The position numbers were made by a program, and so were the translations under genes. Source: Solimonas sp. K1W22B-7 (GTDB lineage Bacteria; Pseudomonadota; Gammaproteobacteria; Nevskiales; Nevskiaceae). Taken from it: a DNA stretch of 64,000 bases. A model generated the notes under the pieces. It made no database searches and was not told the origin of the DNA. It saw nothing but the letters and a program-made list of their open reading frames with translations. Of this stretch, positions 1-64,000 are shown in pieces (the first letter of the stretch is position 1; each line of letters opens with the position of its first letter). The DNA lies in NCBI RefSeq assembly GCF_003428335.1, contig NZ_CP031704.1, forward strand, positions 4,972,071 through 5,036,070, written 5' to 3'.

Positions 1-850
1 CCTGCGCGACCGCAGCCGCCTGCTGGACTGCCGCAAGCGCCTCAACCTGCTGCCGCTGGGCTCGGCCGCGCTGGCCGGCACGGTCTATCCGATCGACCGC
101 CATTACACGGCGGAGCTGCTGGGCTTCGACGGCGTCACCGAGAACTCGCTGGACACGGTCAGCGACCGCGACTTCGCGATCGAATTCTGCGCCGCCGCCA
201 GCCTGGTGCTGGTGCACCTGTCGCGCTGGAGCGAGGAACTGATCCTGTGGTCGACGCCGATGTTCGGCTTCGTCGACCTGCCCGACCGCTTCTGTACCGG
301 CAGCAGCATCATGCCGCAGAAGAAGAACCCGGACGTGCCCGAACTGGTGCGCGGCAAGACCGGCCGGGTGATCGGCAACCTGCAGGCCCTGCTGGTGCTG
401 ATGAAGGGCCAGCCGCTGGCCTACAACCGCGACAACCAGGAAGACAAGCCGCCGCTGTTCGACACCGTCGACACGCTGAGCATCTGCCTGCAGGTCTACG
501 CCGAGATGGTCCCGCACATCGTGGTGAAGCGCGACAACTGCCGCGCCGCCGCCGCCAAGGGCTTCTCCACCGCCACCGACCTGGCCGACTACCTGGTGAT
601 GAAGGGCCTGCCGTTCCGCGACGCGCACCACGCGGTGGGCAGCGCGGTGGGCCATGCCGCCCAGAAGGGCTGCGACCTGTCGGACCTGTCGCTGGAAGAG
701 CTGCGCCGGTTCTCGCCGCTGGTGGAGAACGACGTCTACGAGCGCATCACGCTGGAAGGCTCGCTCAACGCCCGCAACCACTACGGCGCGACCGCGCCGG
801 CGCAGGTGCGCGCGGCCATTGCCCGGGCGCGGGCCGCGCGCGGGCTGTAA
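1..850 (+). CDS. argH: Argininosuccinate lyase, C-terminal part (5' end outside window)
   Basis: Final step of arginine biosynthesis: cleaves argininosuccinate to arginine and fumarate in the cytoplasm. The reading frame is open from base 2 and ends at TAA 848-850. The fumarase/aspartase superfamily signature [12 protein letters not shown] is encoded around 300-335, and its serine is on the mobile catalytic loop. The C-terminal region ([12 protein letters not shown] and the closing NARNHYGAT block) matches the family. Only the last 282 or so codons are present, so the N-terminal third to half is missing because of the window edge and not because of damage. An intrinsic terminator follows directly. 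Confidence 0.95.
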
Positions 851-868
851 GCCTCGAGCCCCTCAACG

Positions 869-895
869 AAAAGGCCCGCAAAAGCGGGCCTTTTC
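869..895 (+). terminator. Intrinsic terminator after argH
   Basis: Inverted repeat with arms AAAAGGCCCGC and GCGGGCCTTTT around an AAAA loop, ending in a T-run, 19 bases after the argH stop. Confidence 0.85.
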
Positions 896-919
896 GTTTA
901 TGCATGAAGCTTTGTCATT

Positions 920-987
920 TGTGGGAGCGGGCTTGCCCGCGATCTTCGCCGGCTCGCCGACAGATCGCGGGCAAGCCCGCTCCCACA
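920..987. repeat. REP-like inverted pair
   Basis: Two copies of GTGGGAGCGGGCTTGCCCGC-type sequence face each other (921-944 and 963-986), separated by a short spacer. Each copy contains its own imperfect palindrome (GCGGGCTTGCCCGC). This is the layout of the extragenic palindromic pairs (REP/BIME) common in Pseudomonas and relatives. It lies between the argH terminator and the convergent hydrolase gene. Confidence 0.8.
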
Positions 988-995
988 AGTATTCT

Positions 996-2039
996 TCACG
1001 GCGTCGAGGGAGTCGCCTCGACCGGAGCAGCTTCCGTTGCAGCGTCTTCGACCGGAGCCGCCGCCCCCGCCGCTTCCAGGCGCACGAACGGCAGCGCCGG
1101 CCCCAGGAAGCCCAGCACCGGCTTGACCGTGCGCAGCGGGTCTTCTTCCTGCGGCACGTGGCCGAGGTCGTCGAACATCACCAGCTGGCTGCCCTGGATC
1201 TCGCGATGGAAGCGCGTGGCACTGGCCGGCGGGATCAGCTGGTCGCGGCCGCCCCAGAGGATCAGGGTCGGCAGCTTCAGCACGCGGATGCGGCTGGAGG
1301 TGTCGCCACCGTTCTGCGCGAAGCGCTGCGCCAGCGCCTTGCGGTTGCCGGCGCGCAGGGTCAGCTCGTAGTAGCGGTCGATCAGTTCCGGCGTGACCTT
1401 GGACGGATCGCCATAGACGTTGCGCACGCTGGAGGCGATGACACTGCGCGGCAGCGTGCGCTCCATCAGTGGCGCCAGCAGCGGCATGCGCGCCAGGCGG
1501 AAGCCCAGCGGGACCGACTCCGAGGGCAGCGGGTAGCCGGCGGCATCCACCAGCACGATCTTCTGCACATAGGACGGCAGCGCCAGCGCCGCCTCCCAGG
1601 CCAGGCGTCCACCGAAGGAGTTGCCGGCAACGATATAGCCCTCGGCGCCGTAGTGATCGAACACGGCGTTGAGGAAGCGCATGTAGGCGTCGATGCTGTA
1701 GTCGCCGTCCGGGGCTGGGCCGGTGAGGCCGAAGCCCGGCAGGTCGATGCGGATCACGCGGCGCTGGGTCTTGAGCGCCTCGGCCCAGCCGTCCCAGGTG
1801 TGCAGCGAGGACGAGGTGCCGTGCAGCAGGATCACCGGCACGCGGTCGCTGATCGGCCCCTCGTCGCGCACGTGGACTTCCATGCCGCCGATCTCGAGGA
1901 AGGACGAGGGCGGCTTGGCCCAGCGCGCGCGCAACTCCGCGACCGGACGGTCCGGGGCCCAGGTGGCGGCGACGAAGCCGGCGGGCAGGCCGACCAGCAG
2001 CAGGAGCACGACCAGCAGTACGACGACTGAACGCTTCAT
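996..2039 (-). CDS. Membrane-anchored or secreted alpha/beta hydrolase
   Basis: 347 aa serine hydrolase of the alpha/beta fold. A hydrophobic stretch at residues 4-24 without an obvious cleavage site suggests a signal anchor or signal peptide. The oxyanion motif is HGTSSS, the nucleophile elbow is GNSFGG, the acid is in GGRDQLIP and the catalytic histidine in DDLGHVPQEE, so the full triad is present. The last 25 or so residues are Ala/Pro/Glu-rich and probably disordered. The closest general family is the proline iminopeptidase/haloalkane dehalogenase-like hydrolases, and the substrate is unknown. It stands alone between a REP pair and a divergent gene. Confidence 0.8.
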   Translation of the reverse strand: MKRSVVVLLVVLLLLVGLPAGFVAATWAPDRPVAELRARWAKPPSSFLEIGGMEVHVRDEGPISDRVPVILLHGTSSSLHTWDGWAEALKTQRRVIRIDLPGFGLTGPAPDGDYSIDAYMRFLNAVFDHYGAEGYIVAGNSFGGRLAWEAALALPSYVQKIVLVDAAGYPLPSESVPLGFRLARMPLLAPLMERTLPRSVIASSVRNVYGDPSKVTPELIDRYYELTLRAGNRKALAQRFAQNGGDTSSRIRVLKLPTLILWGGRDQLIPPASATRFHREIQGSQLVMFDDLGHVPQEEDPLRTVKPVLGFLGPALPFVRLEAAGAAAPVEDAATEAAPVEATPSTP

Positions 2040-2218
2040 GTATTGAACGCCGGGTAAGTTTTCGGGATGGCGGGGATGCTAACAGCGCCGCTTTCCCCCC
2101 GACCTACTCGAATTGCATGACTCGCCTGTCAGATTTGTGCCCGTCCAACTGGTATGATAAGTTGACCACATGACCAGATGGGTCTGGTCGAGCGCCCATA
2201 CGGAGGCTTAGTCCTGAA

Positions 2219-2869
2219 ATGATCGGTATTCCCCTGGGCCTGGTGACGGCCAACGCGGTCGAATGGGTCATGCACAAGCACGTGCTGCATGGCTGGGGCC
2301 GTACCCGCGGCACCTTCTGGTCGTTCCACTTCCATGAGCACCACCGCCTGGTGCGGCAGAACGGCTACCACGACCCGAACTACCATCGCTTTGCCCTCGG
2401 CGCGCATGCGCAGGGCAAGGAGGCCTGGGCGCTGATCGGCGCCGGCGTGGCGGTGGCGCCGCTGTTCCCGGTGGCGCCGTTCTTCGTCGGCACGCTGTGG
2501 TACTCGGCCGCCAACTACTACCGCGTGCACAAGCGCTCGCACCTGGACCCCGCCTGGGGCCGCGAGCGCATCCCCTGGCATTACGACCACCACATGGGCC
2601 GCAACCCCGGCGCCAACTGGTGCGTGACGCGCCCCTGGTTCGACTACGTCATGGGCACCCGCGAGTTCACCGAGGGCAGTCCGCGCGAGAACAATGTGCT
2701 GGGCTTGCCCGGCCTGCCTGGGTGGATCGCGAAGCGGTTGCCGCAGCCCCGCGGCATCGAGCATCCGGCGCCGCAGCCCCAGGCCCGGGTGGCCGCGGCG
2801 GCTGCGGCCCCCGCGCCCGCGCCGCAAGGCGGCGCGCAAACCCGCCCGAGTGAACGTCTGAGCCCATGA
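2219..2869 (+). CDS. Fatty acid hydroxylase superfamily membrane protein
   Basis: 216 aa integral membrane di-iron protein of the fatty acid hydroxylase/sterol desaturase superfamily. Histidine clusters HKHVLHG, HFHEHH and HYDHHMG fit the eight-histidine di-iron ligand set of the family. A hydrophobic core at about residues 75-105 separates them. GGAGG at 2203-2207 supports the ATG at 2219. The C-terminal 30 residues are Ala/Pro/Gln-rich. The stop overlaps the next start (ATGA at 2866-2869), so the gene is translationally coupled to the GntR regulator. The true substrate, whether acyl chain, sterol or carotenoid, cannot be told from sequence. Confidence 0.75.
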   Translation: MIGIPLGLVTANAVEWVMHKHVLHGWGRTRGTFWSFHFHEHHRLVRQNGYHDPNYHRFALGAHAQGKEAWALIGAGVAVAPLFPVAPFFVGTLWYSAANYYRVHKRSHLDPAWGRERIPWHYDHHMGRNPGANWCVTRPWFDYVMGTREFTEGSPRENNVLGLPGLPGWIAKRLPQPRGIEHPAPQPQARVAAAAAAPAPAPQGGAQTRPSERLSP

Positions 2870-3612
2870 CCCCTCCCGCCTTTTCCGCCGTCAGCAAGGA
2901 ATCGCTGTCGGACTCGGTCTATCGCCAGCTGGCCGACAAGATCCTGCGCGGTGAACTGATCGCCGGGGCCGCGCTGCCCGCGGAGCGTGAATTGTCCGAG
3001 GCTCTCGGCGTGAACCGCGGCGCCGTGCGCGAGGCGATCAAGCGCCTGCAGCAGGCGCGGCTGGTGGCGGTGCGGCAGGGCGGCAACAGCGTGGTGCTGG
3101 ACTACCTCGCCGAGGGCGGCCTGGAACTGCTGCCGGGCCTGCTGGTGAACGCGCAGGGACAACTCAATACGGCGGTGGTGCGCTCGATCATGGCGATGCG
3201 CTCGGCGCTGGCGCCGGACATCGCCGCCGCCGCCGCGCAGAAGGGCGGAGCGGCCCTGGCCGATGAACTCGACGCGCTGCTGGCGCGGATGCGCGCCGAC
3301 GCCGGCAGCCTCAAGGCCCTGCAGGCGCATGCCCTGGCGTTCTGGCGGAAGCTGGTGGAGCGCTGCGGCAACATCGCCTTCCGCCTCGCCTTCAATTCCA
3401 TGACCCGGACCTACAGCCAGGCCCAGGACGCGATGGCGGCGGTGCTGCAGGCCGAGTTCCGCGACCTGGAAAACCTCGGCGCCATCGCCGCCGCCGTGCG
3501 GCGCGGCGACGCCGAAACGGCCCGCAGCCATGGGCGCCTGCACGTGGAGATCGGCCGCGGGGCGCTGGAACACGCACTCGATGCCGTGGATGCAGGAGGA
3601 AGCATCCAATGA
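2866..3612 (+). CDS. GntR/FadR-type transcriptional regulator
   Basis: 248 aa. An N-terminal winged helix-turn-helix (about residues 10-78) carries the GntR hallmark LPAERELSEALGVNRGAVREAIKRLQ, and an all-helical effector domain (about 100-230) follows. The start overlaps the upstream hydroxylase stop by ATGA, so the pair forms one operon and the regulator may respond to a lipid-related ligand. It is not a clear orthologue of E. coli FadR. No operator was identified. Confidence 0.8.
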   Translation: MTPPAFSAVSKESLSDSVYRQLADKILRGELIAGAALPAERELSEALGVNRGAVREAIKRLQQARLVAVRQGGNSVVLDYLAEGGLELLPGLLVNAQGQLNTAVVRSIMAMRSALAPDIAAAAAQKGGAALADELDALLARMRADAGSLKALQAHALAFWRKLVERCGNIAFRLAFNSMTRTYSQAQDAMAAVLQAEFRDLENLGAIAAAVRRGDAETARSHGRLHVEIGRGALEHALDAVDAGGSIQ

Positions 3613-3645
3613 GCCCCGGCGCGGCAAAGCGCCGGGGCCGGACTT

Positions 3646-4515
3646 TCAATGCTGCGGGAACAAGCGCTTGTTGAGGCGGTAGAGCGAGGAGATGTCCTCC
3701 TCGCCGTGGCCTTCGGCCATCAGCGTCTGGTACTGCGCCAGGGTGGTGTCGACGCAGGGCAGGTCGCCGCCCAGCTGCGCCGCCATCTGCTGGCAGATCA
3801 TCAGGTCCTTGAGATGCAGCGCCACCTTCAGGCCCGGCGGATACTCGCCGGTGACCTGGGTGCGCGCGCGGTTCTGCTGGAACCAGGAACCGGCGGCGCC
3901 GGTGCTGACGGCGTCGATCACCAGGTGCAGCGGCAGGTCCAGCGCGGCAGCGAAGGCCAGGCCCTCGGTCACGGCCTGGGCGACACCGGCGGCCATCACC
4001 TGGTTGACCGCCTTGGTGGCCTGGCCGTTGCCGTGCGGGCCGATGTGGATGTGCCGCGAGCCCATGGCCTCGAACAGCGGCAGGGCCGAGACATAGTCTT
4101 CCGGGGTGCCGCCGACCATGAAGGTCAGCCGGGCCAGGCGTGCACCCTCGGTGCCGCCGGTGATCGGCGCGTCGAGGAAGCGCGCGCCGACCTTGGCCAG
4201 CAGATCGGCCGCGTCGATCGCGGTTTCGCGGGCCACGGTGGAGCAGTCGATCACCAGCCGGCCCCTGGCCGCCGGCACCGCAAGGGCCTCCACGGTTTCC
4301 ATCACGTCGCGATCGGCCGGCACGCAGAGGCAGATCACGTCGCAGTCGTCCCACAGCTGCACCGCCGAGGTGACGGCCCGCACGGGGTACTGGGCGGCGA
4401 AGTCCTCGGCCTGCTGCCGCTGGCGGGTGTAGACCGCGGCGAGAAAGCCCTTGTCGGCGAGGTTGGCGGCCATGTGCCAGCCCATCGCCCCGAGTCCGAT
4501 GAATCCCACTTTCAT
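3646..4515 (-). CDS. NAD(P)-dependent beta-hydroxyacid dehydrogenase (3-hydroxyisobutyrate dehydrogenase-like)
   Basis: 289 aa. The dinucleotide-binding motif GFIGLGAMG is at the very N-terminus, the substrate-binding block DAPITGGTEGA lies near residue 120, and the catalytic lysine is in GNGQATKAVNQ near residue 170. These define the 3-hydroxyisobutyrate/tartronate-semialdehyde reductase family. ATG 4515 is preferred over an upstream in-frame ATG at 4557 because an AGGAGAGGGG ribosome site lies just upstream and the Rossmann strand starts immediately. Substrate is not resolved. It converges with the GntR gene and is divergent from the sulfatase gene. Confidence 0.85.
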   Translation of the reverse strand: MKVGFIGLGAMGWHMAANLADKGFLAAVYTRQRQQAEDFAAQYPVRAVTSAVQLWDDCDVICLCVPADRDVMETVEALAVPAARGRLVIDCSTVARETAIDAADLLAKVGARFLDAPITGGTEGARLARLTFMVGGTPEDYVSALPLFEAMGSRHIHIGPHGNGQATKAVNQVMAAGVAQAVTEGLAFAAALDLPLHLVIDAVSTGAAGSWFQQNRARTQVTGEYPPGLKVALHLKDLMICQQMAAQLGGDLPCVDTTLAQYQTLMAEGHGEEDISSLYRLNKRLFPQH

Positions 4516-4593
4516 GCGTGTCCCCTCTCCTGGTCGCAGATGATTCGACAATGCCACAAAGCCGCGGGTTCGTGGTCACGCTAAAATGGGCGG

Positions 4594-6315
4594 ATGTCCC
4601 CCCTCCTTTCCAGACTCGGCGCGCTGCTGCCCGCCGCCGCGCAGGCGTTGGCTGCCGTTTTCGCCCTGTGGGTTTCACTGCAGTTCAGCGACGACCCCCT
4701 GTGCGCACTGATCAACGCCGGGCTGTTCCTGCTGCCCTTCCTGCTGCTGGCCGCGCTGACCGGCCGGCCGGCGGTCGCGCTGGCCGCCACCACTGCCGTG
4801 GTGCTGCTGCTGTGGGGCGTGGGCGAGATGAAGCTGCGCTACTTCGGCAACCGCCTGGCGCTGCTGGACTTCTATTTCCTCTCCGAGGGCGCCAACTGGA
4901 GCATCGTGCAGCGCTACCCGCTGCTGCAGACGATGCTGGCGGCCTACGTCGTGCTGCTGGCTGTGCTGGCGGTCTACGCCTGGCAGCGACGCGGGCAGCG
5001 CTGGGGCCTGCAGGCGCGGCTGGCCAGCACGGTATTGCTGGGCCTGTGGTGCGCAACGGCCTGGACCGGTCGCCATCACCACCAGTGGGAGGTGTTCCGC
5101 GACGACGCCGACTGCGGCACGATCAAGACCTGCGGCGTGATGGCGCGCCTGGTGTACTCCTGGAACGTGTTCGAGTTTGCCGAGCCCCTGCCCTCGGGCG
5201 ACCCGGTGCCGTTCCAGGCCGCCGCCGCAGCGATGGAGCCCCTGCCGACTCCCTGGGAAGTGCGCCCGGACGTGGTGGTGTGGCTGCACGAGTCGACGCT
5301 CAACCCGGAGCTGTACCGCCTGGACGGGGCGCGCCTGCCGCCGCTGGGCATGTTCAGGCGCAATGCCCGTGACCGTGCCGCCGGCCTGTTGCGCGTGCAT
5401 ACCTTCGGCGGCAAGACCTGGCTGTCGGAGTTTTCGCTGCTCACCGGGCTGGTGCCGGAGGACTTCGGCGGCCGCCGCACCACGGTGTTCAACAGCGTGG
5501 CGCCGCAGATGCAGCGCAACCTGGTGACACGCTTCGAGGCCAACGGCTATGACAGCCTGGTGCTGATGCCGACCATGAAGAAGTTCTACGGCGCCGCCCG
5601 CACCTACGAGGCCCTGGGTTTCGACCGCGTGCTGACCCTGCGCGACTTCCCCGAGTACGACAAGATCCCCGGCGACGAGTGGGACATCGCCGACAGCGAG
5701 CGACTGGGCGAGGCGGCGGCCAAGCTGCTGCGCGAGCATCGCCGCGAGCATCCCGACCGGCCGCTGTTCCTCTACATGCTGTCGATCAAGGAACACGCGC
5801 CCTACTCGCGGCGCACCCAGCCGCTGTACCGCCTGGAGCGCAGCGGCATCAGGAAAAGCCTGGCGTCCAAGCTCACCGACTACGTCGGCAAACTGCAGCA
5901 GCTGGACATCGGGCTGCGCAGGCTGGAGAAGGAATTGCTGGCCGGGCCGCGTCCCGCACTGTGGGCCTACTTCGGCGACCACCAGGCCTACTTCGAGGAA
6001 GCCTCGCCGCGCTATCGCACCAAGCTGCCGGCGCCGGAACTGATCACCCAGTACCGCCTGCGCAGCAGCATCGCTCCGGCCCTGCGGGAGTCGCCGCCGC
6101 TGCTGGACATCGCCCTGCTGCCGTCGCTGATCGCCGACAGCGCCGGCCTGGAACCGGACGAGTACTTCCAGGCGCTGTCGGCCATGCGGCGACTGTGCAA
6201 GGGCCGGCTGGAGGACTGCCCGGACAAGGCGCTGCTGGCCAGCTACAAGGCCCACCTGTTCTCGCCGGAAATGGCGCTGTTCGACGCACTGCCCGAGCAG
6301 GCTGCGGCGCAGTAG
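4594..6315 (+). CDS. Membrane sulfatase-fold phosphotransferase (LTA synthase/OpgB-like)
   Basis: 573 aa. Four or five hydrophobic segments in the first 170 residues anchor a periplasmic alkaline-phosphatase-fold domain. The nucleophile motif GGKTWLSEFSLLTG (Thr in GKT) and the metal-ligand region DHQAYFEEASPRYRT are those of the LtaS/OpgB/phosphoethanolamine-transferase superfamily. Such enzymes move phosphoglycerol or phosphoethanolamine from a phospholipid to a glycan or lipid acceptor. Which donor and acceptor are used here is unknown. The gene lies alone, 36 bases upstream of an acyl-CoA-metabolism gene with no obvious connection. Confidence 0.75.
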   Translation: MSPLLSRLGALLPAAAQALAAVFALWVSLQFSDDPLCALINAGLFLLPFLLLAALTGRPAVALAATTAVVLLLWGVGEMKLRYFGNRLALLDFYFLSEGANWSIVQRYPLLQTMLAAYVVLLAVLAVYAWQRRGQRWGLQARLASTVLLGLWCATAWTGRHHHQWEVFRDDADCGTIKTCGVMARLVYSWNVFEFAEPLPSGDPVPFQAAAAAMEPLPTPWEVRPDVVVWLHESTLNPELYRLDGARLPPLGMFRRNARDRAAGLLRVHTFGGKTWLSEFSLLTGLVPEDFGGRRTTVFNSVAPQMQRNLVTRFEANGYDSLVLMPTMKKFYGAARTYEALGFDRVLTLRDFPEYDKIPGDEWDIADSERLGEAAAKLLREHRREHPDRPLFLYMLSIKEHAPYSRRTQPLYRLERSGIRKSLASKLTDYVGKLQQLDIGLRRLEKELLAGPRPALWAYFGDHQAYFEEASPRYRTKLPAPELITQYRLRSSIAPALRESPPLLDIALLPSLIADSAGLEPDEYFQALSAMRRLCKGRLEDCPDKALLASYKAHLFSPEMALFDALPEQAAAQ

Positions 6316-6351
6316 GCTAGCCTTTTGGTTCCTTCCAACGGAACCCAAGGC

Positions 6352-8514
6352 ATGGCCCAAGCAGCCCCCCTGATGCTCGACGACGTCGAGCGCTGTGTCG
6401 ACGCCATCATCGCCCGGGTCGGGCAGGACATCCGCATCGGCCTGCCGCTGGGCCTGGGCAAGCCGGTGGAACTGGTCAACGCGCTGTACGCGCGGGCCAA
6501 GGCCGATCCGGCCCTGCAGCTGACGTTCCTGACGGCGCTGTCGCTGGAGCAGCCGGAGGTCCCGCCCGGCGTCGAGGGGGCCTTCCTCGGGCCCTTCCTG
6601 GAGCGTGTGTTCGCCGGCGTGCCGCAGCTGGACTACGCCGCCGATCTGCGCCGCAAGGCGCTGCCGCCGAACGTGCAGGTGAAGGAATTCTTCTTCCGCC
6701 CCGGCAGCCAGATGGGCAATGCCCATGCCCAGCAGCACTACATCAGCACCAACTACACCTTCGCCGCGCGCGACGTCTTCAACCAGGGCTGCAACGTCGC
6801 CGCGCAGATGATTGCCAGACGCGAGGACGCCGCCGGCCCGGGCTACAGCCTGTCCTGCAACCCCGACACCGGCCCCGAGCTGGTGGCCCTGCTGCGCGAG
6901 GCCGAGGCCGCCGGCCGCCGCCGCGTCGCCGTGGTCGGCGTGATCAACCAGCAGCTGCCGTTCATGGCGCGCGACGCCGAGGTGGCGCCGGCGATGTTCG
7001 ATCTGGTGGTGGATCACCCGCGCTATTCCAGCGCGCTGTTCTCCACGCCCAAGCAGCCGGTGGCCAGCGCCGACTACGCCATCGGCCTGCAGGCCTCGGC
7101 GCTGATCCGCGATGGCGGCACCCTGCAGGTGGGCATCGGCGCGCTGGGCGATGCCCTGGTCTACGCCGTGCAGCTGCGCCAGCAGCAGAACGACGCCTAT
7201 CGCGCGGCCCTGGCCGCATTGGAACTCCCACAGCGCTGCGGAGGGTTGTTGGAGGGCTGCGGCGGGGACACGCCCTTCATCACCGGGCTGTACGGCGCCA
7301 CCGAGATGTTCGTCGACGGATTCATGGACCTGGTCAAGGCCGGCGTGCTCAAGCGCGAGGTCTACGATTTCTGGGCGCTGCAGCAATTGGTCAACGACGG
7401 TCTCTGCGATCCCCGGAAGCTCGCCCCCACCGTGCTGGACCACATGGAAGCCCTGGGCCTGCGCGTCATCCGCGGCGCCGACTTCGAGGTCCTGCAGCAC
7501 CACGGCTTCTTCAACGACGCCACCCGCTACGAGCATGGCCACCTCGTCACTCCCGGCGGCCAGCGCATCATCGCCAACGTGGCGGACGATGCGGCGCGGC
7601 GGGTGATGGCCGAGCAGTGCCTGGGCCAGTCGCTGCGCAACGGCATCGTCGTGCACGGCGGCTTCTTCCTGGGCCCGCGCCGTTTCTACGACTGGCTGCG
7701 CGACATGAGCCAGGAGGAGCGCGACCGCTTCTGCATGACCGGCGTCTACAAGGTCAACCAGCTCGACCACAATCCGCGCCTGTACAAGGCGCAGCGCGTG
7801 AACGCGCGCTTCATCAACACCGGCATCATGGTGACCCTGTCCGGCGCCGTGGTGTCCGACGGCCTGGAAAACGGCAAGGTCATCTCCGGCGTCGGCGGCC
7901 AGTACAACTTCGTGGCGATGGCGCACCAGCTGCCGACCGGCCGCAGCATCATCATGATCCGCGCCGCGCGCGAGGCCGAAGGCGGCGCCAGCTCCAACGT
8001 GGTGTTCGCCTACGGCCACTGCACCATCCCGCGCCACCTGCGCGACATCGTCGTCACCGAATACGGCATCGCCGACCTGCGCTCGCAGAGCGACGCCGAG
8101 GTGGCCAAGCGCCTGATCTGCATCGCCGACTCGCGCTTCCAGGCCGGCCTGCTGGAGCAGGCGGTGAAGGCCGGCAAGGTCGAGGCCGGCTGGCAGGTCC
8201 CCGCCGAGTACCGCGACAACACGCCGGCTGCGCTGGAGCGGCGCTTCAAGCCGCAGCGCGCACAGGGGCTGTTCGGTGCATTTCCGCTGGGCAGCGACTT
8301 CACGGCGGAGGAGCTGAAGCTGGCCGGGGCGCTGAAGCAGGTGAAGGCGCGCGCGGCTTCGACGCCGAAGTGGAAGCTGCTGCTGGGCGCGCTGCGCGCG
8401 GGCGAGCCGCCGGCGAGCGTGCAGCCTTACCTGGCGCGGCTCAAGCTGGAGCAGCCGAAGACGCTGCAGGACAGGGTGGTGAGGATGTTGCTGGTGGAGG
8501 CGCTGACCTCTTAA
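6352..8514 (+). CDS. Acetyl-CoA hydrolase/CoA-transferase family protein
   Basis: 720 aa, belonging to the acetyl-CoA hydrolase/transferase (Cat1/succinyl-CoA:acetate CoA-transferase) family. The C-terminal catalytic half contains GVGGQYNFV and REAEGGASSNVVF with the conserved downstream VVTEYGIADLRSQ, all hallmarks of the family. It is longer than the usual 500-650 aa, with extra sequence in the middle and at the C-terminus. ATG 6352 follows GGAACCCAAGG; an upstream TTG at 6325 is a less likely start. Cytoplasmic, probably moving CoA between acyl groups. Confidence 0.8.
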   Translation: MAQAAPLMLDDVERCVDAIIARVGQDIRIGLPLGLGKPVELVNALYARAKADPALQLTFLTALSLEQPEVPPGVEGAFLGPFLERVFAGVPQLDYAADLRRKALPPNVQVKEFFFRPGSQMGNAHAQQHYISTNYTFAARDVFNQGCNVAAQMIARREDAAGPGYSLSCNPDTGPELVALLREAEAAGRRRVAVVGVINQQLPFMARDAEVAPAMFDLVVDHPRYSSALFSTPKQPVASADYAIGLQASALIRDGGTLQVGIGALGDALVYAVQLRQQQNDAYRAALAALELPQRCGGLLEGCGGDTPFITGLYGATEMFVDGFMDLVKAGVLKREVYDFWALQQLVNDGLCDPRKLAPTVLDHMEALGLRVIRGADFEVLQHHGFFNDATRYEHGHLVTPGGQRIIANVADDAARRVMAEQCLGQSLRNGIVVHGGFFLGPRRFYDWLRDMSQEERDRFCMTGVYKVNQLDHNPRLYKAQRVNARFINTGIMVTLSGAVVSDGLENGKVISGVGGQYNFVAMAHQLPTGRSIIMIRAAREAEGGASSNVVFAYGHCTIPRHLRDIVVTEYGIADLRSQSDAEVAKRLICIADSRFQAGLLEQAVKAGKVEAGWQVPAEYRDNTPAALERRFKPQRAQGLFGAFPLGSDFTAEELKLAGALKQVKARAASTPKWKLLLGALRAGEPPASVQPYLARLKLEQPKTLQDRVVRMLLVEALTS

Positions 8515-8569
8515 ACCCCTCTCCCGCTAGCGAGAGCAGGGACATAAGCGGGGCGCAAGTCATCGGCCT

Positions 8570-8636
8570 GTAGGGTGCGCATCGCGCACCGCCGATCCTG
8601 CCAGAGTCCGCTCCGCGTGCGCGATGCGCACCCTAC
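8570..8636. repeat. Perfect 20-bp inverted repeat, intergenic
   Basis: GTAGGGTGCGCATCGCGCAC (8570-8589) is exactly inverted at 8617-8636. Each arm is itself partly self-complementary (GTGCGC-AT-CGCGCAC). It resembles dispersed extragenic palindromes of high-GC proteobacteria and lies between convergent genes. Confidence 0.75.
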
Positions 8637-8726
8637 GGACTTTGGCTGCAGCCTGGAAGTCCGCGCCCCTCACCTCGGCAACTGCTCCATGCGTTGCCCT
8701 ACCTCGGGCATCCATGCCCTCGCCAA

Positions 8727-8752
8727 CCCTCTCCCCGCATGCGGGGAGAGGG
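8727..8752. repeat. 26-bp perfect palindrome between convergent genes
   Basis: CCCTCTCCCCGCA and its exact complement meet at GCATGC, just downstream of the GGDEF-EAL gene stop. No T-run follows on the minus strand, so it is listed as a palindromic repeat and not as a terminator. A related short palindrome (CTCTCCCGCTAGCGAGAG) is at 8519-8536. The rest of the 244-base gap holds no convincing gene. Confidence 0.65.
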
Positions 8753-8758
8753 AGTTGT

Positions 8759-10912
8759 TCAGGTCATCAGAGGCCCCATCGCCTCCACACCCCGACCCTG
8801 GAAGTAACGAATCCCCATGCCGCTGAAGCGCTCCGCATCGGACTTGCGGTCGACGTTCTTGGCGCCGATCGCGGCGCCCAGCGTCTTGGCCGAGGTCAGC
8901 AGCGCCTGCAGCTCCGCGTCCGCCAGCGGATCCAGCTGCGCCGCCGTCAGCAGCTCCGGCGACAGCTTCACCATGTAGGGCCGCAGCTGTCGCGCCATGC
9001 GCAGCAGGCGCGTGTCGGTGCAGCTGTCGATGATCAGTTTCACGCCCAGCTTGCCCAGGATCTCCAGCCCGGTGATCGCCTGCGACAGCCGGGTCGCGTC
9101 CTCACCGGAGCCGATCTCCACCGCGATGCGCTCGGGCGCCACGCCGTACTCCTGCAGCAGCGCCGAGAAACTGCGCAGGTAGCGATCGCTGGCCAGGCTG
9201 ATGGCACTGACGTTGACACTGATGCCGGCGTAGCGCTCCCACAGCTCGGGATGGTCCTTGTAGCCGCGCAGGATGCGGCGCAGCACCTCGGTGTCGAGAC
9301 GATCGATCTCGCCGGCGCGCTCCACCGCCTTGAGGAAGTGCCCCGGCTCGATCCAGTGGCCGTCGTTGTCCTCGATGCGCACGAACACCTCCAGCCAGGG
9401 CTGCAGCTTGCTGGCCGGGTCGGTGGGCAGCACCGACTGCGAGATCAGGTGCAGGCGCTCGGAGGTGATCTGCTCGGCCACCCAGCGCGCGCGCTCGGCC
9501 TCGTCGTCGCCCTTCCCCGCCAGGCTCTCCTCGCCGCCCACGATCATCGACTGGGTGCTGAGCTTGGAGGCGACCGCATTGACCACGGAGTCGATGCTGG
9601 CGGCCTCGCCATTCACCTCGACGGCGGCGTAGCGAACCGTGGCTCGGCCCTGCTCGCTGGTGACGCGCGCCACTTCGAGCTGGGCCAGCGCACGCGCGGT
9701 TTCCATCGCCGCTTCCATCTGCCTGATGCCGCCGCGCGCCGACAGCATCGCAAAACTGGCGGCACCGATGCGGTAGACATCGCCCACGCCCTCCAGGCTG
9801 CGGCGCAGCGTGCGACCCACCGCGGCGGCGATGTTGTTGCGCACGTACTCGGAAGGATCGTCCTCGTCGCGGATGCCGGTGATGACGATCAGCGCGCAGT
9901 AGTGGCGCAGCTCGAACTGCATCGCCGACTTGATCAGCTCCAGCAGGCGCTGGCGGAAGGCCTGGGTATTGGGCAGGCCGGAGGAGATGTCGAGCAGGGC
10001 CGAGGCCGACATGATGCCGCTGGGCGGCCCCGGCGCCAGCAACTGCAGCGGATCGATGCGCACGATGCTGCTGACGCTGCCGTCGGCGTGGGCGCGCGGC
10101 AGCACCGTGATCGACACCTCGTTGCGGCCACGGTTGCGGTCCACCAGCACGGCCTGCTCGACGCGCGGCAGGCCGGAGTCGGAGCGGATCGCATTGAGCA
10201 GGCCCGGCATCGGCGTGCGCTCCTCCGCGCCTTCGCCCTCGCTGCGATCGAGCAGCTGCAGCGAGGTCTCGAAACGGTTGCCGATCAGGTCGGCGCGCGA
10301 GATCGCCAGCAGGTCGGCGACCGCCTGGGTGGCACCGCGGATCACGCCCTCGCCGTCGACTTCCAGGATGCGCTCCGACGAGGCTTCCCACAGCGCCAAT
10401 GCCTTGTCGGCCTGCAGGCGTACGGCCTGCTGCGCTTCCTCGCCGAGACCTTCATGCTCGGCCAGGCGCTCCCGCGCTTCGGCGAGCTGGTCCTGGTAGT
10501 TGCGCGCCATCATCACCAGCAGGTCGATCTCCTCGCGGCTGTACTCCTGCTGCTGTTGCTGTTGCGGACGGTCCTGCTTGATGCGCAGCTGCATGACATC
10601 GGCCGGCACGATCAGGATGCGCACCAGATGCAGGTAGACCAGCGCCAGGGTCACCAGCAGCGCGCCGCCCAGCGGCAACAGGATGAAGCGATGCAGCTGT
10701 GCGCCGCTGAGCACCAGGCTCCCCGCCTGGAAGTAGGCATCGCCGGGGATGGTCAGGCGGACGGTCAGCTGGGTCGCGGCGATCAGCACCAGGCCGAAGG
10801 CGAACAGGCCGACGTAGACGTTGTAGCGGGCCCAACCCCAGACGGAGCGCCGTCCTTCCAGCCAGCGTCGGGCCGGGGCCAACAGCCCTGAAGGCACTCG
10901 CGATACGGTCAT
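8759..10912 (-). CDS. Membrane PAS-GGDEF-EAL protein with both catalytic motifs degenerate
   Basis: 717 aa from ATG 10912, which is preceded by GAGGAAC. Order: two transmembrane segments (about 30-52 and 76-100), a Gln-rich coiled coil (about 108-165), a PAS-like segment (about 170-285), a GGDEF-fold domain (about 300-455) and an EAL-fold domain (about 470-715). The GGDEF signature position reads GAASF. In the EAL domain the EAL position reads EVF, DDFG reads IDSC, and AEGVE reads AKNVD. Both enzymatic activities are therefore probably lost, leaving a c-di-GMP receptor or scaffold role, as in FimX, which also has degenerate sites. It is divergent from a FimV-like gene, suggesting a link to type IV pili or polar organisation. 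Confidence 0.85.
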   Translation of the reverse strand: MTVSRVPSGLLAPARRWLEGRRSVWGWARYNVYVGLFAFGLVLIAATQLTVRLTIPGDAYFQAGSLVLSGAQLHRFILLPLGGALLVTLALVYLHLVRILIVPADVMQLRIKQDRPQQQQQQEYSREEIDLLVMMARNYQDQLAEARERLAEHEGLGEEAQQAVRLQADKALALWEASSERILEVDGEGVIRGATQAVADLLAISRADLIGNRFETSLQLLDRSEGEGAEERTPMPGLLNAIRSDSGLPRVEQAVLVDRNRGRNEVSITVLPRAHADGSVSSIVRIDPLQLLAPGPPSGIMSASALLDISSGLPNTQAFRQRLLELIKSAMQFELRHYCALIVITGIRDEDDPSEYVRNNIAAAVGRTLRRSLEGVGDVYRIGAASFAMLSARGGIRQMEAAMETARALAQLEVARVTSEQGRATVRYAAVEVNGEAASIDSVVNAVASKLSTQSMIVGGEESLAGKGDDEAERARWVAEQITSERLHLISQSVLPTDPASKLQPWLEVFVRIEDNDGHWIEPGHFLKAVERAGEIDRLDTEVLRRILRGYKDHPELWERYAGISVNVSAISLASDRYLRSFSALLQEYGVAPERIAVEIGSGEDATRLSQAITGLEILGKLGVKLIIDSCTDTRLLRMARQLRPYMVKLSPELLTAAQLDPLADAELQALLTSAKTLGAAIGAKNVDRKSDAERFSGMGIRYFQGRGVEAMGPLMT

Positions 10913-11006
10913 GCTGTTCCTCGGATGAATGGTCCCGTTCTGCAACAACGCATCCGTGCGTTTATGATGCTTACTTCCGGAAGCGTAGCAGACAGGACCT
11001 GTGCTC

Positions 11007-11969
11007 ATGGAATCGTCGCGACGTTCTATCCCGCTGCTGCTCCTGCTTGTCGGTGCGACATGCTCGCTGCCGGCCGCCGCCGTCTCCCTTTCCGAGCCCC
11101 AGCTGCGTTCCCGTCTCGGCCAGCGGCTGGAGCTGCGCCTGGAACTGACCCACGGCGTGGACGAGGAACCGATCGTGCGCATGGCCGACCCCGGCGAGTA
11201 CACGCGCCTGGGCTTCGACCCGCCGTCGCGGCAGCTCGGCACGCTGACGGTGGAGACGGAATCGCTGGAGCCGGGCCGCGAACAGTTGCGCGTGCGCTCC
11301 TCCGGCCGCGTCTCCGAACCGATACTCACCGTGCTGCTGGAAGTGCGCCAGGGCAATACGCGCCTGATCCGCGAGATCACCAGCTTCGTCGACCCGCCTG
11401 CTTCCAGCACCGCAGTTCAGCCGGAGACGGCCACCGTCGTGGTGGCGCCGGTCGCACCGCCGCCGCTGGTACAGGCGCTGACGCTGGAGCCGGAACTGCC
11501 CTCGCTGGCGCCCGCGCGTGCGCAGCGCAAGCGCCGCGGTGTGGAATCCACGCCCGCCGCCACGCCTGCGCCGGCCACGGAAGAGGTCATGGCCGCACCC
11601 GCGCCACCGCGCTTCCAGCTCGACCCGCACTACAGCCAGGCCGGCAACGAATCGAGCGTCCGCGTGCAGCTCGCGCCGGCCACCACGGCCTGGCTGCAGC
11701 GGCAGCAGGCGGGCAATGCGCAGGTCGCTTCGGCCAGACCCGCACTGGCGGGAGCTGCCGCCGCAACGCTCGCCGAGGTCAATGAGGATGCCCCGGTGCG
11801 GCCCGCGCCGATGCTGCCAGGCCATGCCAGGGCCGCCCCGCCGCCCTGGCACACCTTCCTGATCCTGGTCGGCGTGACCATAGGTATTTTTATCTACGCC
11901 CGCCGCCTGCGGCAGCGGCTGATGCGCGAAGCCCGGGCAACGATGGCCTTCGAGAAAGCAGCGGCCTGA
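11007..11969 (+). CDS. FimV N-terminal-domain-like membrane protein
   Basis: 320 aa. A signal peptide (about 1-25) leads into a conserved domain of about 100 residues (SLSEPQLRSRLGQRLELRLEL to LLEVRQGNTRLIREITSFVDPP). That domain matches the N-terminal beta-rich domain of FimV-type proteins, whose family pattern ends in LLREYTVLLDPP. An Ala/Pro-rich periplasmic linker follows, then one transmembrane helix near residues 280-300 and a short basic tail. LysM and the long cytoplasmic TPR region of FimV are absent, so this is a mini-FimV-like protein. ATG 11007 is preferred over GTG 11001 from the AGGA spacing. It shares the promoter region with the degenerate GGDEF-EAL gene. Confidence 0.65.
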   Translation: MESSRRSIPLLLLLVGATCSLPAAAVSLSEPQLRSRLGQRLELRLELTHGVDEEPIVRMADPGEYTRLGFDPPSRQLGTLTVETESLEPGREQLRVRSSGRVSEPILTVLLEVRQGNTRLIREITSFVDPPASSTAVQPETATVVVAPVAPPPLVQALTLEPELPSLAPARAQRKRRGVESTPAATPAPATEEVMAAPAPPRFQLDPHYSQAGNESSVRVQLAPATTAWLQRQQAGNAQVASARPALAGAAAATLAEVNEDAPVRPAPMLPGHARAAPPPWHTFLILVGVTIGIFIYARRLRQRLMREARATMAFEKAAA

Positions 11970-12075
11970 AACGGCGCGGTGTGAGCCAGCGCACACCGTC
12001 GACAGCTTGCGGCCCCGCACACGCACAACCCGGTCCTATAATCGCGCGGCCACCTTGTGCAAAAGGACCTTGCCG

Positions 12076-12765
12076 ATGAAGCTCCGCGCCGCTGCCCTGC
12101 CCTGCCTGTTGCTGGGCCTCACCACCCTCGCCGCCTGCAGCAAGAAAGAGGAAGCCGCCCCCGCTGCAACGGCCGCACCCGCCACCGTGGCAGCAGCGCC
12201 CGCGGCGCCCGCCGAGGCGGTGCCGGACGAGGCCGCGCGACAGGCCGCCGAGAAGAAGGCGGCGATCGATCGCGCCCTGAAAGAACAGGCCCTGCTGGAG
12301 GATCCCAAGGGCCAGTGGGCCACCTCGGCCACCGCCAGCTCTACCTACGCCACCGACAAGGCGCCCGGTGCCGACACCGGCTATGGCGCGATCAAGGCCA
12401 CCGGCAAGCCGGATGTCGAGCAGTACGGCGACAACAGCAACGCCTGGACCACCGAGCAGTCCGACGCCGGCATCGAGTGGCTGGAGCTGGGTTTCGCGCG
12501 ACCGGTGAATGCCACCGAAGTGCGCGTGCGCCAGAGTTTCTACCCCGGCGCGATCATCAAGCTGGAGCTGATCGACGAAGCCGGCGCGAAGCACGCGGTC
12601 TGGGACGGCGTGGACGATCTGGTCGATGGTTCCAGCAACATCATCTGGTTCGTCCGCAGTTTCGAGCGCAGCGCCTACAAGGCCAAGGGTGTCCGCATCA
12701 CGCTGGCGACCAACGCGGTGGCCGGCTGGAACGAGATCGACGCGGTGCAGCTGGTCGGCGAGTAG
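12076..12765 (+). CDS. Lipoprotein with discoidin-like (F5/8 type C) domain
   Basis: 229 aa. A lipobox LAAC around residue 20 predicts lipidation. An Ala-rich linker and short charged helix lead to a C-terminal jelly-roll segment of about 140 residues (ATASSTYATDKAPGADTGYGA, WLELGFARPVNATEVRV, VRITLATNAVAGWNEIDAVQLVG) resembling the NAD/discoidin carbohydrate-binding fold. ATG 12076 follows AAAAGGACC. No enzyme domain is present, so a ligand-binding or structural role at the envelope is likely. Confidence 0.65.
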   Translation: MKLRAAALPCLLLGLTTLAACSKKEEAAPAATAAPATVAAAPAAPAEAVPDEAARQAAEKKAAIDRALKEQALLEDPKGQWATSATASSTYATDKAPGADTGYGAIKATGKPDVEQYGDNSNAWTTEQSDAGIEWLELGFARPVNATEVRVRQSFYPGAIIKLELIDEAGAKHAVWDGVDDLVDGSSNIIWFVRSFERSAYKAKGVRITLATNAVAGWNEIDAVQLVGE

Positions 12766-12779
12766 CCGCCGGGCGTCAG

Positions 12780-13508
12780 CTACGGCGCGAGGTGCTGATC
12801 CAGCGCCTCGCGCTCGTCGAACACGAAGCAGCGCCCCTGGTAGTGGCGCCCGCCGACGGTCTCGAAGTACTTCAGGATGCCGCCGTCCAGCTGGTAGACG
12901 TGGTCCATGCCTTCCTCGCGCATCAGCAGCGCGGCCTTCTCGCAGCGGATGCCGCCGGTGCAGTAGCTCACCACGGTATGCCCTTCGAGCTCCGCCCGGT
13001 GCTCGCGCAGGCGCTGCGGGAACTCGGTGAACTTCGACAGGCGCCAGTCCAGCGCACCCTCGAAAGCGCCGTGATCGACCTCGAAACCGTTGCGGGTATC
13101 GAGCAGCACCAGCGGCCGGCCCTCGTCGTCATGCCCGGCATCCAGCCAGCGCGCCAGCGTCGCCGCGTCCACCGCCGGCGCGCTGCCGTCCTCGGGGCGG
13201 ATCATCGGATGATCCATGCGGATGATCTCGCCCTTCAGCCGCACCAGCATCTTGCGGAAGGGCTGCTGCGCCGACCAGCTCTCCTTGACCTCCAGATCGG
13301 CCAGGCGCGGATCGGCGCGCAGCAGCGCCAGGAAACCGCGCACCCCGCCCTCGTCCCCCGCCAGGAACAGGTTGACGCCCTCGGGCGCCAGCAGGATCGT
13401 GCCGAGCAGGCCGCGCTCCCGGGCCTGGGCCAGCCAGGCTTCGCGCAGGGCCTCGCGGTCGTCGAAGCTGACGAACTTGTAGGCGGCGATGTTGAGAACG
13501 GCACTCAT
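12780..13508 (-). CDS. trhO: tRNA uridine(34) hydroxylase, rhodanese family
   Basis: 242 aa, homologous to YceA/TrhO, which hydroxylates U34 of tRNA on the way to 5-oxyacetyluridine-type modifications. The N-terminal ferredoxin-like domain ([28 protein letters not shown]) is followed by a rhodanese domain with the active-site loop [12 protein letters not shown]. It converges tightly with the lipoprotein gene (stops 14 bases apart). Shorter than E. coli TrhO because the C-terminal zinc-type extension is absent, as in many short family members. Confidence 0.9.
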
Positions 13509-13587
13509 GGGGGGCGGATTCTACAACCCCGGGCGGCGGCGGCCTAAGATGGAACATCCCGTCCCGCCACGCGTCCAAGCCCCTGCC

Positions 13588-13830
13588 ATGAACGAATCCG
13601 AATTCCGCCCCGGCGTCTACCGCCACTACAAGGGCAAGCACTACCTCGCCCTGGGCCTGGCACGCGAGGACGAGACCAACGAAACCGTGGTGGTCTACAC
13701 CCGGCTCTACCCGCGCGAGGGCCTGCCGATGAGCACGCGGCGCCTGCAGGTCTGGAACGAGCAGATCGTCGCCAGCCCCGGCGCGGAGCCGCAGCCGCGT
13801 TTCGCCTACGTCGGCCACCACGAGCCATGA
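13588..13830 (+). CDS. DUF1653 family small protein
   Basis: 80 aa from ATG 13588. The core ([45 protein letters not shown]) is the full DUF1653 domain, a small beta-barrel-like module of unknown function widespread in proteobacteria. An in-frame ATG at 13549 would add 13 unrelated residues. The stop overlaps the gor start (ATGAG at 13827-13830), implying co-translation with glutathione reductase. Confidence 0.8.
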
Positions 13831-15170
13831 GCCAGGACTACGACCTGTTCGTGATCGGCGCCGGCTCTGGCGGCGTGCGCGCGGCGCGCTTCGCGGCCGG
13901 CTTCGGCGCGCGGGTGGCGGTGGCCGAGTCGCGCTACCTCGGCGGCACCTGCGTCAACGTCGGCTGCGTACCCAAGAAGCTGCTGTCCTACGGCGCGCAC
14001 TTTCGCGAGGACTTCGCGCTGGCCGCGGACTTCGGCTGGAACCCCGGAGCGCCGGGCTTCGACTGGCCGACGCTGATCGACAACAAGAACCGCGAGATCG
14101 CCCGCCTCAACGGAATCTACCGCTCGCTGCTGCTGGGCAGCGGCGTGACCCTGATCGAGGCACAGGCCCGCATCCTCGACCCGCATACCGTCGAGACCGG
14201 CGGCCAGCGCTACCGCGCGCGCCACATCCTGGTCGCCACCGGCGGCTGGCCGCAGCGGCCCGACATCCCCGGCGCGGAGCTGGGCATCACCTCCAATGAG
14301 GCCTTCTTCCTGCCGCAGCTGCCACGGCGCGTGCTGGTGGTGGGCGGCGGCTACATCGCGGTGGAATTCGCCTCGATCTTCAACGGCCTGGGCGCCGAGA
14401 CCACCCTCAGCTATCGCGGCGCGCTGTTCCTGCGCGGCTTCGACCGGCGCGTGCGCGAGCACCTGCGCGACGAGTTGAGACTGAAGGGCGTGAAGCTGGA
14501 GTTCGGCGCCGATCCGGCCGCCCTCGAGCGCGGCGGCGACGGCAGCATTGCCGCCACGCTGAAGGACGGGCGCGTGCTGGAAACCGACTGCGTGTTCTTC
14601 GCCACCGGCCGCCGCGCGATGACCGACGGCCTGGGCCTGGAGCACTGCGCCGCGCAGCTCGACGACAAGGGGCACATCCGCGTCGACGAGCACTACGCCA
14701 CCGCCGAGCCCTCGGTGCTGGCGATCGGCGACGTCATCGGCCGCGTGCAGCTGACGCCGGTGGCGCTGGCCGAGGGCATGGCGGTGGCGCGGCGCCTGTT
14801 CCGCCCCGAGGAATACCGGCCGCTGGACTACGCGCTGATCCCTACCGCGGTGTTCAGCCTGCCCAACATCGGCACCGTGGGCCTGACCGAGGAAGCCGCG
14901 CGCGAAGCCGGCCATGACGTCAAGGTCTTCGAATCGCTGTTCCGCCCGCTGCGCCTGAGCCTGGGCTCGCAGCACGAGAAGACCCTGATGAAGCTGGTGG
15001 TGGATGCGGCCAGCGACCGCGTGCTCGGCTGCCACATGGTCGGCCCCGAAGCCGGCGAGATCATCCAGGGCCTGGCGGTGGCGCTGAAGGCCGGCGCCAC
15101 CAAGCGCGTCTTCGACGACACCCTGGGCATCCACCCGACCGCGGCGGAAGAGTTCGTGACGATGCGGTGA
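13827..15170 (+). CDS. gor: Glutathione-disulfide reductase
   Basis: 447 aa flavoprotein that reduces GSSG with NADPH in the cytoplasm. FAD-binding [14 protein letters not shown] is at the N-terminus, the redox-active disulfide is in [13 protein letters not shown], the NADPH Rossmann motif is [10 protein letters not shown], and the dimer-interface His-Glu pair is in [12 protein letters not shown] at the C-terminus. Length and motif order are those of typical bacterial Gor. It overlaps the DUF1653 gene by four bases. Confidence 0.95.
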
Positions 15171-15180
15171 GGCGGAAATA

Positions 15181-15205
15181 GACGGATGTCCGGTGGACAT
15201 CCGTC
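15181..15205. repeat. Hairpin after gor
   Basis: GACGGATGTCC and GGACATCCGTC flank a three-base loop, 11 bases after the gor stop. No T-run follows, so it may stabilise the transcript end without being a classical terminator. A second weaker inverted repeat follows to 15240. Confidence 0.55.
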
Positions 15206-15327
15206 CCGCCGAACGCCCGGCCACGGATGGCCGGGCCGTGGGTCAATCGAGTAGCAGAAGTCTCGCCATGGACGGCGTCACCGCAGCTGCGTCTGGAATC
15301 CGGCTTTCGCCGGTGACCGGCAAATGC

Positions 15328-15825
15328 TCAGTCCGGCATCGCCGGCAGGTCGGTCACGCCCGGATCGATGCCGAACTGCATCAGCAGCGTCGTCGCCTGG
15401 CCGCGGTGATGGGTCTGGTGGTTGAAGAAATGCGTCACGAACTGCCAGTTCGGGCTGCTGAAGGTCTTGCCGCTCATCTGGCTGGTGAAGCTGAAGGTGG
15501 CGGCCAGCCAGGTCTCGTCGAGCGTCTCCACCCAAGCCAGGATCTCCTCGTCGAGCCGCTCGCGCTCGACGCGCAGCGAGGCGAAGTCCGGCCGCTGTGG
15601 CTGCCGCGGGTTCAGGGTCGCGACGTCGCGGCCGCTGAAGCGGTATAGCCAGGCGGTGTCGGCGTAGACCAGGTGATCCAGCGTGCCCTGCAGCGACTTG
15701 AAGAAGGCGCCGCGGTCTTCCTGGCGCTGCGCGTCGCCGAGCTGGGCGGCACAGGCATAGAGCTTCCGGTTCATCCAGCGGTTGTACTGCGCCATGCGGC
15801 GGCACCACGGCTGCGTGATCATCAT
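15328..15825 (-). CDS. DinB family metalloprotein
   Basis: 165 aa four-helix-bundle protein. The three-histidine metal site is visible as one His in the TLDHLVYAD helix and two in FFNHQTHHRGQ. DinB/YfiT-like proteins include mycothiol- and bacillithiol-dependent transferases, but the substrate here is unknown. The start is one base beyond the speA stop (TGA complement at 15827-15829), so the gene is likely translated from the speA message. Confidence 0.85.
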   Translation of the reverse strand: MMITQPWCRRMAQYNRWMNRKLYACAAQLGDAQRQEDRGAFFKSLQGTLDHLVYADTAWLYRFSGRDVATLNPRQPQRPDFASLRVERERLDEEILAWVETLDETWLAATFSFTSQMSGKTFSSPNWQFVTHFFNHQTHHRGQATTLLMQFGIDPGVTDLPAMPD

Positions 15826-15826
15826 T

Positions 15827-17719
<1,893 letters not shown>

Positions 17720-17782
17720 TGGCAAGGCTCGGGCCGATATACTCGCGGCCGCGAATTCTACCCCCTTCAGGAAGCGATCCCC

Positions 17783-18637
17783 ATGACACTTGATTCCAGC
17801 TGGTTCACCGAGCCCATGGAGGCCACCGGCACGGCCTTCTCCCTGAAGGGCAAGAAGCTCCACGAGGAGCAGACCCCCTACCAGAAGATCGAGATCTGGC
17901 AGACCGAGACCTTCGGCTACCTGATGACCATCGACGGCTGCACCATGGTCTCGACCCGCGACAACTTCCTCTACCACGAGATGATGTCGCACCCGGCCCT
18001 GAACTCCCACCCGAACCCGCAGACCGTGGTGATCGTGGGCGGCGGCGACTGCGGCACCCTGCGCGAGGTGCTCAAGCACCCCGAGGTGAAGTCCGCCACC
18101 CAGGTGGAGATCGACGAGCGCGTCACCCGCCTGTCGGAACAGTACTTCCCGGAGCTCTGCGACAGGAACGCCGACCCCCGCGCCACGCTGTTCTTCGGCG
18201 ACGGCATCCAGTGGATGAAGGACGCCGCCCCGGGCTCGATCGACCTGATCATCATCGACTCGACCGACCCGGTCGGCCCGGCCGAAGGCCTGTTCGGCAA
18301 GCGCTTCTACCTGGACTGCATCAAGGCCCTGAAGCCCGACGGCATGCTGGTGCAGCAGTCCGAATCGCCGCTGCTGCACCTGGAGCTGATCAAGGAGATG
18401 CACCAGGCGATGCGCGAGGCCGGCTTCGCCCAGACCACCCTGCTGCACTTCCCGCAGGTGATCTACCCCTCGGGCTGGTGGTCCGGCTCCATCGCCAGCA
18501 AGCAGGCCGGCGCCCTGGCGCAGCGCCTGGACGAGAAGGCGATCGCGGCACTGGATGCGCAGTTCTACAACGCCGACACGCACCGCGGCGCCTTTGCGCT
18601 GCCGACCTACGTGAAGAAGGCGCTGGCGGGTCTCTGA
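17783..18637 (+). CDS. speE: Spermidine synthase
   Basis: 284 aa aminopropyltransferase that makes spermidine from putrescine and decarboxylated S-adenosylmethionine. Motifs: YQKIEIWQTETFGY, the nucleotide-binding VIVGGGDCGTLREVLKH, and the catalytic segment IIIDSTDPVGPAEGLF (Asp near the polyamine). CAGGAAG precedes ATG 17783. The frame continues open upstream but without conserved sequence. The gene is divergent from speA across 63 bases. Confidence 0.95.
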   Translation: MTLDSSWFTEPMEATGTAFSLKGKKLHEEQTPYQKIEIWQTETFGYLMTIDGCTMVSTRDNFLYHEMMSHPALNSHPNPQTVVIVGGGDCGTLREVLKHPEVKSATQVEIDERVTRLSEQYFPELCDRNADPRATLFFGDGIQWMKDAAPGSIDLIIIDSTDPVGPAEGLFGKRFYLDCIKALKPDGMLVQQSESPLLHLELIKEMHQAMREAGFAQTTLLHFPQVIYPSGWWSGSIASKQAGALAQRLDEKAIAALDAQFYNADTHRGAFALPTYVKKALAGL

Positions 18638-18651
18638 GCGCTGGCGTCAAT

Positions 18652-18680
18652 AAAAACGGGCCGCATCGCGGCCCGTTTTT
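18652..18680 (+). terminator. Intrinsic terminator after speE
   Basis: AAAAACGGGCCGC and GCGGCCCGTTTTT form a long stem followed by T-rich sequence. The symmetrical A/T flanks could let it work in both directions for the convergent DUF4124 gene. Confidence 0.85.
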
Positions 18681-18715
18681 ATTTATATGACAATGCTGCC
18701 ATTATACCGTGTTTA

Positions 18716-19090
18716 TCACGGCGCCTTGGCTGCCGCAGGGACGGTGCAGGCCTCGTCGGCCTGCTTCTGGGCCAGTTCGATCAGCTGCTTGCGCTCTTCC
18801 TCGCTGTATTCCTTTTCACGGCCCAGGGAGTCGCGCTCGACGATGCGGCCGGCATCCTTGTACTCGGCCACGTTCTTGGTCTTCTTGTCGCAGGCCGCCT
18901 GGTCGATGCCAGGGGCGGCCGCGGCCGGCGCGGCGCCGCCCGGCGGCTTGATGTCCACGCGCTTCCAGCCGTCCTGCGGCCGGTCTCCGTAATGGATGCG
19001 CCCCGCGGGGTCCACCCACTTGTAGACCTCGGCCGCCATGGCCGGGCCCGTCAGCATCAGTCCCAGCGCCAGTATCTTGAGTGTCCGCAT
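18716..19090 (-). CDS. DUF4124 domain periplasmic protein
   Basis: 124 aa. Signal peptide about 1-19 ending at AMA. The core AEVYKWVDPAGRIHYGDRPQ is the DUF4124 motif found in many gammaproteobacterial envelope proteins. A Pro/Ala linker leads to a charged helical C-terminus with two cysteines (QAACDKK and DEACT) that may form a disulfide. Function unknown. Confidence 0.8.
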   Translation of the reverse strand: MRTLKILALGLMLTGPAMAAEVYKWVDPAGRIHYGDRPQDGWKRVDIKPPGGAAPAAAAPGIDQAACDKKTKNVAEYKDAGRIVERDSLGREKEYSEEERKQLIELAQKQADEACTVPAAAKAP

Positions 19091-19160
19091 TCCCTGCTCC
19101 GCGTCGGCGTCAATACAGGCAGTGTATTACGCTGCGCGCAGGCATGACAGCAAGCCCCCG

Positions 19161-19412
19161 ATGCAACCCGAAATCCCGCAACGCGCGGCCTTTGCGCTCG
19201 ACCTGGAACCCGGCGACTACCTCTGGTGCGCCTGCGGGCGCTCGCGCAGCCAGCCGTTCTGCGACGGCTCGCACCCGGGCAGCGGCTTCGAGCCGCTGCG
19301 CTTCACGATCAGGCCGGGGCGCGTGCGCACGCACTGGCTCTGCGGCTGCAAGCATACGAAGCAGCCGCCGTTCTGCGATGCCAGCCACAACCGGCTGCCG
19401 CGGGAAAAGTAG
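19161..19412 (+). CDS. CDGSH-type iron-sulfur protein
   Basis: 83 aa. Two iron-sulfur motifs in tandem: CACGRSRSQPFCDGSH and CGCKHTKQPPFCDASH, each C-x-C-x-C-x-H, expected to hold [2Fe-2S] clusters. This two-motif form is common for bacterial mitoNEET-like proteins of unknown role in redox or iron homeostasis. The start at ATG 19161 leaves no signal peptide. No clear ribosome site is seen. Confidence 0.85.
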   Translation: MQPEIPQRAAFALDLEPGDYLWCACGRSRSQPFCDGSHPGSGFEPLRFTIRPGRVRTHWLCGCKHTKQPPFCDASHNRLPREK

Positions 19413-19454
19413 CGCTCCTGCACGGCAAGAGCAGGGCTTTCGGCGGCAGAAAGC

Positions 19455-19482
19455 AAAAGGGCGGCCCGGGGGCCGCCCTTTT
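19455..19482. terminator. Bidirectional intrinsic terminator
   Basis: AAAAGGGCGGCC and GGCCGCCCTTTT around a short G-rich loop, between the CDGSH gene and the convergent amtB gene. The flanking A- and T-runs suit termination from both sides. Confidence 0.8.
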
Positions 19483-19500
19483 CGTGAACCGCTGCAGGAC

Positions 19501-20793
19501 TCAGAGCGACTGCAGGTCGTAGCCGCGCTCGTTGTGCTGCGTGGTATCCAGGCCCACGGTCTCCTGCTCCTCGCTGACGCGCAGGCCGACCGTGGCGCCC
19601 AGCAGCTTGAGCAGGCCCCAGGTGACCACGGCGGTGTAGCCCAGCGTCGCGCCGATGCCCAGCAGCTGCACGCCGAGCTGCGAGCCCATGCCCATGCCCT
19701 CGGCATAGCCCTGGCCGCTGAACACGCCCAGCGCGGACGAGGCGAAGATGCCGGCGAAGAAGGTGCCGAGCATGCCGCCGACGCCGTGCACCGGGAACAC
19801 GTCGAGGGAGTCGTCGACCTTCAGTACCCGCTTGAGGCCATGGGTGGCGAAGAAGCAGACGAAGCCGGCCACCAGGCCGATCACCAGGGCGCCGCCGGGG
19901 CCGACGTAGCCCGAGGCCGGGGTAATGGTGCCCAGCCCTGCGACCATGCCGGTGACGATGCCCAGGGCCGAGGGCTTGCCGTACTTGACCCACTCGATGG
20001 CGCTCCACATCAGCGCACCGGCGGCCGCCGAGGTATGGGTGACCAGGATCGCCATGCCGGCATTGCCGTTGGCGGCCAGGGCCGAGCCGCCGTTGAAGCC
20101 GAACCAGCCGACCCACAGCATGCCGGCGCCGGTCACGGTCATGGTCATGTTGTGCGGCATCATCGGCGTCTGCATGAAGCCGCGGCGCTGGCCCAGCACG
20201 ATCGCCGCCACCAGTGCGGCGACGCCGGCGGTGATGTGGACCACGGTGCCGCCGGCGAAGTCCAGCAGGCCGCGCTTGAACAGCCAGCCGTCCGCCGCCC
20301 AGACCCAGTGGCAGACCGGCAGGTAGACCGCCAGCAGCCACAGCACCGAGAACAGCAGGATGGCCGAGAACTTCATGCGCTCGGCGAAGCCGCCGATCAC
20401 CAGGGCCGGCGTGATCGCGGCAAAGGTCAGCTGGTACATGGCGAAGGCGGTCTCGGGAATGGTGCCGTTCACCGAGTTCTCGCCGACGCCGTAGAAGAAG
20501 GCCTTGGACAGGCCGCCGATGAAGCCATTGCCGGGGGCGAACGCCAGGCTGTAGCCGCAGACCAGCCAGACCACCGAGACCACGCAGACGATGGCGAAGC
20601 ACTGCACCAGCACCGACAGCACGTTCTTGGCGCGTACCAGGCCGCCGTAGAACAGGGCCAGGCCCGGCAGGCTCATGAACAGCACCAGGGCGGTCGACGT
20701 CATGATCCAGGCGGTATCGCCGGAATTGATGCCTTCCTGTGCCGATGCCGCCATTGGCATCAGCGCAAACAGCGCGCAGATCAGCTTTTTCAT
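19501..20793 (-). CDS. amtB: Ammonium transporter (copy 1)
   Basis: 430 aa with a signal peptide (cleavage after AASA) and eleven predicted membrane helices. Family motifs: DTAWIMTSTALVLFMSLPGLALFYGGLV, DFAGGTVVHI (first pore histidine region), WFGFNGGS and FFATHGLKR plus VHGVGGMLGT (second pore histidine). The C-terminal cytosolic tail that binds GlnK is present. It lies downstream of glnK copy 1 with an intrinsic terminator in between. Confidence 0.93.
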   Translation of the reverse strand: MKKLICALFALMPMAASAQEGINSGDTAWIMTSTALVLFMSLPGLALFYGGLVRAKNVLSVLVQCFAIVCVVSVVWLVCGYSLAFAPGNGFIGGLSKAFFYGVGENSVNGTIPETAFAMYQLTFAAITPALVIGGFAERMKFSAILLFSVLWLLAVYLPVCHWVWAADGWLFKRGLLDFAGGTVVHITAGVAALVAAIVLGQRRGFMQTPMMPHNMTMTVTGAGMLWVGWFGFNGGSALAANGNAGMAILVTHTSAAAGALMWSAIEWVKYGKPSALGIVTGMVAGLGTITPASGYVGPGGALVIGLVAGFVCFFATHGLKRVLKVDDSLDVFPVHGVGGMLGTFFAGIFASSALGVFSGQGYAEGMGMGSQLGVQLLGIGATLGYTAVVTWGLLKLLGATVGLRVSEEQETVGLDTTQHNERGYDLQSL

Positions 20794-20811
20794 CGCTCCC
20801 CCTTGAGCATA

Positions 20812-20840
20812 AAAAAACCCCCGTCGCCTTTGACGGGGGT
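20812..20840 (-). terminator. Intrinsic terminator between glnK1 and amtB1
   Basis: On the minus strand, CCCCCGTC and GACGGGGG pair around a five-base loop and are followed by seven Ts. Placed 18 bases after the glnK1 stop and before amtB1, it could reduce amtB1 expression relative to glnK1. Confidence 0.8.
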
Positions 20841-20857
20841 ATGAATGAACTGCGGTC

Positions 20858-21196
20858 TCAGACCGCTTCTACGCCGGACTCGCCGGTGCGGATGCGCACG
20901 GTCTGGTCGAGGTCGTAGACGAAGATCTTGCCGTCGCCGATCTGGCCGGTCTTGGCGGCCTTCTGGATCGCTTCCACCGCCTTGTCGATCATGTCGGGCC
21001 CCAGGGCAACCTCGAGCTTGATCTTGGGCAGCAGGTCGACGGTGTATTCGGCGCCGCGGTACAGCTCGGTATGGCCCTTCTGGCGACCGAAACCGCGCAC
21101 CTCGGTCACCGTCATGCCCTGCACCCCGATGTCGGCCAGCGCCTCGCGGACGGCGTCCAGCTTGAAGGGCTTGATGATGGCGATGAGCATTTTCAT
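20858..21196 (-). CDS. glnK: PII nitrogen regulatory protein (copy 1)
   Basis: 112 aa trimeric signal protein that blocks AmtB and reports 2-oxoglutarate/ATP/ADP. The T-loop contains [11 protein letters not shown] with the uridylylated tyrosine. The B/C-loop signature is [12 protein letters not shown] and the N-terminus is [16 protein letters not shown] 21196 is the conserved start; an in-frame ATG at 21283 adds unrelated sequence through a terminator. It pairs with amtB1 downstream. Confidence 0.92.
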   Translation of the reverse strand: MKMLIAIIKPFKLDAVREALADIGVQGMTVTEVRGFGRQKGHTELYRGAEYTVDLLPKIKLEVALGPDMIDKAVEAIQKAAKTGQIGDGKIFVYDLDQTVRIRTGESGVEAV

Positions 21197-21254
21197 GGGC
21201 GGCTCCGCAGGCGGGCTGTATTTTTGGAGCCGCAAGTCTACCCCGCCCCCCGCC

Positions 21255-21289
21255 CAAAAAGAAAAGGGCGGGTGCCTAGGCACCCGCCC
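21255..21289 (-). terminator. Intrinsic terminator after amtB2
   Basis: GGGCGGGTGCC and GGCACCCGCCC (21266-21289) are followed on the minus strand by TTTTCTTTTT. It separates the two glnK-amtB units. Confidence 0.85.
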
Positions 21290-21330
21290 CGAGTTCCGGC
21301 CGGCTTGCGCCGGGCGGGGATCCTTTCTTC

Positions 21331-22848
21331 TTAGTTGTAGGCCTTCTCGCCGTGCTCGGCGAGGTCCAGGCCCTCGGATTCCTGCTCCTCGGTCACGCGG
21401 ATACCCATCGTGAACTTGAGGATCAGCAGGGTCACCGCGGACACCACGGCCGACAGGACGATGGCGACCAGGACAGCCTTGACCTGGATCATGATCTGGC
21501 CCGAGGAGTAGCCCGGAACCAGTTCCACCCAGTTGTTGTACACGCCGACGCCGCCCTTGGCCGGGTCGACGAAGACGCCGGTCAGGATCGCGCCGATGAT
21601 GCCGCCCACCGCGTGGACACCGAAGGCGTCGAGCGCGTCGTCATAGCCCAGCACCTTCTTCAGGTAGGCCACGGCGAAGAAGCAGACGAAGCCCGCGACC
21701 AGGCCGATGATCAGGCCGCCGCAGATGCCGACGAAGCCGCAGGCCGGGGTGATGGCCACCAGGCCGGCGATGGCGCCGGAGATGATGCCCAGCAGCGACG
21801 GCTTGCCCTTGAAGATCCACTCCGCGAAGAACCAGGCGGCGGCGGCGGCGGCGGTGGCGAACATGGTGTTGGCGAACGCCAGGACGGCGTAGCCATTGGC
21901 CTCGAGGTTGGAGCCGGCGTTGAAGCCGAACCAGCCGAACCACAGCAGCGCGGCGCCGATCATCGACATGGTCAGGCTGTGCGGAGCCATCGAGGTCTTG
22001 CCGTAGCCCGAGCGCTTGCCGAGGATGATCGCGGCAACCAGGCCGGCGATACCGGCGTTGATGTGCACCACGGTGCCGCCGGCGAAGTCCAGCGCGCCGA
22101 GCTGCCAGAGGTAACCGGCGGTGGCGTTGAGGCCATCAACCTGGTCGAGCGTCTGGTAGGCATCCGGGCCCGCCCACCACCAGACCATGTGCGCCATCGG
22201 CAGGTAGGAGAAGGTGAACCAGACCACCGAGAAGATCATCACGGCCTTGAACTTCATGCGCTCGGCGTAGGCGCCGGCGATCAGGGCCACAGTGATGCAG
22301 GCGAAGGTCATCTGGAACACGGCGAACAGCAGTTCCGGAATCACCACGCCCTTGCTGAAGGTGGCGGTCGCGGTGAAGAAGCCGTTGGCGTCATACACCA
22401 CGCCCTTCAGGAACAGCTTGTCCAGCGTTCCGATGAAAGGACCGGTGCCGCTGAAGGCCAGGCTGTAGCCGTAGACCACCCACAGAACGCCGATCACCGA
22501 GAAGATGGCGAAGGTCTGGGTCAGGGTCGACAGCATGTTCTTCTGGCGGACCATGCCGCCGTAGAACAGGGCCAGGCCCGGCAGGGACATCAGCAGCACG
22601 AACGCGGTGGAAACCAGCATCCACGCGACGTTGCCTTCATTGAATACCGGGGCGACCGGCTTGGCTTCCTCAGCCGCCGGAGCGGCAGCCTCGGCCGGCG
22701 CCGCAGCAGCGGCCTCGGCGGTAGCAGCCGCTTCTACCGCGGCGGCAGCCGGAGCAGACGGCGAGTCGGTTTGCGCCCAGGCAGGCGCTGCAAGGCCGCA
22801 CACGGCGGCCAGCATCAATGCACTAAGAGTCTTACGCATCATGGTCAT
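21331..22848 (-). CDS. amtB: Ammonium transporter (copy 2) with Ala/Glu-rich N-terminal extension
   Basis: 505 aa, about 75 residues longer than copy 1. After the signal peptide (APAWA) comes an Ala/Glu/Pro-rich periplasmic segment (about residues 27-70) before the first Amt helix (NVAWMLVSTAFVLLMSLPGLALFYGG). Pore motifs DFAGGTVVHI and VHAVGGIIGA hold the twin histidines. An insertion around residues 130-155 also differs from copy 1. ATG 22842 is an alternative start. Nine bases separate it from glnK2, so the two are co-transcribed from the sigma-54 promoter. Confidence 0.93.
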   Translation of the reverse strand: MTMMRKTLSALMLAAVCGLAAPAWAQTDSPSAPAAAAVEAAATAEAAAAAPAEAAAPAAEEAKPVAPVFNEGNVAWMLVSTAFVLLMSLPGLALFYGGMVRQKNMLSTLTQTFAIFSVIGVLWVVYGYSLAFSGTGPFIGTLDKLFLKGVVYDANGFFTATATFSKGVVIPELLFAVFQMTFACITVALIAGAYAERMKFKAVMIFSVVWFTFSYLPMAHMVWWWAGPDAYQTLDQVDGLNATAGYLWQLGALDFAGGTVVHINAGIAGLVAAIILGKRSGYGKTSMAPHSLTMSMIGAALLWFGWFGFNAGSNLEANGYAVLAFANTMFATAAAAAAWFFAEWIFKGKPSLLGIISGAIAGLVAITPACGFVGICGGLIIGLVAGFVCFFAVAYLKKVLGYDDALDAFGVHAVGGIIGAILTGVFVDPAKGGVGVYNNWVELVPGYSSGQIMIQVKAVLVAIVLSAVVSAVTLLILKFTMGIRVTEEQESEGLDLAEHGEKAYN

Positions 22849-22857
22849 GATTCCCTG

Positions 22858-23304
<447 letters not shown>

Positions 23305-23337
23305 CTAAACTGCGGCCGTCCCCCGGAGCCTGTTTCG

Positions 23338-23592
23338 ATGATCGACCCCCGCCAGCTCGAAGACCTCGCCACACGCCTCGGCGCCGTGATTCCCCCCGGC
23401 CTGCGCGGCATGAAGCGCGAGCTGGAGGACAACTTCCGGGCCGTGCTGCGCGCCAACCTGGAGAAGTGGGACCTGGTGTCGCGTGAACGCTTCGATATCC
23501 AGGCCGAGCTGCTGGCGCGCACCCAGGCGCGCCTGTCGGCACTGGAAAAGCGCTTGATTGAACTGGAAAAAAAGGCCGCGCCGGGCAGCTGA
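23338..23592 (+). CDS. ubiK: Ubiquinone biosynthesis accessory factor UbiK (BMFP family)
   Basis: 84 aa. An amphipathic N-terminal helix (IDPRQLEDLATRLGAVIP) and a C-terminal leucine-heptad coiled coil (RLSALEKRLIELEKK) form the BMFP/YqiC fold, a trimer that assists the Ubi complex at the membrane. ATG 23338 gives the canonical length. It lies four bases upstream of comM, an arrangement frequent in gammaproteobacteria. Confidence 0.88.
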   Translation: MIDPRQLEDLATRLGAVIPPGLRGMKRELEDNFRAVLRANLEKWDLVSRERFDIQAELLARTQARLSALEKRLIELEKKAAPGS

Positions 23593-23595
23593 GCC

Positions 23596-25104
23596 ATGAG
23601 CCTTGCGACGGTCCTGAGCCGCGCCCAGAACGGCCTGGCGGCCGATCCGGTGCGGGTGGAAGTGCACCTCGCCCCGGGCCTGCCGGGCCTGAGCATCGTC
23701 GGCCTGCCGGAAGCCGCGGTGCGCGAGTCCAAGGACCGGGTCCGGGCCGCCATCGCCAACTGCGGCTACCAGTTCCCCAATCGCCGCATCACCTGCAACC
23801 TGGCGCCTGCGGACCTGCCCAAGAACGGCGGCCGCTTCGACCTCGCGATTGCCCTGGGCATTCTTGCCGCCTCCGAGCAGATACCGCCGCAGCGCATTGA
23901 AAACATGGAAGTTCTCGGGGAGCTGTCGCTCTCCGGGGAGATCATGCCGGTGCAGGGCACGCTGTCGGCCGCCCTGAAGGCCTCGGCGGCGGGCAACCGC
24001 CTGCTGGTGCCGGCGGGCAATTTCGCCGAGGCCAGCCTGGCGAATTCCGCCGAAATCCTGGTATCGCACCATCTTGGTGCGCTTTGCGCTGCCCTGCATG
24101 AGGGCAGCCTCGCGCCACAACGGACCACGGCCGCGCGTCCGGCGGTGGGCGGACAACCCGACCTGGCCGAGGTCCGCGGCCAGGGGCAGGCGAAACGCGC
24201 GCTGGAGATCGCCGCCGTTGGTGGACATTCGCTGCTGATGCTGGGGCCGCCGGGCTCCGGCAAGTCGATGCTGGCCCAGCGCCTGGCGCCCCTGCTGCCG
24301 CCGATGACTGAGGAGGAAGCCCTGGAGGCCGCGGCCATCGCCTCGATCGGTCCCGGGGGCTTCGATGCACGGAAATGGGGCATTCGCGCCTTTCGCAGCC
24401 CGCATCACACCGCGTCCGGTGTCGCCCTGGTCGGCGGCGGCAGCAGTCCCAAGCCCGGCGAGATCACCCTGGCGCACCATGGCGTGCTGTTCCTGGACGA
24501 ACTGCCCGAATTCGACCGCCGGGTGCTGGAGGTGCTGCGCGAGCCGTTGGAGAGCGGCAGCATCACCGTGTCGCGCGCGGCGCGGCAGTCGGACTTCCCC
24601 GCCCGCTTCCAGCTGGTGGCGGCGATGAACCCCTGCCCTTGCGGGTACTTGGGCGATACCAGCGGCAAGTGCCGCTGCACCCCGGACCAGGTGCTGCGCT
24701 ACCGCGGGCGCATCTCGGGCCCGCTGCTGGATCGCATCGACCTGCAGCTGTTCGTGCCGCGCGTGGAGCGGGAGACGCTCACGGCCGCCACCTCGCCGAC
24801 AGCAGAAACCAGCGAGCAGGTGCGCGTCCGTGTGACCGCCGCGCGCCAGCGCCAGCTGGCGCGCCAGGGCAAGCCCAATGCCGCGCTGGGGCCGAAGGAA
24901 CTGGAGCAGCATTGCCGTCCCGAGCCGGCCGCCCAGACCCTGCTGGAGGCGGCCATGACCCGGCTGTCGCTGTCGGCGCGGGCCTATCACCGCGTGCTCA
25001 AGGTGGCCCGCAGCATCGCCGACATGGATGCCAGCGAGATCATCGGCAAGGCCCACGTCGCCGAGGCCGTGCGCTACCGCGAAATGGATCGCGGCCAGGC
25101 CTAG
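23596..25104 (+). CDS. comM: YifB/ComM-type AAA+ ATPase (Mg-chelatase-like)
   Basis: 502 aa. The N-terminal Lon-protease-like ChlI domain (VEVHLAPGLPGLSIVGLPEAAVRESKDRVRAA) precedes the AAA+ core with Walker A GPPGSGKSMLAQRL and Walker B GVLFLDELPEF. The C-terminal Mg_chelatase_C domain (AYHRVLKVARSIADM) completes the family order. ComM is a hexameric helicase promoting branch migration in natural transformation. The full-length gene has no defects. Confidence 0.92.
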   Translation: MSLATVLSRAQNGLAADPVRVEVHLAPGLPGLSIVGLPEAAVRESKDRVRAAIANCGYQFPNRRITCNLAPADLPKNGGRFDLAIALGILAASEQIPPQRIENMEVLGELSLSGEIMPVQGTLSAALKASAAGNRLLVPAGNFAEASLANSAEILVSHHLGALCAALHEGSLAPQRTTAARPAVGGQPDLAEVRGQGQAKRALEIAAVGGHSLLMLGPPGSGKSMLAQRLAPLLPPMTEEEALEAAAIASIGPGGFDARKWGIRAFRSPHHTASGVALVGGGSSPKPGEITLAHHGVLFLDELPEFDRRVLEVLREPLESGSITVSRAARQSDFPARFQLVAAMNPCPCGYLGDTSGKCRCTPDQVLRYRGRISGPLLDRIDLQLFVPRVERETLTAATSPTAETSEQVRVRVTAARQRQLARQGKPNAALGPKELEQHCRPEPAAQTLLEAAMTRLSLSARAYHRVLKVARSIADMDASEIIGKAHVAEAVRYREMDRGQA

Positions 25105-25113
25105 CCTCAATGG

Positions 25114-25139
25114 AAAAGGGCCGCTTGCGCGGCCCTTTT
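25114..25139 (+). terminator. Intrinsic terminator after comM
   Basis: AAAAGGGCCGC and GCGGCCCTTTT around a tetraloop, directly after the comM stop and able to serve the convergent porin gene as well. Confidence 0.8.
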
Positions 25140-25169
25140 GGGGTGGACTTGTAAGTGTCCGGGACAGAT

Positions 25170-25838
25170 TTACAGATCGAACGCCTTCTTCAGGCCGACG
25201 AACACCGCTTCCTTGCCCAGGATGTCGTCTTCCGAGTTGGCGGCGATGGCAGCGGTGAAGGTGAGGCCGCCTTCCAGCGTCTTGGCCAGCGTCAGGCTGT
25301 AGTCCACGTAGGTGTCTTCGCCGGCCGTCAGGGTGATGCCCGTCTCGACGCCATCGCCGAAGCTGTAGCCGACCTGCGGCGTCAGCGACAGCGTCTCGCT
25401 CAGCGCGATCGGGTAGTTGGCCGTCAGGTAGAAGGCCTCGTCCTCGGACACGCCGAACTCGGGGCTGTAGAACAGCTTCAGGCCGAGGCCGGCGACGGTG
25501 ACGCCGCCGTAGACTTCGGAGAAGTTCGCCTTGGTGGTGTCGCGGTAGCCGTAGAAGATGTAGCCGACGTCATAGGCCACTTCGCCGGCCTTGCCCGCGA
25601 AGCCCGCGTACAGGTCGGTTTCGTAGGACCCGAACGCGGTGTTGGAGACCCAGGCGCCGGTGTAGAAGCCGCTGGCGTGGGCGTAGTCGAGGCCGCCCTG
25701 CACCGCCGCATCATCGCCGGTCTGGGTGATGCCGCGGAACAGATAGTTGCTGAAGGCAGCGACGTTGCCCGTCGCCCCCGCGAACGCCGAGCCGCTGGTC
25801 ATCAGAGCAGCAGCAACAGCAATGTGCTTCAGTTTCAT
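25170..25838 (-). CDS. TorF-family putative outer-membrane porin
   Basis: 222 aa from ATG 25838, which is preceded by AGGAGAGGCG. The signal peptide ends near SAFA. The mature protein starts GNVAAFSNYLFRGITQTGDDAAVQGGLDY, the hallmark of the TIGR02001/TorF barrel family, and continues as alternating aromatic-capped beta strands. Probably a small outer-membrane channel. A second outer-membrane gene lies upstream but has its own terminator. Confidence 0.8.
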   Translation of the reverse strand: MKLKHIAVAAALMTSGSAFAGATGNVAAFSNYLFRGITQTGDDAAVQGGLDYAHASGFYTGAWVSNTAFGSYETDLYAGFAGKAGEVAYDVGYIFYGYRDTTKANFSEVYGGVTVAGLGLKLFYSPEFGVSEDEAFYLTANYPIALSETLSLTPQVGYSFGDGVETGITLTAGEDTYVDYSLTLAKTLEGGLTFTAAIAANSEDDILGKEAVFVGLKKAFDL

Positions 25839-26015
25839 GCTTCGCCTCTCCTGAGGAAAATCAAATTTAAGTTGGTTCAAGGCAACGGCGCGCGTAGGTG
25901 CCACGCCGAACCCCCGTCACGAAGGAGCAAGCAGCATGCCAAGCACCAGCATGGCTCTACGGGGTGGCGGCGCCCCATTGCAGTGCATCAGCCGCAGGTG
26001 CCTGCAGTCAAATGG

Positions 26016-26041
26016 AAAAGGGCCGCTTTCGCGGCCCTTTC
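26016..26041 (-). terminator. Intrinsic terminator after beta-barrel gene
   Basis: AAAGGGCCGC and GCGGCCCTTT around a short loop, just past the stop of the 26068-27156 gene on the minus strand. It is almost identical to the comM terminator. Confidence 0.75.
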
Positions 26042-26067
26042 TTGAAGCTTGAAGCAAAAGAGACCGA

Positions 26068-27156
26068 TCAGAACTTGTAGATCGCCTTGACGGCGACGTC
26101 GCCCTGGCTGTCCTCGAAGGTAGCGCCGTCCGGGAAGATGTCGTTGTCCGACATGTCCCAACGCACTTCGCCGAGCAGTTCGAGGTTGGCGACGACCTTG
26201 TGGCCGAGCGTCAGGGTGACGCTCTGCACGTCGTTGTCGGCACCGGCCACGCCAGCGGCGTCGGAGACGTCGAGGTACTCCGCACGCAGCGAGAGGCGGT
26301 TGGCATCGCTGAGCTTGAAGTTGCCGTAGGCCGCCAGGCCCCAGATCACCTGGTCGTCGCTGGTGCCGAAATCGCTGGTGCGGTAGTCGGCGTTCAGCAC
26401 GAACTGGGTCATGTCGCTCGCCTGAAGGCTGTAGACCACGTCAAGCAACCAGTCCGTGTCGGTAGCGCCACCGTTGTCCGGGCTGTAGTAGCCCGTAACA
26501 GCGAGCGAGCTGGCCGACGACGGCGCGAAAGCGGCACCCAGTTCGACCGTCTTCTGCGTGTCGATATCGGGGCTGCCGGCGACGGTGAATGCCGCGTTCG
26601 ACAGGCCACCGTAGAGCGTCGTGCCGCCCGTCTTGTAGCTGGCGCGCACACCGGTGTGCACCAGCGGCTGCGCGACGGCGAACAGGAAGCCGCGCGAGAT
26701 GTTGGCGTTGGCGGTGTCGTTGATCACCTCGGCGCCGGCCAGCGTGACGAAGCGGCCACCCATGATGGTGAGGCCGCCGGTGGCGTACTGCAGGTAGGCC
26801 TGGGTGACATTGATGTTGTCTGCGTCACCGGGGCTGGCATCGCCATAGGCGGCGTTGAGCAGCTTGGCATCTTCACCGGCGATCACGTTGATGGCGGCGC
26901 CCGCGCCTTGCGCCGGCAGCTTGGCCAGCGTGAATGCAGCCTGGTTCAGGTCGAATGAATCGGTGACAGCATCGAATACATGACCGCCGAGGACCCGGCC
27001 GTCGTTGAACCCATAGGTGTAGCCACCGGAAACGTAGCCGTCCAACGTGACGCCCGACGCACCAAGAACTTCGGTGAGATTCGGTGCGGCAGCGGAAGCC
27101 ATCATCGGAAGGCAGGCGAGACCCGCCGCCGTCAACAAGCCAACGTACTTGCTCAT
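26068..27156 (-). CDS. Outer-membrane beta-barrel protein (porin-like)
   Basis: 362 aa from ATG 27156 (AAGGAGCG upstream). The signal peptide ends at MMASA. The mature protein has the pattern of a 14-16-strand barrel with many Gly/Tyr/Asp turns and a terminal phenylalanine (AIYKF). The N-terminal segment DGYVSGGYTYGFND and the central VTQAYLQYATGGLTIMGGRFVTLAGAE fit the BBP2/DcaP-like outer-membrane porins. Substrate unknown. The 112 bases upstream contain no other gene. Confidence 0.75.
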   Translation of the reverse strand: MSKYVGLLTAAGLACLPMMASAAAPNLTEVLGASGVTLDGYVSGGYTYGFNDGRVLGGHVFDAVTDSFDLNQAAFTLAKLPAQGAGAAINVIAGEDAKLLNAAYGDASPGDADNINVTQAYLQYATGGLTIMGGRFVTLAGAEVINDTANANISRGFLFAVAQPLVHTGVRASYKTGGTTLYGGLSNAAFTVAGSPDIDTQKTVELGAAFAPSSASSLAVTGYYSPDNGGATDTDWLLDVVYSLQASDMTQFVLNADYRTSDFGTSDDQVIWGLAAYGNFKLSDANRLSLRAEYLDVSDAAGVAGADNDVQSVTLTLGHKVVANLELLGEVRWDMSDNDIFPDGATFEDSQGDVAVKAIYKF

Positions 27157-27337
27157 AACGCTCCTTTCACAAAATTTTTGGAACCACCCTTTGCGAACCG
27201 GCGTACCGCATTGGTGCGTACTGCCGGTGTCCCCTCTCTCGCGCAAGCACCTAGTTGGTGCAGAGCGGTCCGACTCTAACAGGGCTTCACAAAATTGTCA
27301 TGAATATGAAACAGCGCCATTTCGGGGCACCAGACGC

Positions 27338-27369
27338 AAAAAAGGCCGGGCGAAAGCCGGGCCTTTTTG
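27338..27369 (-). terminator. Intrinsic terminator after cytochrome c5 gene
   Basis: AAAAAGGCC and GGCCTTTTT arms with an additional inner CGG/CCG pairing around GCGAAAGC. It is located just past the cytochrome stop on the minus strand. Confidence 0.75.
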
Positions 27370-27385
27370 TTGAATCGCGGTTCTC

Positions 27386-27868
27386 TCAGACGCCGTGCTT
27401 CTTCAGCAGGACCTCGACCGCAGCCTTGATCTCCTCGTCCGACAGGTCCGGATCGCCACCGCGCGGCGGCATGTTGTTCTTGCCGTCGACAGCGTGCTTG
27501 ACCAGGCCATCCAGGCCGCCACTGGCGCCCTTGCGGGCCGACCAGGACGCCTTGTCGTGCGGGGCGCCGAGAACGCCGGCATCGTGGCAGGCGCCACAGA
27601 CCTTGGCCACCACCTGGTCGCCGGTGTAGGCGGCACGCTGGACCTTGCTGGCGGCCTGCATCTGCAGCAGCACGTTGGGGTCTGTCACCACGGTGCCCAG
27701 CGGGGCGGTGCGCGCATTCAGGCGATCCTTGCCGGTGGCATCGCCATGGCCGTCACCCTTGTCGATCAGCGCCGCGGCGCCGATGCAGATGAAGAAAATC
27801 AGGAACAGGGCCCCCATGACTTTGCCGAAATTTGCGAAGAAAACGCTATCGTGGTTCTTGTGGTCCAC
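27386..27868 (-). CDS. Membrane-anchored cytochrome c5-type protein
   Basis: 160 aa. One N-terminal transmembrane anchor ([19 protein letters not shown]), a linker, then a class I cytochrome c domain with heme site KVCGACH and axial methionine in NNMPPRGG. The pattern [23 protein letters not shown] is typical of cytochrome c5. Periplasmic electron carrier. It is the last backbone gene before tRNA-Arg. Confidence 0.9.
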
Positions 27869-28017
27869 GGGGACTCCCTGGTGACGTGGCTATATGGCTT
27901 TTGCGGCGCGGGAGTATAGCCGGTACCGGCTTTTGCGGGTATCCTTGCCGGCCGCATCCTGCCCCCACCCTGCCCCGCCGCAGGTGGCCCCCGGCAGGCA
28001 GTGCCGGCATGTATAAC

Positions 28018-28094
28018 GCGCCCGTAGCTCAGCTGGATAGAGTGCCGGTTTCCGAAACCGTAGGTCGCAGGTTCGAATCCTGCCGGGCGCACCA
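28018..28094 (+). tRNA. tRNA-Arg (anticodon CCG)
   Basis: 77 bases with encoded CCA. Acceptor GCGCCCG pairs with CGGGCGC. The D arm contains AGCTGGATA, the anticodon loop is TTCCGAA (CCG, reading CGG), and the T arm is GCAGG-TTCGAAT-CCTGC. Pair 27-43 in the anticodon stem is a C-T mismatch, a slight oddity. tRNA genes are common integration targets, and the sequence just downstream holds partial copies of this gene's 3' half. Confidence 0.93.
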
Positions 28095-28118
28095 GTTATT
28101 GATGGCTACCTGCCCTCT

Positions 28119-28250
28119 CCCGGCAGGATTCGAGCCTGCGACAAACAAATCATAGGTTCGACCACCCAGCGCCAGCCGGGTGGCATCGTCACCGCAGGCG
28201 ACGACCCCAACGGGGCGAGGCGAAGCCGAGTCATCCTGCCGGACGCACCA
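28119..28250. repeat. tRNA-Arg 3'-end fragments (possible att-site remnants)
   Basis: An inverted copy of the T arm (28119-28142) matches 28064-28087 at 23 of 24 positions. A direct copy of the tRNA 3' end, ATCCTGCCGGACGCACCA (28233-28250), matches 28077-28094 at 17 of 18 positions. No integrase is seen nearby. The rest of the 277-base gap between the tRNA and the DeoR gene holds no gene that can be supported. Confidence 0.7.
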
Positions 28251-28371
28251 ATTCAAAGACTTAGCAATAGCCGCGGCGCAATCCCCTGCCCGCTACTGGG
28301 CCACGACATGCCCTGCCGCCTGCTCCCATCTGCCGTCATGGCTTGCGTCGGAGTTCGCCAACTCTCAATCG

Positions 28372-29214
28372 CTAGGCCCCTGCTTTCCTGCCACGTGCCT
28401 TTGCAGAGGGCCTTTCAGCGATAGGCTGATCGGCCACAACCACCGCTATGCCGGCCTGCTCAAGAAAGCGCTTGTGTTCGTCGCGTATTTCCGCATCGGT
28501 CACAACAACATCAATTTCCGACAGCTCGCAGAGAACGTGACCTGTCGGCGCCTCGAACTTGCTGCTGTCGACCAGCAGAACCAGTTCATCCGCCCGCTCC
28601 AAGAGTCGGCGCTCGGCCTGGGCAAGAATGGCGTCCGTCTGCATAACCCCGTGCCGACCGATTGAAGCAGCCCCCATGAACATGCGAGAAGCACGGTAAC
28701 GCCCCATGCCGTCGTTGTCGAAAGGGGAGAGAATGATGTTTTGTTCCCTGAATACGTTACCTGCCGGCAAGGCGATCCTGGTGCTCTGCTGGGGAAGAAG
28801 CGCATCGATGATGTGGAGAGAGTTGCTCAAAACCAGCAACTCCAGGCCGTCCAGGAACGGGCACATCGCCAGAGTCGTAGAGCCGCCATCAATGATGATC
28901 GATTCACCATGGCGACAAAGACCTGCGGCAGCGCGTCCTATGCTCTCTTTGGCCTCACGTCGACGTTGAACGTTCTGTTGGAACGGCGCGCCGCCTAACC
29001 TGGGCGGTTCATCCCGCACATCCTCCGCTTCGCTCCCAGCAAGCCTGGCACCGCCGCGAACGCGAACGATCTGACCGGTGTGTTCCAGCTTTTCCAGATC
29101 ACGCCGCAAGGTTGCGGGAGATACCTCGACCTGGCGGTCAAGTTCCTGAAAGGAAATGAAGCCTCGCTGGCGCAGCAGTTGCAGGATGAATCGTTCGCGT
29201 TCAGCAGCGTGCAT
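28372..29214 (-). CDS. rhaR: DeoR-family repressor of rhamnose catabolism
   Basis: 280 aa from ATG 29214. The N-terminal DeoR helix-turn-helix (ERERFILQLLRQRGFISFQELDRQVEVSPATLRRDLEKLE) is followed by a sugar-phosphate-sensing DeoRC domain (IIIDGGSTTLAMCPFL, VVVTDAEIRDEHKRFLEQAGI). It is co-oriented with rhaI and the aldolase fusion gene, 20 bases downstream of rhaI. DeoR regulators of this kind are described for rhamnose loci of rhizobia, and the symbol is assigned by context. Three evenly spaced repeats near 32650-32695 are the proposed binding sites. Confidence 0.75.
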   Translation of the reverse strand: MHAAERERFILQLLRQRGFISFQELDRQVEVSPATLRRDLEKLEHTGQIVRVRGGARLAGSEAEDVRDEPPRLGGAPFQQNVQRRREAKESIGRAAAGLCRHGESIIIDGGSTTLAMCPFLDGLELLVLSNSLHIIDALLPQQSTRIALPAGNVFREQNIILSPFDNDGMGRYRASRMFMGAASIGRHGVMQTDAILAQAERRLLERADELVLLVDSSKFEAPTGHVLCELSEIDVVVTDAEIRDEHKRFLEQAGIAVVVADQPIAERPSAKARGRKAGA

Positions 29215-29234
29215 GGGACTCCGGACCGATGGTT

Positions 29235-30521
29235 TCAGACGATGCCTGCGCCCCCCGTGCTGACACGACGCTCCTGCGCCTTGCTCGTCCGCCACCCCGC
29301 TTGACGATAGGCGCCGATAGGGTCGATCGCGCCCCCCTGTTCGTAGCGGGCCATGGCAACAATCGGCGTGACATCGACATTATAGGCCCGCCGGAGCGTC
29401 TGAAAGCCCAGCATGACGTCGTTGGTTTGCTGATGCTGCTGCAGCGCACCGCGATCCACGAGGAGGGCGCGGGCATAGGCTCCAGCGATGGCTTCGGCGC
29501 TGGAGAGCAGGCTCTCGATGGGGTCCGTGATGTTGTGTGACTGGTCGATCATGTAAGCCGGGGCAAACGTGTCCGGCGACCGCAGTGCGGCCTCGACGAG
29601 TTCGTTGAAGACCAGGAACAGCTGGTGGGGGTTGATGGAACCGGAGTCCAGATCGTCGTCACCGTACTTGGAGTCGTTGAAGTGGAACCCACCTAGTTTT
29701 CCAAAGCGGTGCAAGCGCGCCACGATCTGTTCAATATTCACGCTCGGCGCATGGTGGCCCAGGTCAACCAGGCACTGCGCCTGAGGCCCCAACTGCTGCG
29801 CGGCGAGAATGCTGCTGCCCCAGTCAGAAATCACCGTGGAGTAGAAGGCGGGTTCGTAGAGCTTGTGCTCCAGCAGCATTTTCCAATCAGACGGAAGCGT
29901 TGCGTAAATCTGTGCGGCAGACTCCAGATAGCGATCAAAGGACGCCGACAACGACTGCTGCCCAGGAAAATTCGTGCCGTCACCGATCCATACCGTCAAT
30001 GCCTTGGACCCGAGGGCCTCACCCAGCCGGATGCACTCGACGTTGTGCTCCACGGCCTGCGCTCGAACAGCGGGATTCGAATGCGTCAACGAACCATGCC
30101 GATAACTGAGTTTCTGACCCGCAGCGTCCTGAAAGGTGTTGGAGTTTACCGCGTCGAACCCCAATCCGAGACTCTCCGCCTGGTCACGCAATGCCCGCGG
30201 ATCACTGACCTTGTCCCACGGAAAGTGAGGAGAAACCCTCGGAGTAATCCTGCACAGTTGATGCACAACCGCGCAGTCTTCAAGCTTCTCTTCAAGATGG
30301 GTCGGCTCTCCCGCGATAGGGAATCGAGCGAATCTGGTGCCACCCACGCCCACACCCCAACTGGGCTGAGCAAGCTCGAAACGCGCCAGGTGCTTCTTGA
30401 CGACATCCACATCGATACCACGCCGCTTCAAGCTGTGCGCCAGGTGTCCATAGTCTTCATTGAGTGCCGGCAGGCACTGGTCGTTGTGGGTTTGAACAAG
30501 GTCGGCGCTGATGAGCGTCAT
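29235..30521 (-). CDS. rhaI: L-rhamnose isomerase (RhaI type)
   Basis: 428 aa. Converts L-rhamnose to L-rhamnulose. It belongs to the rhizobial/Pseudomonas stutzeri-type TIM-barrel xylose-isomerase-like family, not to the E. coli RhaA family. Metal and substrate residues lie in TVWIGDGTNFPGQQ, LEHKLYEPAFYSTV, LVDLGHHAPSVN and GGFHFNDSKYGDDDLD. It sits between the aldolase fusion gene (18 bases upstream) and the DeoR gene, forming one minus-strand operon. Confidence 0.9.
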   Translation of the reverse strand: MTLISADLVQTHNDQCLPALNEDYGHLAHSLKRRGIDVDVVKKHLARFELAQPSWGVGVGGTRFARFPIAGEPTHLEEKLEDCAVVHQLCRITPRVSPHFPWDKVSDPRALRDQAESLGLGFDAVNSNTFQDAAGQKLSYRHGSLTHSNPAVRAQAVEHNVECIRLGEALGSKALTVWIGDGTNFPGQQSLSASFDRYLESAAQIYATLPSDWKMLLEHKLYEPAFYSTVISDWGSSILAAQQLGPQAQCLVDLGHHAPSVNIEQIVARLHRFGKLGGFHFNDSKYGDDDLDSGSINPHQLFLVFNELVEAALRSPDTFAPAYMIDQSHNITDPIESLLSSAEAIAGAYARALLVDRGALQQHQQTNDVMLGFQTLRRAYNVDVTPIVAMARYEQGGAIDPIGAYRQAGWRTSKAQERRVSTGGAGIV

Positions 30522-30539
30522 GCTAGTCTCCGTTATCTT

Positions 30540-32633
30540 TTATCGCGTGAATGCCTGGGCGTTTCCAGCATCCACATTGATGATGTTTCCAGTCGACTTT
30601 GCGGAGGCATCTGACGCAAGGAACAGTACCGCCTCGGCAATATCTTCGGGCAGAACGTCGCGTTTGAGCAGGCTCCTGTTCCGGTAGTGCTGCTCCAGCG
30701 CCTCGCCAGAGTCGATGCCGTAGGCCTGAGCCCTTTCCTTGCGCCAGTCGCCGTCCCAAATGCGCGAGCCCCGGATAACCGCATCCGGATTGACGACATT
30801 CACGCGAATCCCGCTGGGGCCTCCCTCCAATGCAAGGCATCGCGCAAGATGAACGGCGGCGGCTTTTGCGGAGGCATAAGCCGAAGCATTGGGGGTTGCC
30901 GCCAGAGCGTTTTTCGAACCGATGAAGATGATGGAGCCGCCTCGCTTCTTGAGGAGCGGGAAGGCAGCGCGGGACGTGAGGAAATAGCCCTCCGCGAGAA
31001 CACTGTAGTTCCTGCGCCACAGGTCTACGCTGGTTTCCTCGAGCGATGCCGAGGAGGCCAGCCCCGCATTGGCGACAAGGATATCCAGACCGCCAAACTC
31101 CCGCGCGCAACTTTCAAAGCAAGCCGTCACCTGCGCTTCGTCGGTTACATCGCATACTGCGGCTCGCACAAGGTCTTTTCCAAACTGCCTGGCGAATCCA
31201 TCATGCGCTTGGTCCAGTGCAACAGCGTCGCGATCGGCAATCACGACGCAGGCCCCATCTCGCAGCAGTCGCGCCGCGGTGGCTGCACCGATGCCTCCAG
31301 CGCCGCCAGTGATGAGTGCCACACGGCCGACCAAAGGCTTCGGGGGAGGCAGACGCCTGAGCTTGGCCTCCTCCAACTGCCAGTATTCAATGCCGAAGGC
31401 CTCACGCTCATCCAGGCCTGCGTACCTGCCGATGGCTTCCGCACCCCGCATGACGTTGATGGCGTTTCCGTAGAACTCCCCGGCCAGGCGCGCCGTCGTT
31501 TTGTCGGCAGCAAAGCTGATGCGGCCCAGCCCAGGGACCATGATCACGACTGGATTGGCGTCACGCATGGCCGGATCTCCCGGCTTGGCACAACGCTCGT
31601 AGTACGCCGCGTACTTCTCGCGGTACTCGGCAACTGCCTGGGCCAAGTAGGCTTCGTCTTCGATTCGTTCAGGATCCAAAGCCAGCGGGGCGATCTTTGT
31701 CCTCAGAAAATGATCAGGACAAGAGGTACCGATGGCTGAGAGCCGCAGAAAATCCCGGCTTCCGGCGAACTCCAGAGATTCGCGGTCATCGCTGAAGTGG
31801 CCCACCTTGGGGCGCCCCGCATCCATGACGGCTCGCAGCCGCGGCATCAGCGCTGCCGCGACACGCTCGCGCTGCTCAGCAGGCAGCGGAGGCACAACAG
31901 ATCCACCAAATGCCGGTCCGGACGCCAGGTGCTGATTCAGGAATCGCGCCGCTCGAGCGATCAGATCGATCGAGTTCTCATAGCAGGATTTTGCGGTATC
32001 ACCCCAGCAGATCAATCCGTGGCTGGCCATCACGACGCCGCGGAGGCCTGGGTTTTTCTTGACGTACTCGCGCAGCCGCAGGCCCAAGTCGAAGCCCGGT
32101 CGCTTCCAGGCCATCCACCCCACGTCACCGCCATAGACTTCCCGGGTGATGGCCTCTCCATTATCCGCGGCGGCCAGGGCGGTGACGGAGTCCGGATGCA
32201 GGTGGTCAACATGCGTAAAGGGCAGGAACCCATGCAACGGCGTATCAATTGACGCCGCGCGAGGGTTGAGTGCGAAGGTGCAATGCGGCAGGTAGCCCAC
32301 CATCTCGTCTTCTTGCTCTACGCCCTGATAGAGCTTCTCCAGGCCAATCAGCTTGTCGAGATACAAACTGGCGAATCCGTCCAGCTTCATCGATCCAATG
32401 TCGCCCCCAGACCCCTTGACCCAGAGCACCGGCACCTTTCCACCTGTCAGGGGGTCCACGCCAGTCAGCTTGGCCGAAGTGTTACCGCCACCAAAATTAG
32501 TGACTGTCAGGTCGGAACCGAGCAAATTGGAGCGATAGAGAAGAAGTTCCTCGGCTGAAAGGGCGTCGGCCTGTTCATCCGACCATCGGGTGGCGGGAAC
32601 AGCAAAAGGGCTTGCAGTGTCGTGCGCGTTCAT
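30540..32633 (-). CDS. rhaEW: Bifunctional rhamnulose-1-phosphate aldolase/L-lactaldehyde dehydrogenase
   Basis: 697 aa fusion. Residues about 1-420 are a class II aldolase (NFGGGNTSAKL, LPHCTFALNPRAAS, ASHGLICWGD with zinc-type histidines). Residues about 437-697 are a short-chain dehydrogenase with the nucleotide motif TGGAGGIG and catalytic Y586-x3-K590 in YASAKAA. Proteins of this architecture, named RhaEW or RhaD in rhamnose loci, split rhamnulose-1-phosphate to dihydroxyacetone phosphate and L-lactaldehyde and oxidise the latter to L-lactate. It is first in the rhaEW-rhaI-rhaR operon and divergent from rhaK. Confidence 0.88.
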   Translation of the reverse strand: MNAHDTASPFAVPATRWSDEQADALSAEELLLYRSNLLGSDLTVTNFGGGNTSAKLTGVDPLTGGKVPVLWVKGSGGDIGSMKLDGFASLYLDKLIGLEKLYQGVEQEDEMVGYLPHCTFALNPRAASIDTPLHGFLPFTHVDHLHPDSVTALAAADNGEAITREVYGGDVGWMAWKRPGFDLGLRLREYVKKNPGLRGVVMASHGLICWGDTAKSCYENSIDLIARAARFLNQHLASGPAFGGSVVPPLPAEQRERVAAALMPRLRAVMDAGRPKVGHFSDDRESLEFAGSRDFLRLSAIGTSCPDHFLRTKIAPLALDPERIEDEAYLAQAVAEYREKYAAYYERCAKPGDPAMRDANPVVIMVPGLGRISFAADKTTARLAGEFYGNAINVMRGAEAIGRYAGLDEREAFGIEYWQLEEAKLRRLPPPKPLVGRVALITGGAGGIGAATAARLLRDGACVVIADRDAVALDQAHDGFARQFGKDLVRAAVCDVTDEAQVTACFESCAREFGGLDILVANAGLASSASLEETSVDLWRRNYSVLAEGYFLTSRAAFPLLKKRGGSIIFIGSKNALAATPNASAYASAKAAAVHLARCLALEGGPSGIRVNVVNPDAVIRGSRIWDGDWRKERAQAYGIDSGEALEQHYRNRSLLKRDVLPEDIAEAVLFLASDASAKSTGNIINVDAGNAQAFTR

Positions 32634-32646
32634 GGCGCCACTTTAA

Positions 32647-32695
32647 TCATTGATCTAGTCAATTTCAATCATTTTAGATAATATTCAATCTCATT
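32647..32695. promoter_or_regulatory. Three direct repeats at 22-bp spacing, candidate DeoR operators
   Basis: On the minus strand AATGA-type boxes begin at 32695, 32673 and 32651, exactly 22 bases apart, the last two extending to AATGATTGAAA and AATGATTAAAG. The whole 81-base divergent gap between rhaEW and rhaK is strongly A/T-rich, unlike its surroundings. Direct repeats at two-helical-turn spacing suit a multimeric DeoR repressor controlling both directions. Confidence 0.6.
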
Positions 32696-32714
32696 GCGTC
32701 AATTCAGGAGAGGA

Positions 32715-34118
32715 ATGGTGCTGCCGGGTCGAGTCATTGTCTTCGACATTGGAAAAACACTGGCAAAGCTGAGCCTGTGGGACCCCGATGGGCGTCTGCT
32801 TGAGCAGTGGACTCGGCGCAACCTTGAAATCGATGTTGCCGGGCACCGTTGCCTGGACGTGGAAGGTATCGAGGCCTGGGCAATCGAGGTCATGAGCGGA
32901 TTCGCTCGAAAAGGGGCCGTTTTCGCCATTGTGCCGGTGGGCCACGGTGCCGCCGCTGCAGTCGTACGGCAGGGGCGCCTGGCCTGCGCCGTCACCGACT
33001 ACGAAGCCTCCATAACGCCTGAGCTACGCAGCCAGTACGATGCTTTGCGCGACCCGTTCACGGCGACCGGCTCACCTGCACTTCCCGATGGCCTCAATTT
33101 GGGCGTACAACTCTACCGCCTCGGAGTGGAGCAGCCGGGGGTCTTGCAGGGAGAGGCTCGCATCCTGCCGTGGCCGCAGTACTGGGCCTGGCGGATGTGC
33201 GGCGTGACCGCTGCAGAAATCAGTAGTCTTGGCTGCCACACCGATCTGTGGCGCCCCGCTCAGCATCAGCCTTCAGACCTTGCGCATGGTCAGGGCTGGG
33301 CCCAGCGATTAGCCCCGCTTCGCCATGCGCGCGAAGCACTGGGAACGCTAACGCCCGAATGGTTTGCACGCACTGGCCTCTCCCCACAGGTCCGCGTGCT
33401 CTGCGGCCTGCATGACTCCAATGCGGCATTGCTGGCGGCGCGTGGATTCCCGGAACTCGCCGGGCAGGAGGCCACCACCCTGTCAACTGGCACCTGGTTC
33501 GTGGCGATGCGCACCCCAGGTCGCGGTGAACGGCTCGATCCCACTACGCTGTCCGAGACACGGGACTGTTTGGTCAACGTGGATGTCGATGGCCAGCCGA
33601 TTCCTTCCGCCCGCTTCATGGGCGGGCGCGAGCTCGAGCTTCTGGGGGGGCTATACGGCCAGGATGACAACAACGGCTTGTCGTCAGTCCTGACGGCCGG
33701 CAGCTTTGTACTGCCGGGGTGGGTGCCGGGTGTGGGTCCGTACCCACATTCAAAAGGTCGCTGGATCGCCAAGCCCGGGACCTCGGCTGGACAGAGCGCG
33801 GCAATAGCCCTGTATGCGGCCCTCATGGTTGATCGCATGCTCGATCTGATTGGCGCAAAAGAGAGATTGCTCATCGAAGGTCGATTCGCACAGTGCTCAT
33901 TGTTCGTCCAGGCACTCGCGCAGATGCGCCCAGGCACGCAGGTCTACGTAAACGGAGGCGCCGACGGCGGGGTCAGCTATGGGGCTCTACGATTGATAGA
34001 TCCTGAACTCCCGTCTCCCGGCGAACTGCAGCGCGTCGCGCCCCTCAGGGCAGATCTGAGTGGATACAAAGCCCAGTGGCTAAGCCTTGCCGAAGCGGAA
34101 TACTCCGCGCCCGCGTAG
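32715..34118 (+). CDS. rhaK: L-rhamnulokinase (FGGY family)
   Basis: 467 aa from ATG 32715, which has AGGAGAGG just upstream. The N-terminal ATPase fold reads VIVFDIGKTLAKLSL, with DIGKT replacing the usual DxGTS as in the rhizobial RhaK clade. The second half has GLHDSNAALLA and LSTGTWFVAM plus the C-terminal VNGGADGGVSYGAL. It phosphorylates L-rhamnulose to rhamnulose-1-phosphate. Divergent from the rhaEW operon and convergent with the acyl-CoA synthetase gene, with 35 bases between stops. Confidence 0.85.
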   Translation: MVLPGRVIVFDIGKTLAKLSLWDPDGRLLEQWTRRNLEIDVAGHRCLDVEGIEAWAIEVMSGFARKGAVFAIVPVGHGAAAAVVRQGRLACAVTDYEASITPELRSQYDALRDPFTATGSPALPDGLNLGVQLYRLGVEQPGVLQGEARILPWPQYWAWRMCGVTAAEISSLGCHTDLWRPAQHQPSDLAHGQGWAQRLAPLRHAREALGTLTPEWFARTGLSPQVRVLCGLHDSNAALLAARGFPELAGQEATTLSTGTWFVAMRTPGRGERLDPTTLSETRDCLVNVDVDGQPIPSARFMGGRELELLGGLYGQDDNNGLSSVLTAGSFVLPGWVPGVGPYPHSKGRWIAKPGTSAGQSAAIALYAALMVDRMLDLIGAKERLLIEGRFAQCSLFVQALAQMRPGTQVYVNGGADGGVSYGALRLIDPELPSPGELQRVAPLRADLSGYKAQWLSLAEAEYSAPA

Positions 34119-34153
34119 GCTTTTAGCGCGATCAAACGAGCCCGGCGCGCTCT

Positions 34154-35794
34154 TCAGGCCGTCTTGATTGCGGCTGCAGTCTGCAACCCCAGTTCCGCGA
34201 TCGACTCTTCGCGCATCTTGAACTTCTGGATCTTGCCGGTGACCGTCATCGGGAAACTGTCGACGAACTTCCAGTGGCGCGGCACCTTGAAGCCGGCGAT
34301 GCGCGCCTTGCAGTACGCCGTCATCTCCTCGGCGCTCAGCGCCACGCCCGGGCGCGGCTTGACCCAGGCCATCACTTCCTCGCCGTACTTCAGGCTCGGC
34401 ACGCCGATCACCTGCACGTCGGCGACGCCGGGATGCGTGTAGAGGAACTCCTCGACCTCACGAGGGAAGATGTTCTCGCCGCCGCGGATGATCATGTCCT
34501 TGATGCGGCCGACGATCTTCAGATAGCCATGCTCATCCATCGTCGCCAGATCGCCGGTATGCATCCAGCCGTCGGCATCGATCGACTTCCCGGTCGCCTC
34601 GCGGTTGTTCCAGTAACCGAGCATCACCGAGTAGCCACGCGTGCAGAATTCGCCCTTTTCGCCACGCGGCACGGTCTCGCCTGTTTCCGGATCGACGACC
34701 TTGACCTCGACATGCGGATGCACCCGGCCGACCGTCGAAACGCGATAGTCGAAGGCATCGTCGGCACGCGTCTGCGTCGAGATCGGCGAGGTCTCGGTCA
34801 TGCCGTAGCCGATCGTCACCTCGCTCATGTTCATCAGCGTCGTGACCTTCTTCATCACCTCCACCGGGCACGGCGAGCCGGCCATGATGCCGGTGCGCAA
34901 GGTCGAGAAATCGAACTTCGCGAAGTCCGGATGATCGAGTTCTCCGATGAACATCGTCGGCACGCCGTAGAGGGACGTGCAGCGCTCCGCCTGCACCACC
35001 TTCATCGTCTCCAGCGGATCGAAGCTCTCCGCCGGAACCACCATGCAGGCGCCGTGCGTCGTGCAGCCCAGATTGCCGAGCACCATACCGAAGCAGTGAT
35101 AGAACGGCACGGGAATGCAGACGCGATCCTTCTCGGTGTACTGGCAGGTCAGGCCGACGAAGTAGCCGTTGTTGAGGATGTTGGTGTGACTGAGCGTCGC
35201 GCCCTTCGGCAGGCCGGTCGTGCCCGAGGTGTACTGGAGGTTGATCGGATCGTTGGGGACAAGCTCCGCCTCGCGCGCGGCCAACTGAGCCTCGCTGACG
35301 CCGGCGGCATCGGCGAGCAACGCCTGCCATTCGCTGTCGAGCACCAGAGACGCCCGCAGCTGCGGGCAGCGCGAGCGCACTTCGGCGAGCATCGCGACGT
35401 AGTCCGAGGTTCGGAAGTTCTTCGACATCACCAGCAGGCTGATGCCGGACTGATTCAGTGCATACTCCAGCTCAGCCGTGCGGTAGGCCGGGTTGACGGT
35501 GACAAGGATCGCGCCGATGCGCGCCGTCGCGTACTGGACGATGACCCACTCGAACCGGTTCGGTGCCCAGATGCCGACGCGATCGCCCTTGGCGACGCCG
35601 CGCGCCATCAGGCCGCGCGCGGCCTGGCCAACCTGCGCCCAGAACTCGCGATAGTTCGCGCGGTAGTTCTGGTGCGGGACGACCAGCGCCTCGCGATCGC
35701 CATGCCGCGCGACCGTGCGCTCGAGATTCGCGCCGATGGTTTCGGCCAGCAGCGCGGGGCTGGTTTCGCCCCTGGCGATCGACAGCTGGTTCAT
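34154..35794 (-). CDS. AMP-forming fatty/aryl acyl-CoA synthetase
   Basis: 546 aa from ATG 35794 (GAGGAGAG upstream). ANL-superfamily motifs: P-loop [16 protein letters not shown], adenylate motif YGMTETSP, A8 hinge [16 protein letters not shown], and the catalytic lysine in [11 protein letters not shown] at the C-terminus. Closest to medium-chain and branched fatty acyl-CoA synthetases. It is the last gene of the esterase/rhamnosidase operon, ten bases after the permease gene, and so may activate an acid released from a rhamnosylated substrate. Substrate choice (fatty, hydroxy-fatty or aromatic acid) is not determined by sequence alone. Confidence 0.88.
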
Positions 35795-35804
35795 GTTTCT
35801 CTCC

Positions 35805-37007
35805 TCATGAAGCTTGCGCGCCGCGCCAGCCATACCAGGCGACGAGCAGGAAGCACGCCGCGGGCAACAGGAAGGCGACCGGCGTACCCTGCGATTCGGC
35901 GATCAGCCCCATAGGGTATGGCAACAGCACGCCACCGCCGATCGCCATGACCATGATCGACGACGCGCGCTTGGTCTGCCCGCCGAGATCCCGGACGCCC
36001 AGGGCGAAGATCGTCGCGAACATCGTCGACATGAAGAAGAACGATGCTATCAATGCCACTATTGCAATGCGACCGGCGCCGCCGGCGATGACGAGGCACA
36101 ACAGCGTGTTGATCACGCCATAGGTCATCAGGATCTTCTGCGGTGCGAAACGCGTCATCAGCGCCGTCGTCGCAAAGCGACCGACGAGGTAGCCGAACAT
36201 CGCCAGCGACAGCAGATAGGCGGCGCTCTGCGACGTGAGGTCTGGCTGCGCCTCGGTCGCGGCATTGATGAAGAACGCGCCGCAGCCAACCTGCGCACCG
36301 ATGTACAAGGCCTGGGTCAGCACGCCGTAAACGAAGTGCTTGCGCTGCGCGAGCGGTGCATTTCCGGCGCCGGCGCCGGCCTCAGGCTCGGCGATCTCCG
36401 GCAGGCGCACGCGCGAGACGAACACTGCGTACAGCAGAATCGCGATGCCGATGATGCCGTAGGTGATCTGTACCGAATGCAGCTCGGTGCCAGTGTCCTT
36501 CGCGCCGAAGAACACCGCGCCGCCAATCAGCGGGCCGATGAACACACCGACGCTGTTGAACGACTGCGCGAGGTTCAGGCGCTTCGGTGCGCCTTCTTGT
36601 GGGCCAAGCACGTTGACGTAGGTGTCCGCCGCAGTCTCGAGGAAGCACAGGCCGGTCGCGAGCACGAACATCGCGCCGACGAAGAACGGAAAGCTGACCG
36701 CCTGCGCCGCCGGCACGAACAGGAACGCACCGCAGGCTGCGATGACGAGTCCGGACAGCAGGCCGAACTTGTAGCCGCGCCGGTGCAGCAGCGCGCCGGC
36801 AGGCAGGCTCATCGTCAGATACGCGCCGAAGTAGGCGATCTGCAGCCAGGTCGATTCGGCCTTGCCGACATGCAGCACCTCCTGGAAGTGCTTGTTCAGC
36901 ACGTCGAGCAGGCCGTAGGCCAGGCCCCAGATGAAGAACGTACTGATGGCAACCGCGAGCGGCACGCGCAGCTCGGCTGCGGTCCAGTGTCCCTGGTTTG
37001 ACGACAT
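35805..37007 (-). CDS. FucP-like major facilitator sugar permease
   Basis: 400 aa from ATG 37007 with GGAGGAGAG upstream. Twelve predicted helices with FucP/GluP-family landmarks: [20 protein letters not shown], the acidic helix [14 protein letters not shown], and [21 protein letters not shown]. FucP-type proteins are proton symporters for 6-deoxy sugars such as L-fucose, and position next to the alpha-L-rhamnosidase argues that L-rhamnose is the cargo. No other rhamnose transporter is present in the rha unit itself. Confidence 0.85.
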
Positions 37008-37091
37008 CTGCGGACTCTCCTCCTCAATATCTGTGTGCGTCCCGCACATCATTCATGGCAATGCAGGGCGGGTCCCTGCCCGCTTCAGCAG

Positions 37092-40000
37092 CTACCTCGC
37101 AACGCCCTCGGTGCCGAAGACGTATGAACCGCCCCCGGACCGATAAACCGCATACCCATCCTTCAGCGCTTCGAAGCTTGCGCCAGCCGGCGCCACCGGC
37201 GCAGTCGCATCGCCGACCGGAAGCCAGATTTCCGCATCGATGCCGGCAGGTATATCGACCGTCAGCCAATACCGGCCGTCGACGCGCCGCCAGCTCGATG
37301 CGAGCACGCCATACGGCGTGCGCACGCGGGCCTCGGCGGATTCAAGTCCTTCCGGCGGCTGAGGCTTGATCCGCGCCGTCGCGTAGCCCGGCGCAGTCGG
37401 GCGGATGCCGGCGAGGCTCTGGTAGAAGTACGAGCTGATCGACGCCCAGTAGTGATGATCCCAGGAGCGCACCGACAGCTCCCAGGCTTCGGCCATCGTG
37501 GACAGGCCGCTGGCGATCCAGAAGCCCCAGCTCGGCGCGTCGGTGCGCGTCGCGACCTTGTATGCGGTATCGACGTAACCATGGTCGGCAAGCATCGTCA
37601 TCACATAGCGACCGGCGTAGACGCCGCAACCAAGGTGATAGCCGCGCTTGACGATGTCATCGTTGAGCCAGCGCATCACGACCGCTTCCTTGCCGTCTGG
37701 CACGAGGCCGAAGGCGATGGCGAGAATGTTCGGCGTCTGCGCGAAGTCTTTCGTCGGCGCAGGCATCTTGTAGTACTCGCCAGCGGCATCCCAGTAGCGT
37801 GCGTTGTAGGCCGTGCGGACCTGCGCGGCAATCGCGCGATATTTGGTCTCGTCGTCCGGCTTTCCGAGCAGCGCCGCGCTGTCGGCGAGCTTGTTCAGCA
37901 TGTGGAAGTAATACGCACTCGCGGTCGCATCGATCGGCCCGTTCGGCTGCTGGCGCAGCGCCGCGATCAGGCCGCCCGGCGGCATCACGGCGGCGTACTC
38001 GCCGAGCATGAAGTTGTTCGGATTTCGGTAGTTGAGCTTCTCCGGCGTGAACCAGGTGCCGGTGTAGTCGACCAGCGCCTTCTGTGTCGCGTACATGTCC
38101 TGAAGGATGCGCTTGTCGCCCTGCTGCTCGTACAGCTCCCAGGGCAGGATGAAGGTCGCCGCATCCCAGCTCGGCACCGGTCCCCAGACCGCGCCCCAGC
38201 CTGGCGTGTCCTCGTAGCCGTAGTAAGGCGTCGTCGGAATCACCTCCGGGATTTCGCCCTTGGCCGATTGCGCATCGCGGAAATCGGCAAGCCACTTGGT
38301 CCAGACGCGCGCGACATCGAAGTTCAGGATCGAAGCCAGCGCGGACGCCTGAGCGTCGCCGGTCCAGCCGTTCTTCTCGTAGGTCGGCGTATCCGTCTGG
38401 TTGCCGAACATGTTGTTCAGCAGCGTATTGCGTGCGGCGGCCTGGATCTTGTTCAGCAGTTCGTTGCTGCTCGTGAAACTCGCCGAGGTATCGATATCCG
38501 AGTGCATCAGCTTGGCGTCGAGCGCCGCGAGCGTCGGCTTGCCGGGAAAACCTTCGACCTGCACATAGCGCAAACCGCTGTAGCCGAACTTCGGCGACCA
38601 CTGCTCGGCGCCTTCTCCCGACAGCGTGTACTGGTCGGTTTGCAGCTGCGTGTCGACCAGACCGCCAGATATCGCGACGGTGCCGTCGTCTTTCAGCTTC
38701 TCGGTCTGCACCATGCGCACCGTCGTGCCGCGTGGCCCCTTGACGCTCAGCTGCAGCCGCCCGGCGAAGATGCGACCGAAGTCGAAGACGTAGATGCCGG
38801 GCTTCGGCTCGCTGACAGAGACCGGCCTTATCGCGCCAGTCACGGCAATCGGCTCCTGCGTGGCAGCGCGCAACGGCCCTGCCGGACCCGCGACGACGTT
38901 CGCGGCAGACCAGCCACTGTCGTCGAATCCGCCGCGCCGCCAGTGCTTCGGCAACAGGCGCGCGTCGTAACGTTCACCCGCATAGACCGAGTCATGCCGC
39001 GTCGGGCCATCGGTCGTGCGCCACTGGCCGTCGGTGCCGATCGTCTGACGCTTGCCATCCGCGAACAGGACCTCGAGTTGCGCGCGCAGCGCCGGCGCCG
39101 CATGCCAGGGCGCCATGTGCCAGTACCACTCGTTCGGCTCGGAGACGCCGTACCAGCCGCGGCCAAGCTCGGCGCTCAACACGTTGGCGCCGCCACGCAC
39201 CGCGCCCGTGACGTCGAACGTGCGATACAGCACGCGCTTGCTGTAGTCCGTGTAGCCGTCCTGCATCGCCTCGCCGATCGCCGTGCCGTTGATCGCGATA
39301 TCCGGCAGGCCGCCGGCGGCGACGTACAGCCGTGCGGAAACCGGTTGAGCCGGCAGCTCGAATGCACGACGCAGCAACGGCGCCGGCGCCGCGATGGGCA
39401 GCACGACATCCTTGTCGGGCACGCCGGCAGCGAGCCTGAGCCCGCTGCCCGTCACCGAGCCGCCCGTGAACGGATTGATGCCGTCCTTGAAGTCGGTCTT
39501 GAATTCAGCACCATCCGCCTGCACCGACACCGCGTGCACGGTAGCCGCATCCTCATGCGCCGAGAAGAAACCGATCGTGCCGTGGGTCTGCGTCGCTTCG
39601 GTCAGCGTATCGGGCACGCCATCATCGACGATCGTGACGATGCGATCGCCGATTGCCTGGATCTGCAGCTTATGCGGCCTGGCGATCCACGCGGCGGCAT
39701 CGGTCGCCAGGGTCAGCGTCTTCAGCGTCGCGAGATTCACCTTGGAACTGTTGCCGCCGACGTAGCGGCGCATCTGCTGTACCAGGCGGATCTGGCCGTT
39801 TTCATGGACGATGTTCCAGAGATAGGCCTCGCCATAGGTCTTGCCGATCGGCTGCGCGCGGAACAGCACGCCAAACGCCTTGCCGCTCAAGGTGAAATCG
39901 ACGACGATCTTCGCGTCCTTGAAATCGTGATCGACATTCAGCCGACCGGAGATCCACTGCGCGCTCCAGTCCTGCGGCTGCAGCAGGCCGGTCTCCCAGT

Positions 40001-40436
40001 GCGAGGGCGCACTCCAGCCAGACACGCGATCCTTGCCGTCCCAGGTCCGCACCTGCCATTGGTAGCGCGTCCGCGATTCCAGCACCGGGCCGGAGTACTC
40101 GACCTGGTGGCTGCTCGACGACATCTGCTTGCCGCTGTCCCACAGTGGCGCGGATTCCATCTCCGCAACGCTCTTCGCGACACGGACTTGATACGCACTC
40201 TGCTTCAGGTCGGTGCCGACGACAGGAACACGCCAGGCGAGCCGCGGCTTCGCGGCATCGATGCCCAGCGGGGCGCGCGCGTACTCGGCGCGCAACGCAG
40301 AGGGCACTGCGGCGGGCCGTTCGATCTCCGCGTTCGCGCGCGGCGCACTGCCCGCGCAGGCAGAAATTCCTTGAACAGACGCGGCCATCAGCAGGGCCAG
40401 AAGGCTGCGGCGGAGTGTCGCTGAGCGGGCGGGCAT
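37092..40436 (-). CDS. GH78 alpha-L-rhamnosidase lipoprotein
   Basis: 1114 aa. The N-terminus ends in a lipobox-like GISAC (Cys near 27), so membrane attachment is likely. Order: Fn3-like domain with YQVRVA and TRYQWQVRTWD (about 45-160), an extra concanavalin-like segment (about 165-310), rhamnosidase N-terminal beta domains (about 340-640), the alpha/alpha barrel (about 650-1000) and a C-terminal beta domain. The proposed general acid is E687 in DTPTYEKNGWTGDAQ, and E983 in TMAEAW is a candidate base. The enzyme removes terminal L-rhamnose from glycosides. Operon position: after an esterase (7 bases) and before the permease (84 bases). Confidence 0.92.
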   Translation of the reverse strand: MPARSATLRRSLLALLMAASVQGISACAGSAPRANAEIERPAAVPSALRAEYARAPLGIDAAKPRLAWRVPVVGTDLKQSAYQVRVAKSVAEMESAPLWDSGKQMSSSSHQVEYSGPVLESRTRYQWQVRTWDGKDRVSGWSAPSHWETGLLQPQDWSAQWISGRLNVDHDFKDAKIVVDFTLSGKAFGVLFRAQPIGKTYGEAYLWNIVHENGQIRLVQQMRRYVGGNSSKVNLATLKTLTLATDAAAWIARPHKLQIQAIGDRIVTIVDDGVPDTLTEATQTHGTIGFFSAHEDAATVHAVSVQADGAEFKTDFKDGINPFTGGSVTGSGLRLAAGVPDKDVVLPIAAPAPLLRRAFELPAQPVSARLYVAAGGLPDIAINGTAIGEAMQDGYTDYSKRVLYRTFDVTGAVRGGANVLSAELGRGWYGVSEPNEWYWHMAPWHAAPALRAQLEVLFADGKRQTIGTDGQWRTTDGPTRHDSVYAGERYDARLLPKHWRRGGFDDSGWSAANVVAGPAGPLRAATQEPIAVTGAIRPVSVSEPKPGIYVFDFGRIFAGRLQLSVKGPRGTTVRMVQTEKLKDDGTVAISGGLVDTQLQTDQYTLSGEGAEQWSPKFGYSGLRYVQVEGFPGKPTLAALDAKLMHSDIDTSASFTSSNELLNKIQAAARNTLLNNMFGNQTDTPTYEKNGWTGDAQASALASILNFDVARVWTKWLADFRDAQSAKGEIPEVIPTTPYYGYEDTPGWGAVWGPVPSWDAATFILPWELYEQQGDKRILQDMYATQKALVDYTGTWFTPEKLNYRNPNNFMLGEYAAVMPPGGLIAALRQQPNGPIDATASAYYFHMLNKLADSAALLGKPDDETKYRAIAAQVRTAYNARYWDAAGEYYKMPAPTKDFAQTPNILAIAFGLVPDGKEAVVMRWLNDDIVKRGYHLGCGVYAGRYVMTMLADHGYVDTAYKVATRTDAPSWGFWIASGLSTMAEAWELSVRSWDHHYWASISSYFYQSLAGIRPTAPGYATARIKPQPPEGLESAEARVRTPYGVLASSWRRVDGRYWLTVDIPAGIDAEIWLPVGDATAPVAPAGASFEALKDGYAVYRSGGGSYVFGTEGVAR

Positions 40437-40443
40437 GGTGAAC

Positions 40444-41370
40444 TCAGGGCGTCGGCTTCAGCACGCCGAGGCTGCCCAGCCAGGCGAGCAGCTGATCAGC
40501 CCAGACATCGCTGGCCTTGTTCTGCTTCTTCAGGCCGAAGCCATGACCGCCGGTCGCGTAGTAGTGCGCCTCGACCGGTCGGCCGGCCGCTTTCCAGGCT
40601 GCTTCGAGCGGCTTCGAGCCCGGCGCGGTGATGCTGTCGTCGTTCGCCGCCGCAATGAACAGCGGTGGCGCGCCTTCGGGTACCTTCGCAATCGTGATCG
40701 GACCGGCGTAGATCGCCGCGAAGAAGTTCGGCCGGCTTTCCGCATCCTCGCTGAGGGCGACGCCGGTGCCGGTGGCGCCGCCGGCGGAGAAGCCGATGAA
40801 GCCGATGCGGTCTTTGTTGATCTTGAACTCGGCAGCGCGGCGGCGCAGCAGCTTGATGGCTTCCTTGCCGTCGGCAATCGCCGGTGGGCTGTACTTGTTC
40901 ATGTCATCGAGCAGCGCCGGCCCCGGCTTGAACAGCGGCGCGAGGATCGCGAACATCTGGCCCAGGAACCGCGCATCGGACGCGGCGGTCTCGCCGAGAC
41001 GATAGCGCAGGACGAACGACGCAACGCCCTGCGACGCGAGCCAGCTCGCGACCTGCGTGCCTTCGGTGTCGATCGACAGGAAGCGGAACGCGCCTCCCGG
41101 CGCGATCACCACCGCAGTGCCGTTGGCCTTCGCCGGATCCGCGGCGAACACCTCGAGTGTCGGCGACACCACGTTGCGGACGACGCGGTCGCCCCAGGGC
41201 ATCTTGCTGTCCTGCTGGATCTGCTGCCAGTTCTCCGAACCTGGCGCAACGCCGGGCCAGACCCTGATCAGTGGACGTGCCGGCGCGGCGGCGGTGTCTG
41301 CCGCGACCGCGTTGCCGGCGATGCCCCAGGCACATAGACACAGGGCAGTCAGACGAAGAATCGAATACAT
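40444..41370 (-). CDS. Secreted alpha/beta-hydrolase esterase
   Basis: 308 aa. Signal peptide ends at GNAVAA. Oxyanion region APGGAFRFLS, nucleophile GFSAGG, acid in ANDDSITAPG and histidine in TGGHGFGL complete the triad. It resembles acetyl-esterase/lipase (BD-FAE, hemicellulose esterase) enzymes found in polysaccharide loci, so it probably removes acetyl or other short acyl groups from sugars. Lies 18 bases after the TonB receptor and 7 before the rhamnosidase. Confidence 0.82.
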   Translation of the reverse strand: MYSILRLTALCLCAWGIAGNAVAADTAAAPARPLIRVWPGVAPGSENWQQIQQDSKMPWGDRVVRNVVSPTLEVFAADPAKANGTAVVIAPGGAFRFLSIDTEGTQVASWLASQGVASFVLRYRLGETAASDARFLGQMFAILAPLFKPGPALLDDMNKYSPPAIADGKEAIKLLRRRAAEFKINKDRIGFIGFSAGGATGTGVALSEDAESRPNFFAAIYAGPITIAKVPEGAPPLFIAAANDDSITAPGSKPLEAAWKAAGRPVEAHYYATGGHGFGLKKQNKASDVWADQLLAWLGSLGVLKPTP

Positions 41371-41388
41371 GGATGGTCCTCGAAATCC

Positions 41389-43980
41389 TTAGAAGCGAAT
41401 GCCGGCGGAGACGCCGAAGAAGCGGAACGATTCGGTGAAGAGCGCGTGTCCTGACGCATCCACGCCTGGCGAGCTGGCCGAGCTCAGCAGATACGGCGCG
41501 AACAGGAAAGCAGGATTGCGCTCGTCGGTGAGGTTACGCCCGAACACCGAGACTTCCCAGTTTTCCCCGGCGCCGCGGACGCCGATACGCCCGCCGACCA
41601 CGGTGCGGGCTCCGACTTCGGTTCTCGTATCGGGCGATGCACTGAAATGCATTTCGGAGCGGTAAACCGCGTCGGCCGAAACGAAGCCTCGCGAACCGAA
41701 CGGCAGGTTGAACGAGTACTCGGGCGAGAAGGTCACCTTCCACTTCGGCGCGACGACCAACTGGCGACCGCCGATGTCCTGCGTCGTCTCCGGATCGGTG
41801 TCCGGGCAGGCCGCGCTGACCTGCACGCAGGCGCCACGATAGCCGTCCGGGTAGGTGGCCGAGTTGTACAGGAAGCCGGCGTTGAACATCAGGTTCTCGG
41901 ACAGGAAGCCGAGAAGGTCGAACTCCAGACCCTTGGTGACGAGTTCGGGCACATTGGTCGGCGTGAAGCTCGCCTGGCCGTTGAACACCGAGGCCTGGAA
42001 GTCCTTGATCGTCGTGTGGAAGAGCGCCGCGTTAGCCGCGACCGCGCCGCCGAACAGCGTCACCTTCACGCCGAGCTGGTAGTCCATCGGGTACTCGGGC
42101 CGCACGGTGTTGATCTCCGCAGGCGTCGGCAGGTTGATGGCGAGCGCGGCGGCGTTGATGGTGGGAATCAGGTTCGGCGGCTTGAACACGATCTGCGGGC
42201 CCTTGTAGCCGCGCGATGCGGTGAAGTACGCCATGATGTCGTCGGTGAAGTTGTACTGCAGGCCGGCCCGCCAGGACACCGCATCGACCTTCTCGCGGCC
42301 AAGCAGGTTCTGGGCCTGCGGAATGATGATCGGGTTCGGCAGCAGGGGGCTCTGCACGCCGATGTACGACGACGACACCATCTGCACGTCGTCGCGCGTG
42401 TAGCGCGCGCCGGCGATCAGCTTCAGCGGATCGGTGATGCTGAAGGTGAACTGCGCGAACACGGCAGCGCTCTTGATGTCCGCGGTGTACTGGTTGGGTT
42501 GGTACAGGCCGACGATATCGCCCAGGCAGACGCCGAGCAGCGTGCACAGCGAGATCGGCACGGTGCCGGTGCCAAGCGCGGCGAGCATGTCCGGGCCGAT
42601 CAGCTGGTCGAGATCGTTCGGCACATGCGAGTCCGAGTAGAACACGCCGGCGACGTACTTCAGGCGATCCTCGGACGGCGAGGCGATGCGGATTTCCTGG
42701 GACAACACGCGATTGTTGAAGGCATTGGCATTGTTGTAGTAGTTGCCGTTCATGCCGTCGACGTCGATCTCGTTGTACTGCGTGTAGCGACGCATCGCAG
42801 TGATCGAGTTGAGCGTGTAGTCGCCGATCGCCCATTCGAGCTGTCCTGAATAGCCCCAGGACTTGCCGCGATTGAAGGTTGGATCGTTGTTGCAGGTGGT
42901 CGTGTTGTCCGCACCCGCGAAAGTACCGTTGCAGCGCGCGATCTCGCGCGGCGCTCCGGTTTCCGGATCGCTGTAGCGATCGTAGGCGAGGTAGATCTGC
43001 TCCGAGGTGTACTGCTGCTCGTAGTCGGCGATCAGGTTCAGCGTCAGGTTCGGCGTGATGTCCCACAGAAAGCGCGCCCGCGCGCCCTTGATGTTCTGCT
43101 CGCTGTCCTCGTTTCGGACGGCGTTGTGGTAGAAGCCGCTGGTGTAGGTCTGGCCGCCATTGATGCGGATCGCCGCGGTGTCGCCGAGCGGCAGGTTGAC
43201 GCTCGCCTGCAGAAGGCGGTAGTCCCATTCCGAGCCCATGTCGGCGCGGAGTGCCGCCATGAACTGGCTCGGATCCGGCGCATTGGTACTGATGCTGACG
43301 ACGCCGGCCGAAGCGTTCTTGCCGAACAGCGTGCCCTGAGGGCCGCGCAGAACTTCAACGTGGCCGACATCGAAGAGACTGACCGATGGCGCCTTGCCGA
43401 GCACGACGCCGTCAACGACCAGCGACACCGCCTGTTCGGCAGTGACGCTGAAGGACTCCGTCGATATGCCGCGGATGCTGATGCGCGTATCGGAGTTGCC
43501 GGGCGTGCCGTTCACCTCGAGCGACGGTGCGAGTCGGCTCAGATCGGTGATCTGGGTGACGTTCGCCGCCTCCATCTGCTTCTGATTCAGGACGGTGATC
43601 GCCACCGGCACATCCTGCAGCCGCTCGGTGCGGCGCTGGGCGGTGACAACGATCGAGTCGATCGTCGTCCGTTTCGAATCGAACTTCTCGGTAAGCGTAT
43701 CAGCGGCCGGCTCGGCGGCAGCCTCGACGGCAATCGTCGGCAACGTCTCCGCAACCGACGCGTCCGCAGTTGGCTCCGTCCCTGCACTTTCCGCCATCGG
43801 CGCTTCGGTCGCTGGAGCTTCGGTCGCCGCGCCCGGCTCCTCCAGATCGGCAAGCAGTTGATCCACTACCTCCGAACCGCCTTCTTCCGTCGAAGCCGCC
43901 CCAGCCTGCGCGTACGCCGGCACTACACCCAACAGCAGCCCGCTGGCTGCCGCCAGCGCGCCCGCCTTGATCGCGTTCAT
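41389..43980 (-). CDS. TonB-dependent outer-membrane receptor
   Basis: 863 aa from ATG 43980. Signal peptide ends AYAQA. An unusual acidic, Ala/Glu/Pro-rich stretch (about 28-105) precedes the TonB-box-like region DSIVVTAQRR. The plug (about 115-230) contains VPVAITVLNQ, RISIRGIST and VEVLRGPQGTLFGKNASAGVV. A 22-strand barrel follows and ends in the outer-membrane signature SAGIRF. Receptors with the IVVTAQRR start are typical of sphingomonad and Caulobacter-like nutrient uptake. Being in the rhamnosidase operon, it is the likely importer of the intact rhamnoside. Confidence 0.92.
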   Translation of the reverse strand: MNAIKAGALAAASGLLLGVVPAYAQAGAASTEEGGSEVVDQLLADLEEPGAATEAPATEAPMAESAGTEPTADASVAETLPTIAVEAAAEPAADTLTEKFDSKRTTIDSIVVTAQRRTERLQDVPVAITVLNQKQMEAANVTQITDLSRLAPSLEVNGTPGNSDTRISIRGISTESFSVTAEQAVSLVVDGVVLGKAPSVSLFDVGHVEVLRGPQGTLFGKNASAGVVSISTNAPDPSQFMAALRADMGSEWDYRLLQASVNLPLGDTAAIRINGGQTYTSGFYHNAVRNEDSEQNIKGARARFLWDITPNLTLNLIADYEQQYTSEQIYLAYDRYSDPETGAPREIARCNGTFAGADNTTTCNNDPTFNRGKSWGYSGQLEWAIGDYTLNSITAMRRYTQYNEIDVDGMNGNYYNNANAFNNRVLSQEIRIASPSEDRLKYVAGVFYSDSHVPNDLDQLIGPDMLAALGTGTVPISLCTLLGVCLGDIVGLYQPNQYTADIKSAAVFAQFTFSITDPLKLIAGARYTRDDVQMVSSSYIGVQSPLLPNPIIIPQAQNLLGREKVDAVSWRAGLQYNFTDDIMAYFTASRGYKGPQIVFKPPNLIPTINAAALAINLPTPAEINTVRPEYPMDYQLGVKVTLFGGAVAANAALFHTTIKDFQASVFNGQASFTPTNVPELVTKGLEFDLLGFLSENLMFNAGFLYNSATYPDGYRGACVQVSAACPDTDPETTQDIGGRQLVVAPKWKVTFSPEYSFNLPFGSRGFVSADAVYRSEMHFSASPDTRTEVGARTVVGGRIGVRGAGENWEVSVFGRNLTDERNPAFLFAPYLLSSASSPGVDASGHALFTESFRFFGVSAGIRF

Positions 43981-44003
43981 CGTCTTCCCCTCGCCTGTCT
44001 TCT

Positions 44004-47000
44004 TTACTTCTTCTTGGGCGCTGCGCAGCTGAAATTGCTGGCGTCGTCCGTCGAACCGCTGCCCTTGTACCGGGCGATCTGCGGATATGGGCACAGCGGT
44101 CGCGTGCGCAACGGCTCCCCCGGCGGGAAGCCGAGCAGCCGCGCATAGTCGACGGCGTACTTCGACGCGATCACTTCCTTCGGCGCCTTGCCGTTCTCAA
44201 CCCAGTCCTCAAGCTTGCCGAGCATGTCGAAGTCGTTCGGTCCGGGGCCGCCGAGGCAATGCGCCATGCCTGGTGCGAGATAGAAGCGCATGAACTCGTC
44301 GGTCTTCTTCGGCCCGACCTTCTCGCGAATCTTCTCGTAGTACTGGATCGATCCCAAAGGCGTCAGCGCTGCGTCACCCCAGCCATGCCAGAGAATCAGC
44401 TTGCCTCCGCTCTGCTCGAACGCGGTCATGTCCGGGCTTGCGTCAAGGATGTTGCGAGCCTTTTCACCACCGAGCACGACGTCCTTGTCGAAGTTCATCT
44501 TCGACAAGTCCCAACCCGGATCGCCGAATACGATGTAGCGGAAGAATTCAGTCGAGAAGAATGCGTGCTTCGACGCCGGCGCGGTGATCCACTCGCCCCA
44601 CTGGATCGATTCGACGCCTGGCGGGAAGCCCGGATACAGCGACTGCTTCTTTGCGTCCGGCGGCCCCTGGTAGATCTTCCTCGTCAAATCGACCTGACCC
44701 GCGGTGAGGCAATCCGCGGCATCGGCGCCCTTGCATTGCAGGACCTTCGGATCGAACTTGCATTGACGCGGGTCCTCGAGCACGCCGTCCTTGACACCGT
44801 CGATCAGATCGCAGCTCTCGAGCACGGCATTGGTGATCAACGCCAGCTTGGCATCCGGCATGCCTTCCGGCGTCGCTGCAACCGCGCGCGCATTCCAGGC
44901 CATGCCGGCGAGCGCCTTGGTCCAGGGATTCGCCGGCGCACCGGAGATGATGCCGTCGAAGTCGTCCGGATAGCGGTTTGCGGCCTGCAGCGCTTCGCGT
45001 CCGCCGTTCGAGCAACCCTGGAAATACGAGCGTTTCGGCGCCGCGCCGTAGTACGCGTTGATCAGCGCCTTCGCCGCAATCGCAGTGTAGTGGTTCGAGC
45101 GATGACCGTAGTCGAGAAGCTTGTCCGGCGCGTTGAGCGCCCACGACGCACCGGAATCGCTGTTCTCGCCCATCGCCGATCCGACGTGGCCGGTGTCGGT
45201 ACCGGCCGACGCGTAGCCGCGCGCGACCGCGCCGCCCATGAACAGATACGGCGAGGTGAAATCGCCGCCGTAGCCGGCATTGCCGGCGCCAACGAACTTG
45301 CCGTTCCACAGATCCTTTGGCGGCAGCCAGACCTCGACACGAATGCTGGACCCGGGGTTCGGCGTCAGCGTCGCCTCGATCCGGCAGTAAGCGGCCTGTA
45401 CCGGTAGCGGCGGCACGCCCTTGAGCCCGATGTCGATCGTATCCGGCGGCGCGACGCTGTGCGTCGCGACAACCTTGCCGGCGGCAAGCTTCGTATCGAT
45501 CAGCGCGTCGCAGGGCGAAGAAATGGTAGTAGCCGCTGCAGCCGACGCCACGCTCTTCGTCTCACTCGCGACAGCGGCAGGGGCGCCACCATCGAAGTGT
45601 TTCCTCAGCGCGTCGATTCCCGGCGTGCCGGCCTTGGCGATCGAGACCGCGCTCGTGCCGATCTCGTAGAGCTGGTCGTCGGCGGGATTGAAGGTCTTCC
45701 AGTTGCCGACGCCTTCGCTGTTCGGCACGCCGGTCTTCGCGAACGACGCCCATAGCGCCCCAAGCTTCGCCGCGGCGGCGCGGTCGGCACCCGAGATTTT
45801 CTCACCGCTCGCATCGAGCTGATCGAAGATGAACGGAACATCGGAGGCATGCGGCGCGCCCTTGAGATCGTCGCGCTTGTCTTCTATCACGTAGTTGAAG
45901 CGATACAGGTACGTGGCCTGACCCGACTTCACCGCGGCGGTCGCGATCGTGCGCGCCGGCTCGACGAAGTTGAGATCGCTCGCGAAGCTGGCGTTGAAGG
46001 CGTCGCGCGAACCATAAGCTGCAATCACCGCGTCCTTGCTGCCACCGAGGCGCGGCAGCAACTCCTTGACGATCGAACCCATGAAGAAGCTCGGCACTGC
46101 GCCGAGCTCATCTCCGTTGGAACCGATCAGCAGCGGCACCTTGTTCTGTTTTCCCGCGGCGAAGCCGGTGACCACCGGCTGCTTGACGATGCGCCCATCA
46201 ATCATCGGGCCGCTCCAGGTCTTTTTCTCGGGATTGAGCAGGCTGATGTCGCCGAGCACCTTGTTGGCGGGCAGTGTGCGCAATTGCGCGGTGGTCGCAT
46301 CCTTGAGCTTCACATCCTTGGCGAACGCGACACCGATGGCTTCCGCCGACGGTTTCTCAGGCTGATCCCGACGCAGGTCTGGCCACTGGTCGCGGCCGCC
46401 ACCGGACTGGCTGATCGCCTGCGCGAACAGACCTTTCGCGGCTTCGCTGAGCAGCAGGTTATTGACCGAGTTGCCGCCGGCGGATTCGCCGAAGATCGTT
46501 ACCTTCGCCGGGTCACCGCCAAATGCGGCGATGTTGCGCTGTGCCCACCGCAGCGCGGCGATCTGGTCCATGAACGCGTAGTTGCCGAGTGCTGCGTCCG
46601 GGCTTTCCGCACTCAGCGCCGGATGCGCAAAGAAGCCGAAGCGACCAAGGCGATAGTTGATCGTGACGACGACGACGCCCTTGGCGGCGAGCTTGTCGCC
46701 GATCGTCAGCGGCGATGAGCCGGAGCCGCTGGTGAAACCACCTCCGTGGATCCAGAACATCACCGGCAGTTTGGCGCCTGCCTTGGCATTCGGCGTCCAG
46801 ACGTTCAGGTACAAGCAGTCTTCGCTGGTCGGCCGCGACGACATCGCCTTGTCCCAGGACTGGCGGTTCTGCAAGCAGTCGTTGCCGAATGCGGTGGCGT
46901 CGCGCACATCAGTCCAGTGCTGCACCGCCGCCGGGGCACGCCAGCGCAGATCCCCGACCGGCGGGGCGGCATATGGAATGTTCTTGAACGCGACGACATC

Positions 47001-47144
47001 GTTGCCGCGAAGACCCCGCAGCGCACCTGAGTCGATCTTGACGACATCCGCGTCCGCTGCGTGCGCAATTCCTCCGGCGAACGCAAGGCCGACAAACAGG
47101 GAAACACTCGACATCCACCGACTGGCCCACCGACTGCTACGCAT
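44004..47144 (-). CDS. Two-domain esterase: type-B carboxylesterase fused to tannase/feruloyl esterase
   Basis: 1046 aa with a signal peptide (cut near AHA). Residues about 33-520 are a type-B carboxylesterase: YAAPPVGDLRWRAP, SEDCLYLNVWTP, IHGGGF oxyanion hole and nucleophile S221 in FGESAGG. Residues about 540-1046 are a tannase/feruloyl-esterase domain with the CS-D-HC set: C711-S712 in GCSNGG, D924 in HGWGDAAL, and H962-C963 in GMAHCLGG. Both triads look intact, so the protein should hydrolyse two ester types. First gene of the six-gene operon, 23 bases ahead of the receptor, and divergent from tetR. Confidence 0.9.
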   Translation of the reverse strand: MRSSRWASRWMSSVSLFVGLAFAGGIAHAADADVVKIDSGALRGLRGNDVVAFKNIPYAAPPVGDLRWRAPAAVQHWTDVRDATAFGNDCLQNRQSWDKAMSSRPTSEDCLYLNVWTPNAKAGAKLPVMFWIHGGGFTSGSGSSPLTIGDKLAAKGVVVVTINYRLGRFGFFAHPALSAESPDAALGNYAFMDQIAALRWAQRNIAAFGGDPAKVTIFGESAGGNSVNNLLLSEAAKGLFAQAISQSGGGRDQWPDLRRDQPEKPSAEAIGVAFAKDVKLKDATTAQLRTLPANKVLGDISLLNPEKKTWSGPMIDGRIVKQPVVTGFAAGKQNKVPLLIGSNGDELGAVPSFFMGSIVKELLPRLGGSKDAVIAAYGSRDAFNASFASDLNFVEPARTIATAAVKSGQATYLYRFNYVIEDKRDDLKGAPHASDVPFIFDQLDASGEKISGADRAAAAKLGALWASFAKTGVPNSEGVGNWKTFNPADDQLYEIGTSAVSIAKAGTPGIDALRKHFDGGAPAAVASETKSVASAAAATTISSPCDALIDTKLAAGKVVATHSVAPPDTIDIGLKGVPPLPVQAAYCRIEATLTPNPGSSIRVEVWLPPKDLWNGKFVGAGNAGYGGDFTSPYLFMGGAVARGYASAGTDTGHVGSAMGENSDSGASWALNAPDKLLDYGHRSNHYTAIAAKALINAYYGAAPKRSYFQGCSNGGREALQAANRYPDDFDGIISGAPANPWTKALAGMAWNARAVAATPEGMPDAKLALITNAVLESCDLIDGVKDGVLEDPRQCKFDPKVLQCKGADAADCLTAGQVDLTRKIYQGPPDAKKQSLYPGFPPGVESIQWGEWITAPASKHAFFSTEFFRYIVFGDPGWDLSKMNFDKDVVLGGEKARNILDASPDMTAFEQSGGKLILWHGWGDAALTPLGSIQYYEKIREKVGPKKTDEFMRFYLAPGMAHCLGGPGPNDFDMLGKLEDWVENGKAPKEVIASKYAVDYARLLGFPPGEPLRTRPLCPYPQIARYKGSGSTDDASNFSCAAPKKK

Positions 47145-47200
47145 TTGTACTCTCCTACCAGAACCGCAACCTGCATCGAGTGATGACCGTGCAATTGCTT

Positions 47201-47225
47201 ATTAGCCAACTGTATAATGAAATCA
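47201..47225. promoter_or_regulatory. Candidate TetR operator, site 1
   Basis: Core ATTAGCCAACTGTATAAT (47201-47218) is an imperfect dyad of the form ATTA-N2-CA-N2-TG-N2-TAAT. It lies in the esterase/tetR intergenic gap, 57 bases upstream of the esterase start. A 25-base stretch here matches the site upstream of the GH5 gene at 22 positions. Confidence 0.65.
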
Positions 47226-47374
47226 TCATAGCGCATGCCGCGGCGGTGTGGAAGATGCTTTTGTTGTCAACCACGCCTTAGCGGTCGCGCCGCGAATTGG
47301 TGCGATGCAACACTAATGCGATCGCGCCGAACCGGCCTTGCCCGTTTGCGGCGACTCTTTGAGACTAGACACAC

Positions 47375-48076
47375 ATGAAGACCAAAACGACCAGCAAGAC
47401 CGTCAAGAAAGCCGCCGCGCGCACGTCCGTCAAGGCGGTGGCGCCGGAGCGCGCCAGTACGCGCACCCGGCAAAAGGAGGCCACTCGCGCAGCGATCCTG
47501 CAGGCCGCACTGCAGGTGTTCGCCGAGCACGGCTACGCCGGCAGCTCGACGCGTGACATCGCCGCGCTCGCCGGTGCCCACCACGCGTTGATCAAGTACT
47601 ACTTCCAGAACAAGGAAGCCCTGTGGCGCGAGGCGGTGACCTACCTGTTCCAGCGCCAGGCTGAGGAACTGAGCTTCGTGCCTGAACCCGGCGCGTTGAG
47701 CACCGCGAAAGGCCGCCGCCAGCATGCGCGCGAATTGCTGCGCCGCTATGTCGTCTACTGCGCGCGCCATCCCGAGCACGCGCGCCTGATGGTGCAGGAA
47801 AGCGTCCGCGACAACGATCGCCTGCGCTGGGTCGTAGACACCTTCATCCGATACACCGCACAGGGCGCAGCGTCGCTGGTCGAGCTGCTGCAGAAGGAGA
47901 AAATGCTGCCGGCGGGGGTATCCCCGGTCGCGATGATCTACATCATCGTCGGCGCGTCTCAGCAGTTTTACACGCTGGCACCCGAAGTCCGCCGCGTCTG
48001 GAAGATCGACCCGACTTCCGACGCGGCGATCGAGGCGCATGTCGACGCGCTGCTGGCCGTCCTCATCCGCGACTAG
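47375..48076 (+). CDS. TetR-family transcriptional regulator
   Basis: 233 aa. A Lys/Ala-rich N-terminal tail (about 1-30) precedes the TetR helix-turn-helix (AAILQAALQVFAEHGYAGSSTRDIAALAGAHHALIKYYFQNKEALW). The ligand domain (about 90-230) is not close to a named subgroup but resembles the TetR_C families found beside TonB-receptor sugar loci. It is divergent from the esterase operon across 230 bases, which contain candidate operator site 1. Its stop TAG lies inside the CTAG flank of the MITE-like element. Confidence 0.85.
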   Translation: MKTKTTSKTVKKAAARTSVKAVAPERASTRTRQKEATRAAILQAALQVFAEHGYAGSSTRDIAALAGAHHALIKYYFQNKEALWREAVTYLFQRQAEELSFVPEPGALSTAKGRRQHARELLRRYVVYCARHPEHARLMVQESVRDNDRLRWVVDTFIRYTAQGAASLVELLQKEKMLPAGVSPVAMIYIIVGASQQFYTLAPEVRRVWKIDPTSDAAIEAHVDALLAVLIRD

Positions 48077-48391
48077 GGCCTGTTAACCCTACGGCAGTCG
48101 CTGCGATGCCCCCGTATTTGCCGCCAGGCAAGGCGCGAGGAGGTCGCTTATCGGGAATAAGAGACTGACGAGGCCATTGGCCCTGCTGAGGAGCGACTCA
48201 ATGTCGCTCCGAAGTAAGCCAATGGCCAGCATGGCGGCAAAGACGGGGGCCCCCGGAGGGCGGGACCGTTTTGGCGCAGGGCGTCGTCCCGACCCGCTTA
48301 TGTACGTCTAGTACACCGCGCGCGCCGGGACATAGCCCTGCACCAAAACGGTCTCCGTCGCAGCGACTGCCGTAGGGTTAACAGGCCCTAG
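48073..48391. mobile_element. MITE-like element with 30-bp perfect terminal inverted repeats
   Basis: The body 48077-48387 begins GGCCTGTTAACCC and ends with its exact inverse; the 30-base arms are identical (48077-48106 and 48358-48387) and CTAG flanks both ends (48073-48076, 48388-48391). Inside, further inverted pairs (48108-48125 with 48233-48250; 48172-48181 with 48218-48227; 48265-48290 with 48328-48352) predict a cruciform of nested hairpins. No open frame for a transposase. The CTAG copies may be a four-base target duplication, as known for some IS5-group elements; family assignment is inference. Confidence 0.75.
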
Positions 48392-49749
48392 CCACCCTTC
48401 TTTTCGCGGCGCGCCGCGAGCTCGTCAACGATTTGGGCATGCAGCGCCAGGCTGATCGGATAGCGACAGATCAGCGCCAGCGAACAGAGACCGCCGATCA
48501 GCGGAATCCAGAACATCATCTGCTTGATGCCATTGATCGTTTCCGGCGACTGCTCGACGTTGGCGACATAGCCGACATGGTTCAATGCGACGCCGAGCAG
48601 GCCGGCGCCGAGTCCGAGCGAAACCTTCTGCCCCAGCACGCCGAGTCCGAACACCAGCGATTCTGTGCGCACGCCGCTGCGCCACTCGCCGTACTCGACG
48701 GTATCCGGCAGCATCGCCCAGAAGCAGACCGCGTAGGCCGCCGAACCGATGCCGATCAGGAACAGCGCGAGGAAGTGCAGCTCCAGCGACGCGCCGTCGA
48801 CGAGGTGCCACATCACCAGGCCGATCAGGCTCGGCACCGCACCGATGATCCAGGCATTGCGCTTGCCCCAGCGCCGCGCGATCCAGGCGAACAGCGGCAC
48901 GAAGAACACCATCGTCAGCGCGGTCAGCGCGAGTGCCGTGCCGCCGAGATCTTCGCGGCCGAAGGCATACTTGAAGTAGTACAGCAGATTCTTGCCGAAC
49001 AGCGTGCTGCAGAACTGGCCGATCATCACCGCGCCGAGCACGACGAGCAGCGCCTTGTTTGAGAGCAGCGCCGCAACCAGCGTGCGCGCACCGACCGGCG
49101 CTTCCTTCGCCGGCTCATCGACGTCGAGCCCGCGTGCCGCCCAGGCAACGAGCAGCATCAGCACGACGGCGACCAGACCGAATGCGATTGCGATCAGCAG
49201 CCAGCCGCGGTTCGGCTCCTCCGTTGTCGCCAATCCGCGCACCAGAGGCAGGGTCAGCGCGGCGACGACCACCGCCGCCAGCGTCGCGAAGATCATCCTG
49301 AAGCCGGCAAGGTCGGCACGCACGCGCGCATCGTTGGTCACGCGTGCGAACAGCGCGGCGTAGGGGATCGCGACGATCGCGTAGACCGTGCGGAACAGGA
49401 AGTGCACGACAGTCGCGAACAGTGCTGCGCCGGCTTCTCCTGCAGTCGGGCCGACGAACATGGCGATGAACGACAGCGCCAGCGGAATGCCGCCGAACAT
49501 GAAGTACGGCCGGTAGCGTCCATAGCGCGTGCGCGTACGGTCGACGACTGCGCCGATCAGCGGATCGAGCGCCGCGTCCCAGATCAGCGCCGCCATGTAG
49601 ATCGCACCAGCGATTTCCGGCCGCAGGCCGACGACGTCCGTATAGAAGAACAGCAGATACAGCGACGCAAACTGCCAGTAGAGATTGAAGCCGAAGTCGC
49701 CCGCGCCGAGCGCGAGCTTGAGGCCGAAGCCCAGTCTGTTGCCGCTCAT
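48388..49749 (-). CDS. GPH-family (MelB-like) sugar:cation symporter
   Basis: 453 aa, twelve predicted helices. Glycoside-pentoside-hexuronide family landmarks: the aspartates of LGAGDFGFNLYW and IWDAALDPLIGAVVDRTRTRYGRYRPYFMFG, plus the second-half repeat GKRNAWIIGAVPSLIG. It probably imports a sugar or small glycoside released in the periplasm. Divergent from the GH5 gene and convergent with tetR, its stop lying in the right CTAG flank of the MITE-like element. Confidence 0.88.
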   Translation of the reverse strand: MSGNRLGFGLKLALGAGDFGFNLYWQFASLYLLFFYTDVVGLRPEIAGAIYMAALIWDAALDPLIGAVVDRTRTRYGRYRPYFMFGGIPLALSFIAMFVGPTAGEAGAALFATVVHFLFRTVYAIVAIPYAALFARVTNDARVRADLAGFRMIFATLAAVVVAALTLPLVRGLATTEEPNRGWLLIAIAFGLVAVVLMLLVAWAARGLDVDEPAKEAPVGARTLVAALLSNKALLVVLGAVMIGQFCSTLFGKNLLYYFKYAFGREDLGGTALALTALTMVFFVPLFAWIARRWGKRNAWIIGAVPSLIGLVMWHLVDGASLELHFLALFLIGIGSAAYAVCFWAMLPDTVEYGEWRSGVRTESLVFGLGVLGQKVSLGLGAGLLGVALNHVGYVANVEQSPETINGIKQMMFWIPLIGGLCSLALICRYPISLALHAQIVDELAARREKKGG

Positions 49750-49851
49750 CTATAGCTCTCCTCGGTCGGCCCGCACGGCCGACACTGTATCCGTGCGCAA
49801 GGCGCCGGTTTCAACCTTTCGCAGTCCGCAAATCGATGGGCTGGCAAATTG

Positions 49852-49876
49852 ATTAACCGACTGTATAATGAAAGCA
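49852..49876. promoter_or_regulatory. Candidate TetR operator, site 2, overlapping a -10 box
   Basis: Core ATTAACCGACTGTATAAT (49852-49869), nearly the same as site 1. The TATAAT at its right end is a consensus -10 sequence, 28 bases ahead of the GH5 start, so a bound repressor would cover the promoter. It also lies about 100 bases upstream of the divergent symporter. Confidence 0.65.
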
Positions 49877-49897
49877 GAATGCAGCAGGGGGAGAAGA

Positions 49898-51877
49898 ATG
49901 TCAAAACAATGGATCGCCGCTCACGGCGCGAGCTTCGTCGACACCGAGGGTCGCCAGGTCATCCTGCGCGGCGTCAACCTCGGCGGCGATTGCAAGCTGC
50001 CGTTTCCGGACGGCGGCACCGACAAACCGTCGGACTTTTCGAATCACCGTGAAGTCAGCTTCATCGGCCGGCCCCTTCCGCTCGAAGAAGCGGACGAGCA
50101 CCTCGGTCGCATCGCCGGCTGGGGCTTCAACGTGCTGCGCCTGCTGGTGACATGGGAGGCGGTCGAGCACGCCGGCCCGCGCCAGTACGACTGCGCCTAT
50201 CTTGATTACATCCGCGCGATCTGCGTCAAGGCAGCGGAGCACCGCCTGGCGGTGTTCCTCGACTTTCATCAGGACGTCTGGAGCCGCATGAGCGGCGGCA
50301 GCGGCGCGCCGTGCTGGACCTTCGACGCGCTCGGCCTCGACTACCGCCGCTTCGACACCGCGAATGCTGCGCATGTCATGCAGTACCGTTACGACTACGC
50401 CAGCCCGGTGAAGCGTCAGGAAGACCGCTATCCGTCGATGAGCTGGCCGCTGAACTACCGCCAGCCGGCGAACTGCATCATGTGGACCGCCTTCTTCGCC
50501 GGAAAGACCTTCACGCCGGACTGGAAGATTGACGGCATCAACGTCCAGGACTATCTGCAGGATCACTATTGCGGTTCGATGCGTGCGCTCGCCGAACGTG
50601 TCGTTGATCTGCCAAACGTCATTGGCTTCGATACGCTCAACGAACCGGGCCTCGGCTGGATCGGCAAGAAGATGACTGAGCGGCCCTCGGGCAAGGTCGC
50701 CGGCGACTTCGCGGTCGGTCTCGTCGGCCCGGCCTGGACGCCGTTCGATGGACTGCGCGTCGCGCGCGGCCTGCGCACCAGCGTGCCGCAGCTCGCGATC
50801 GTCAACGACTATCTCGTCGCAACCAGCGAGATCGACGCCAATCCGCAAGGAATTTCACTGTGGAAGGACGGCGTTGCGGACCCGTTCGAGCAGGCCGGCG
50901 TCTGGAAAATCGACCATGGCGTCGCAAGCTTTCCGGACGAGCATTTCTTCGCGCGGCGCAACGACAAGGCGATCGACGCCGAGCGCGAGTTCATGCAGCC
51001 GTTCTTCCAGAAGGTCGCCGCGACCATCCGTCCGTTGCGTGCCGAATGGCTGCTGTTCGCGGAAATCAATCCTCACGTGATCGTCCAGGGCCGCAGCTTC
51101 CCGCCGGAGATGCCGGCAGCCTCGGTCAACGCGAGCCACTGGTACGACATAGTGCTGCTGGTCAGCAAGCATTTTGGCACGGCACTGACCGCCACCGAGC
51201 AGAAGGCGACCTTCGAGCGCTATCGCTTCCAGCTGATGTTCCTGAAGATGTTCGGCGACCGCATCAACGGCGGCGCGCCGACGCTGATCGGCGAATGCGG
51301 TATTCCCTACGACATCAACGACGGCGAGTCCTACGCCCGCTGGGCCGCTGGAGAACGCGGCGCGGACATCTGGAGCGCGCAGACGATGGCGCTGTCTCTG
51401 ATGTACGACGCGCTCGATTCGCTACTGCTGTCATCGACGCAGTGGAACTACACAGCGAGCAACCGCAACGACCTGCGCGTCGGCGACGGCTGGAACCAGG
51501 AGGACCTGTCGATCTACTCGCGCGATCAGCATACCGATGCCGACGATCCGGATTCCGGTGGCCGCGCGGTCGAGGGCTTCTGCCGTCCGTATGTGCAGCG
51601 CGCGCAGGGCCGCGTGAAGCAATGCAGCTACAACGCGGCTGCCGGCACGCTCAACGCCACGATCGACGTCGATCCGGGCATCAAGGCGGCTACCGAGATC
51701 TACGTTCCGAAGCGGTTCAGTGGTGCGCCCGAGGTCAGCGTCGGCGGCGATGCGCAATGGAGCTTCGATGCGAAGCGGCGCCTGCTGCGGATCATGGCGG
51801 CGAGCTCCGCGGCCCTGAGCATCGAGGTTCGTGGCTTGCGCAGCGCGCCAGCCGCGCCGCTTGCCGTTCCCACCTGA
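49898..51877 (+). CDS. GH5 glycosidase resembling glucosylceramidase/steryl-glucosidase
   Basis: 659 aa from ATG 49898 with GGGGGAGAAG upstream. TIM-barrel cellulase superfamily member. The FHQDVWSRMSGGSGAPCWTF and MWTAFFAGKTFTPD blocks resemble fungal EGCrP-type enzymes that cut glucosylceramide or steryl glucosides. The acid/base is E249 in TLNEPGLGW and the nucleophile E466 in IGECGIPYD; the C-terminal 100 residues form a beta-sandwich. No signal peptide is evident, so it may act in the cytoplasm on an imported glycoside, together with the neighbouring symporter. The GH5 subfamily is not certain. Confidence 0.8.
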   Translation: MSKQWIAAHGASFVDTEGRQVILRGVNLGGDCKLPFPDGGTDKPSDFSNHREVSFIGRPLPLEEADEHLGRIAGWGFNVLRLLVTWEAVEHAGPRQYDCAYLDYIRAICVKAAEHRLAVFLDFHQDVWSRMSGGSGAPCWTFDALGLDYRRFDTANAAHVMQYRYDYASPVKRQEDRYPSMSWPLNYRQPANCIMWTAFFAGKTFTPDWKIDGINVQDYLQDHYCGSMRALAERVVDLPNVIGFDTLNEPGLGWIGKKMTERPSGKVAGDFAVGLVGPAWTPFDGLRVARGLRTSVPQLAIVNDYLVATSEIDANPQGISLWKDGVADPFEQAGVWKIDHGVASFPDEHFFARRNDKAIDAEREFMQPFFQKVAATIRPLRAEWLLFAEINPHVIVQGRSFPPEMPAASVNASHWYDIVLLVSKHFGTALTATEQKATFERYRFQLMFLKMFGDRINGGAPTLIGECGIPYDINDGESYARWAAGERGADIWSAQTMALSLMYDALDSLLLSSTQWNYTASNRNDLRVGDGWNQEDLSIYSRDQHTDADDPDSGGRAVEGFCRPYVQRAQGRVKQCSYNAAAGTLNATIDVDPGIKAATEIYVPKRFSGAPEVSVGGDAQWSFDAKRRLLRIMAASSAALSIEVRGLRSAPAAPLAVPT

Positions 51878-51974
51878 AACTCAGCCGAGCGCGAACGCGG
51901 CGGCCCCACGGAGAATCGAAAGTAATTGATTGTTTTTTATCAATTAATACACATCAAAGGCACTTATGACAACG

Positions 51975-52715
51975 CTAAGTAGCCCTACCCGCTGAACGTG
52001 AGGGCCTGCTTTGAGCCGGCTGAATATCATTGAGTCGCGTGCGCACGAATTCCATGTGCGAGCTGGCGGCAAGCCCTGCCTGGGCTGAATCACCTGCCAG
52101 GATCGCATCCAGAACCGCACGATGCTGGCTGCGCAATTGCCGCGCTGTAGCCGAATCCGGAGCGAGGCCAGCGATCGAAACCTTCACATGCTCAGCCAGC
52201 AGCTTGATAAGGGATACCAACAGATAACTGAAGACTGGATTATGGGCGGCATCAGCGATCGCCCGATGAAAGGCGAGGTCGGCCCGGATTTGTCGAGTCC
52301 GCTCGCTCCCCTCGTAGGCCGCATCGACTTCCGCCCAGGCGCTCAACAGAAGTTCACGATCCTCTTCATTGAAGCGCTCAGCTGCCAGTTCCGCCGTTTT
52401 GCATTCAAGCATATGCCGGAACTCGATGAGATCCCCCTGGATATCGGGGTGACGACGTGCCATGTCCTCCCAGATCTCGGCCATCTTCTGGTCGGTCTGG
52501 CTATTGATGTACGTCCCGTCACCCTGACGTCGAATCAGCAGACCCTTGGCAACCAACAGGCCGATTCCTTCGCGAACTGTTGGCCTCGAAATACCCCAGC
52601 GCGCTGCCAGGTCGCGCTCAGCAGGCAGCCGTTCACCTCGCTTGAACTGACCCTCAAGAATGGCGCGTTCCAGGTATTGAGCGACACCATCAGCGCGTCT
52701 ATTCGGCTGGTCCAC
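51975..52715 (-). CDS. lutR: GntR/FadR-type regulator of the lut operon
   Basis: 246 aa from GTG 52715, which follows GGAGGT at good distance. An in-frame GTG at 52757 exists, but using it would place the palindromic operator inside the gene. Winged helix LPAERDLAARWGISRPTVREGIGLLVAKG (about 35-70), then an FCD effector domain (FRHMLECKTAELAAERF, DLAFHRAIADAAHN, SQHRAVLDAI) whose Asp/His residues bind metal and carboxylates. FCD regulators such as LldR/LutR sense L-lactate. Divergent from lutACB. Confidence 0.8.
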   Translation of the reverse strand: MDQPNRRADGVAQYLERAILEGQFKRGERLPAERDLAARWGISRPTVREGIGLLVAKGLLIRRQGDGTYINSQTDQKMAEIWEDMARRHPDIQGDLIEFRHMLECKTAELAAERFNEEDRELLLSAWAEVDAAYEGSERTRQIRADLAFHRAIADAAHNPVFSYLLVSLIKLLAEHVKVSIAGLAPDSATARQLRSQHRAVLDAILAGDSAQAGLAASSHMEFVRTRLNDIQPAQSRPSRSAGRAT

Positions 52716-52737
52716 GTCCTTCAAACCTCCGCAGCTA

Positions 52738-52748
52738 TGGTCTGACCA
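52738..52748. promoter_or_regulatory. FCD/GntR operator in lutR-lutA intergenic region
   Basis: TGGTCTGACCA is a perfect 11-base palindrome matching the FadR-subfamily consensus T-N-G-T-N3-A-C-N-A. It lies 65 bases upstream of lutA and 22 upstream of the chosen lutR start. Confidence 0.75.
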
Positions 52749-52812
52749 ATGTATCACGGCGTGCTTTCCGGGCCAGACTTGCGCTGCCGGCAGATCGGAG
52801 AGGGGAAGGCGT

Positions 52813-53622
52813 TTGAAAAGCGGGGCAGCAGCGCATGGTGACCGGACGACAGCCGTCGCGGAAACCGTCTATTTCTTCGGCACTTGCGTGATCGATCTTT
52901 TCAGCCCGGAATCAGGCCTGGACGCAATCGATGTTCTGCAGAACATCGGAGTACGTGTCGAGTATCCAGTCCGGCAGACGTGCTGTGGCCAACCGGCATA
53001 CACGACCGGTTTTCCGAAGGAGGCGGCCTCGGTCGCTGCCGCTCAGCTCGACTTGTTCCCGCAGCCATGGCCCATCGTCGTGCCATCTGGATCCTGCGCC
53101 GGCATGCTGAAACAGCATTGGCCGCGCCTGTTCGAGGGAATGCCGAGCCTGGAAGCCAAGGCCAAGGATATTGCAGGTCGAACGGTAGAGCTGACGGAAT
53201 TCCTCGTCTCGCGCATGGGGAACGAACTCTTCCGTGAGAATGCTGCGCCGCCGATCAAGATCGCACTGCACACCTCGTGCTCAGCCCGGCGCGAAATGTC
53301 CACTCACATTCACGCTCGGCGACTGATCGCAAAACTCCCTGGGGTCGAACTCGTAGACCATGACCATGAGGCCGAGTGCTGCGGCTTCGGCGGCACGTTC
53401 TCGGTGAAGCACCCCGACATTTCCGTGAGCATGGCGGAGGATAAGGTGAAGGCTGTGCGGCTATCGGGTTGTCATCGCCTGGTAAGCGCCGACTGCGGCT
53501 GCCTGCTGAATCTGAATGGCGTTCTCGAGAAGCAAGGATCTCCACTGCGCGGCGAACACCTGGCTTCCTTCATTCGCAGCCGTCTCGGTCGCCATTCAGA
53601 AAACGGGATCAATGATTCATGA
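52813..53622 (+). CDS. lutA: L-lactate utilisation protein LutA (CCG-domain iron-sulfur subunit)
   Basis: 269 aa from TTG 52813 with GAGGGGAAGG upstream; the rare start codon is the main uncertainty. Two CCG cysteine motifs (RQTCCGQPAYTTG and AECCGFGGTFSVKHP) coordinate iron-sulfur or act in electron transfer, as in LutA/GlpC-like proteins. With LutB and LutC it oxidises L-lactate to pyruvate at the membrane. The stop overlaps the lutC start (ATGA). Confidence 0.9.
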   Translation: MKSGAAAHGDRTTAVAETVYFFGTCVIDLFSPESGLDAIDVLQNIGVRVEYPVRQTCCGQPAYTTGFPKEAASVAAAQLDLFPQPWPIVVPSGSCAGMLKQHWPRLFEGMPSLEAKAKDIAGRTVELTEFLVSRMGNELFRENAAPPIKIALHTSCSARREMSTHIHARRLIAKLPGVELVDHDHEAECCGFGGTFSVKHPDISVSMAEDKVKAVRLSGCHRLVSADCGCLLNLNGVLEKQGSPLRGEHLASFIRSRLGRHSENGINDS

Positions 53623-54305
53623 GCATCAACCCTAACGCCCGCAAGGCGATATTCGAGCGACTGCGCAGCGCCTCCTTTCCGGAGAAGGAGCCACCGTCCA
53701 TCGATCCACCCGACTTCACCACAGCCGCCAGCCCTCCAGTAGGTGTTTCGGAATTGGCTGACCTGTACGCCCGCCAAGCAACCCTGTCGCGCTCCGAGGT
53801 CATTTCGTGCTCCCTCTCCAACTGGGGGACAACGCTTGCCGACCTCGTGCAGAGAAAGCGATTCCGTAGCATTCTTGCAGGAAGAAACACCTGGATATCC
53901 GGTGAATTATCAAGGCAGATCCCCCATGATTCCCTGAGTTGGTTCGACGAAGACATGTTCAGCTTCAAGCTAAGACTGTTTTCCGAATTCGACACAGGCA
54001 TCACTACCGTCCGTAGTGCTGTCGCGGAGACGGGAAGCCTCGTGGTATGGCCTGACACTCAAGAGCCTCGCAGCCTGTCCCTCGTACCGCCAACGCATAT
54101 CGCGATCCTGCGCGCGAGCAGCATCCACTTCGATCTCGCAGGCCTGATGCAGGCTGAAGCCTGGAGCCGCGGGCTGCCGAGCAATGCCCTGCTGGTTAGC
54201 GGCCCATCCAAGACCGCAGACATCCAGAGGATTCTGGCCTTTGGCGCGCACGGGCCAAAAGAGCTCATCGTCTTGCTGATTCGCGATGATCTCCCAGGCA
54301 CATAG
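53619..54305 (+). CDS. lutC: L-lactate utilisation protein LutC (LUD domain)
   Basis: 228 aa. LUD domain (DUF162) with the characteristic ITTVRSAVAETGSLVVWPDTQEPR and LLVSGPSKTADIQRILAFGAHGPKELIVLLI near the C-terminus. The N-terminal half is more divergent than in Bacillus LutC. It overlaps lutA by four bases, and lutB starts right after it. The order lutA-lutC-lutB differs from the lutA-lutB-lutC order of Bacillus. Confidence 0.9.
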   Translation: MSINPNARKAIFERLRSASFPEKEPPSIDPPDFTTAASPPVGVSELADLYARQATLSRSEVISCSLSNWGTTLADLVQRKRFRSILAGRNTWISGELSRQIPHDSLSWFDEDMFSFKLRLFSEFDTGITTVRSAVAETGSLVVWPDTQEPRSLSLVPPTHIAILRASSIHFDLAGLMQAEAWSRGLPSNALLVSGPSKTADIQRILAFGAHGPKELIVLLIRDDLPGT

Positions 54306-54306
54306 C

Positions 54307-55752
54307 ATGATTATCGAAAAGCCTGATCCTCAGGCATTCAAATCCCGAAGCCGCGAAGCGGTGCAAGACCCTCTCTTGCGCCGGAACATTCGGGAGGCCA
54401 TGGATTTCCTGGTGGATCGCCGGGCCAGCCAGTTTCCTGACCAGGCCGAGTTCGAGAGACTTCGAGCCATCGGCGAGAGCATCCGCAAAGACTCCCTGCG
54501 GCGCTTGCCCCAGTTGCTTGAGAAACTGGAAGCCCGCCTGCAGGAACTGGGCGTGAGCGTTCACTACGCTGAAACGCCCGCTGAGGCCAATGCACTTTTC
54601 CGGTCGATTGCAAGGCGGCATCAAGCGCGCTGCATGGTCAAGGGAAAGTCGATGGTCAGCGAAGAGATCGAGCTGAACCATGAAATGGAGAAAGTCGGGG
54701 TCAGCTGCATCGAGACAGATATGGGGGAGTACATCCTCCAACTGGCCGGCGACAGGCCCAGCCATATCATCATGCCAGCCATTCACAAGACCAAAGAGGA
54801 TATTGCGAAGATATTCGCCGGCAAGATTCCAGACACAGCCTACACAGATGACGTCGATGAGCTGATCAGCATTGGACGCCGGGAGCTTAGAACGCACTTC
54901 CGGGATGCTCCCATCGGCGTCACCGGGGCCAACTTTCTCGTTGCCGAGACCGGCACCATTGTCCTCGTGGAGAATGAAGGGAATGGTCGCATGTGCACGA
55001 GCATCCCAGAAGTTCACATTGCCATTACCGGCATTGAAAAGGTAGTTGATCGCCTCGACAGCATCGCCCCTCTTTTCAAGCTACTCACGCGATCGGCCAC
55101 CGGCCAGGCCGTAACGACCTATCTCAATCTGGTTACGGGTCCCAGGAGACCGGGTGAGCGAGATGGGCCACGCGAAATGCACCTCATTCTTCTCGACAAC
55201 GGCCGCACGCAAGCTTACCGAGACGATCGATTCCGCGCGACGCTGCAGTGCATACGCTGCGGAGCGTGCATGAACCATTGTCCGGTGTACACGCGGGTTG
55301 GCGGTCTGAGCTACGGCACCACCTACCCAGGCCCTATCGGCTCAATCATTTCCCCGCACTTGTTGGGACTTGAATCCACGAAGCACTTGCCCACTGCCTC
55401 CAGCCTTTGTGGAGCCTGTGGTGATGTCTGCCCTGTAGGGATTCCAATCCCGAAACTTCTACTCAGCCTGCGCCAGGCATCGCAGAACACACTCCCCCCT
55501 TCGAGCCAGCCGCTGATTGGCCAAGGCAGCGGACGCAGCATTCCGGAAGTTCTCGCCTGGAAGATCTGGCGCCTTCTCTATGCAAATCCTCAGTTGTATG
55601 CCCTGTTCACCTGGTGTGCCACACGGATGCGCTGGTTGACGCCAAGCTACCAGGGCGGATGGACACGCGCCCGCGCCCCACTTCGGCCGGCCCGGCGCTC
55701 TCTGCGAGAGCTGATTTCCCAGCAGGAAGGCAAAGCAATGAGAAAGCCATGA
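54307..55752 (+). CDS. lutB: L-lactate utilisation protein LutB (LUD plus two [4Fe-4S])
   Basis: 481 aa. The N-terminal LUD domain (ITGANFLVAETGTIVLVENEGNGRMCTSIPEVHIAI) is followed by two cysteine clusters, CIRCGACMNHCPVY and CGACGDVCPVG, and a C-terminal domain of the DUF3390 type (SIPEVLAWKIWRLLYANPQLY). ATG 54307 is chosen from conservation; an ATG at 54286 inside lutC is possible. The stop overlaps the start of the LuxR-type gene (ATGA at 55749-55752). Confidence 0.92.
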   Translation: MIIEKPDPQAFKSRSREAVQDPLLRRNIREAMDFLVDRRASQFPDQAEFERLRAIGESIRKDSLRRLPQLLEKLEARLQELGVSVHYAETPAEANALFRSIARRHQARCMVKGKSMVSEEIELNHEMEKVGVSCIETDMGEYILQLAGDRPSHIIMPAIHKTKEDIAKIFAGKIPDTAYTDDVDELISIGRRELRTHFRDAPIGVTGANFLVAETGTIVLVENEGNGRMCTSIPEVHIAITGIEKVVDRLDSIAPLFKLLTRSATGQAVTTYLNLVTGPRRPGERDGPREMHLILLDNGRTQAYRDDRFRATLQCIRCGACMNHCPVYTRVGGLSYGTTYPGPIGSIISPHLLGLESTKHLPTASSLCGACGDVCPVGIPIPKLLLSLRQASQNTLPPSSQPLIGQGSGRSIPEVLAWKIWRLLYANPQLYALFTWCATRMRWLTPSYQGGWTRARAPLRPARRSLRELISQQEGKAMRKP

Positions 55753-56561
55753 CTGACGCTCTGCAGAATATCCATTCCGCCGCGGGCGGCATTTGTGAAC
55801 CACCTACTCGCGCAATCCGGTTTCGGCACACCGAAAGACTCCAGCCGAAAGCGCCGATTCGCGAGCTGCTGACCCAGCTCGCCCGGTTGTCTGAACGCTA
55901 CAGCGTCGCACCCGACAGCTCCTGGAACGAAATTGGCCTGGCAACGCATTTGGCACAAGCCATGGTCACCTTCTTCCACGATCCGAACCCGGTCTGCCTG
56001 CCGGCAATCGACGCGTCGTACGATCTGGCTCAGCACAATCGTCGCCTGCAGCCGTCCACCAGCCTGGGCCTTGTCCGCGCCATCGTCCTGCTGCGCAGCG
56101 GGAACGAGGAGGCAGCCATGGAGGCAGGACGGCGCATGGTCGATGTCGCGGTAGAAGCAGGCCTGACTCGGATACTGCCGGATCTTGGCGCCGCTGTGCT
56201 GCCGCTCGTCGTGCGTCTGTTGCGGCAGGAGCGGGATCAGCGCAGACGGGATTTTCTGGAAGCAGCAAGGCGGGAAATAGAAGGAGGCGAACAAAGCTCC
56301 CACCCGGACAATGCATCGGCGTCCGAGAATCCCACATTACCCGTGGGACCGCTGCGAGCACAGGTTGAGCTGTTGTCGGGGCGCGAACAAGACATTCTTG
56401 AACTCTTGGCGCGTGCCATGTCCACCAAAAGCATCGCGCGCGCACTGGATATTGCGCCGGGCACCGTCAAATGGCACCTCAAAAACATGTTCGGAAAACT
56501 GAATGCGATCTCGCGTGAGGATGTTCTGGTCAAGGCTCGCGACCTGCGCATCCTGGCGTAG
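55749..56561 (+). CDS. LuxR-type HTH regulator coupled to the lut operon
   Basis: 270 aa. The C-terminal LuxR/GerE helix-turn-helix (LSGREQDILELLARAMSTKSIARALDIAPGTVKWHLKNMFGKL) resembles the ends of MalT-like (LAL) activators. The N-terminal 190 residues are helical, with no receiver, autoinducer or P-loop domain; they may be TPR-like remnants of the MalT arm. ATG 55749 overlaps the lutB stop, so the gene is translated with the lut genes. This is an unusual attachment for a lactate operon. Its target is unknown. Confidence 0.75.
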   Translation: MTDALQNIHSAAGGICEPPTRAIRFRHTERLQPKAPIRELLTQLARLSERYSVAPDSSWNEIGLATHLAQAMVTFFHDPNPVCLPAIDASYDLAQHNRRLQPSTSLGLVRAIVLLRSGNEEAAMEAGRRMVDVAVEAGLTRILPDLGAAVLPLVVRLLRQERDQRRRDFLEAARREIEGGEQSSHPDNASASENPTLPVGPLRAQVELLSGREQDILELLARAMSTKSIARALDIAPGTVKWHLKNMFGKLNAISREDVLVKARDLRILA

Positions 56562-56765
56562 GCAGGTATAGCCCAGAGCGGCGAGCACCCTTGAACCTGG
56601 TCGCCGACATTCCGGCAGCCCAGACCACATCACCTCCCGACATTTGATTCCTCGAGCAGAGGCAGCGTTTACGTTGCCCCTTTCCGCATACAGCGGTCGA
56701 ACATCAGTGCAGCACGAAGACCATGGTTGAGCTACCCGGCTTCCTCGCGAGCCGGATATGCCTCT

Positions 56766-57446
56766 TCAATGCATCACCAGCGTAAACCCCGACTCCGCCG
56801 CCATCCGCCCATACTCCTGCAAGTCCGCCAGGCCTCGCGGCACCCCGGGAAAGCCCAGGCTCCCACCGATGCACAGCGCGCCCCGCTTGCCGGCGAGCGC
56901 GCCAGCGCCACTGCCCTCCACGCCCATGCAGCCGGTGGCCCGGTAGCGCACCGGGTACGGACCACCCGCCCCCGGAATCGGCCCCAGCTCGAACAGCATC
57001 CGCCCCTGCAAGGGAATGTCGGTTTCAGGCGCGAGGGTCGCAGGGTCATCGACCAGTTCGGTCAGCACCGAGCCGTCGTCCAGTTCCAGCCGGAAGCCCG
57101 AGGACGTCAATTCGGTTTGCGTATTGTCGGGCAGTCCGGACGACAGCAGGCGCAGCCGCAGCTCCCAATCGGTCACCTGCCCCACGACCGGGCCATCCGT
57201 CCGCCATAGTGCACTGCCCTCATCGACCGTGGCGACTCGCACCGGGCCAGAAAGGCGCCAGCCGACCCAGTCGGCGCCAGTGCCGACGCGCTCCCCTTCC
57301 AGCTGGTAGTGCAGCGAGTACTTGAGGGTCTCCGCACCGGCAAAGCTGCGCAGGCTACGCAGCAGGAGATCAAGTGCCGTATCGAGCACCCCGGCGGAGG
57401 CAGCGGTGGCGCAAACCAGCAGTAGGGCCGCGAAAGCGCGCTTCAT
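56766..57446 (-). CDS. Secreted protein of unknown function, paralogue of the next gene
   Basis: 226 aa from ATG 57446, overlapping the upstream gene's stop by ATGA. Signal peptide ends at ATAASA. The mature part contains a duplicated-family block (LDDGSVLTELVDD, DIPLQGRMLFELGPI, GCMGVEGSGAGALAGKRGALCIGG) that aligns with the neighbouring lipoprotein. Two cysteines in that block suggest a disulfide. I do not recognise a named family. Confidence 0.65.
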   Translation of the reverse strand: MKRAFAALLLVCATAASAGVLDTALDLLLRSLRSFAGAETLKYSLHYQLEGERVGTGADWVGWRLSGPVRVATVDEGSALWRTDGPVVGQVTDWELRLRLLSSGLPDNTQTELTSSGFRLELDDGSVLTELVDDPATLAPETDIPLQGRMLFELGPIPGAGGPYPVRYRATGCMGVEGSGAGALAGKRGALCIGGSLGFPGVPRGLADLQEYGRMAAESGFTLVMH

Positions 57447-58204
57447 GAGCCGGCCCGGTGCATCGTGATGGCGCAGTCCGAGCGCCCGGTCAGCAGGCTG
57501 CCGGCCAGCAGTTGCAGCAATGCAGCCACTTCCGCCGCGTCCCCGCCATCGGCGAAGCCGGCCAGGACCCCGGCCAGGGCCGCCGGCGAAGGGCTGGAGA
57601 AGTCGAACTGCCCGTTCATGCAGATGGTGCCGCGGCCGCCGGCCAGCGGCCCCTTGCCGGCGACCTCCTGCGTGCCGCCGCAACCGACGCCGCGCAGGCC
57701 GAAGCCGAGGCCCCCGGTCTGGGGCGACAGGGCTCCGAGGTTCTGCAGGAAATGGCCCTGCATGGGGATATCGAAGGACGAGGCCCGCAAGGGCTCATCC
57801 GGCGACGGCGCCGTGTCCGCCGGCAGCAGCGGCCGCAGCAGCGCGCCGTCGTTGAAGCGGATCGTGCAGTCCAGGCAGCGGAAGGTCAGGAAGTCGCTGC
57901 TGGTGGGAGAGCGAGCCGGATTCACCCGGAAGGCGACGACGGCCGGGCCGAAGCGGCCGAGGCTCTTCGATCCCTTGCCGGTGATGCGGCCGCTGCGCGG
58001 GTCCACCGCCGAAGCGGCCATGTCGCCCTCGAAGCGGAAGAACACCTCGCCGGCCGCCAGGTCCACGTAGGGCGCCTGCGGCGTGGCCTGCACCTCGAAG
58101 TGGATCAGCAGCGAGCGCAGGTCGCCGGCCGCCTGCGGGGCGGACGAATCGCCGCAGGCAACCAGCAATGCCAGGCACAGCAGGACGATGAGCGGCTTGC
58201 GCAT
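57443..58204 (-). CDS. Lipoprotein of unknown function, paralogue of the preceding gene
   Basis: 253 aa. Lipobox LLVACG at residues 13-18. Shares with the adjacent gene the pattern F-N-DGALLRPLL, FDIPMQGHFLQNLGAL, GVGCGGTQEVAGKGPLAGGRGTICMNGQF. The central region (VDLAAGEVFFRFEGDMAASAVDPRSGRITGKG) is beta-rich. The CxxC in CLDC and the two downstream cysteines suggest disulfides. No known domain is recognised. It is translationally coupled to its paralogue. Confidence 0.7.
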   Translation of the reverse strand: MRKPLIVLLCLALLVACGDSSAPQAAGDLRSLLIHFEVQATPQAPYVDLAAGEVFFRFEGDMAASAVDPRSGRITGKGSKSLGRFGPAVVAFRVNPARSPTSSDFLTFRCLDCTIRFNDGALLRPLLPADTAPSPDEPLRASSFDIPMQGHFLQNLGALSPQTGGLGFGLRGVGCGGTQEVAGKGPLAGGRGTICMNGQFDFSSPSPAALAGVLAGFADGGDAAEVAALLQLLAGSLLTGRSDCAITMHRAGS

Positions 58205-58229
58205 GCCGTCACCGTAGCGGAACGCTGCC

Positions 58230-58976
58230 TCAGGGGCAGCCGTTCGCCTTCACCACGACGCCGGCCGGCGTCGCGGGGCACTGGTCGGCATGGTCCTTCA
58301 CACCATCGCGATCGCTGTCCACGCTGCAGTCCTGGCGCGCACCGCTGGGATCCACCACGGCGATGGAGCACTCGGCCGGCGCGGCGGTGTTGAAGCCGCC
58401 CTCGCGCAGGAAGTACAGCGGCACCTGCAGGCCGACGTTGATGCGGTAGTCCAGCAGCAGGTCTTCACCGGCCACGGACTTGTCGTTGAGCTGCAGCTGC
58501 GCGCGCGCCTCGGTGCGCAGGGCCAGGCCATGCCAGGGCAGCGGGAACAGCAGGCCGGCGCCGGCACTGCCGCCGAAATGCAGGTTCTCGTCGCCGTCGA
58601 CGTCCTCGTTGATCGCGCCGACGCCGCCAATCAGCAAGGGCGTGACCTTCGGCAGCCCGGAGAAGCCGCCATTGGTGCTGGTGTAGTGGTGCACCCAGTC
58701 GACGAAGAACGCCGTCTGGTAGTCCTTGCGGCCGTCGACATCGCGCTCGCGGCTGACGTCGGTGAGACTCAGTTCCAGCGCATTGTTCCGGCCGTAGTCC
58801 AGCGGCAGGCCCAGGTTGAACTGCAGGCCCTTGCCGCTGCCCGAGTCGCGTGCGCTGTCGGAGATTTCGTGGCTGTAGTAAACGCCGGCATACGGAATGT
58901 CATGGCCGGCGGTGGTGACGGCGAAGGCCGGCGCGGCGAACAGGCCGGCCAGCAGCGCGATGGTCTTGAGCTTCAT
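58230..58976 (-). CDS. Outer-membrane barrel with one thrombospondin type 3 repeat
   Basis: 248 aa from ATG 58976. Signal peptide ends at PAFA. An eight-strand-like OmpA-type barrel (about 25-200, with ELSLTDVSRERD and LHFGGSAGAGLLFPL) is followed by a calcium-binding TSP3 repeat, DSDRDGVKDHADQCPATPAG. The protein then stops at VVKANGCP, exactly where related proteins enter an OmpA C-terminal peptidoglycan domain, which is missing here. No frameshifted remnant is seen in the 25 bases downstream, so this is either a naturally short form or an old truncation. Confidence 0.75.
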   Translation of the reverse strand: MKLKTIALLAGLFAAPAFAVTTAGHDIPYAGVYYSHEISDSARDSGSGKGLQFNLGLPLDYGRNNALELSLTDVSRERDVDGRKDYQTAFFVDWVHHYTSTNGGFSGLPKVTPLLIGGVGAINEDVDGDENLHFGGSAGAGLLFPLPWHGLALRTEARAQLQLNDKSVAGEDLLLDYRINVGLQVPLYFLREGGFNTAAPAECSIAVVDPSGARQDCSVDSDRDGVKDHADQCPATPAGVVVKANGCP

Positions 58977-59037
58977 TGCTTTTCCCCCGGGCGCCGGCAT
59001 CCCCGCCGGCGTCCATTGTTGTTCTGGGCCGCCGGAT

Positions 59038-60075
59038 TCAGCAGGGATTGGCGGGATTGATCGCGGCGCGCAGTTCGCTGGCGCTGATCGCCTGCGTGGC
59101 GCCGTTCAGGTCGAGGTCGGCACCACCATCCGGCTTGAAGCGGAACACCGCCTTCTTCGCCCCCGAGACCACTTCCAGCGTACCGGCGACGATCTGCTCG
59201 CCGCTGCCGTCGAAGGCCAGACCGTCCACCGTGTTGACGCTGGAGTTGCCGCCGCCGCAGGACTTCGAGGCATAGCCGTAGGGACCGCTGACGCGCAGCA
59301 GGTCGCCCTGCTCCACCTTGAACGGCGCGCCGGCACTGCCGACGTCGGCGCTGAAGAAGTCACCGCCGGAACGGGCGTAGCGATAGGCGTAGATCGCGCG
59401 GGCGTCGAGAGTGCCGCCCTGCGGCGCCTTGACCTCGGACAGGCCGCGATAAGCCAGCTTGATGCTGTCGACCAGCTTGCCCGAGCCATCCTTCTTCTCG
59501 TACAGCTCGGTGTAGGGCTCGCTGCCGTTGCCGGCCAGGCCGTAGCTCAGCGACGGCGATGCGCCGCTTTCGAGCAGGCCATTGAGCGACAGCGACTGGG
59601 CGACCCCGGCCTTCTGCGGCCAGGCCGACTTGCAGTTGATCTCGCTGCTCTTCGACTGCGCGGTGTCGGCGGACTCGCCGCCGAACAGGGCGTAGCTGCG
59701 GCTGGCGCTGCTGTCTTCGCTGGTGAAGCTGCCGCCGCCGGGGCAGGCGCCCTGCGAGGCATCGGTGCCGCTGGACTGCGCGCGCTCGCCGCCATTGAAA
59801 GCCCAGGGCCGCACGCGCTGTGCGTCGGCATTGCCGCTGTTCCAGGCGGCGCCACCGCCGGCGACCTGGTTGGCCAGCGCGCCGATCACGCCCAGCTCGC
59901 GCAGGGCGTCGGACTTGGAGCCCAGCGCCGCGGCGCTGGTGCTGATGTCGCGGGTCTGCGGCACGGCAGCGCCGGACTCGCCGGCGGGATCGCTGCGGCT
60001 ACAGGCCCCGAGGGCGAGCAGCGAACCGGCCAGCGCGAAATTGAAAACCTGGTGCAGCTTCTGCGTCGTTGCCAT
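59038..60075 (-). CDS. Lipoprotein of unknown function, Ser/Gly-rich
   Basis: 345 aa from ATG 60075 (ATG 60084 also possible). Lipobox LGAC near residue 25. The sequence is rich in Ser, Gly and Ala with five or six cysteines (QGACPGGG, INCKSAW, SKSCGGG, terminal NPC) that could pair. Beta-rich segments (IYAYRYARSGGDFFSAD, AVFRFKPDGGADLDLNG) suggest a folded envelope domain. No named family is recognised. Confidence 0.65.
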   Translation of the reverse strand: MATTQKLHQVFNFALAGSLLALGACSRSDPAGESGAAVPQTRDISTSAAALGSKSDALRELGVIGALANQVAGGGAAWNSGNADAQRVRPWAFNGGERAQSSGTDASQGACPGGGSFTSEDSSASRSYALFGGESADTAQSKSSEINCKSAWPQKAGVAQSLSLNGLLESGASPSLSYGLAGNGSEPYTELYEKKDGSGKLVDSIKLAYRGLSEVKAPQGGTLDARAIYAYRYARSGGDFFSADVGSAGAPFKVEQGDLLRVSGPYGYASKSCGGGNSSVNTVDGLAFDGSGEQIVAGTLEVVSGAKKAVFRFKPDGGADLDLNGATQAISASELRAAINPANPC

Positions 60076-60222
60076 GAATCCCATCGCTCCCTGATTTTTG
60101 CGACGGCCGCCCGTGGCCATCGCATTGCTTGAACCTTGAACTCACTCTAGACAAGCGCATCGCCCGCCAGAAGGAACTTTTTTTGCGGCCTTCTTCCATA
60201 CCGTGGCATATGTTTATTCCGA

Positions 60223-61287
60223 TCAGTGCAGGTACTGCGACAGCAGCACGCCACCCTGGACAACGCGACGCTCGCCCGCCTCCCAGTTCGCGCAGGAAGC
60301 CTGCTGCCGGAGCAGGAAGCGTTCGGGCGCGACGTGCAGCCAGACCCCGGTCTGCGCCATACCCAGCTGCAGGCAGCCCTGCTGCGCCAGCGAGGCCGGC
60401 GCGGGGCGGACGCTCAGTGCGAGACGATGCAGCTCGCCCGGCAGCAGCGCGCGCGGCGGCGGCGCCTGCGCCTCGAACAGCAGCTTCCAGCCGGTGCCGC
60501 CGGCTACCGGCTCGCTGCCGCGATAGCGCAGCGTCACGACGGACTGCGGCAAGGGCAGCGTCACGCCGAGCAGTCGCTGCGGCAGGCTCGCGTCGTGGCT
60601 GACGGCCAACAGCTGCAGCCGCGCGGGATCGGCGATCTCGAACAGCGTCTGTCCGGCGGCCACCACCTCGCCCTCGCGCACCGCGGCGCTGGCCAGCGTG
60701 CCGCTGGCGGCCGCAGGGATCGGCTGACGTGAACCCAGGCCCTGGGCCGCCAGCTCGCGCTGCTGCTGCAGCGCGCGCCAGTCGAGGTCGGCCTGTTCGT
60801 AGTAGACGTTGTTCTGCGTGGCCTCGGGGTTGTCCAGGGCGTCGGCCTGCATGCGCAGGCGCTCGAAGTTCATCCTGGCGATGCGCAGCTTCTCGTCGAT
60901 GCGCGCGATGTCGGCGCGGCGCCGCGCCGCCTCGGCCTGCGGCATCAGCGGCCGCAGCCAGGCCAGCAGCTCGCCCTGTACCACCGGCTCGCCAGGCAGG
61001 CGCCAGCGCTCGGCGATCTCGATGGTGCCGGCCTGTGCCGCGCGCACCTCGCCGGAGGAGCGCGGGTCGGCCACCACCTCGGCCAGCAGTTCCAGCCGCT
61101 GCGGCGCGGCGTCGGCCATCGCGGTGCGGATGCCCAGGCGGCGCTGCAGGCTCTTGGGGACCCGCAGTTCGTTTTCGCCAATGCGCTGCGGTGCTTCCAG
61201 TCCGGCGACGAACGGCGGGACACCCTGATCCGCATGCACAAGGGCAGCACCGGCCAGCAGGCCCAGCGTGGCGACGACTCGACCCAT
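60223..61287 (-). CDS. RND-type periplasmic adaptor (membrane fusion protein) B
   Basis: 354 aa from ATG 61287, five bases after adaptor A. Signal peptide about 1-20. A split barrel-sandwich/lipoyl fold (EVRAAQAGTIEIAERWRLPGEPVVQGELLAWLRPL and AAASGTLASAAVREGEVVAAGQTLFEIADPARL) flanks an alpha-hairpin (about 115-190), the order of HlyD/RND adaptors. The C-terminus holds a beta-barrel and membrane-proximal-like part. No inner-membrane pump or outer-membrane factor follows; the next gene downstream is an unrelated lipoprotein. Confidence 0.75.
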   Translation of the reverse strand: MGRVVATLGLLAGAALVHADQGVPPFVAGLEAPQRIGENELRVPKSLQRRLGIRTAMADAAPQRLELLAEVVADPRSSGEVRAAQAGTIEIAERWRLPGEPVVQGELLAWLRPLMPQAEAARRRADIARIDEKLRIARMNFERLRMQADALDNPEATQNNVYYEQADLDWRALQQQRELAAQGLGSRQPIPAAASGTLASAAVREGEVVAAGQTLFEIADPARLQLLAVSHDASLPQRLLGVTLPLPQSVVTLRYRGSEPVAGGTGWKLLFEAQAPPPRALLPGELHRLALSVRPAPASLAQQGCLQLGMAQTGVWLHVAPERFLLRQQASCANWEAGERRVVQGGVLLSQYLH

Positions 61288-61292
61288 GCGGC

Positions 61293-62324
61293 TCACGAAG
61301 CCGCCGCCAGCGACGACAGGCCGTCGACGACCACGCGCGACGCCGGTTCCAGCACGGAATCGATGCGCACCCAGCCCTCGGCCAGCGGTGTCGCCGACAC
61401 CGCGCGGCGCACGAAGCGTTCGGCGCCCTGGTGCAGCCAGACCCACTGGCCGCCGCTGCGGTCGATGCTGCGCGCCGGCAGCACCCAGCCCGGGCCGGCC
61501 GCGACGGGCAGGCGCAGGCGCAGCGGCTGGCCCACCGCCAGCGGCACGCCGGCGCCGCTGGCGGCATACAGCACGCGGCGTGAACGCGATGCCGGGTCCA
61601 GGGTCTCGCCGAGGAAATGCAGTTTCAGCACCTCGCCGGCCAGGGTCCAGGCGGTGTCGGCCTGCGCACTGGCGTAGTCGCCGCCGTCGAACAGCAGCTC
61701 CACCGCCAGGCCACCTTCGCTGTTCAGCTCCATCAGCGTCTCGCCCTCGCCGGCGACGCGGCCGGCGCGCAGCGACGAACGCAGCACGATGGCCGAGGCC
61801 GGTGCATGCAGCGCGATGCGGCCGTCGAGCGCCCTGCGCAGTCCGTCCTGGCGCGCCTTGGCCACGCGGTAGTCGGTCAGCACCTGGATCGACGGGGTCG
61901 GCAGGCGCACGTCGAGGTTCTCCGCCTCGTCGATCGAGTAGCGATCGATCTGCAGGCGGCCCAGGGCGACGTCGCGCTCCGCGCCGACACGCTCCGACTC
62001 CAGATCGCGGCGCTGCGGTGCAGTGATCGCCGGCCGCAGCCAGCCCAGCAACTGGCCGGCCGCCACGCTGTCGCCGGCCACGGCGAAGCCGCTGGGCGGC
62101 GCCTCGAGGGTGCCGGCCTGGCCGCTCATCACGCGCAGGTGGCGGCGCGGATCGACCACCACGCGCGCCGGCAGCAGCTCCGGCGGCCGCGGCGCGTCGG
62201 CACGCTGTGTGCGGATCTGCAGGCGACGCTGCTCGGCCTTGTCCAGCAGGACCACGCGCTCCGCCGGTGCCGCCAGCGCCAGCAGCGGCAGGCACAGCAG
62301 CAGGCCGGCGGCGCAAGGCTTCAT
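61293..62324 (-). CDS. RND-type periplasmic adaptor (membrane fusion protein) A
   Basis: 343 aa. Signal peptide ends at LALAA. Lipoyl-like half-motifs (VMSGQAGTLEAPPSGFAVAGDSVAAGQLLGWLRP and ALHAPASAIVLRSSLRAGRVAGEGETLMEL) enclose a helical hairpin (about 100-165). The C-terminal half has the adaptor beta-barrel and ends IDSVLEPASRVVVDGLSSL. It is only weakly similar to adaptor B, so the two may form a hetero-oligomer. Starts one base after the ankyrin gene, thus coupled in one operon. Confidence 0.78.
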   Translation of the reverse strand: MKPCAAGLLLCLPLLALAAPAERVVLLDKAEQRRLQIRTQRADAPRPPELLPARVVVDPRRHLRVMSGQAGTLEAPPSGFAVAGDSVAAGQLLGWLRPAITAPQRRDLESERVGAERDVALGRLQIDRYSIDEAENLDVRLPTPSIQVLTDYRVAKARQDGLRRALDGRIALHAPASAIVLRSSLRAGRVAGEGETLMELNSEGGLAVELLFDGGDYASAQADTAWTLAGEVLKLHFLGETLDPASRSRRVLYAASGAGVPLAVGQPLRLRLPVAAGPGWVLPARSIDRSGGQWVWLHQGAERFVRRAVSATPLAEGWVRIDSVLEPASRVVVDGLSSLAAAS

Positions 62325-62325
62325 C

Positions 62326-62964
62326 TCAGGGTGTGGCCTTCGCCACCGGCGAAGACGGCGACGGCGCGTCCTTGAGCAGCGTCACGATCTTCTGCAGGCC
62401 CTTGAGCTGGGCGATCTTCAGCGCCGTGTAGCCGGCCTTGGAAGCCAGGGCCGGATCGGCGCCGCGCGACAGCAGGTAGCGCACCTGCTCTTCGCGGCCG
62501 CCGACACTGGCGAGGTAGAGCGCGGTGATGCCGCGATCGTTGCGTCCGTTGACGTCGGCGCCGGCGTCGAGCAGCAGCCCCAGCAGGTCCGGATCGGCGC
62601 CGGAGTAGACCGCGTGGATCAGCGGCGTCCAGCCGGCCTGGTCGGCGAGGTTGGGGTTGGCGCCGCTGTTGAGCAGCAGCTTGATCACCAGCAGCTGCTT
62701 GTGGCTGACCGCGCCGATCAGCGCGGTCTGGTCCAGCGTGTCGAGCGCGTTGACGTCGATGCCGGCCTTCAGCTCCCGGGCCACGTCGATCAGCTCGCCG
62801 GAACGGGCATGGTTGACGAAGAAGGCAATGCGCTCTTCGTCGGACAGCTGCGGCTGCGCGGCGACGGCTGGCACGGCCGGGGCCGCGGGGGCCGCGGCCG
62901 GGTTGCTGGCGCAGGCGGCGAGCAGCAGCGGCAGCAGCGCGGCGGCGATGAGGGTCTTTTTCAT
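62326..62964 (-). CDS. Ankyrin-repeat lipoprotein
   Basis: 212 aa. Lipobox LLAAC at residues 14-18. After an Ala/Pro linker, four ankyrin repeats (about 60-195), e.g. DQTALIGAVSHKQLLVIKLLLNSGANPNLAD and GITALYLASVGGREEQVRYLLSRGADP, provide a protein-binding scaffold on the periplasmic face. Located between the parvulin gene (9 bases) and adaptor A (1 base). Confidence 0.88.
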   Translation of the reverse strand: MKKTLIAAALLPLLLAACASNPAAAPAAPAVPAVAAQPQLSDEERIAFFVNHARSGELIDVARELKAGIDVNALDTLDQTALIGAVSHKQLLVIKLLLNSGANPNLADQAGWTPLIHAVYSGADPDLLGLLLDAGADVNGRNDRGITALYLASVGGREEQVRYLLSRGADPALASKAGYTALKIAQLKGLQKIVTLLKDAPSPSSPVAKATP

Positions 62965-62973
62965 GGAGGACTC

Positions 62974-63840
62974 TTACTTGTCGCGGCGCGCGACGGTGGC
63001 GGGGCTGCTGATCCTGGCGCCGGCGCTGAGGCGGGCCGTCAGTTCCTCGATGCGGATCTGCGCGGTCTTCTGGCGCAGCGCTTCCTTGACCGAATCGTCC
63101 AGCGCCTCGAAGGTCTCGGGGTTGGCCACCGGGCGCGGACCGTCCTCCACCTTGATCACGTGCCAGCCGAAGCGGGTGCGCACCGCGGCCTTGCTGTACT
63201 GGCCCTTCTTCAGGCTTTCCACGGCGTCGGTGAAGTGGTGGTCGACAAAGATGTCGGGACGGAACCAGCCGAGATCGCCGCCGTTGGCCTGGCCGCCCGG
63301 ATCCTGCGTGCTGCGCTTGGCCAGGGCGACGAAGTCCTCGCCCTTGTCGAGCTTGCCGATCAGGTCCCTGGCCTGCTCCGGCGTCTGCACCAGGATGTGG
63401 CGGATCTTGTACTCCACCAGCTTGCCGCTGGCCTTCTTGAAGTCGTAGGACTTTTTCAGCACCGCATCGGTGATGGGGTCCCTGGCAAAAAAATCTTCCA
63501 GGTAGGCGCGCGACAGGATCACGCGGTTCTGGAAGGCCAGCTGGTCGGCGATCACCGGCGCCTTGTCGAGGCCCTGCTTGCGCGCTTCCTGCGCCAGCAC
63601 TTCCTGGGTGATCAGTTCGGCACGCGCAGCGGCCTGGGCGTTGGCGTCGTCGGCGCGGCGCGACTTGTTCTCGGGGTCGATGCCCTCGCTCATCAGCAGC
63701 ACGTGGTTGCGGCTGATCGGCTGGCCATTGACCAGCACGTCGGCCTGCAGGCCGCCCTTGGGGGCGGGACCGGCGACGGCGGCGGTGGAGGCGATCAGGC
63801 CGGCGCGGGCCAGTGCATACAGGTTCTTCTGAAGTTTCAT
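62974..63840 (-). CDS. Parvulin-type periplasmic peptidyl-prolyl isomerase
   Basis: 288 aa from ATG 63840. Signal-peptide-like N-terminus, a helical chaperone region (about 30-125), then a PpiC/rotamase domain (YKIRHILVQTPEQARDLIGKL, GGDLGWFRPDIFVDHHFTDAVESLKKGQYSKAAVRTRFGWHVIKVED). Resembles SurA/PrsA-like foldases. It leads the operon with the ankyrin lipoprotein and both adaptors, suggesting it helps fold or assemble that envelope complex. Confidence 0.88.
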   Translation of the reverse strand: MKLQKNLYALARAGLIASTAAVAGPAPKGGLQADVLVNGQPISRNHVLLMSEGIDPENKSRRADDANAQAAARAELITQEVLAQEARKQGLDKAPVIADQLAFQNRVILSRAYLEDFFARDPITDAVLKKSYDFKKASGKLVEYKIRHILVQTPEQARDLIGKLDKGEDFVALAKRSTQDPGGQANGGDLGWFRPDIFVDHHFTDAVESLKKGQYSKAAVRTRFGWHVIKVEDGPRPVANPETFEALDDSVKEALRQKTAQIRIEELTARLSAGARISSPATVARRDK

Positions 63841-63892
63841 TGCTCTTAATCTCGTGTGAATCAAGGTCTACAGGCGGCCGTTGAAGCCGAAA

Positions 63893-63922
63893 GGACGCTG
63901 TCCGCTTTCGCGGACAGCGTCC
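63893..63922 (-). terminator. Intrinsic terminator between right-edge gene and parvulin operon
   Basis: GGACGCTGTCCGC pairs perfectly with its complement around a CTTT/AAAG loop and is followed on the minus strand by TTTCGG. It separates the partial gene at the right edge from the parvulin operon. Confidence 0.65.
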
Positions 63923-63948
63923 ATCACGGCCGCTTTGTCGGCCTTGTG

Positions 63949-64000
63949 TTACTGCGTGCCATCCGCGTCGATCGGCCTGGCCGGGTAGTAGCCCGGGCCG
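63949..64000 (-). CDS. C-terminal end of a gene running off the right edge
   Basis: On the minus strand the frame GPGYYPARPIDADGTQ ends at TAA (63951-63949), 27 bases before a terminator hairpin. Only 16 codons are visible. Placement and terminator suggest a real coding end. Identity cannot be assigned. Confidence 0.5.
   Translation of the reverse strand, partial: GPGYYPARPIDADGTQ

Follow-up and report, generated by a model that had tools for sequence, protein, structure and literature searches.

Nested palindromes at TAG stop codons: a probable MITE-like element of Solimonas targeting TA

The convergent genes for a TetR-family regulator and an MFS_2 symporter-type protein in Solimonas sp. 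K1W22B-7 are separated by a long palindrome that is probably a non-autonomous, MITE-like mobile element of nested palindromes, targeting TA within YTAR and rebuilding TAG stops. Numerous copies occur in the same genome, orthologous sites lack the element, its flanks follow a YTAR target, and its ends coincide with stop codons. Its arms covary without strand bias, and its interior is common to other palindromes. "The window" denotes the whole stretch of DNA analysed, 64,000 nucleotides long.

Structure of the window copy

Three levels can be read. Level 1 would be a palindrome with the ends GGGCCTGTYA..TRACAGGCCC that inserts at the TA inside YTAR and leaves TA on both sides. Level 2 would be a pair of large hairpins (about 210 bp) in its centre, a layout with likenesses inside palindromes whose arms are quite unlike these. 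One of the level 2 hairpins would in turn have received level 3, an inserted 54-bp hairpin. The features are as follows.

47375..48076, + strand: tetR-family regulator; TAG stop formed by TA and the element's first G (Pfam TetR_N)
48073..48106, + strand: left outer arm of the level 1 palindrome (inverted-repeat search; covariation)
48074..48075: left TA of the target, inside the first CTAG (sequence and target rule)
48076..48388: full element if bounded by the two TAs (GGGCC...GGCCC), 313 bp (matches in own genome, alignment)
48107..48251, + strand: inner hairpin A, level 2 (inverted repeats, predicted structure)
48123-48142: conserved core GCCAGGCAAGGCGCGAGGAG, within hairpin A
48173..48226, + strand: nested 54-bp hairpin, level 3 (alignment; missing from 270-bp copies)
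48252..48260, + strand: small hairpin CCCGGAGGG between A and B (stem invariant in 24/24 copies of alignment A1)
48261..48357, + strand: inner hairpin B, level 2 (inverted repeats, predicted structure)
48301..48315, + strand: tip of hairpin B, TGTAC-NNNNN-GTACA (stem invariant in 24/24 copies, loop highly variable)
48358..48391, - strand: right outer arm, 100% complementary to the left arm (inverted-repeat search; covariation)
48389..48390: right TA of the target, inside the second CTAG (sequence and target rule)
48388..49749, - strand: MFS_2 symporter-type gene; TAG stop formed by TA and the element's terminal G on the - strand (Pfam)

The preliminary description placed a 311-bp element between two CTAGs at the shared stops of the two genes, and the coordinates bear this out: the CTAGs lie at 48073-48076 and 48388-48391, the interval 48077-48387 is 311 bp, the TetR frame ends with TAG at 48076, and the symporter frame ends with TAG at 48388 on the other strand. 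The Pfam match of the symporter to MFS_2 extends to profile position 426 of 427. With both CTAGs counted the window copy measures 319 bp; the usual sister copies, with both 4-bp ends, measure 270 bp. Terminal inverted repeats described as perfect over 30 bp are 34-bp arms of 100% complementarity when the CTAGs are included (48073-48106 / 48358-48391). The nested internal hairpins are likewise present as two internal inverted repeats (48108-48129/48229-48250, 91%; 48264-48297/48320-48353, 82%), and the list of ORFs of at least 90 aa holds none confined to the element, in keeping with the supposed lack of coding capacity. Predicted folding energies are -229.1 kcal/mol for the + strand and -237.8 kcal/mol for the - strand; both have z near -18, and none of 100 shuffles folded as well. 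CTAG is strongly depleted in the window as a whole (14 found, 201 expected from base composition).

Copies and distribution

The search for further copies returned 95 matches in the own genome, with at least 30 copies, so the element is multi-copy. Thirty loci were taken from these matches for alignment, and 24 of them carry full copies of 269-270 bp end to end. Relative to the 270-bp copies, the window copy has the 54-bp hairpin (48173-48226) in place of 5 bases. Extra hairpins are also found in copies L002 and L003, in the latter at two places, and a sequence like the level 3 hairpin, 46 bp long, stands alone at L037. Arm-only palindromes of about 57 bp were found at seven loci (L031, L032, L033, L158, L159, L161 and L166). 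The element is short, non-coding, bounded by terminal inverted repeats and dispersed in many copies, as the name MITE demands.

Two loci of the own genome deserve separate description. At L161 (C1:3132400-3136400), the 57-bp arm-only palindrome at about 2004-2060 splits a gene, an intragenic insertion; the gene resembles, by eye, one for a GFA-type (zinc-binding CxC) protein. At L150 (C1:56350-60360), an element has ends of two different arm classes, and its middle carries a GTGGGAGCGGCTTTAGCCGCGA REP-like hairpin.

Matches to the element occur in all four genomes of the genus and in 24 of the 61 genomes searched (own included). A search of named genomes with the core GCCAGGCAAGGCGCGAGGAG gave at least 120 stretches, mostly from Gammaproteobacteria with some others; the core-bearing Gammaproteobacteria among the matches listed include Solimonas, Nevskia, Hydrocarboniphaga, Alcanivorax, Salinicola, Microbulbifer and Chromatiales. 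Arms were sought in 80 of these stretches (L183-L262) and found in 51; of the 29 stretches where none was found, some are situated at the end of a contig, and chance may account for a few of the matches (e.g. L203, L233). Searches for the window element in plasmids, in phages and by distant blastn gave no match, and a literature search with six exact 12-15-base strings of the element returned no paper on bacterial repeats, as judged by title.

Element-free orthologous sites

Comparison with an empty site, as proposed earlier, succeeded at four other insertions, where orthologous sites lack the element, and failed at the window locus. The symporter has only distant relatives (at most 31% identity) in the genus relatives G002 and G003 and none in G001, so its locus seems accessory. 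Since the gene is without a close orthologue in the three genus relatives, the window's own element-free site could not be read.

Among the four sites, folP|glmM is the sole exact one and the other three are supportive. The own genome reads GGGCTAG-element-CTAGAGAGATAACGATATG there, and G002 and G003 read GGGCTAGAGAGATAACGATATG, so that target bases have been added with the element; G001 has neither element nor CTAG. This exact site is compatible with a duplication of 2 to 4 bp. At bamA|skp without the element, the bamA stop is TGA in G002 and TAA in G003; loci recovered on the other strand, G001 among them, were left out of this comparison. In the own genome a copy provides the stops of both genes of a convergent PadR/EAL pair, where G001-G003 have no element; by frame reading, the stops there are one shared CTAG in G001, a shared TTAG in G002 and separate stops in G003. 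Next to a sigma-factor gene the own genome reads GGTTAG-element-TAATGGAGTG (TTA..TAA ends), and the corresponding site in G002 and G003 has equal spacing without the element and a different sequence around the stop.

Target site

The target was read from 93 distinct copies (29 from the own genome, 20 from relatives, 44 from among the at least 120 named-genome stretches), each with both ends GGGYCTGT and arms complementary at 15 or more of 20 positions. TA flanks the element on both sides in 59 copies, on one side in 20 and on neither in 14. Among the 59 TA-TA copies the flanking 4-mers are equal in 29 and unequal in 30, the outer base being variable at either end, as in CTA..TAA or TTA..TAG. 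Five of the 14 copies without TA have equal dinucleotides; three of these are CG, in 93-bp elements where the CG could be part of the arm, and two are true direct repeats (CA..CA, TG..TG).

TA is its own reverse complement, and a TA on both sides could therefore also belong to the arms and be carried by the element. For the same reason it is the empty site that demonstrates an added TA (or CTAG), exactly so only at folP|glmM. The suggestion of a CTAG target duplication needs changing: target bases were added at folP|glmM, and the duplicated part is most simply TA in YTAR and not the whole CTAG. A 2-bp TA duplication within YTAR is the simplest reading that accounts for target and empty site together. 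TA duplication is the target rule of IS630/Tc1-mariner elements; ISY100, for instance, inserts into TA and duplicates it (PMC2170065).

Coincidence with stop codons

A stop codon would survive insertion because the first base of the element is G. With G first on both strands, TA followed by the element always reads TAG, and an element landing in the TA of either TAG or TAA would rebuild the stop and leave the protein unchanged. Where convergent genes overlap by YTAR, the stop would be rebuilt on both sides.

YTAG is found at 44 element ends of the own genome, and the longest open frame leading into them is the TAG frame at 26 ends and the other two frames at 10 and 8. Codon-score gene calling trained on the window performed poorly (antisense frames), and a Pfam test of three frames was used instead: all upstream open stretches of 60 codons or more were taken from each of the frames and compared with Pfam at E of at most 0.001. 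In the own genome, 16 of 27 frames ending on TAG matched Pfam, against 0 of 32 other frames (Fisher 1e-7). The same test in other taxa (80 of the at least 120 core loci) gave 12 of 24 against 2 of 33 (Fisher 3e-4), with a weaker open-frame count, in which the TAG frame was longest at 26 of 55 TA ends and the two other frames at 12 and 17. The placement at stops noted for the window copy is therefore general in the sense that element ends serve as stop codons far more often than other frames would give, in the own genome and in other taxa; 28 of the 44 own-genome YTAG ends have no Pfam-matched gene ending there. Besides the window copy, Pfam-supported genes end at both sides of L015 and L236 (Solimonas fluminis). 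Several lone ends, apparently remnants, also lie at stops when read by eye.

Most other intragenic insertions would have been lost by purging, leaving many of the surviving copies on stops. A survey of the window with crude gene calls counted 49 YTAR sites, 7 of them at stops; for CTAG alone it was 2 of 14, and the position list suggests that the two CTAG stop sites are the element's own ends. On these numbers the stop preference cannot be divided between target choice and purging.

Complementarity of the arms

In alignment A1, 98.4% of 2447 cells are paired, against 37-43% in controls with slid partners; the structure was predicted from the same alignment, which favours this score somewhat. 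Forty of 102 pairs have changed on both sides, against a shuffle mean of 21. Over the 14 variable bp of the arm, the difference amounts to 44% from copy to copy and to 5.4% inside a single copy; for the interior it is 14.5%. L005 and L015, for example, differ by 1.5% in the interior and by 57% in the arm.

The pairs that depart from Watson-Crick in A1 comprise 25 G.T, 27 A.C and 13 others. A single selected RNA strand should favour G.T, and the near equality of G.T and A.C therefore indicates that pairing is kept up symmetrically and not on one RNA strand only. In arm-templated correction of a quasi-palindrome, one arm serves as template for the other. Such correction at the DNA level is the most likely cause of the arms staying complementary; the alternative is that pairing would be needed for movement. 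Arm, hairpin A and hairpin B classes are found in many combinations, which suggests that whole stems have been exchanged. Hairpin A bears a weak likeness to reversed hairpin B (23 of 1000 shuffles as good), which was not relied on.

A shared interior in unrelated palindromes

The level 2 interior also occurs between other arms. In L035 and L036 of the own genome, read by eye, both hairpin kinds stand around a CCC/GGG hairpin with arms GAGCTTATCCGTG.. or GAGCCTATCCGTG.., and in L026 the interior is enclosed by a third kind of arm. The arms around the core in other genomes include AGAGCCTATCCGTAAATAAATCA (L211), AGGGAAGCACCGATG (L208) and TAAGGGCTCGTAAATGAATAACG (L256). At L059, from 1595, two CGTC-type REP-like hairpins (CGTCATTGCGAGGAGC..) stand in tandem and adjoin a related-family copy with GAGCTTATCC ends. 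PMC3733652 describes REP dimers (GTAG-15 of Anabaena variabilis; CGTC-1 of Halothiobacillus neapolitanus) that likewise occupy the middle of longer palindromes. Compared with those dimers, the hairpins here are much larger, the palindrome is also found without them (the copies of about 57 bp), and several unrelated palindromes hold a similar interior.

These patterns permit a bolder but doubtful scheme of parasites within parasites on three storeys, the nesting being read from comparison of copies and not from observed jumps. A TA-targeting palindrome would host a separately moving double hairpin, itself invaded by a small hairpin, and the double hairpin would enter the centres of many unrelated palindromes across Gammaproteobacteria and perhaps beyond. 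Each level would target hairpin tips or centres, fold-back copying would make the second arm from the first so that the arms change together, and the whole system might be tuned to stops, allowing almost cost-free spread.

Candidate movers and alternative mechanisms

The search for transposases covered four families and 41 genomes, the own genome among them. DDE_3 occurs in 11 of the genomes, with no match in G001 or G002 although both are rich in copies; DUF4096 occurs in 7 (absent from G000-G002), DDE_Tnp_1 in 23 (absent from G000 and G001) and Y1_Tnp in 28. Transposase loci were made from part of the matches (DDE_3 30, DUF4096 13, Y1_Tnp 20, DDE_Tnp_1 20, plus 18 Y1 regions), those of DUF4096 being covered solely by the end-pair scan. 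The full-length IS with the same ends that had been envisaged did not come to light: among the transposase loci read, which represent part of the matches in the 41 genomes, none holds an IS that itself has GGGCCTGT ends, and this includes all 30 DDE_3 loci. Pairs of TAGGGYCTGTYNNC ends across the loci scanned are 40-440 bp apart, none more than 450 bp.

Three candidate partners were rejected. The recognisable ends of DDE_3 (IS630) elements in G017 and the own genome are other sequences. L331 (DDE_Tnp_1), with ends 1.48 kb apart, proved to be an IS inserted into a copy at TTAA, and the matches at L364 (Y1_Tnp, G002) look like chance matches inside genes. L331 (DDE_Tnp_1 type) and L131 (DDE_3 type), both in G017, are IS elements inside copies, at TTAA or at TA in an arm; the palindromes appear to act as landing places for other transposons. 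An apparent REPtron lies in the region of C1:3914780 of the own genome (L315/L359), where GTAGGAGCGG REP sequences flank a Y1 transposase gene.

Because no transposase with these ends was found, the mover has to be inferred; a DDE transposase of the TA-duplicating type would act on the element in trans. MITEs driven by IS630/Tc1-mariner elements are likewise non-coding, have terminal inverted repeats and target TA, e.g. RUP of pneumococcus, proposed to be moved by IS630-Spn1 (PMC2229807). Unlike them, the present element lacks an IS630 partner sharing its ends among the loci read, its arms vary and covary between copies, its double-hairpin interior is conserved, and YTAR and stops are preferred.

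The REPIN/RAYT system has an inverted pair of hairpins that is palindromic and extragenic, as in the present element, and a giant REPIN/BIME moved from single-stranded DNA by a Y1 (RAYT/TIRYT-type) transposase is an unlikely though substantial alternative. The element would then consist of two inverted REP-like hairpins whose ends pair, placed 3' of YTAG without target duplication, and its second TA would be element-borne. Y1_Tnp is the sole one of the four families in all 4 genus genomes, the interior has two hairpins, pairing is kept symmetrically on both strands, and TA is palindromic, so most copies cannot separate a duplication from an element-borne TA. A weak likeness to CGTC-type REP (8 of 2000 shuffles as good) was chosen after the fact. 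GTAG REP ends are known as suppliers of TAG stops (PMC3733652). Against this reading, the outer bases vary on both sides, as expected from a symmetric YTAR target; in none of nine own-genome Y1 loci (L351-L359) is the gene enclosed by paired GGGCCTGT ends; and Y1_Tnp also occurs where the window query found no element, e.g. in G007, G013 and G014. The element further differs from REPINs in its 270 bp, its TA on both sides and the lack of a GTAG foot: a REP is a 20-40 bp hairpin with an unpaired GTAG or CGTC foot, whereas A and B are far longer and the ends of the element lack such a foot.

It is rather improbable that the element is a plain IS5-type MITE which, as MITEPsy1 does in Pseudomonas syringae, duplicates all four bases of CTAG/YTAA. 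The empty site at folP|glmM fits a 4-bp CTAG duplication as well as it fits TA, and MITEPsy1 likewise targets CTAG or YTAA (PMC3189936). Against this, the flanking 4-mers differ in 30 of the 59 TA-TA copies, and the genomes named above as lacking DDE_Tnp_1 and DUF4096 count against an IS5-type mover. MITEPsy1 itself is reported with a 4-bp duplication and 100 bp, and its description, as far as available, has no nested hairpins (PMC3189936).

Transcriptional and RNA roles

It is very doubtful that selection maintains the sequence at the 3' ends of genes as a structured RNA or a bidirectional terminator of transcription. The very stable folds on both strands, the covariation and the position at gene 3' ends would suit such a role. 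The preliminary description had thought of a bidirectional terminator, an idea that finds little footing: the element has no terminator-like T-run, and the sole site found by an intrinsic-terminator scan of the region lies outside it (48491-48504, minus strand). One sister copy separates the co-directional genes bamA and skp, and another stands in the folP-glmM interval, 13 bp before glmM; the genes of these co-directional pairs are close together in G002 and G003, and this placement disfavours termination. Both glmM and bamA are essential in well-studied bacteria. Rfam gave no match on the window element at E of up to 1, and at a loose threshold on 10 other loci it gave two tRNAs and hits below the gathering score. 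The equal numbers of G.T and A.C mismatches also speak against selection on an RNA.

An immobile origin, as an old conserved intergenic sequence or a local duplication, can be dismissed: nothing favours it beyond the missing orthologous empty site for the window copy, and the absence of other copies with conservation of the locus elsewhere, which the preliminary description named as fatal to its view, gives way to at least 30 copies at unrelated places and element-free orthologous sites.

Implications

Preferred here is a mobile, TA-targeting element, and it offers a rule for mobile DNA in a dense genome: an element that targets TA and begins with G would rebuild TAA and TAG stops on both strands. 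The rule was tested in two independent sets of loci. The case also suggests that a long bacterial palindrome may covary strongly without being a functional RNA; the symmetric mismatches here point to upkeep at the DNA level. The common interior in unrelated palindromes bears on how REP-like repeats spread without a transposase of their own, a question that PMC3733652 leaves unanswered. Insertion on stops would let such an element spread without changing a protein.
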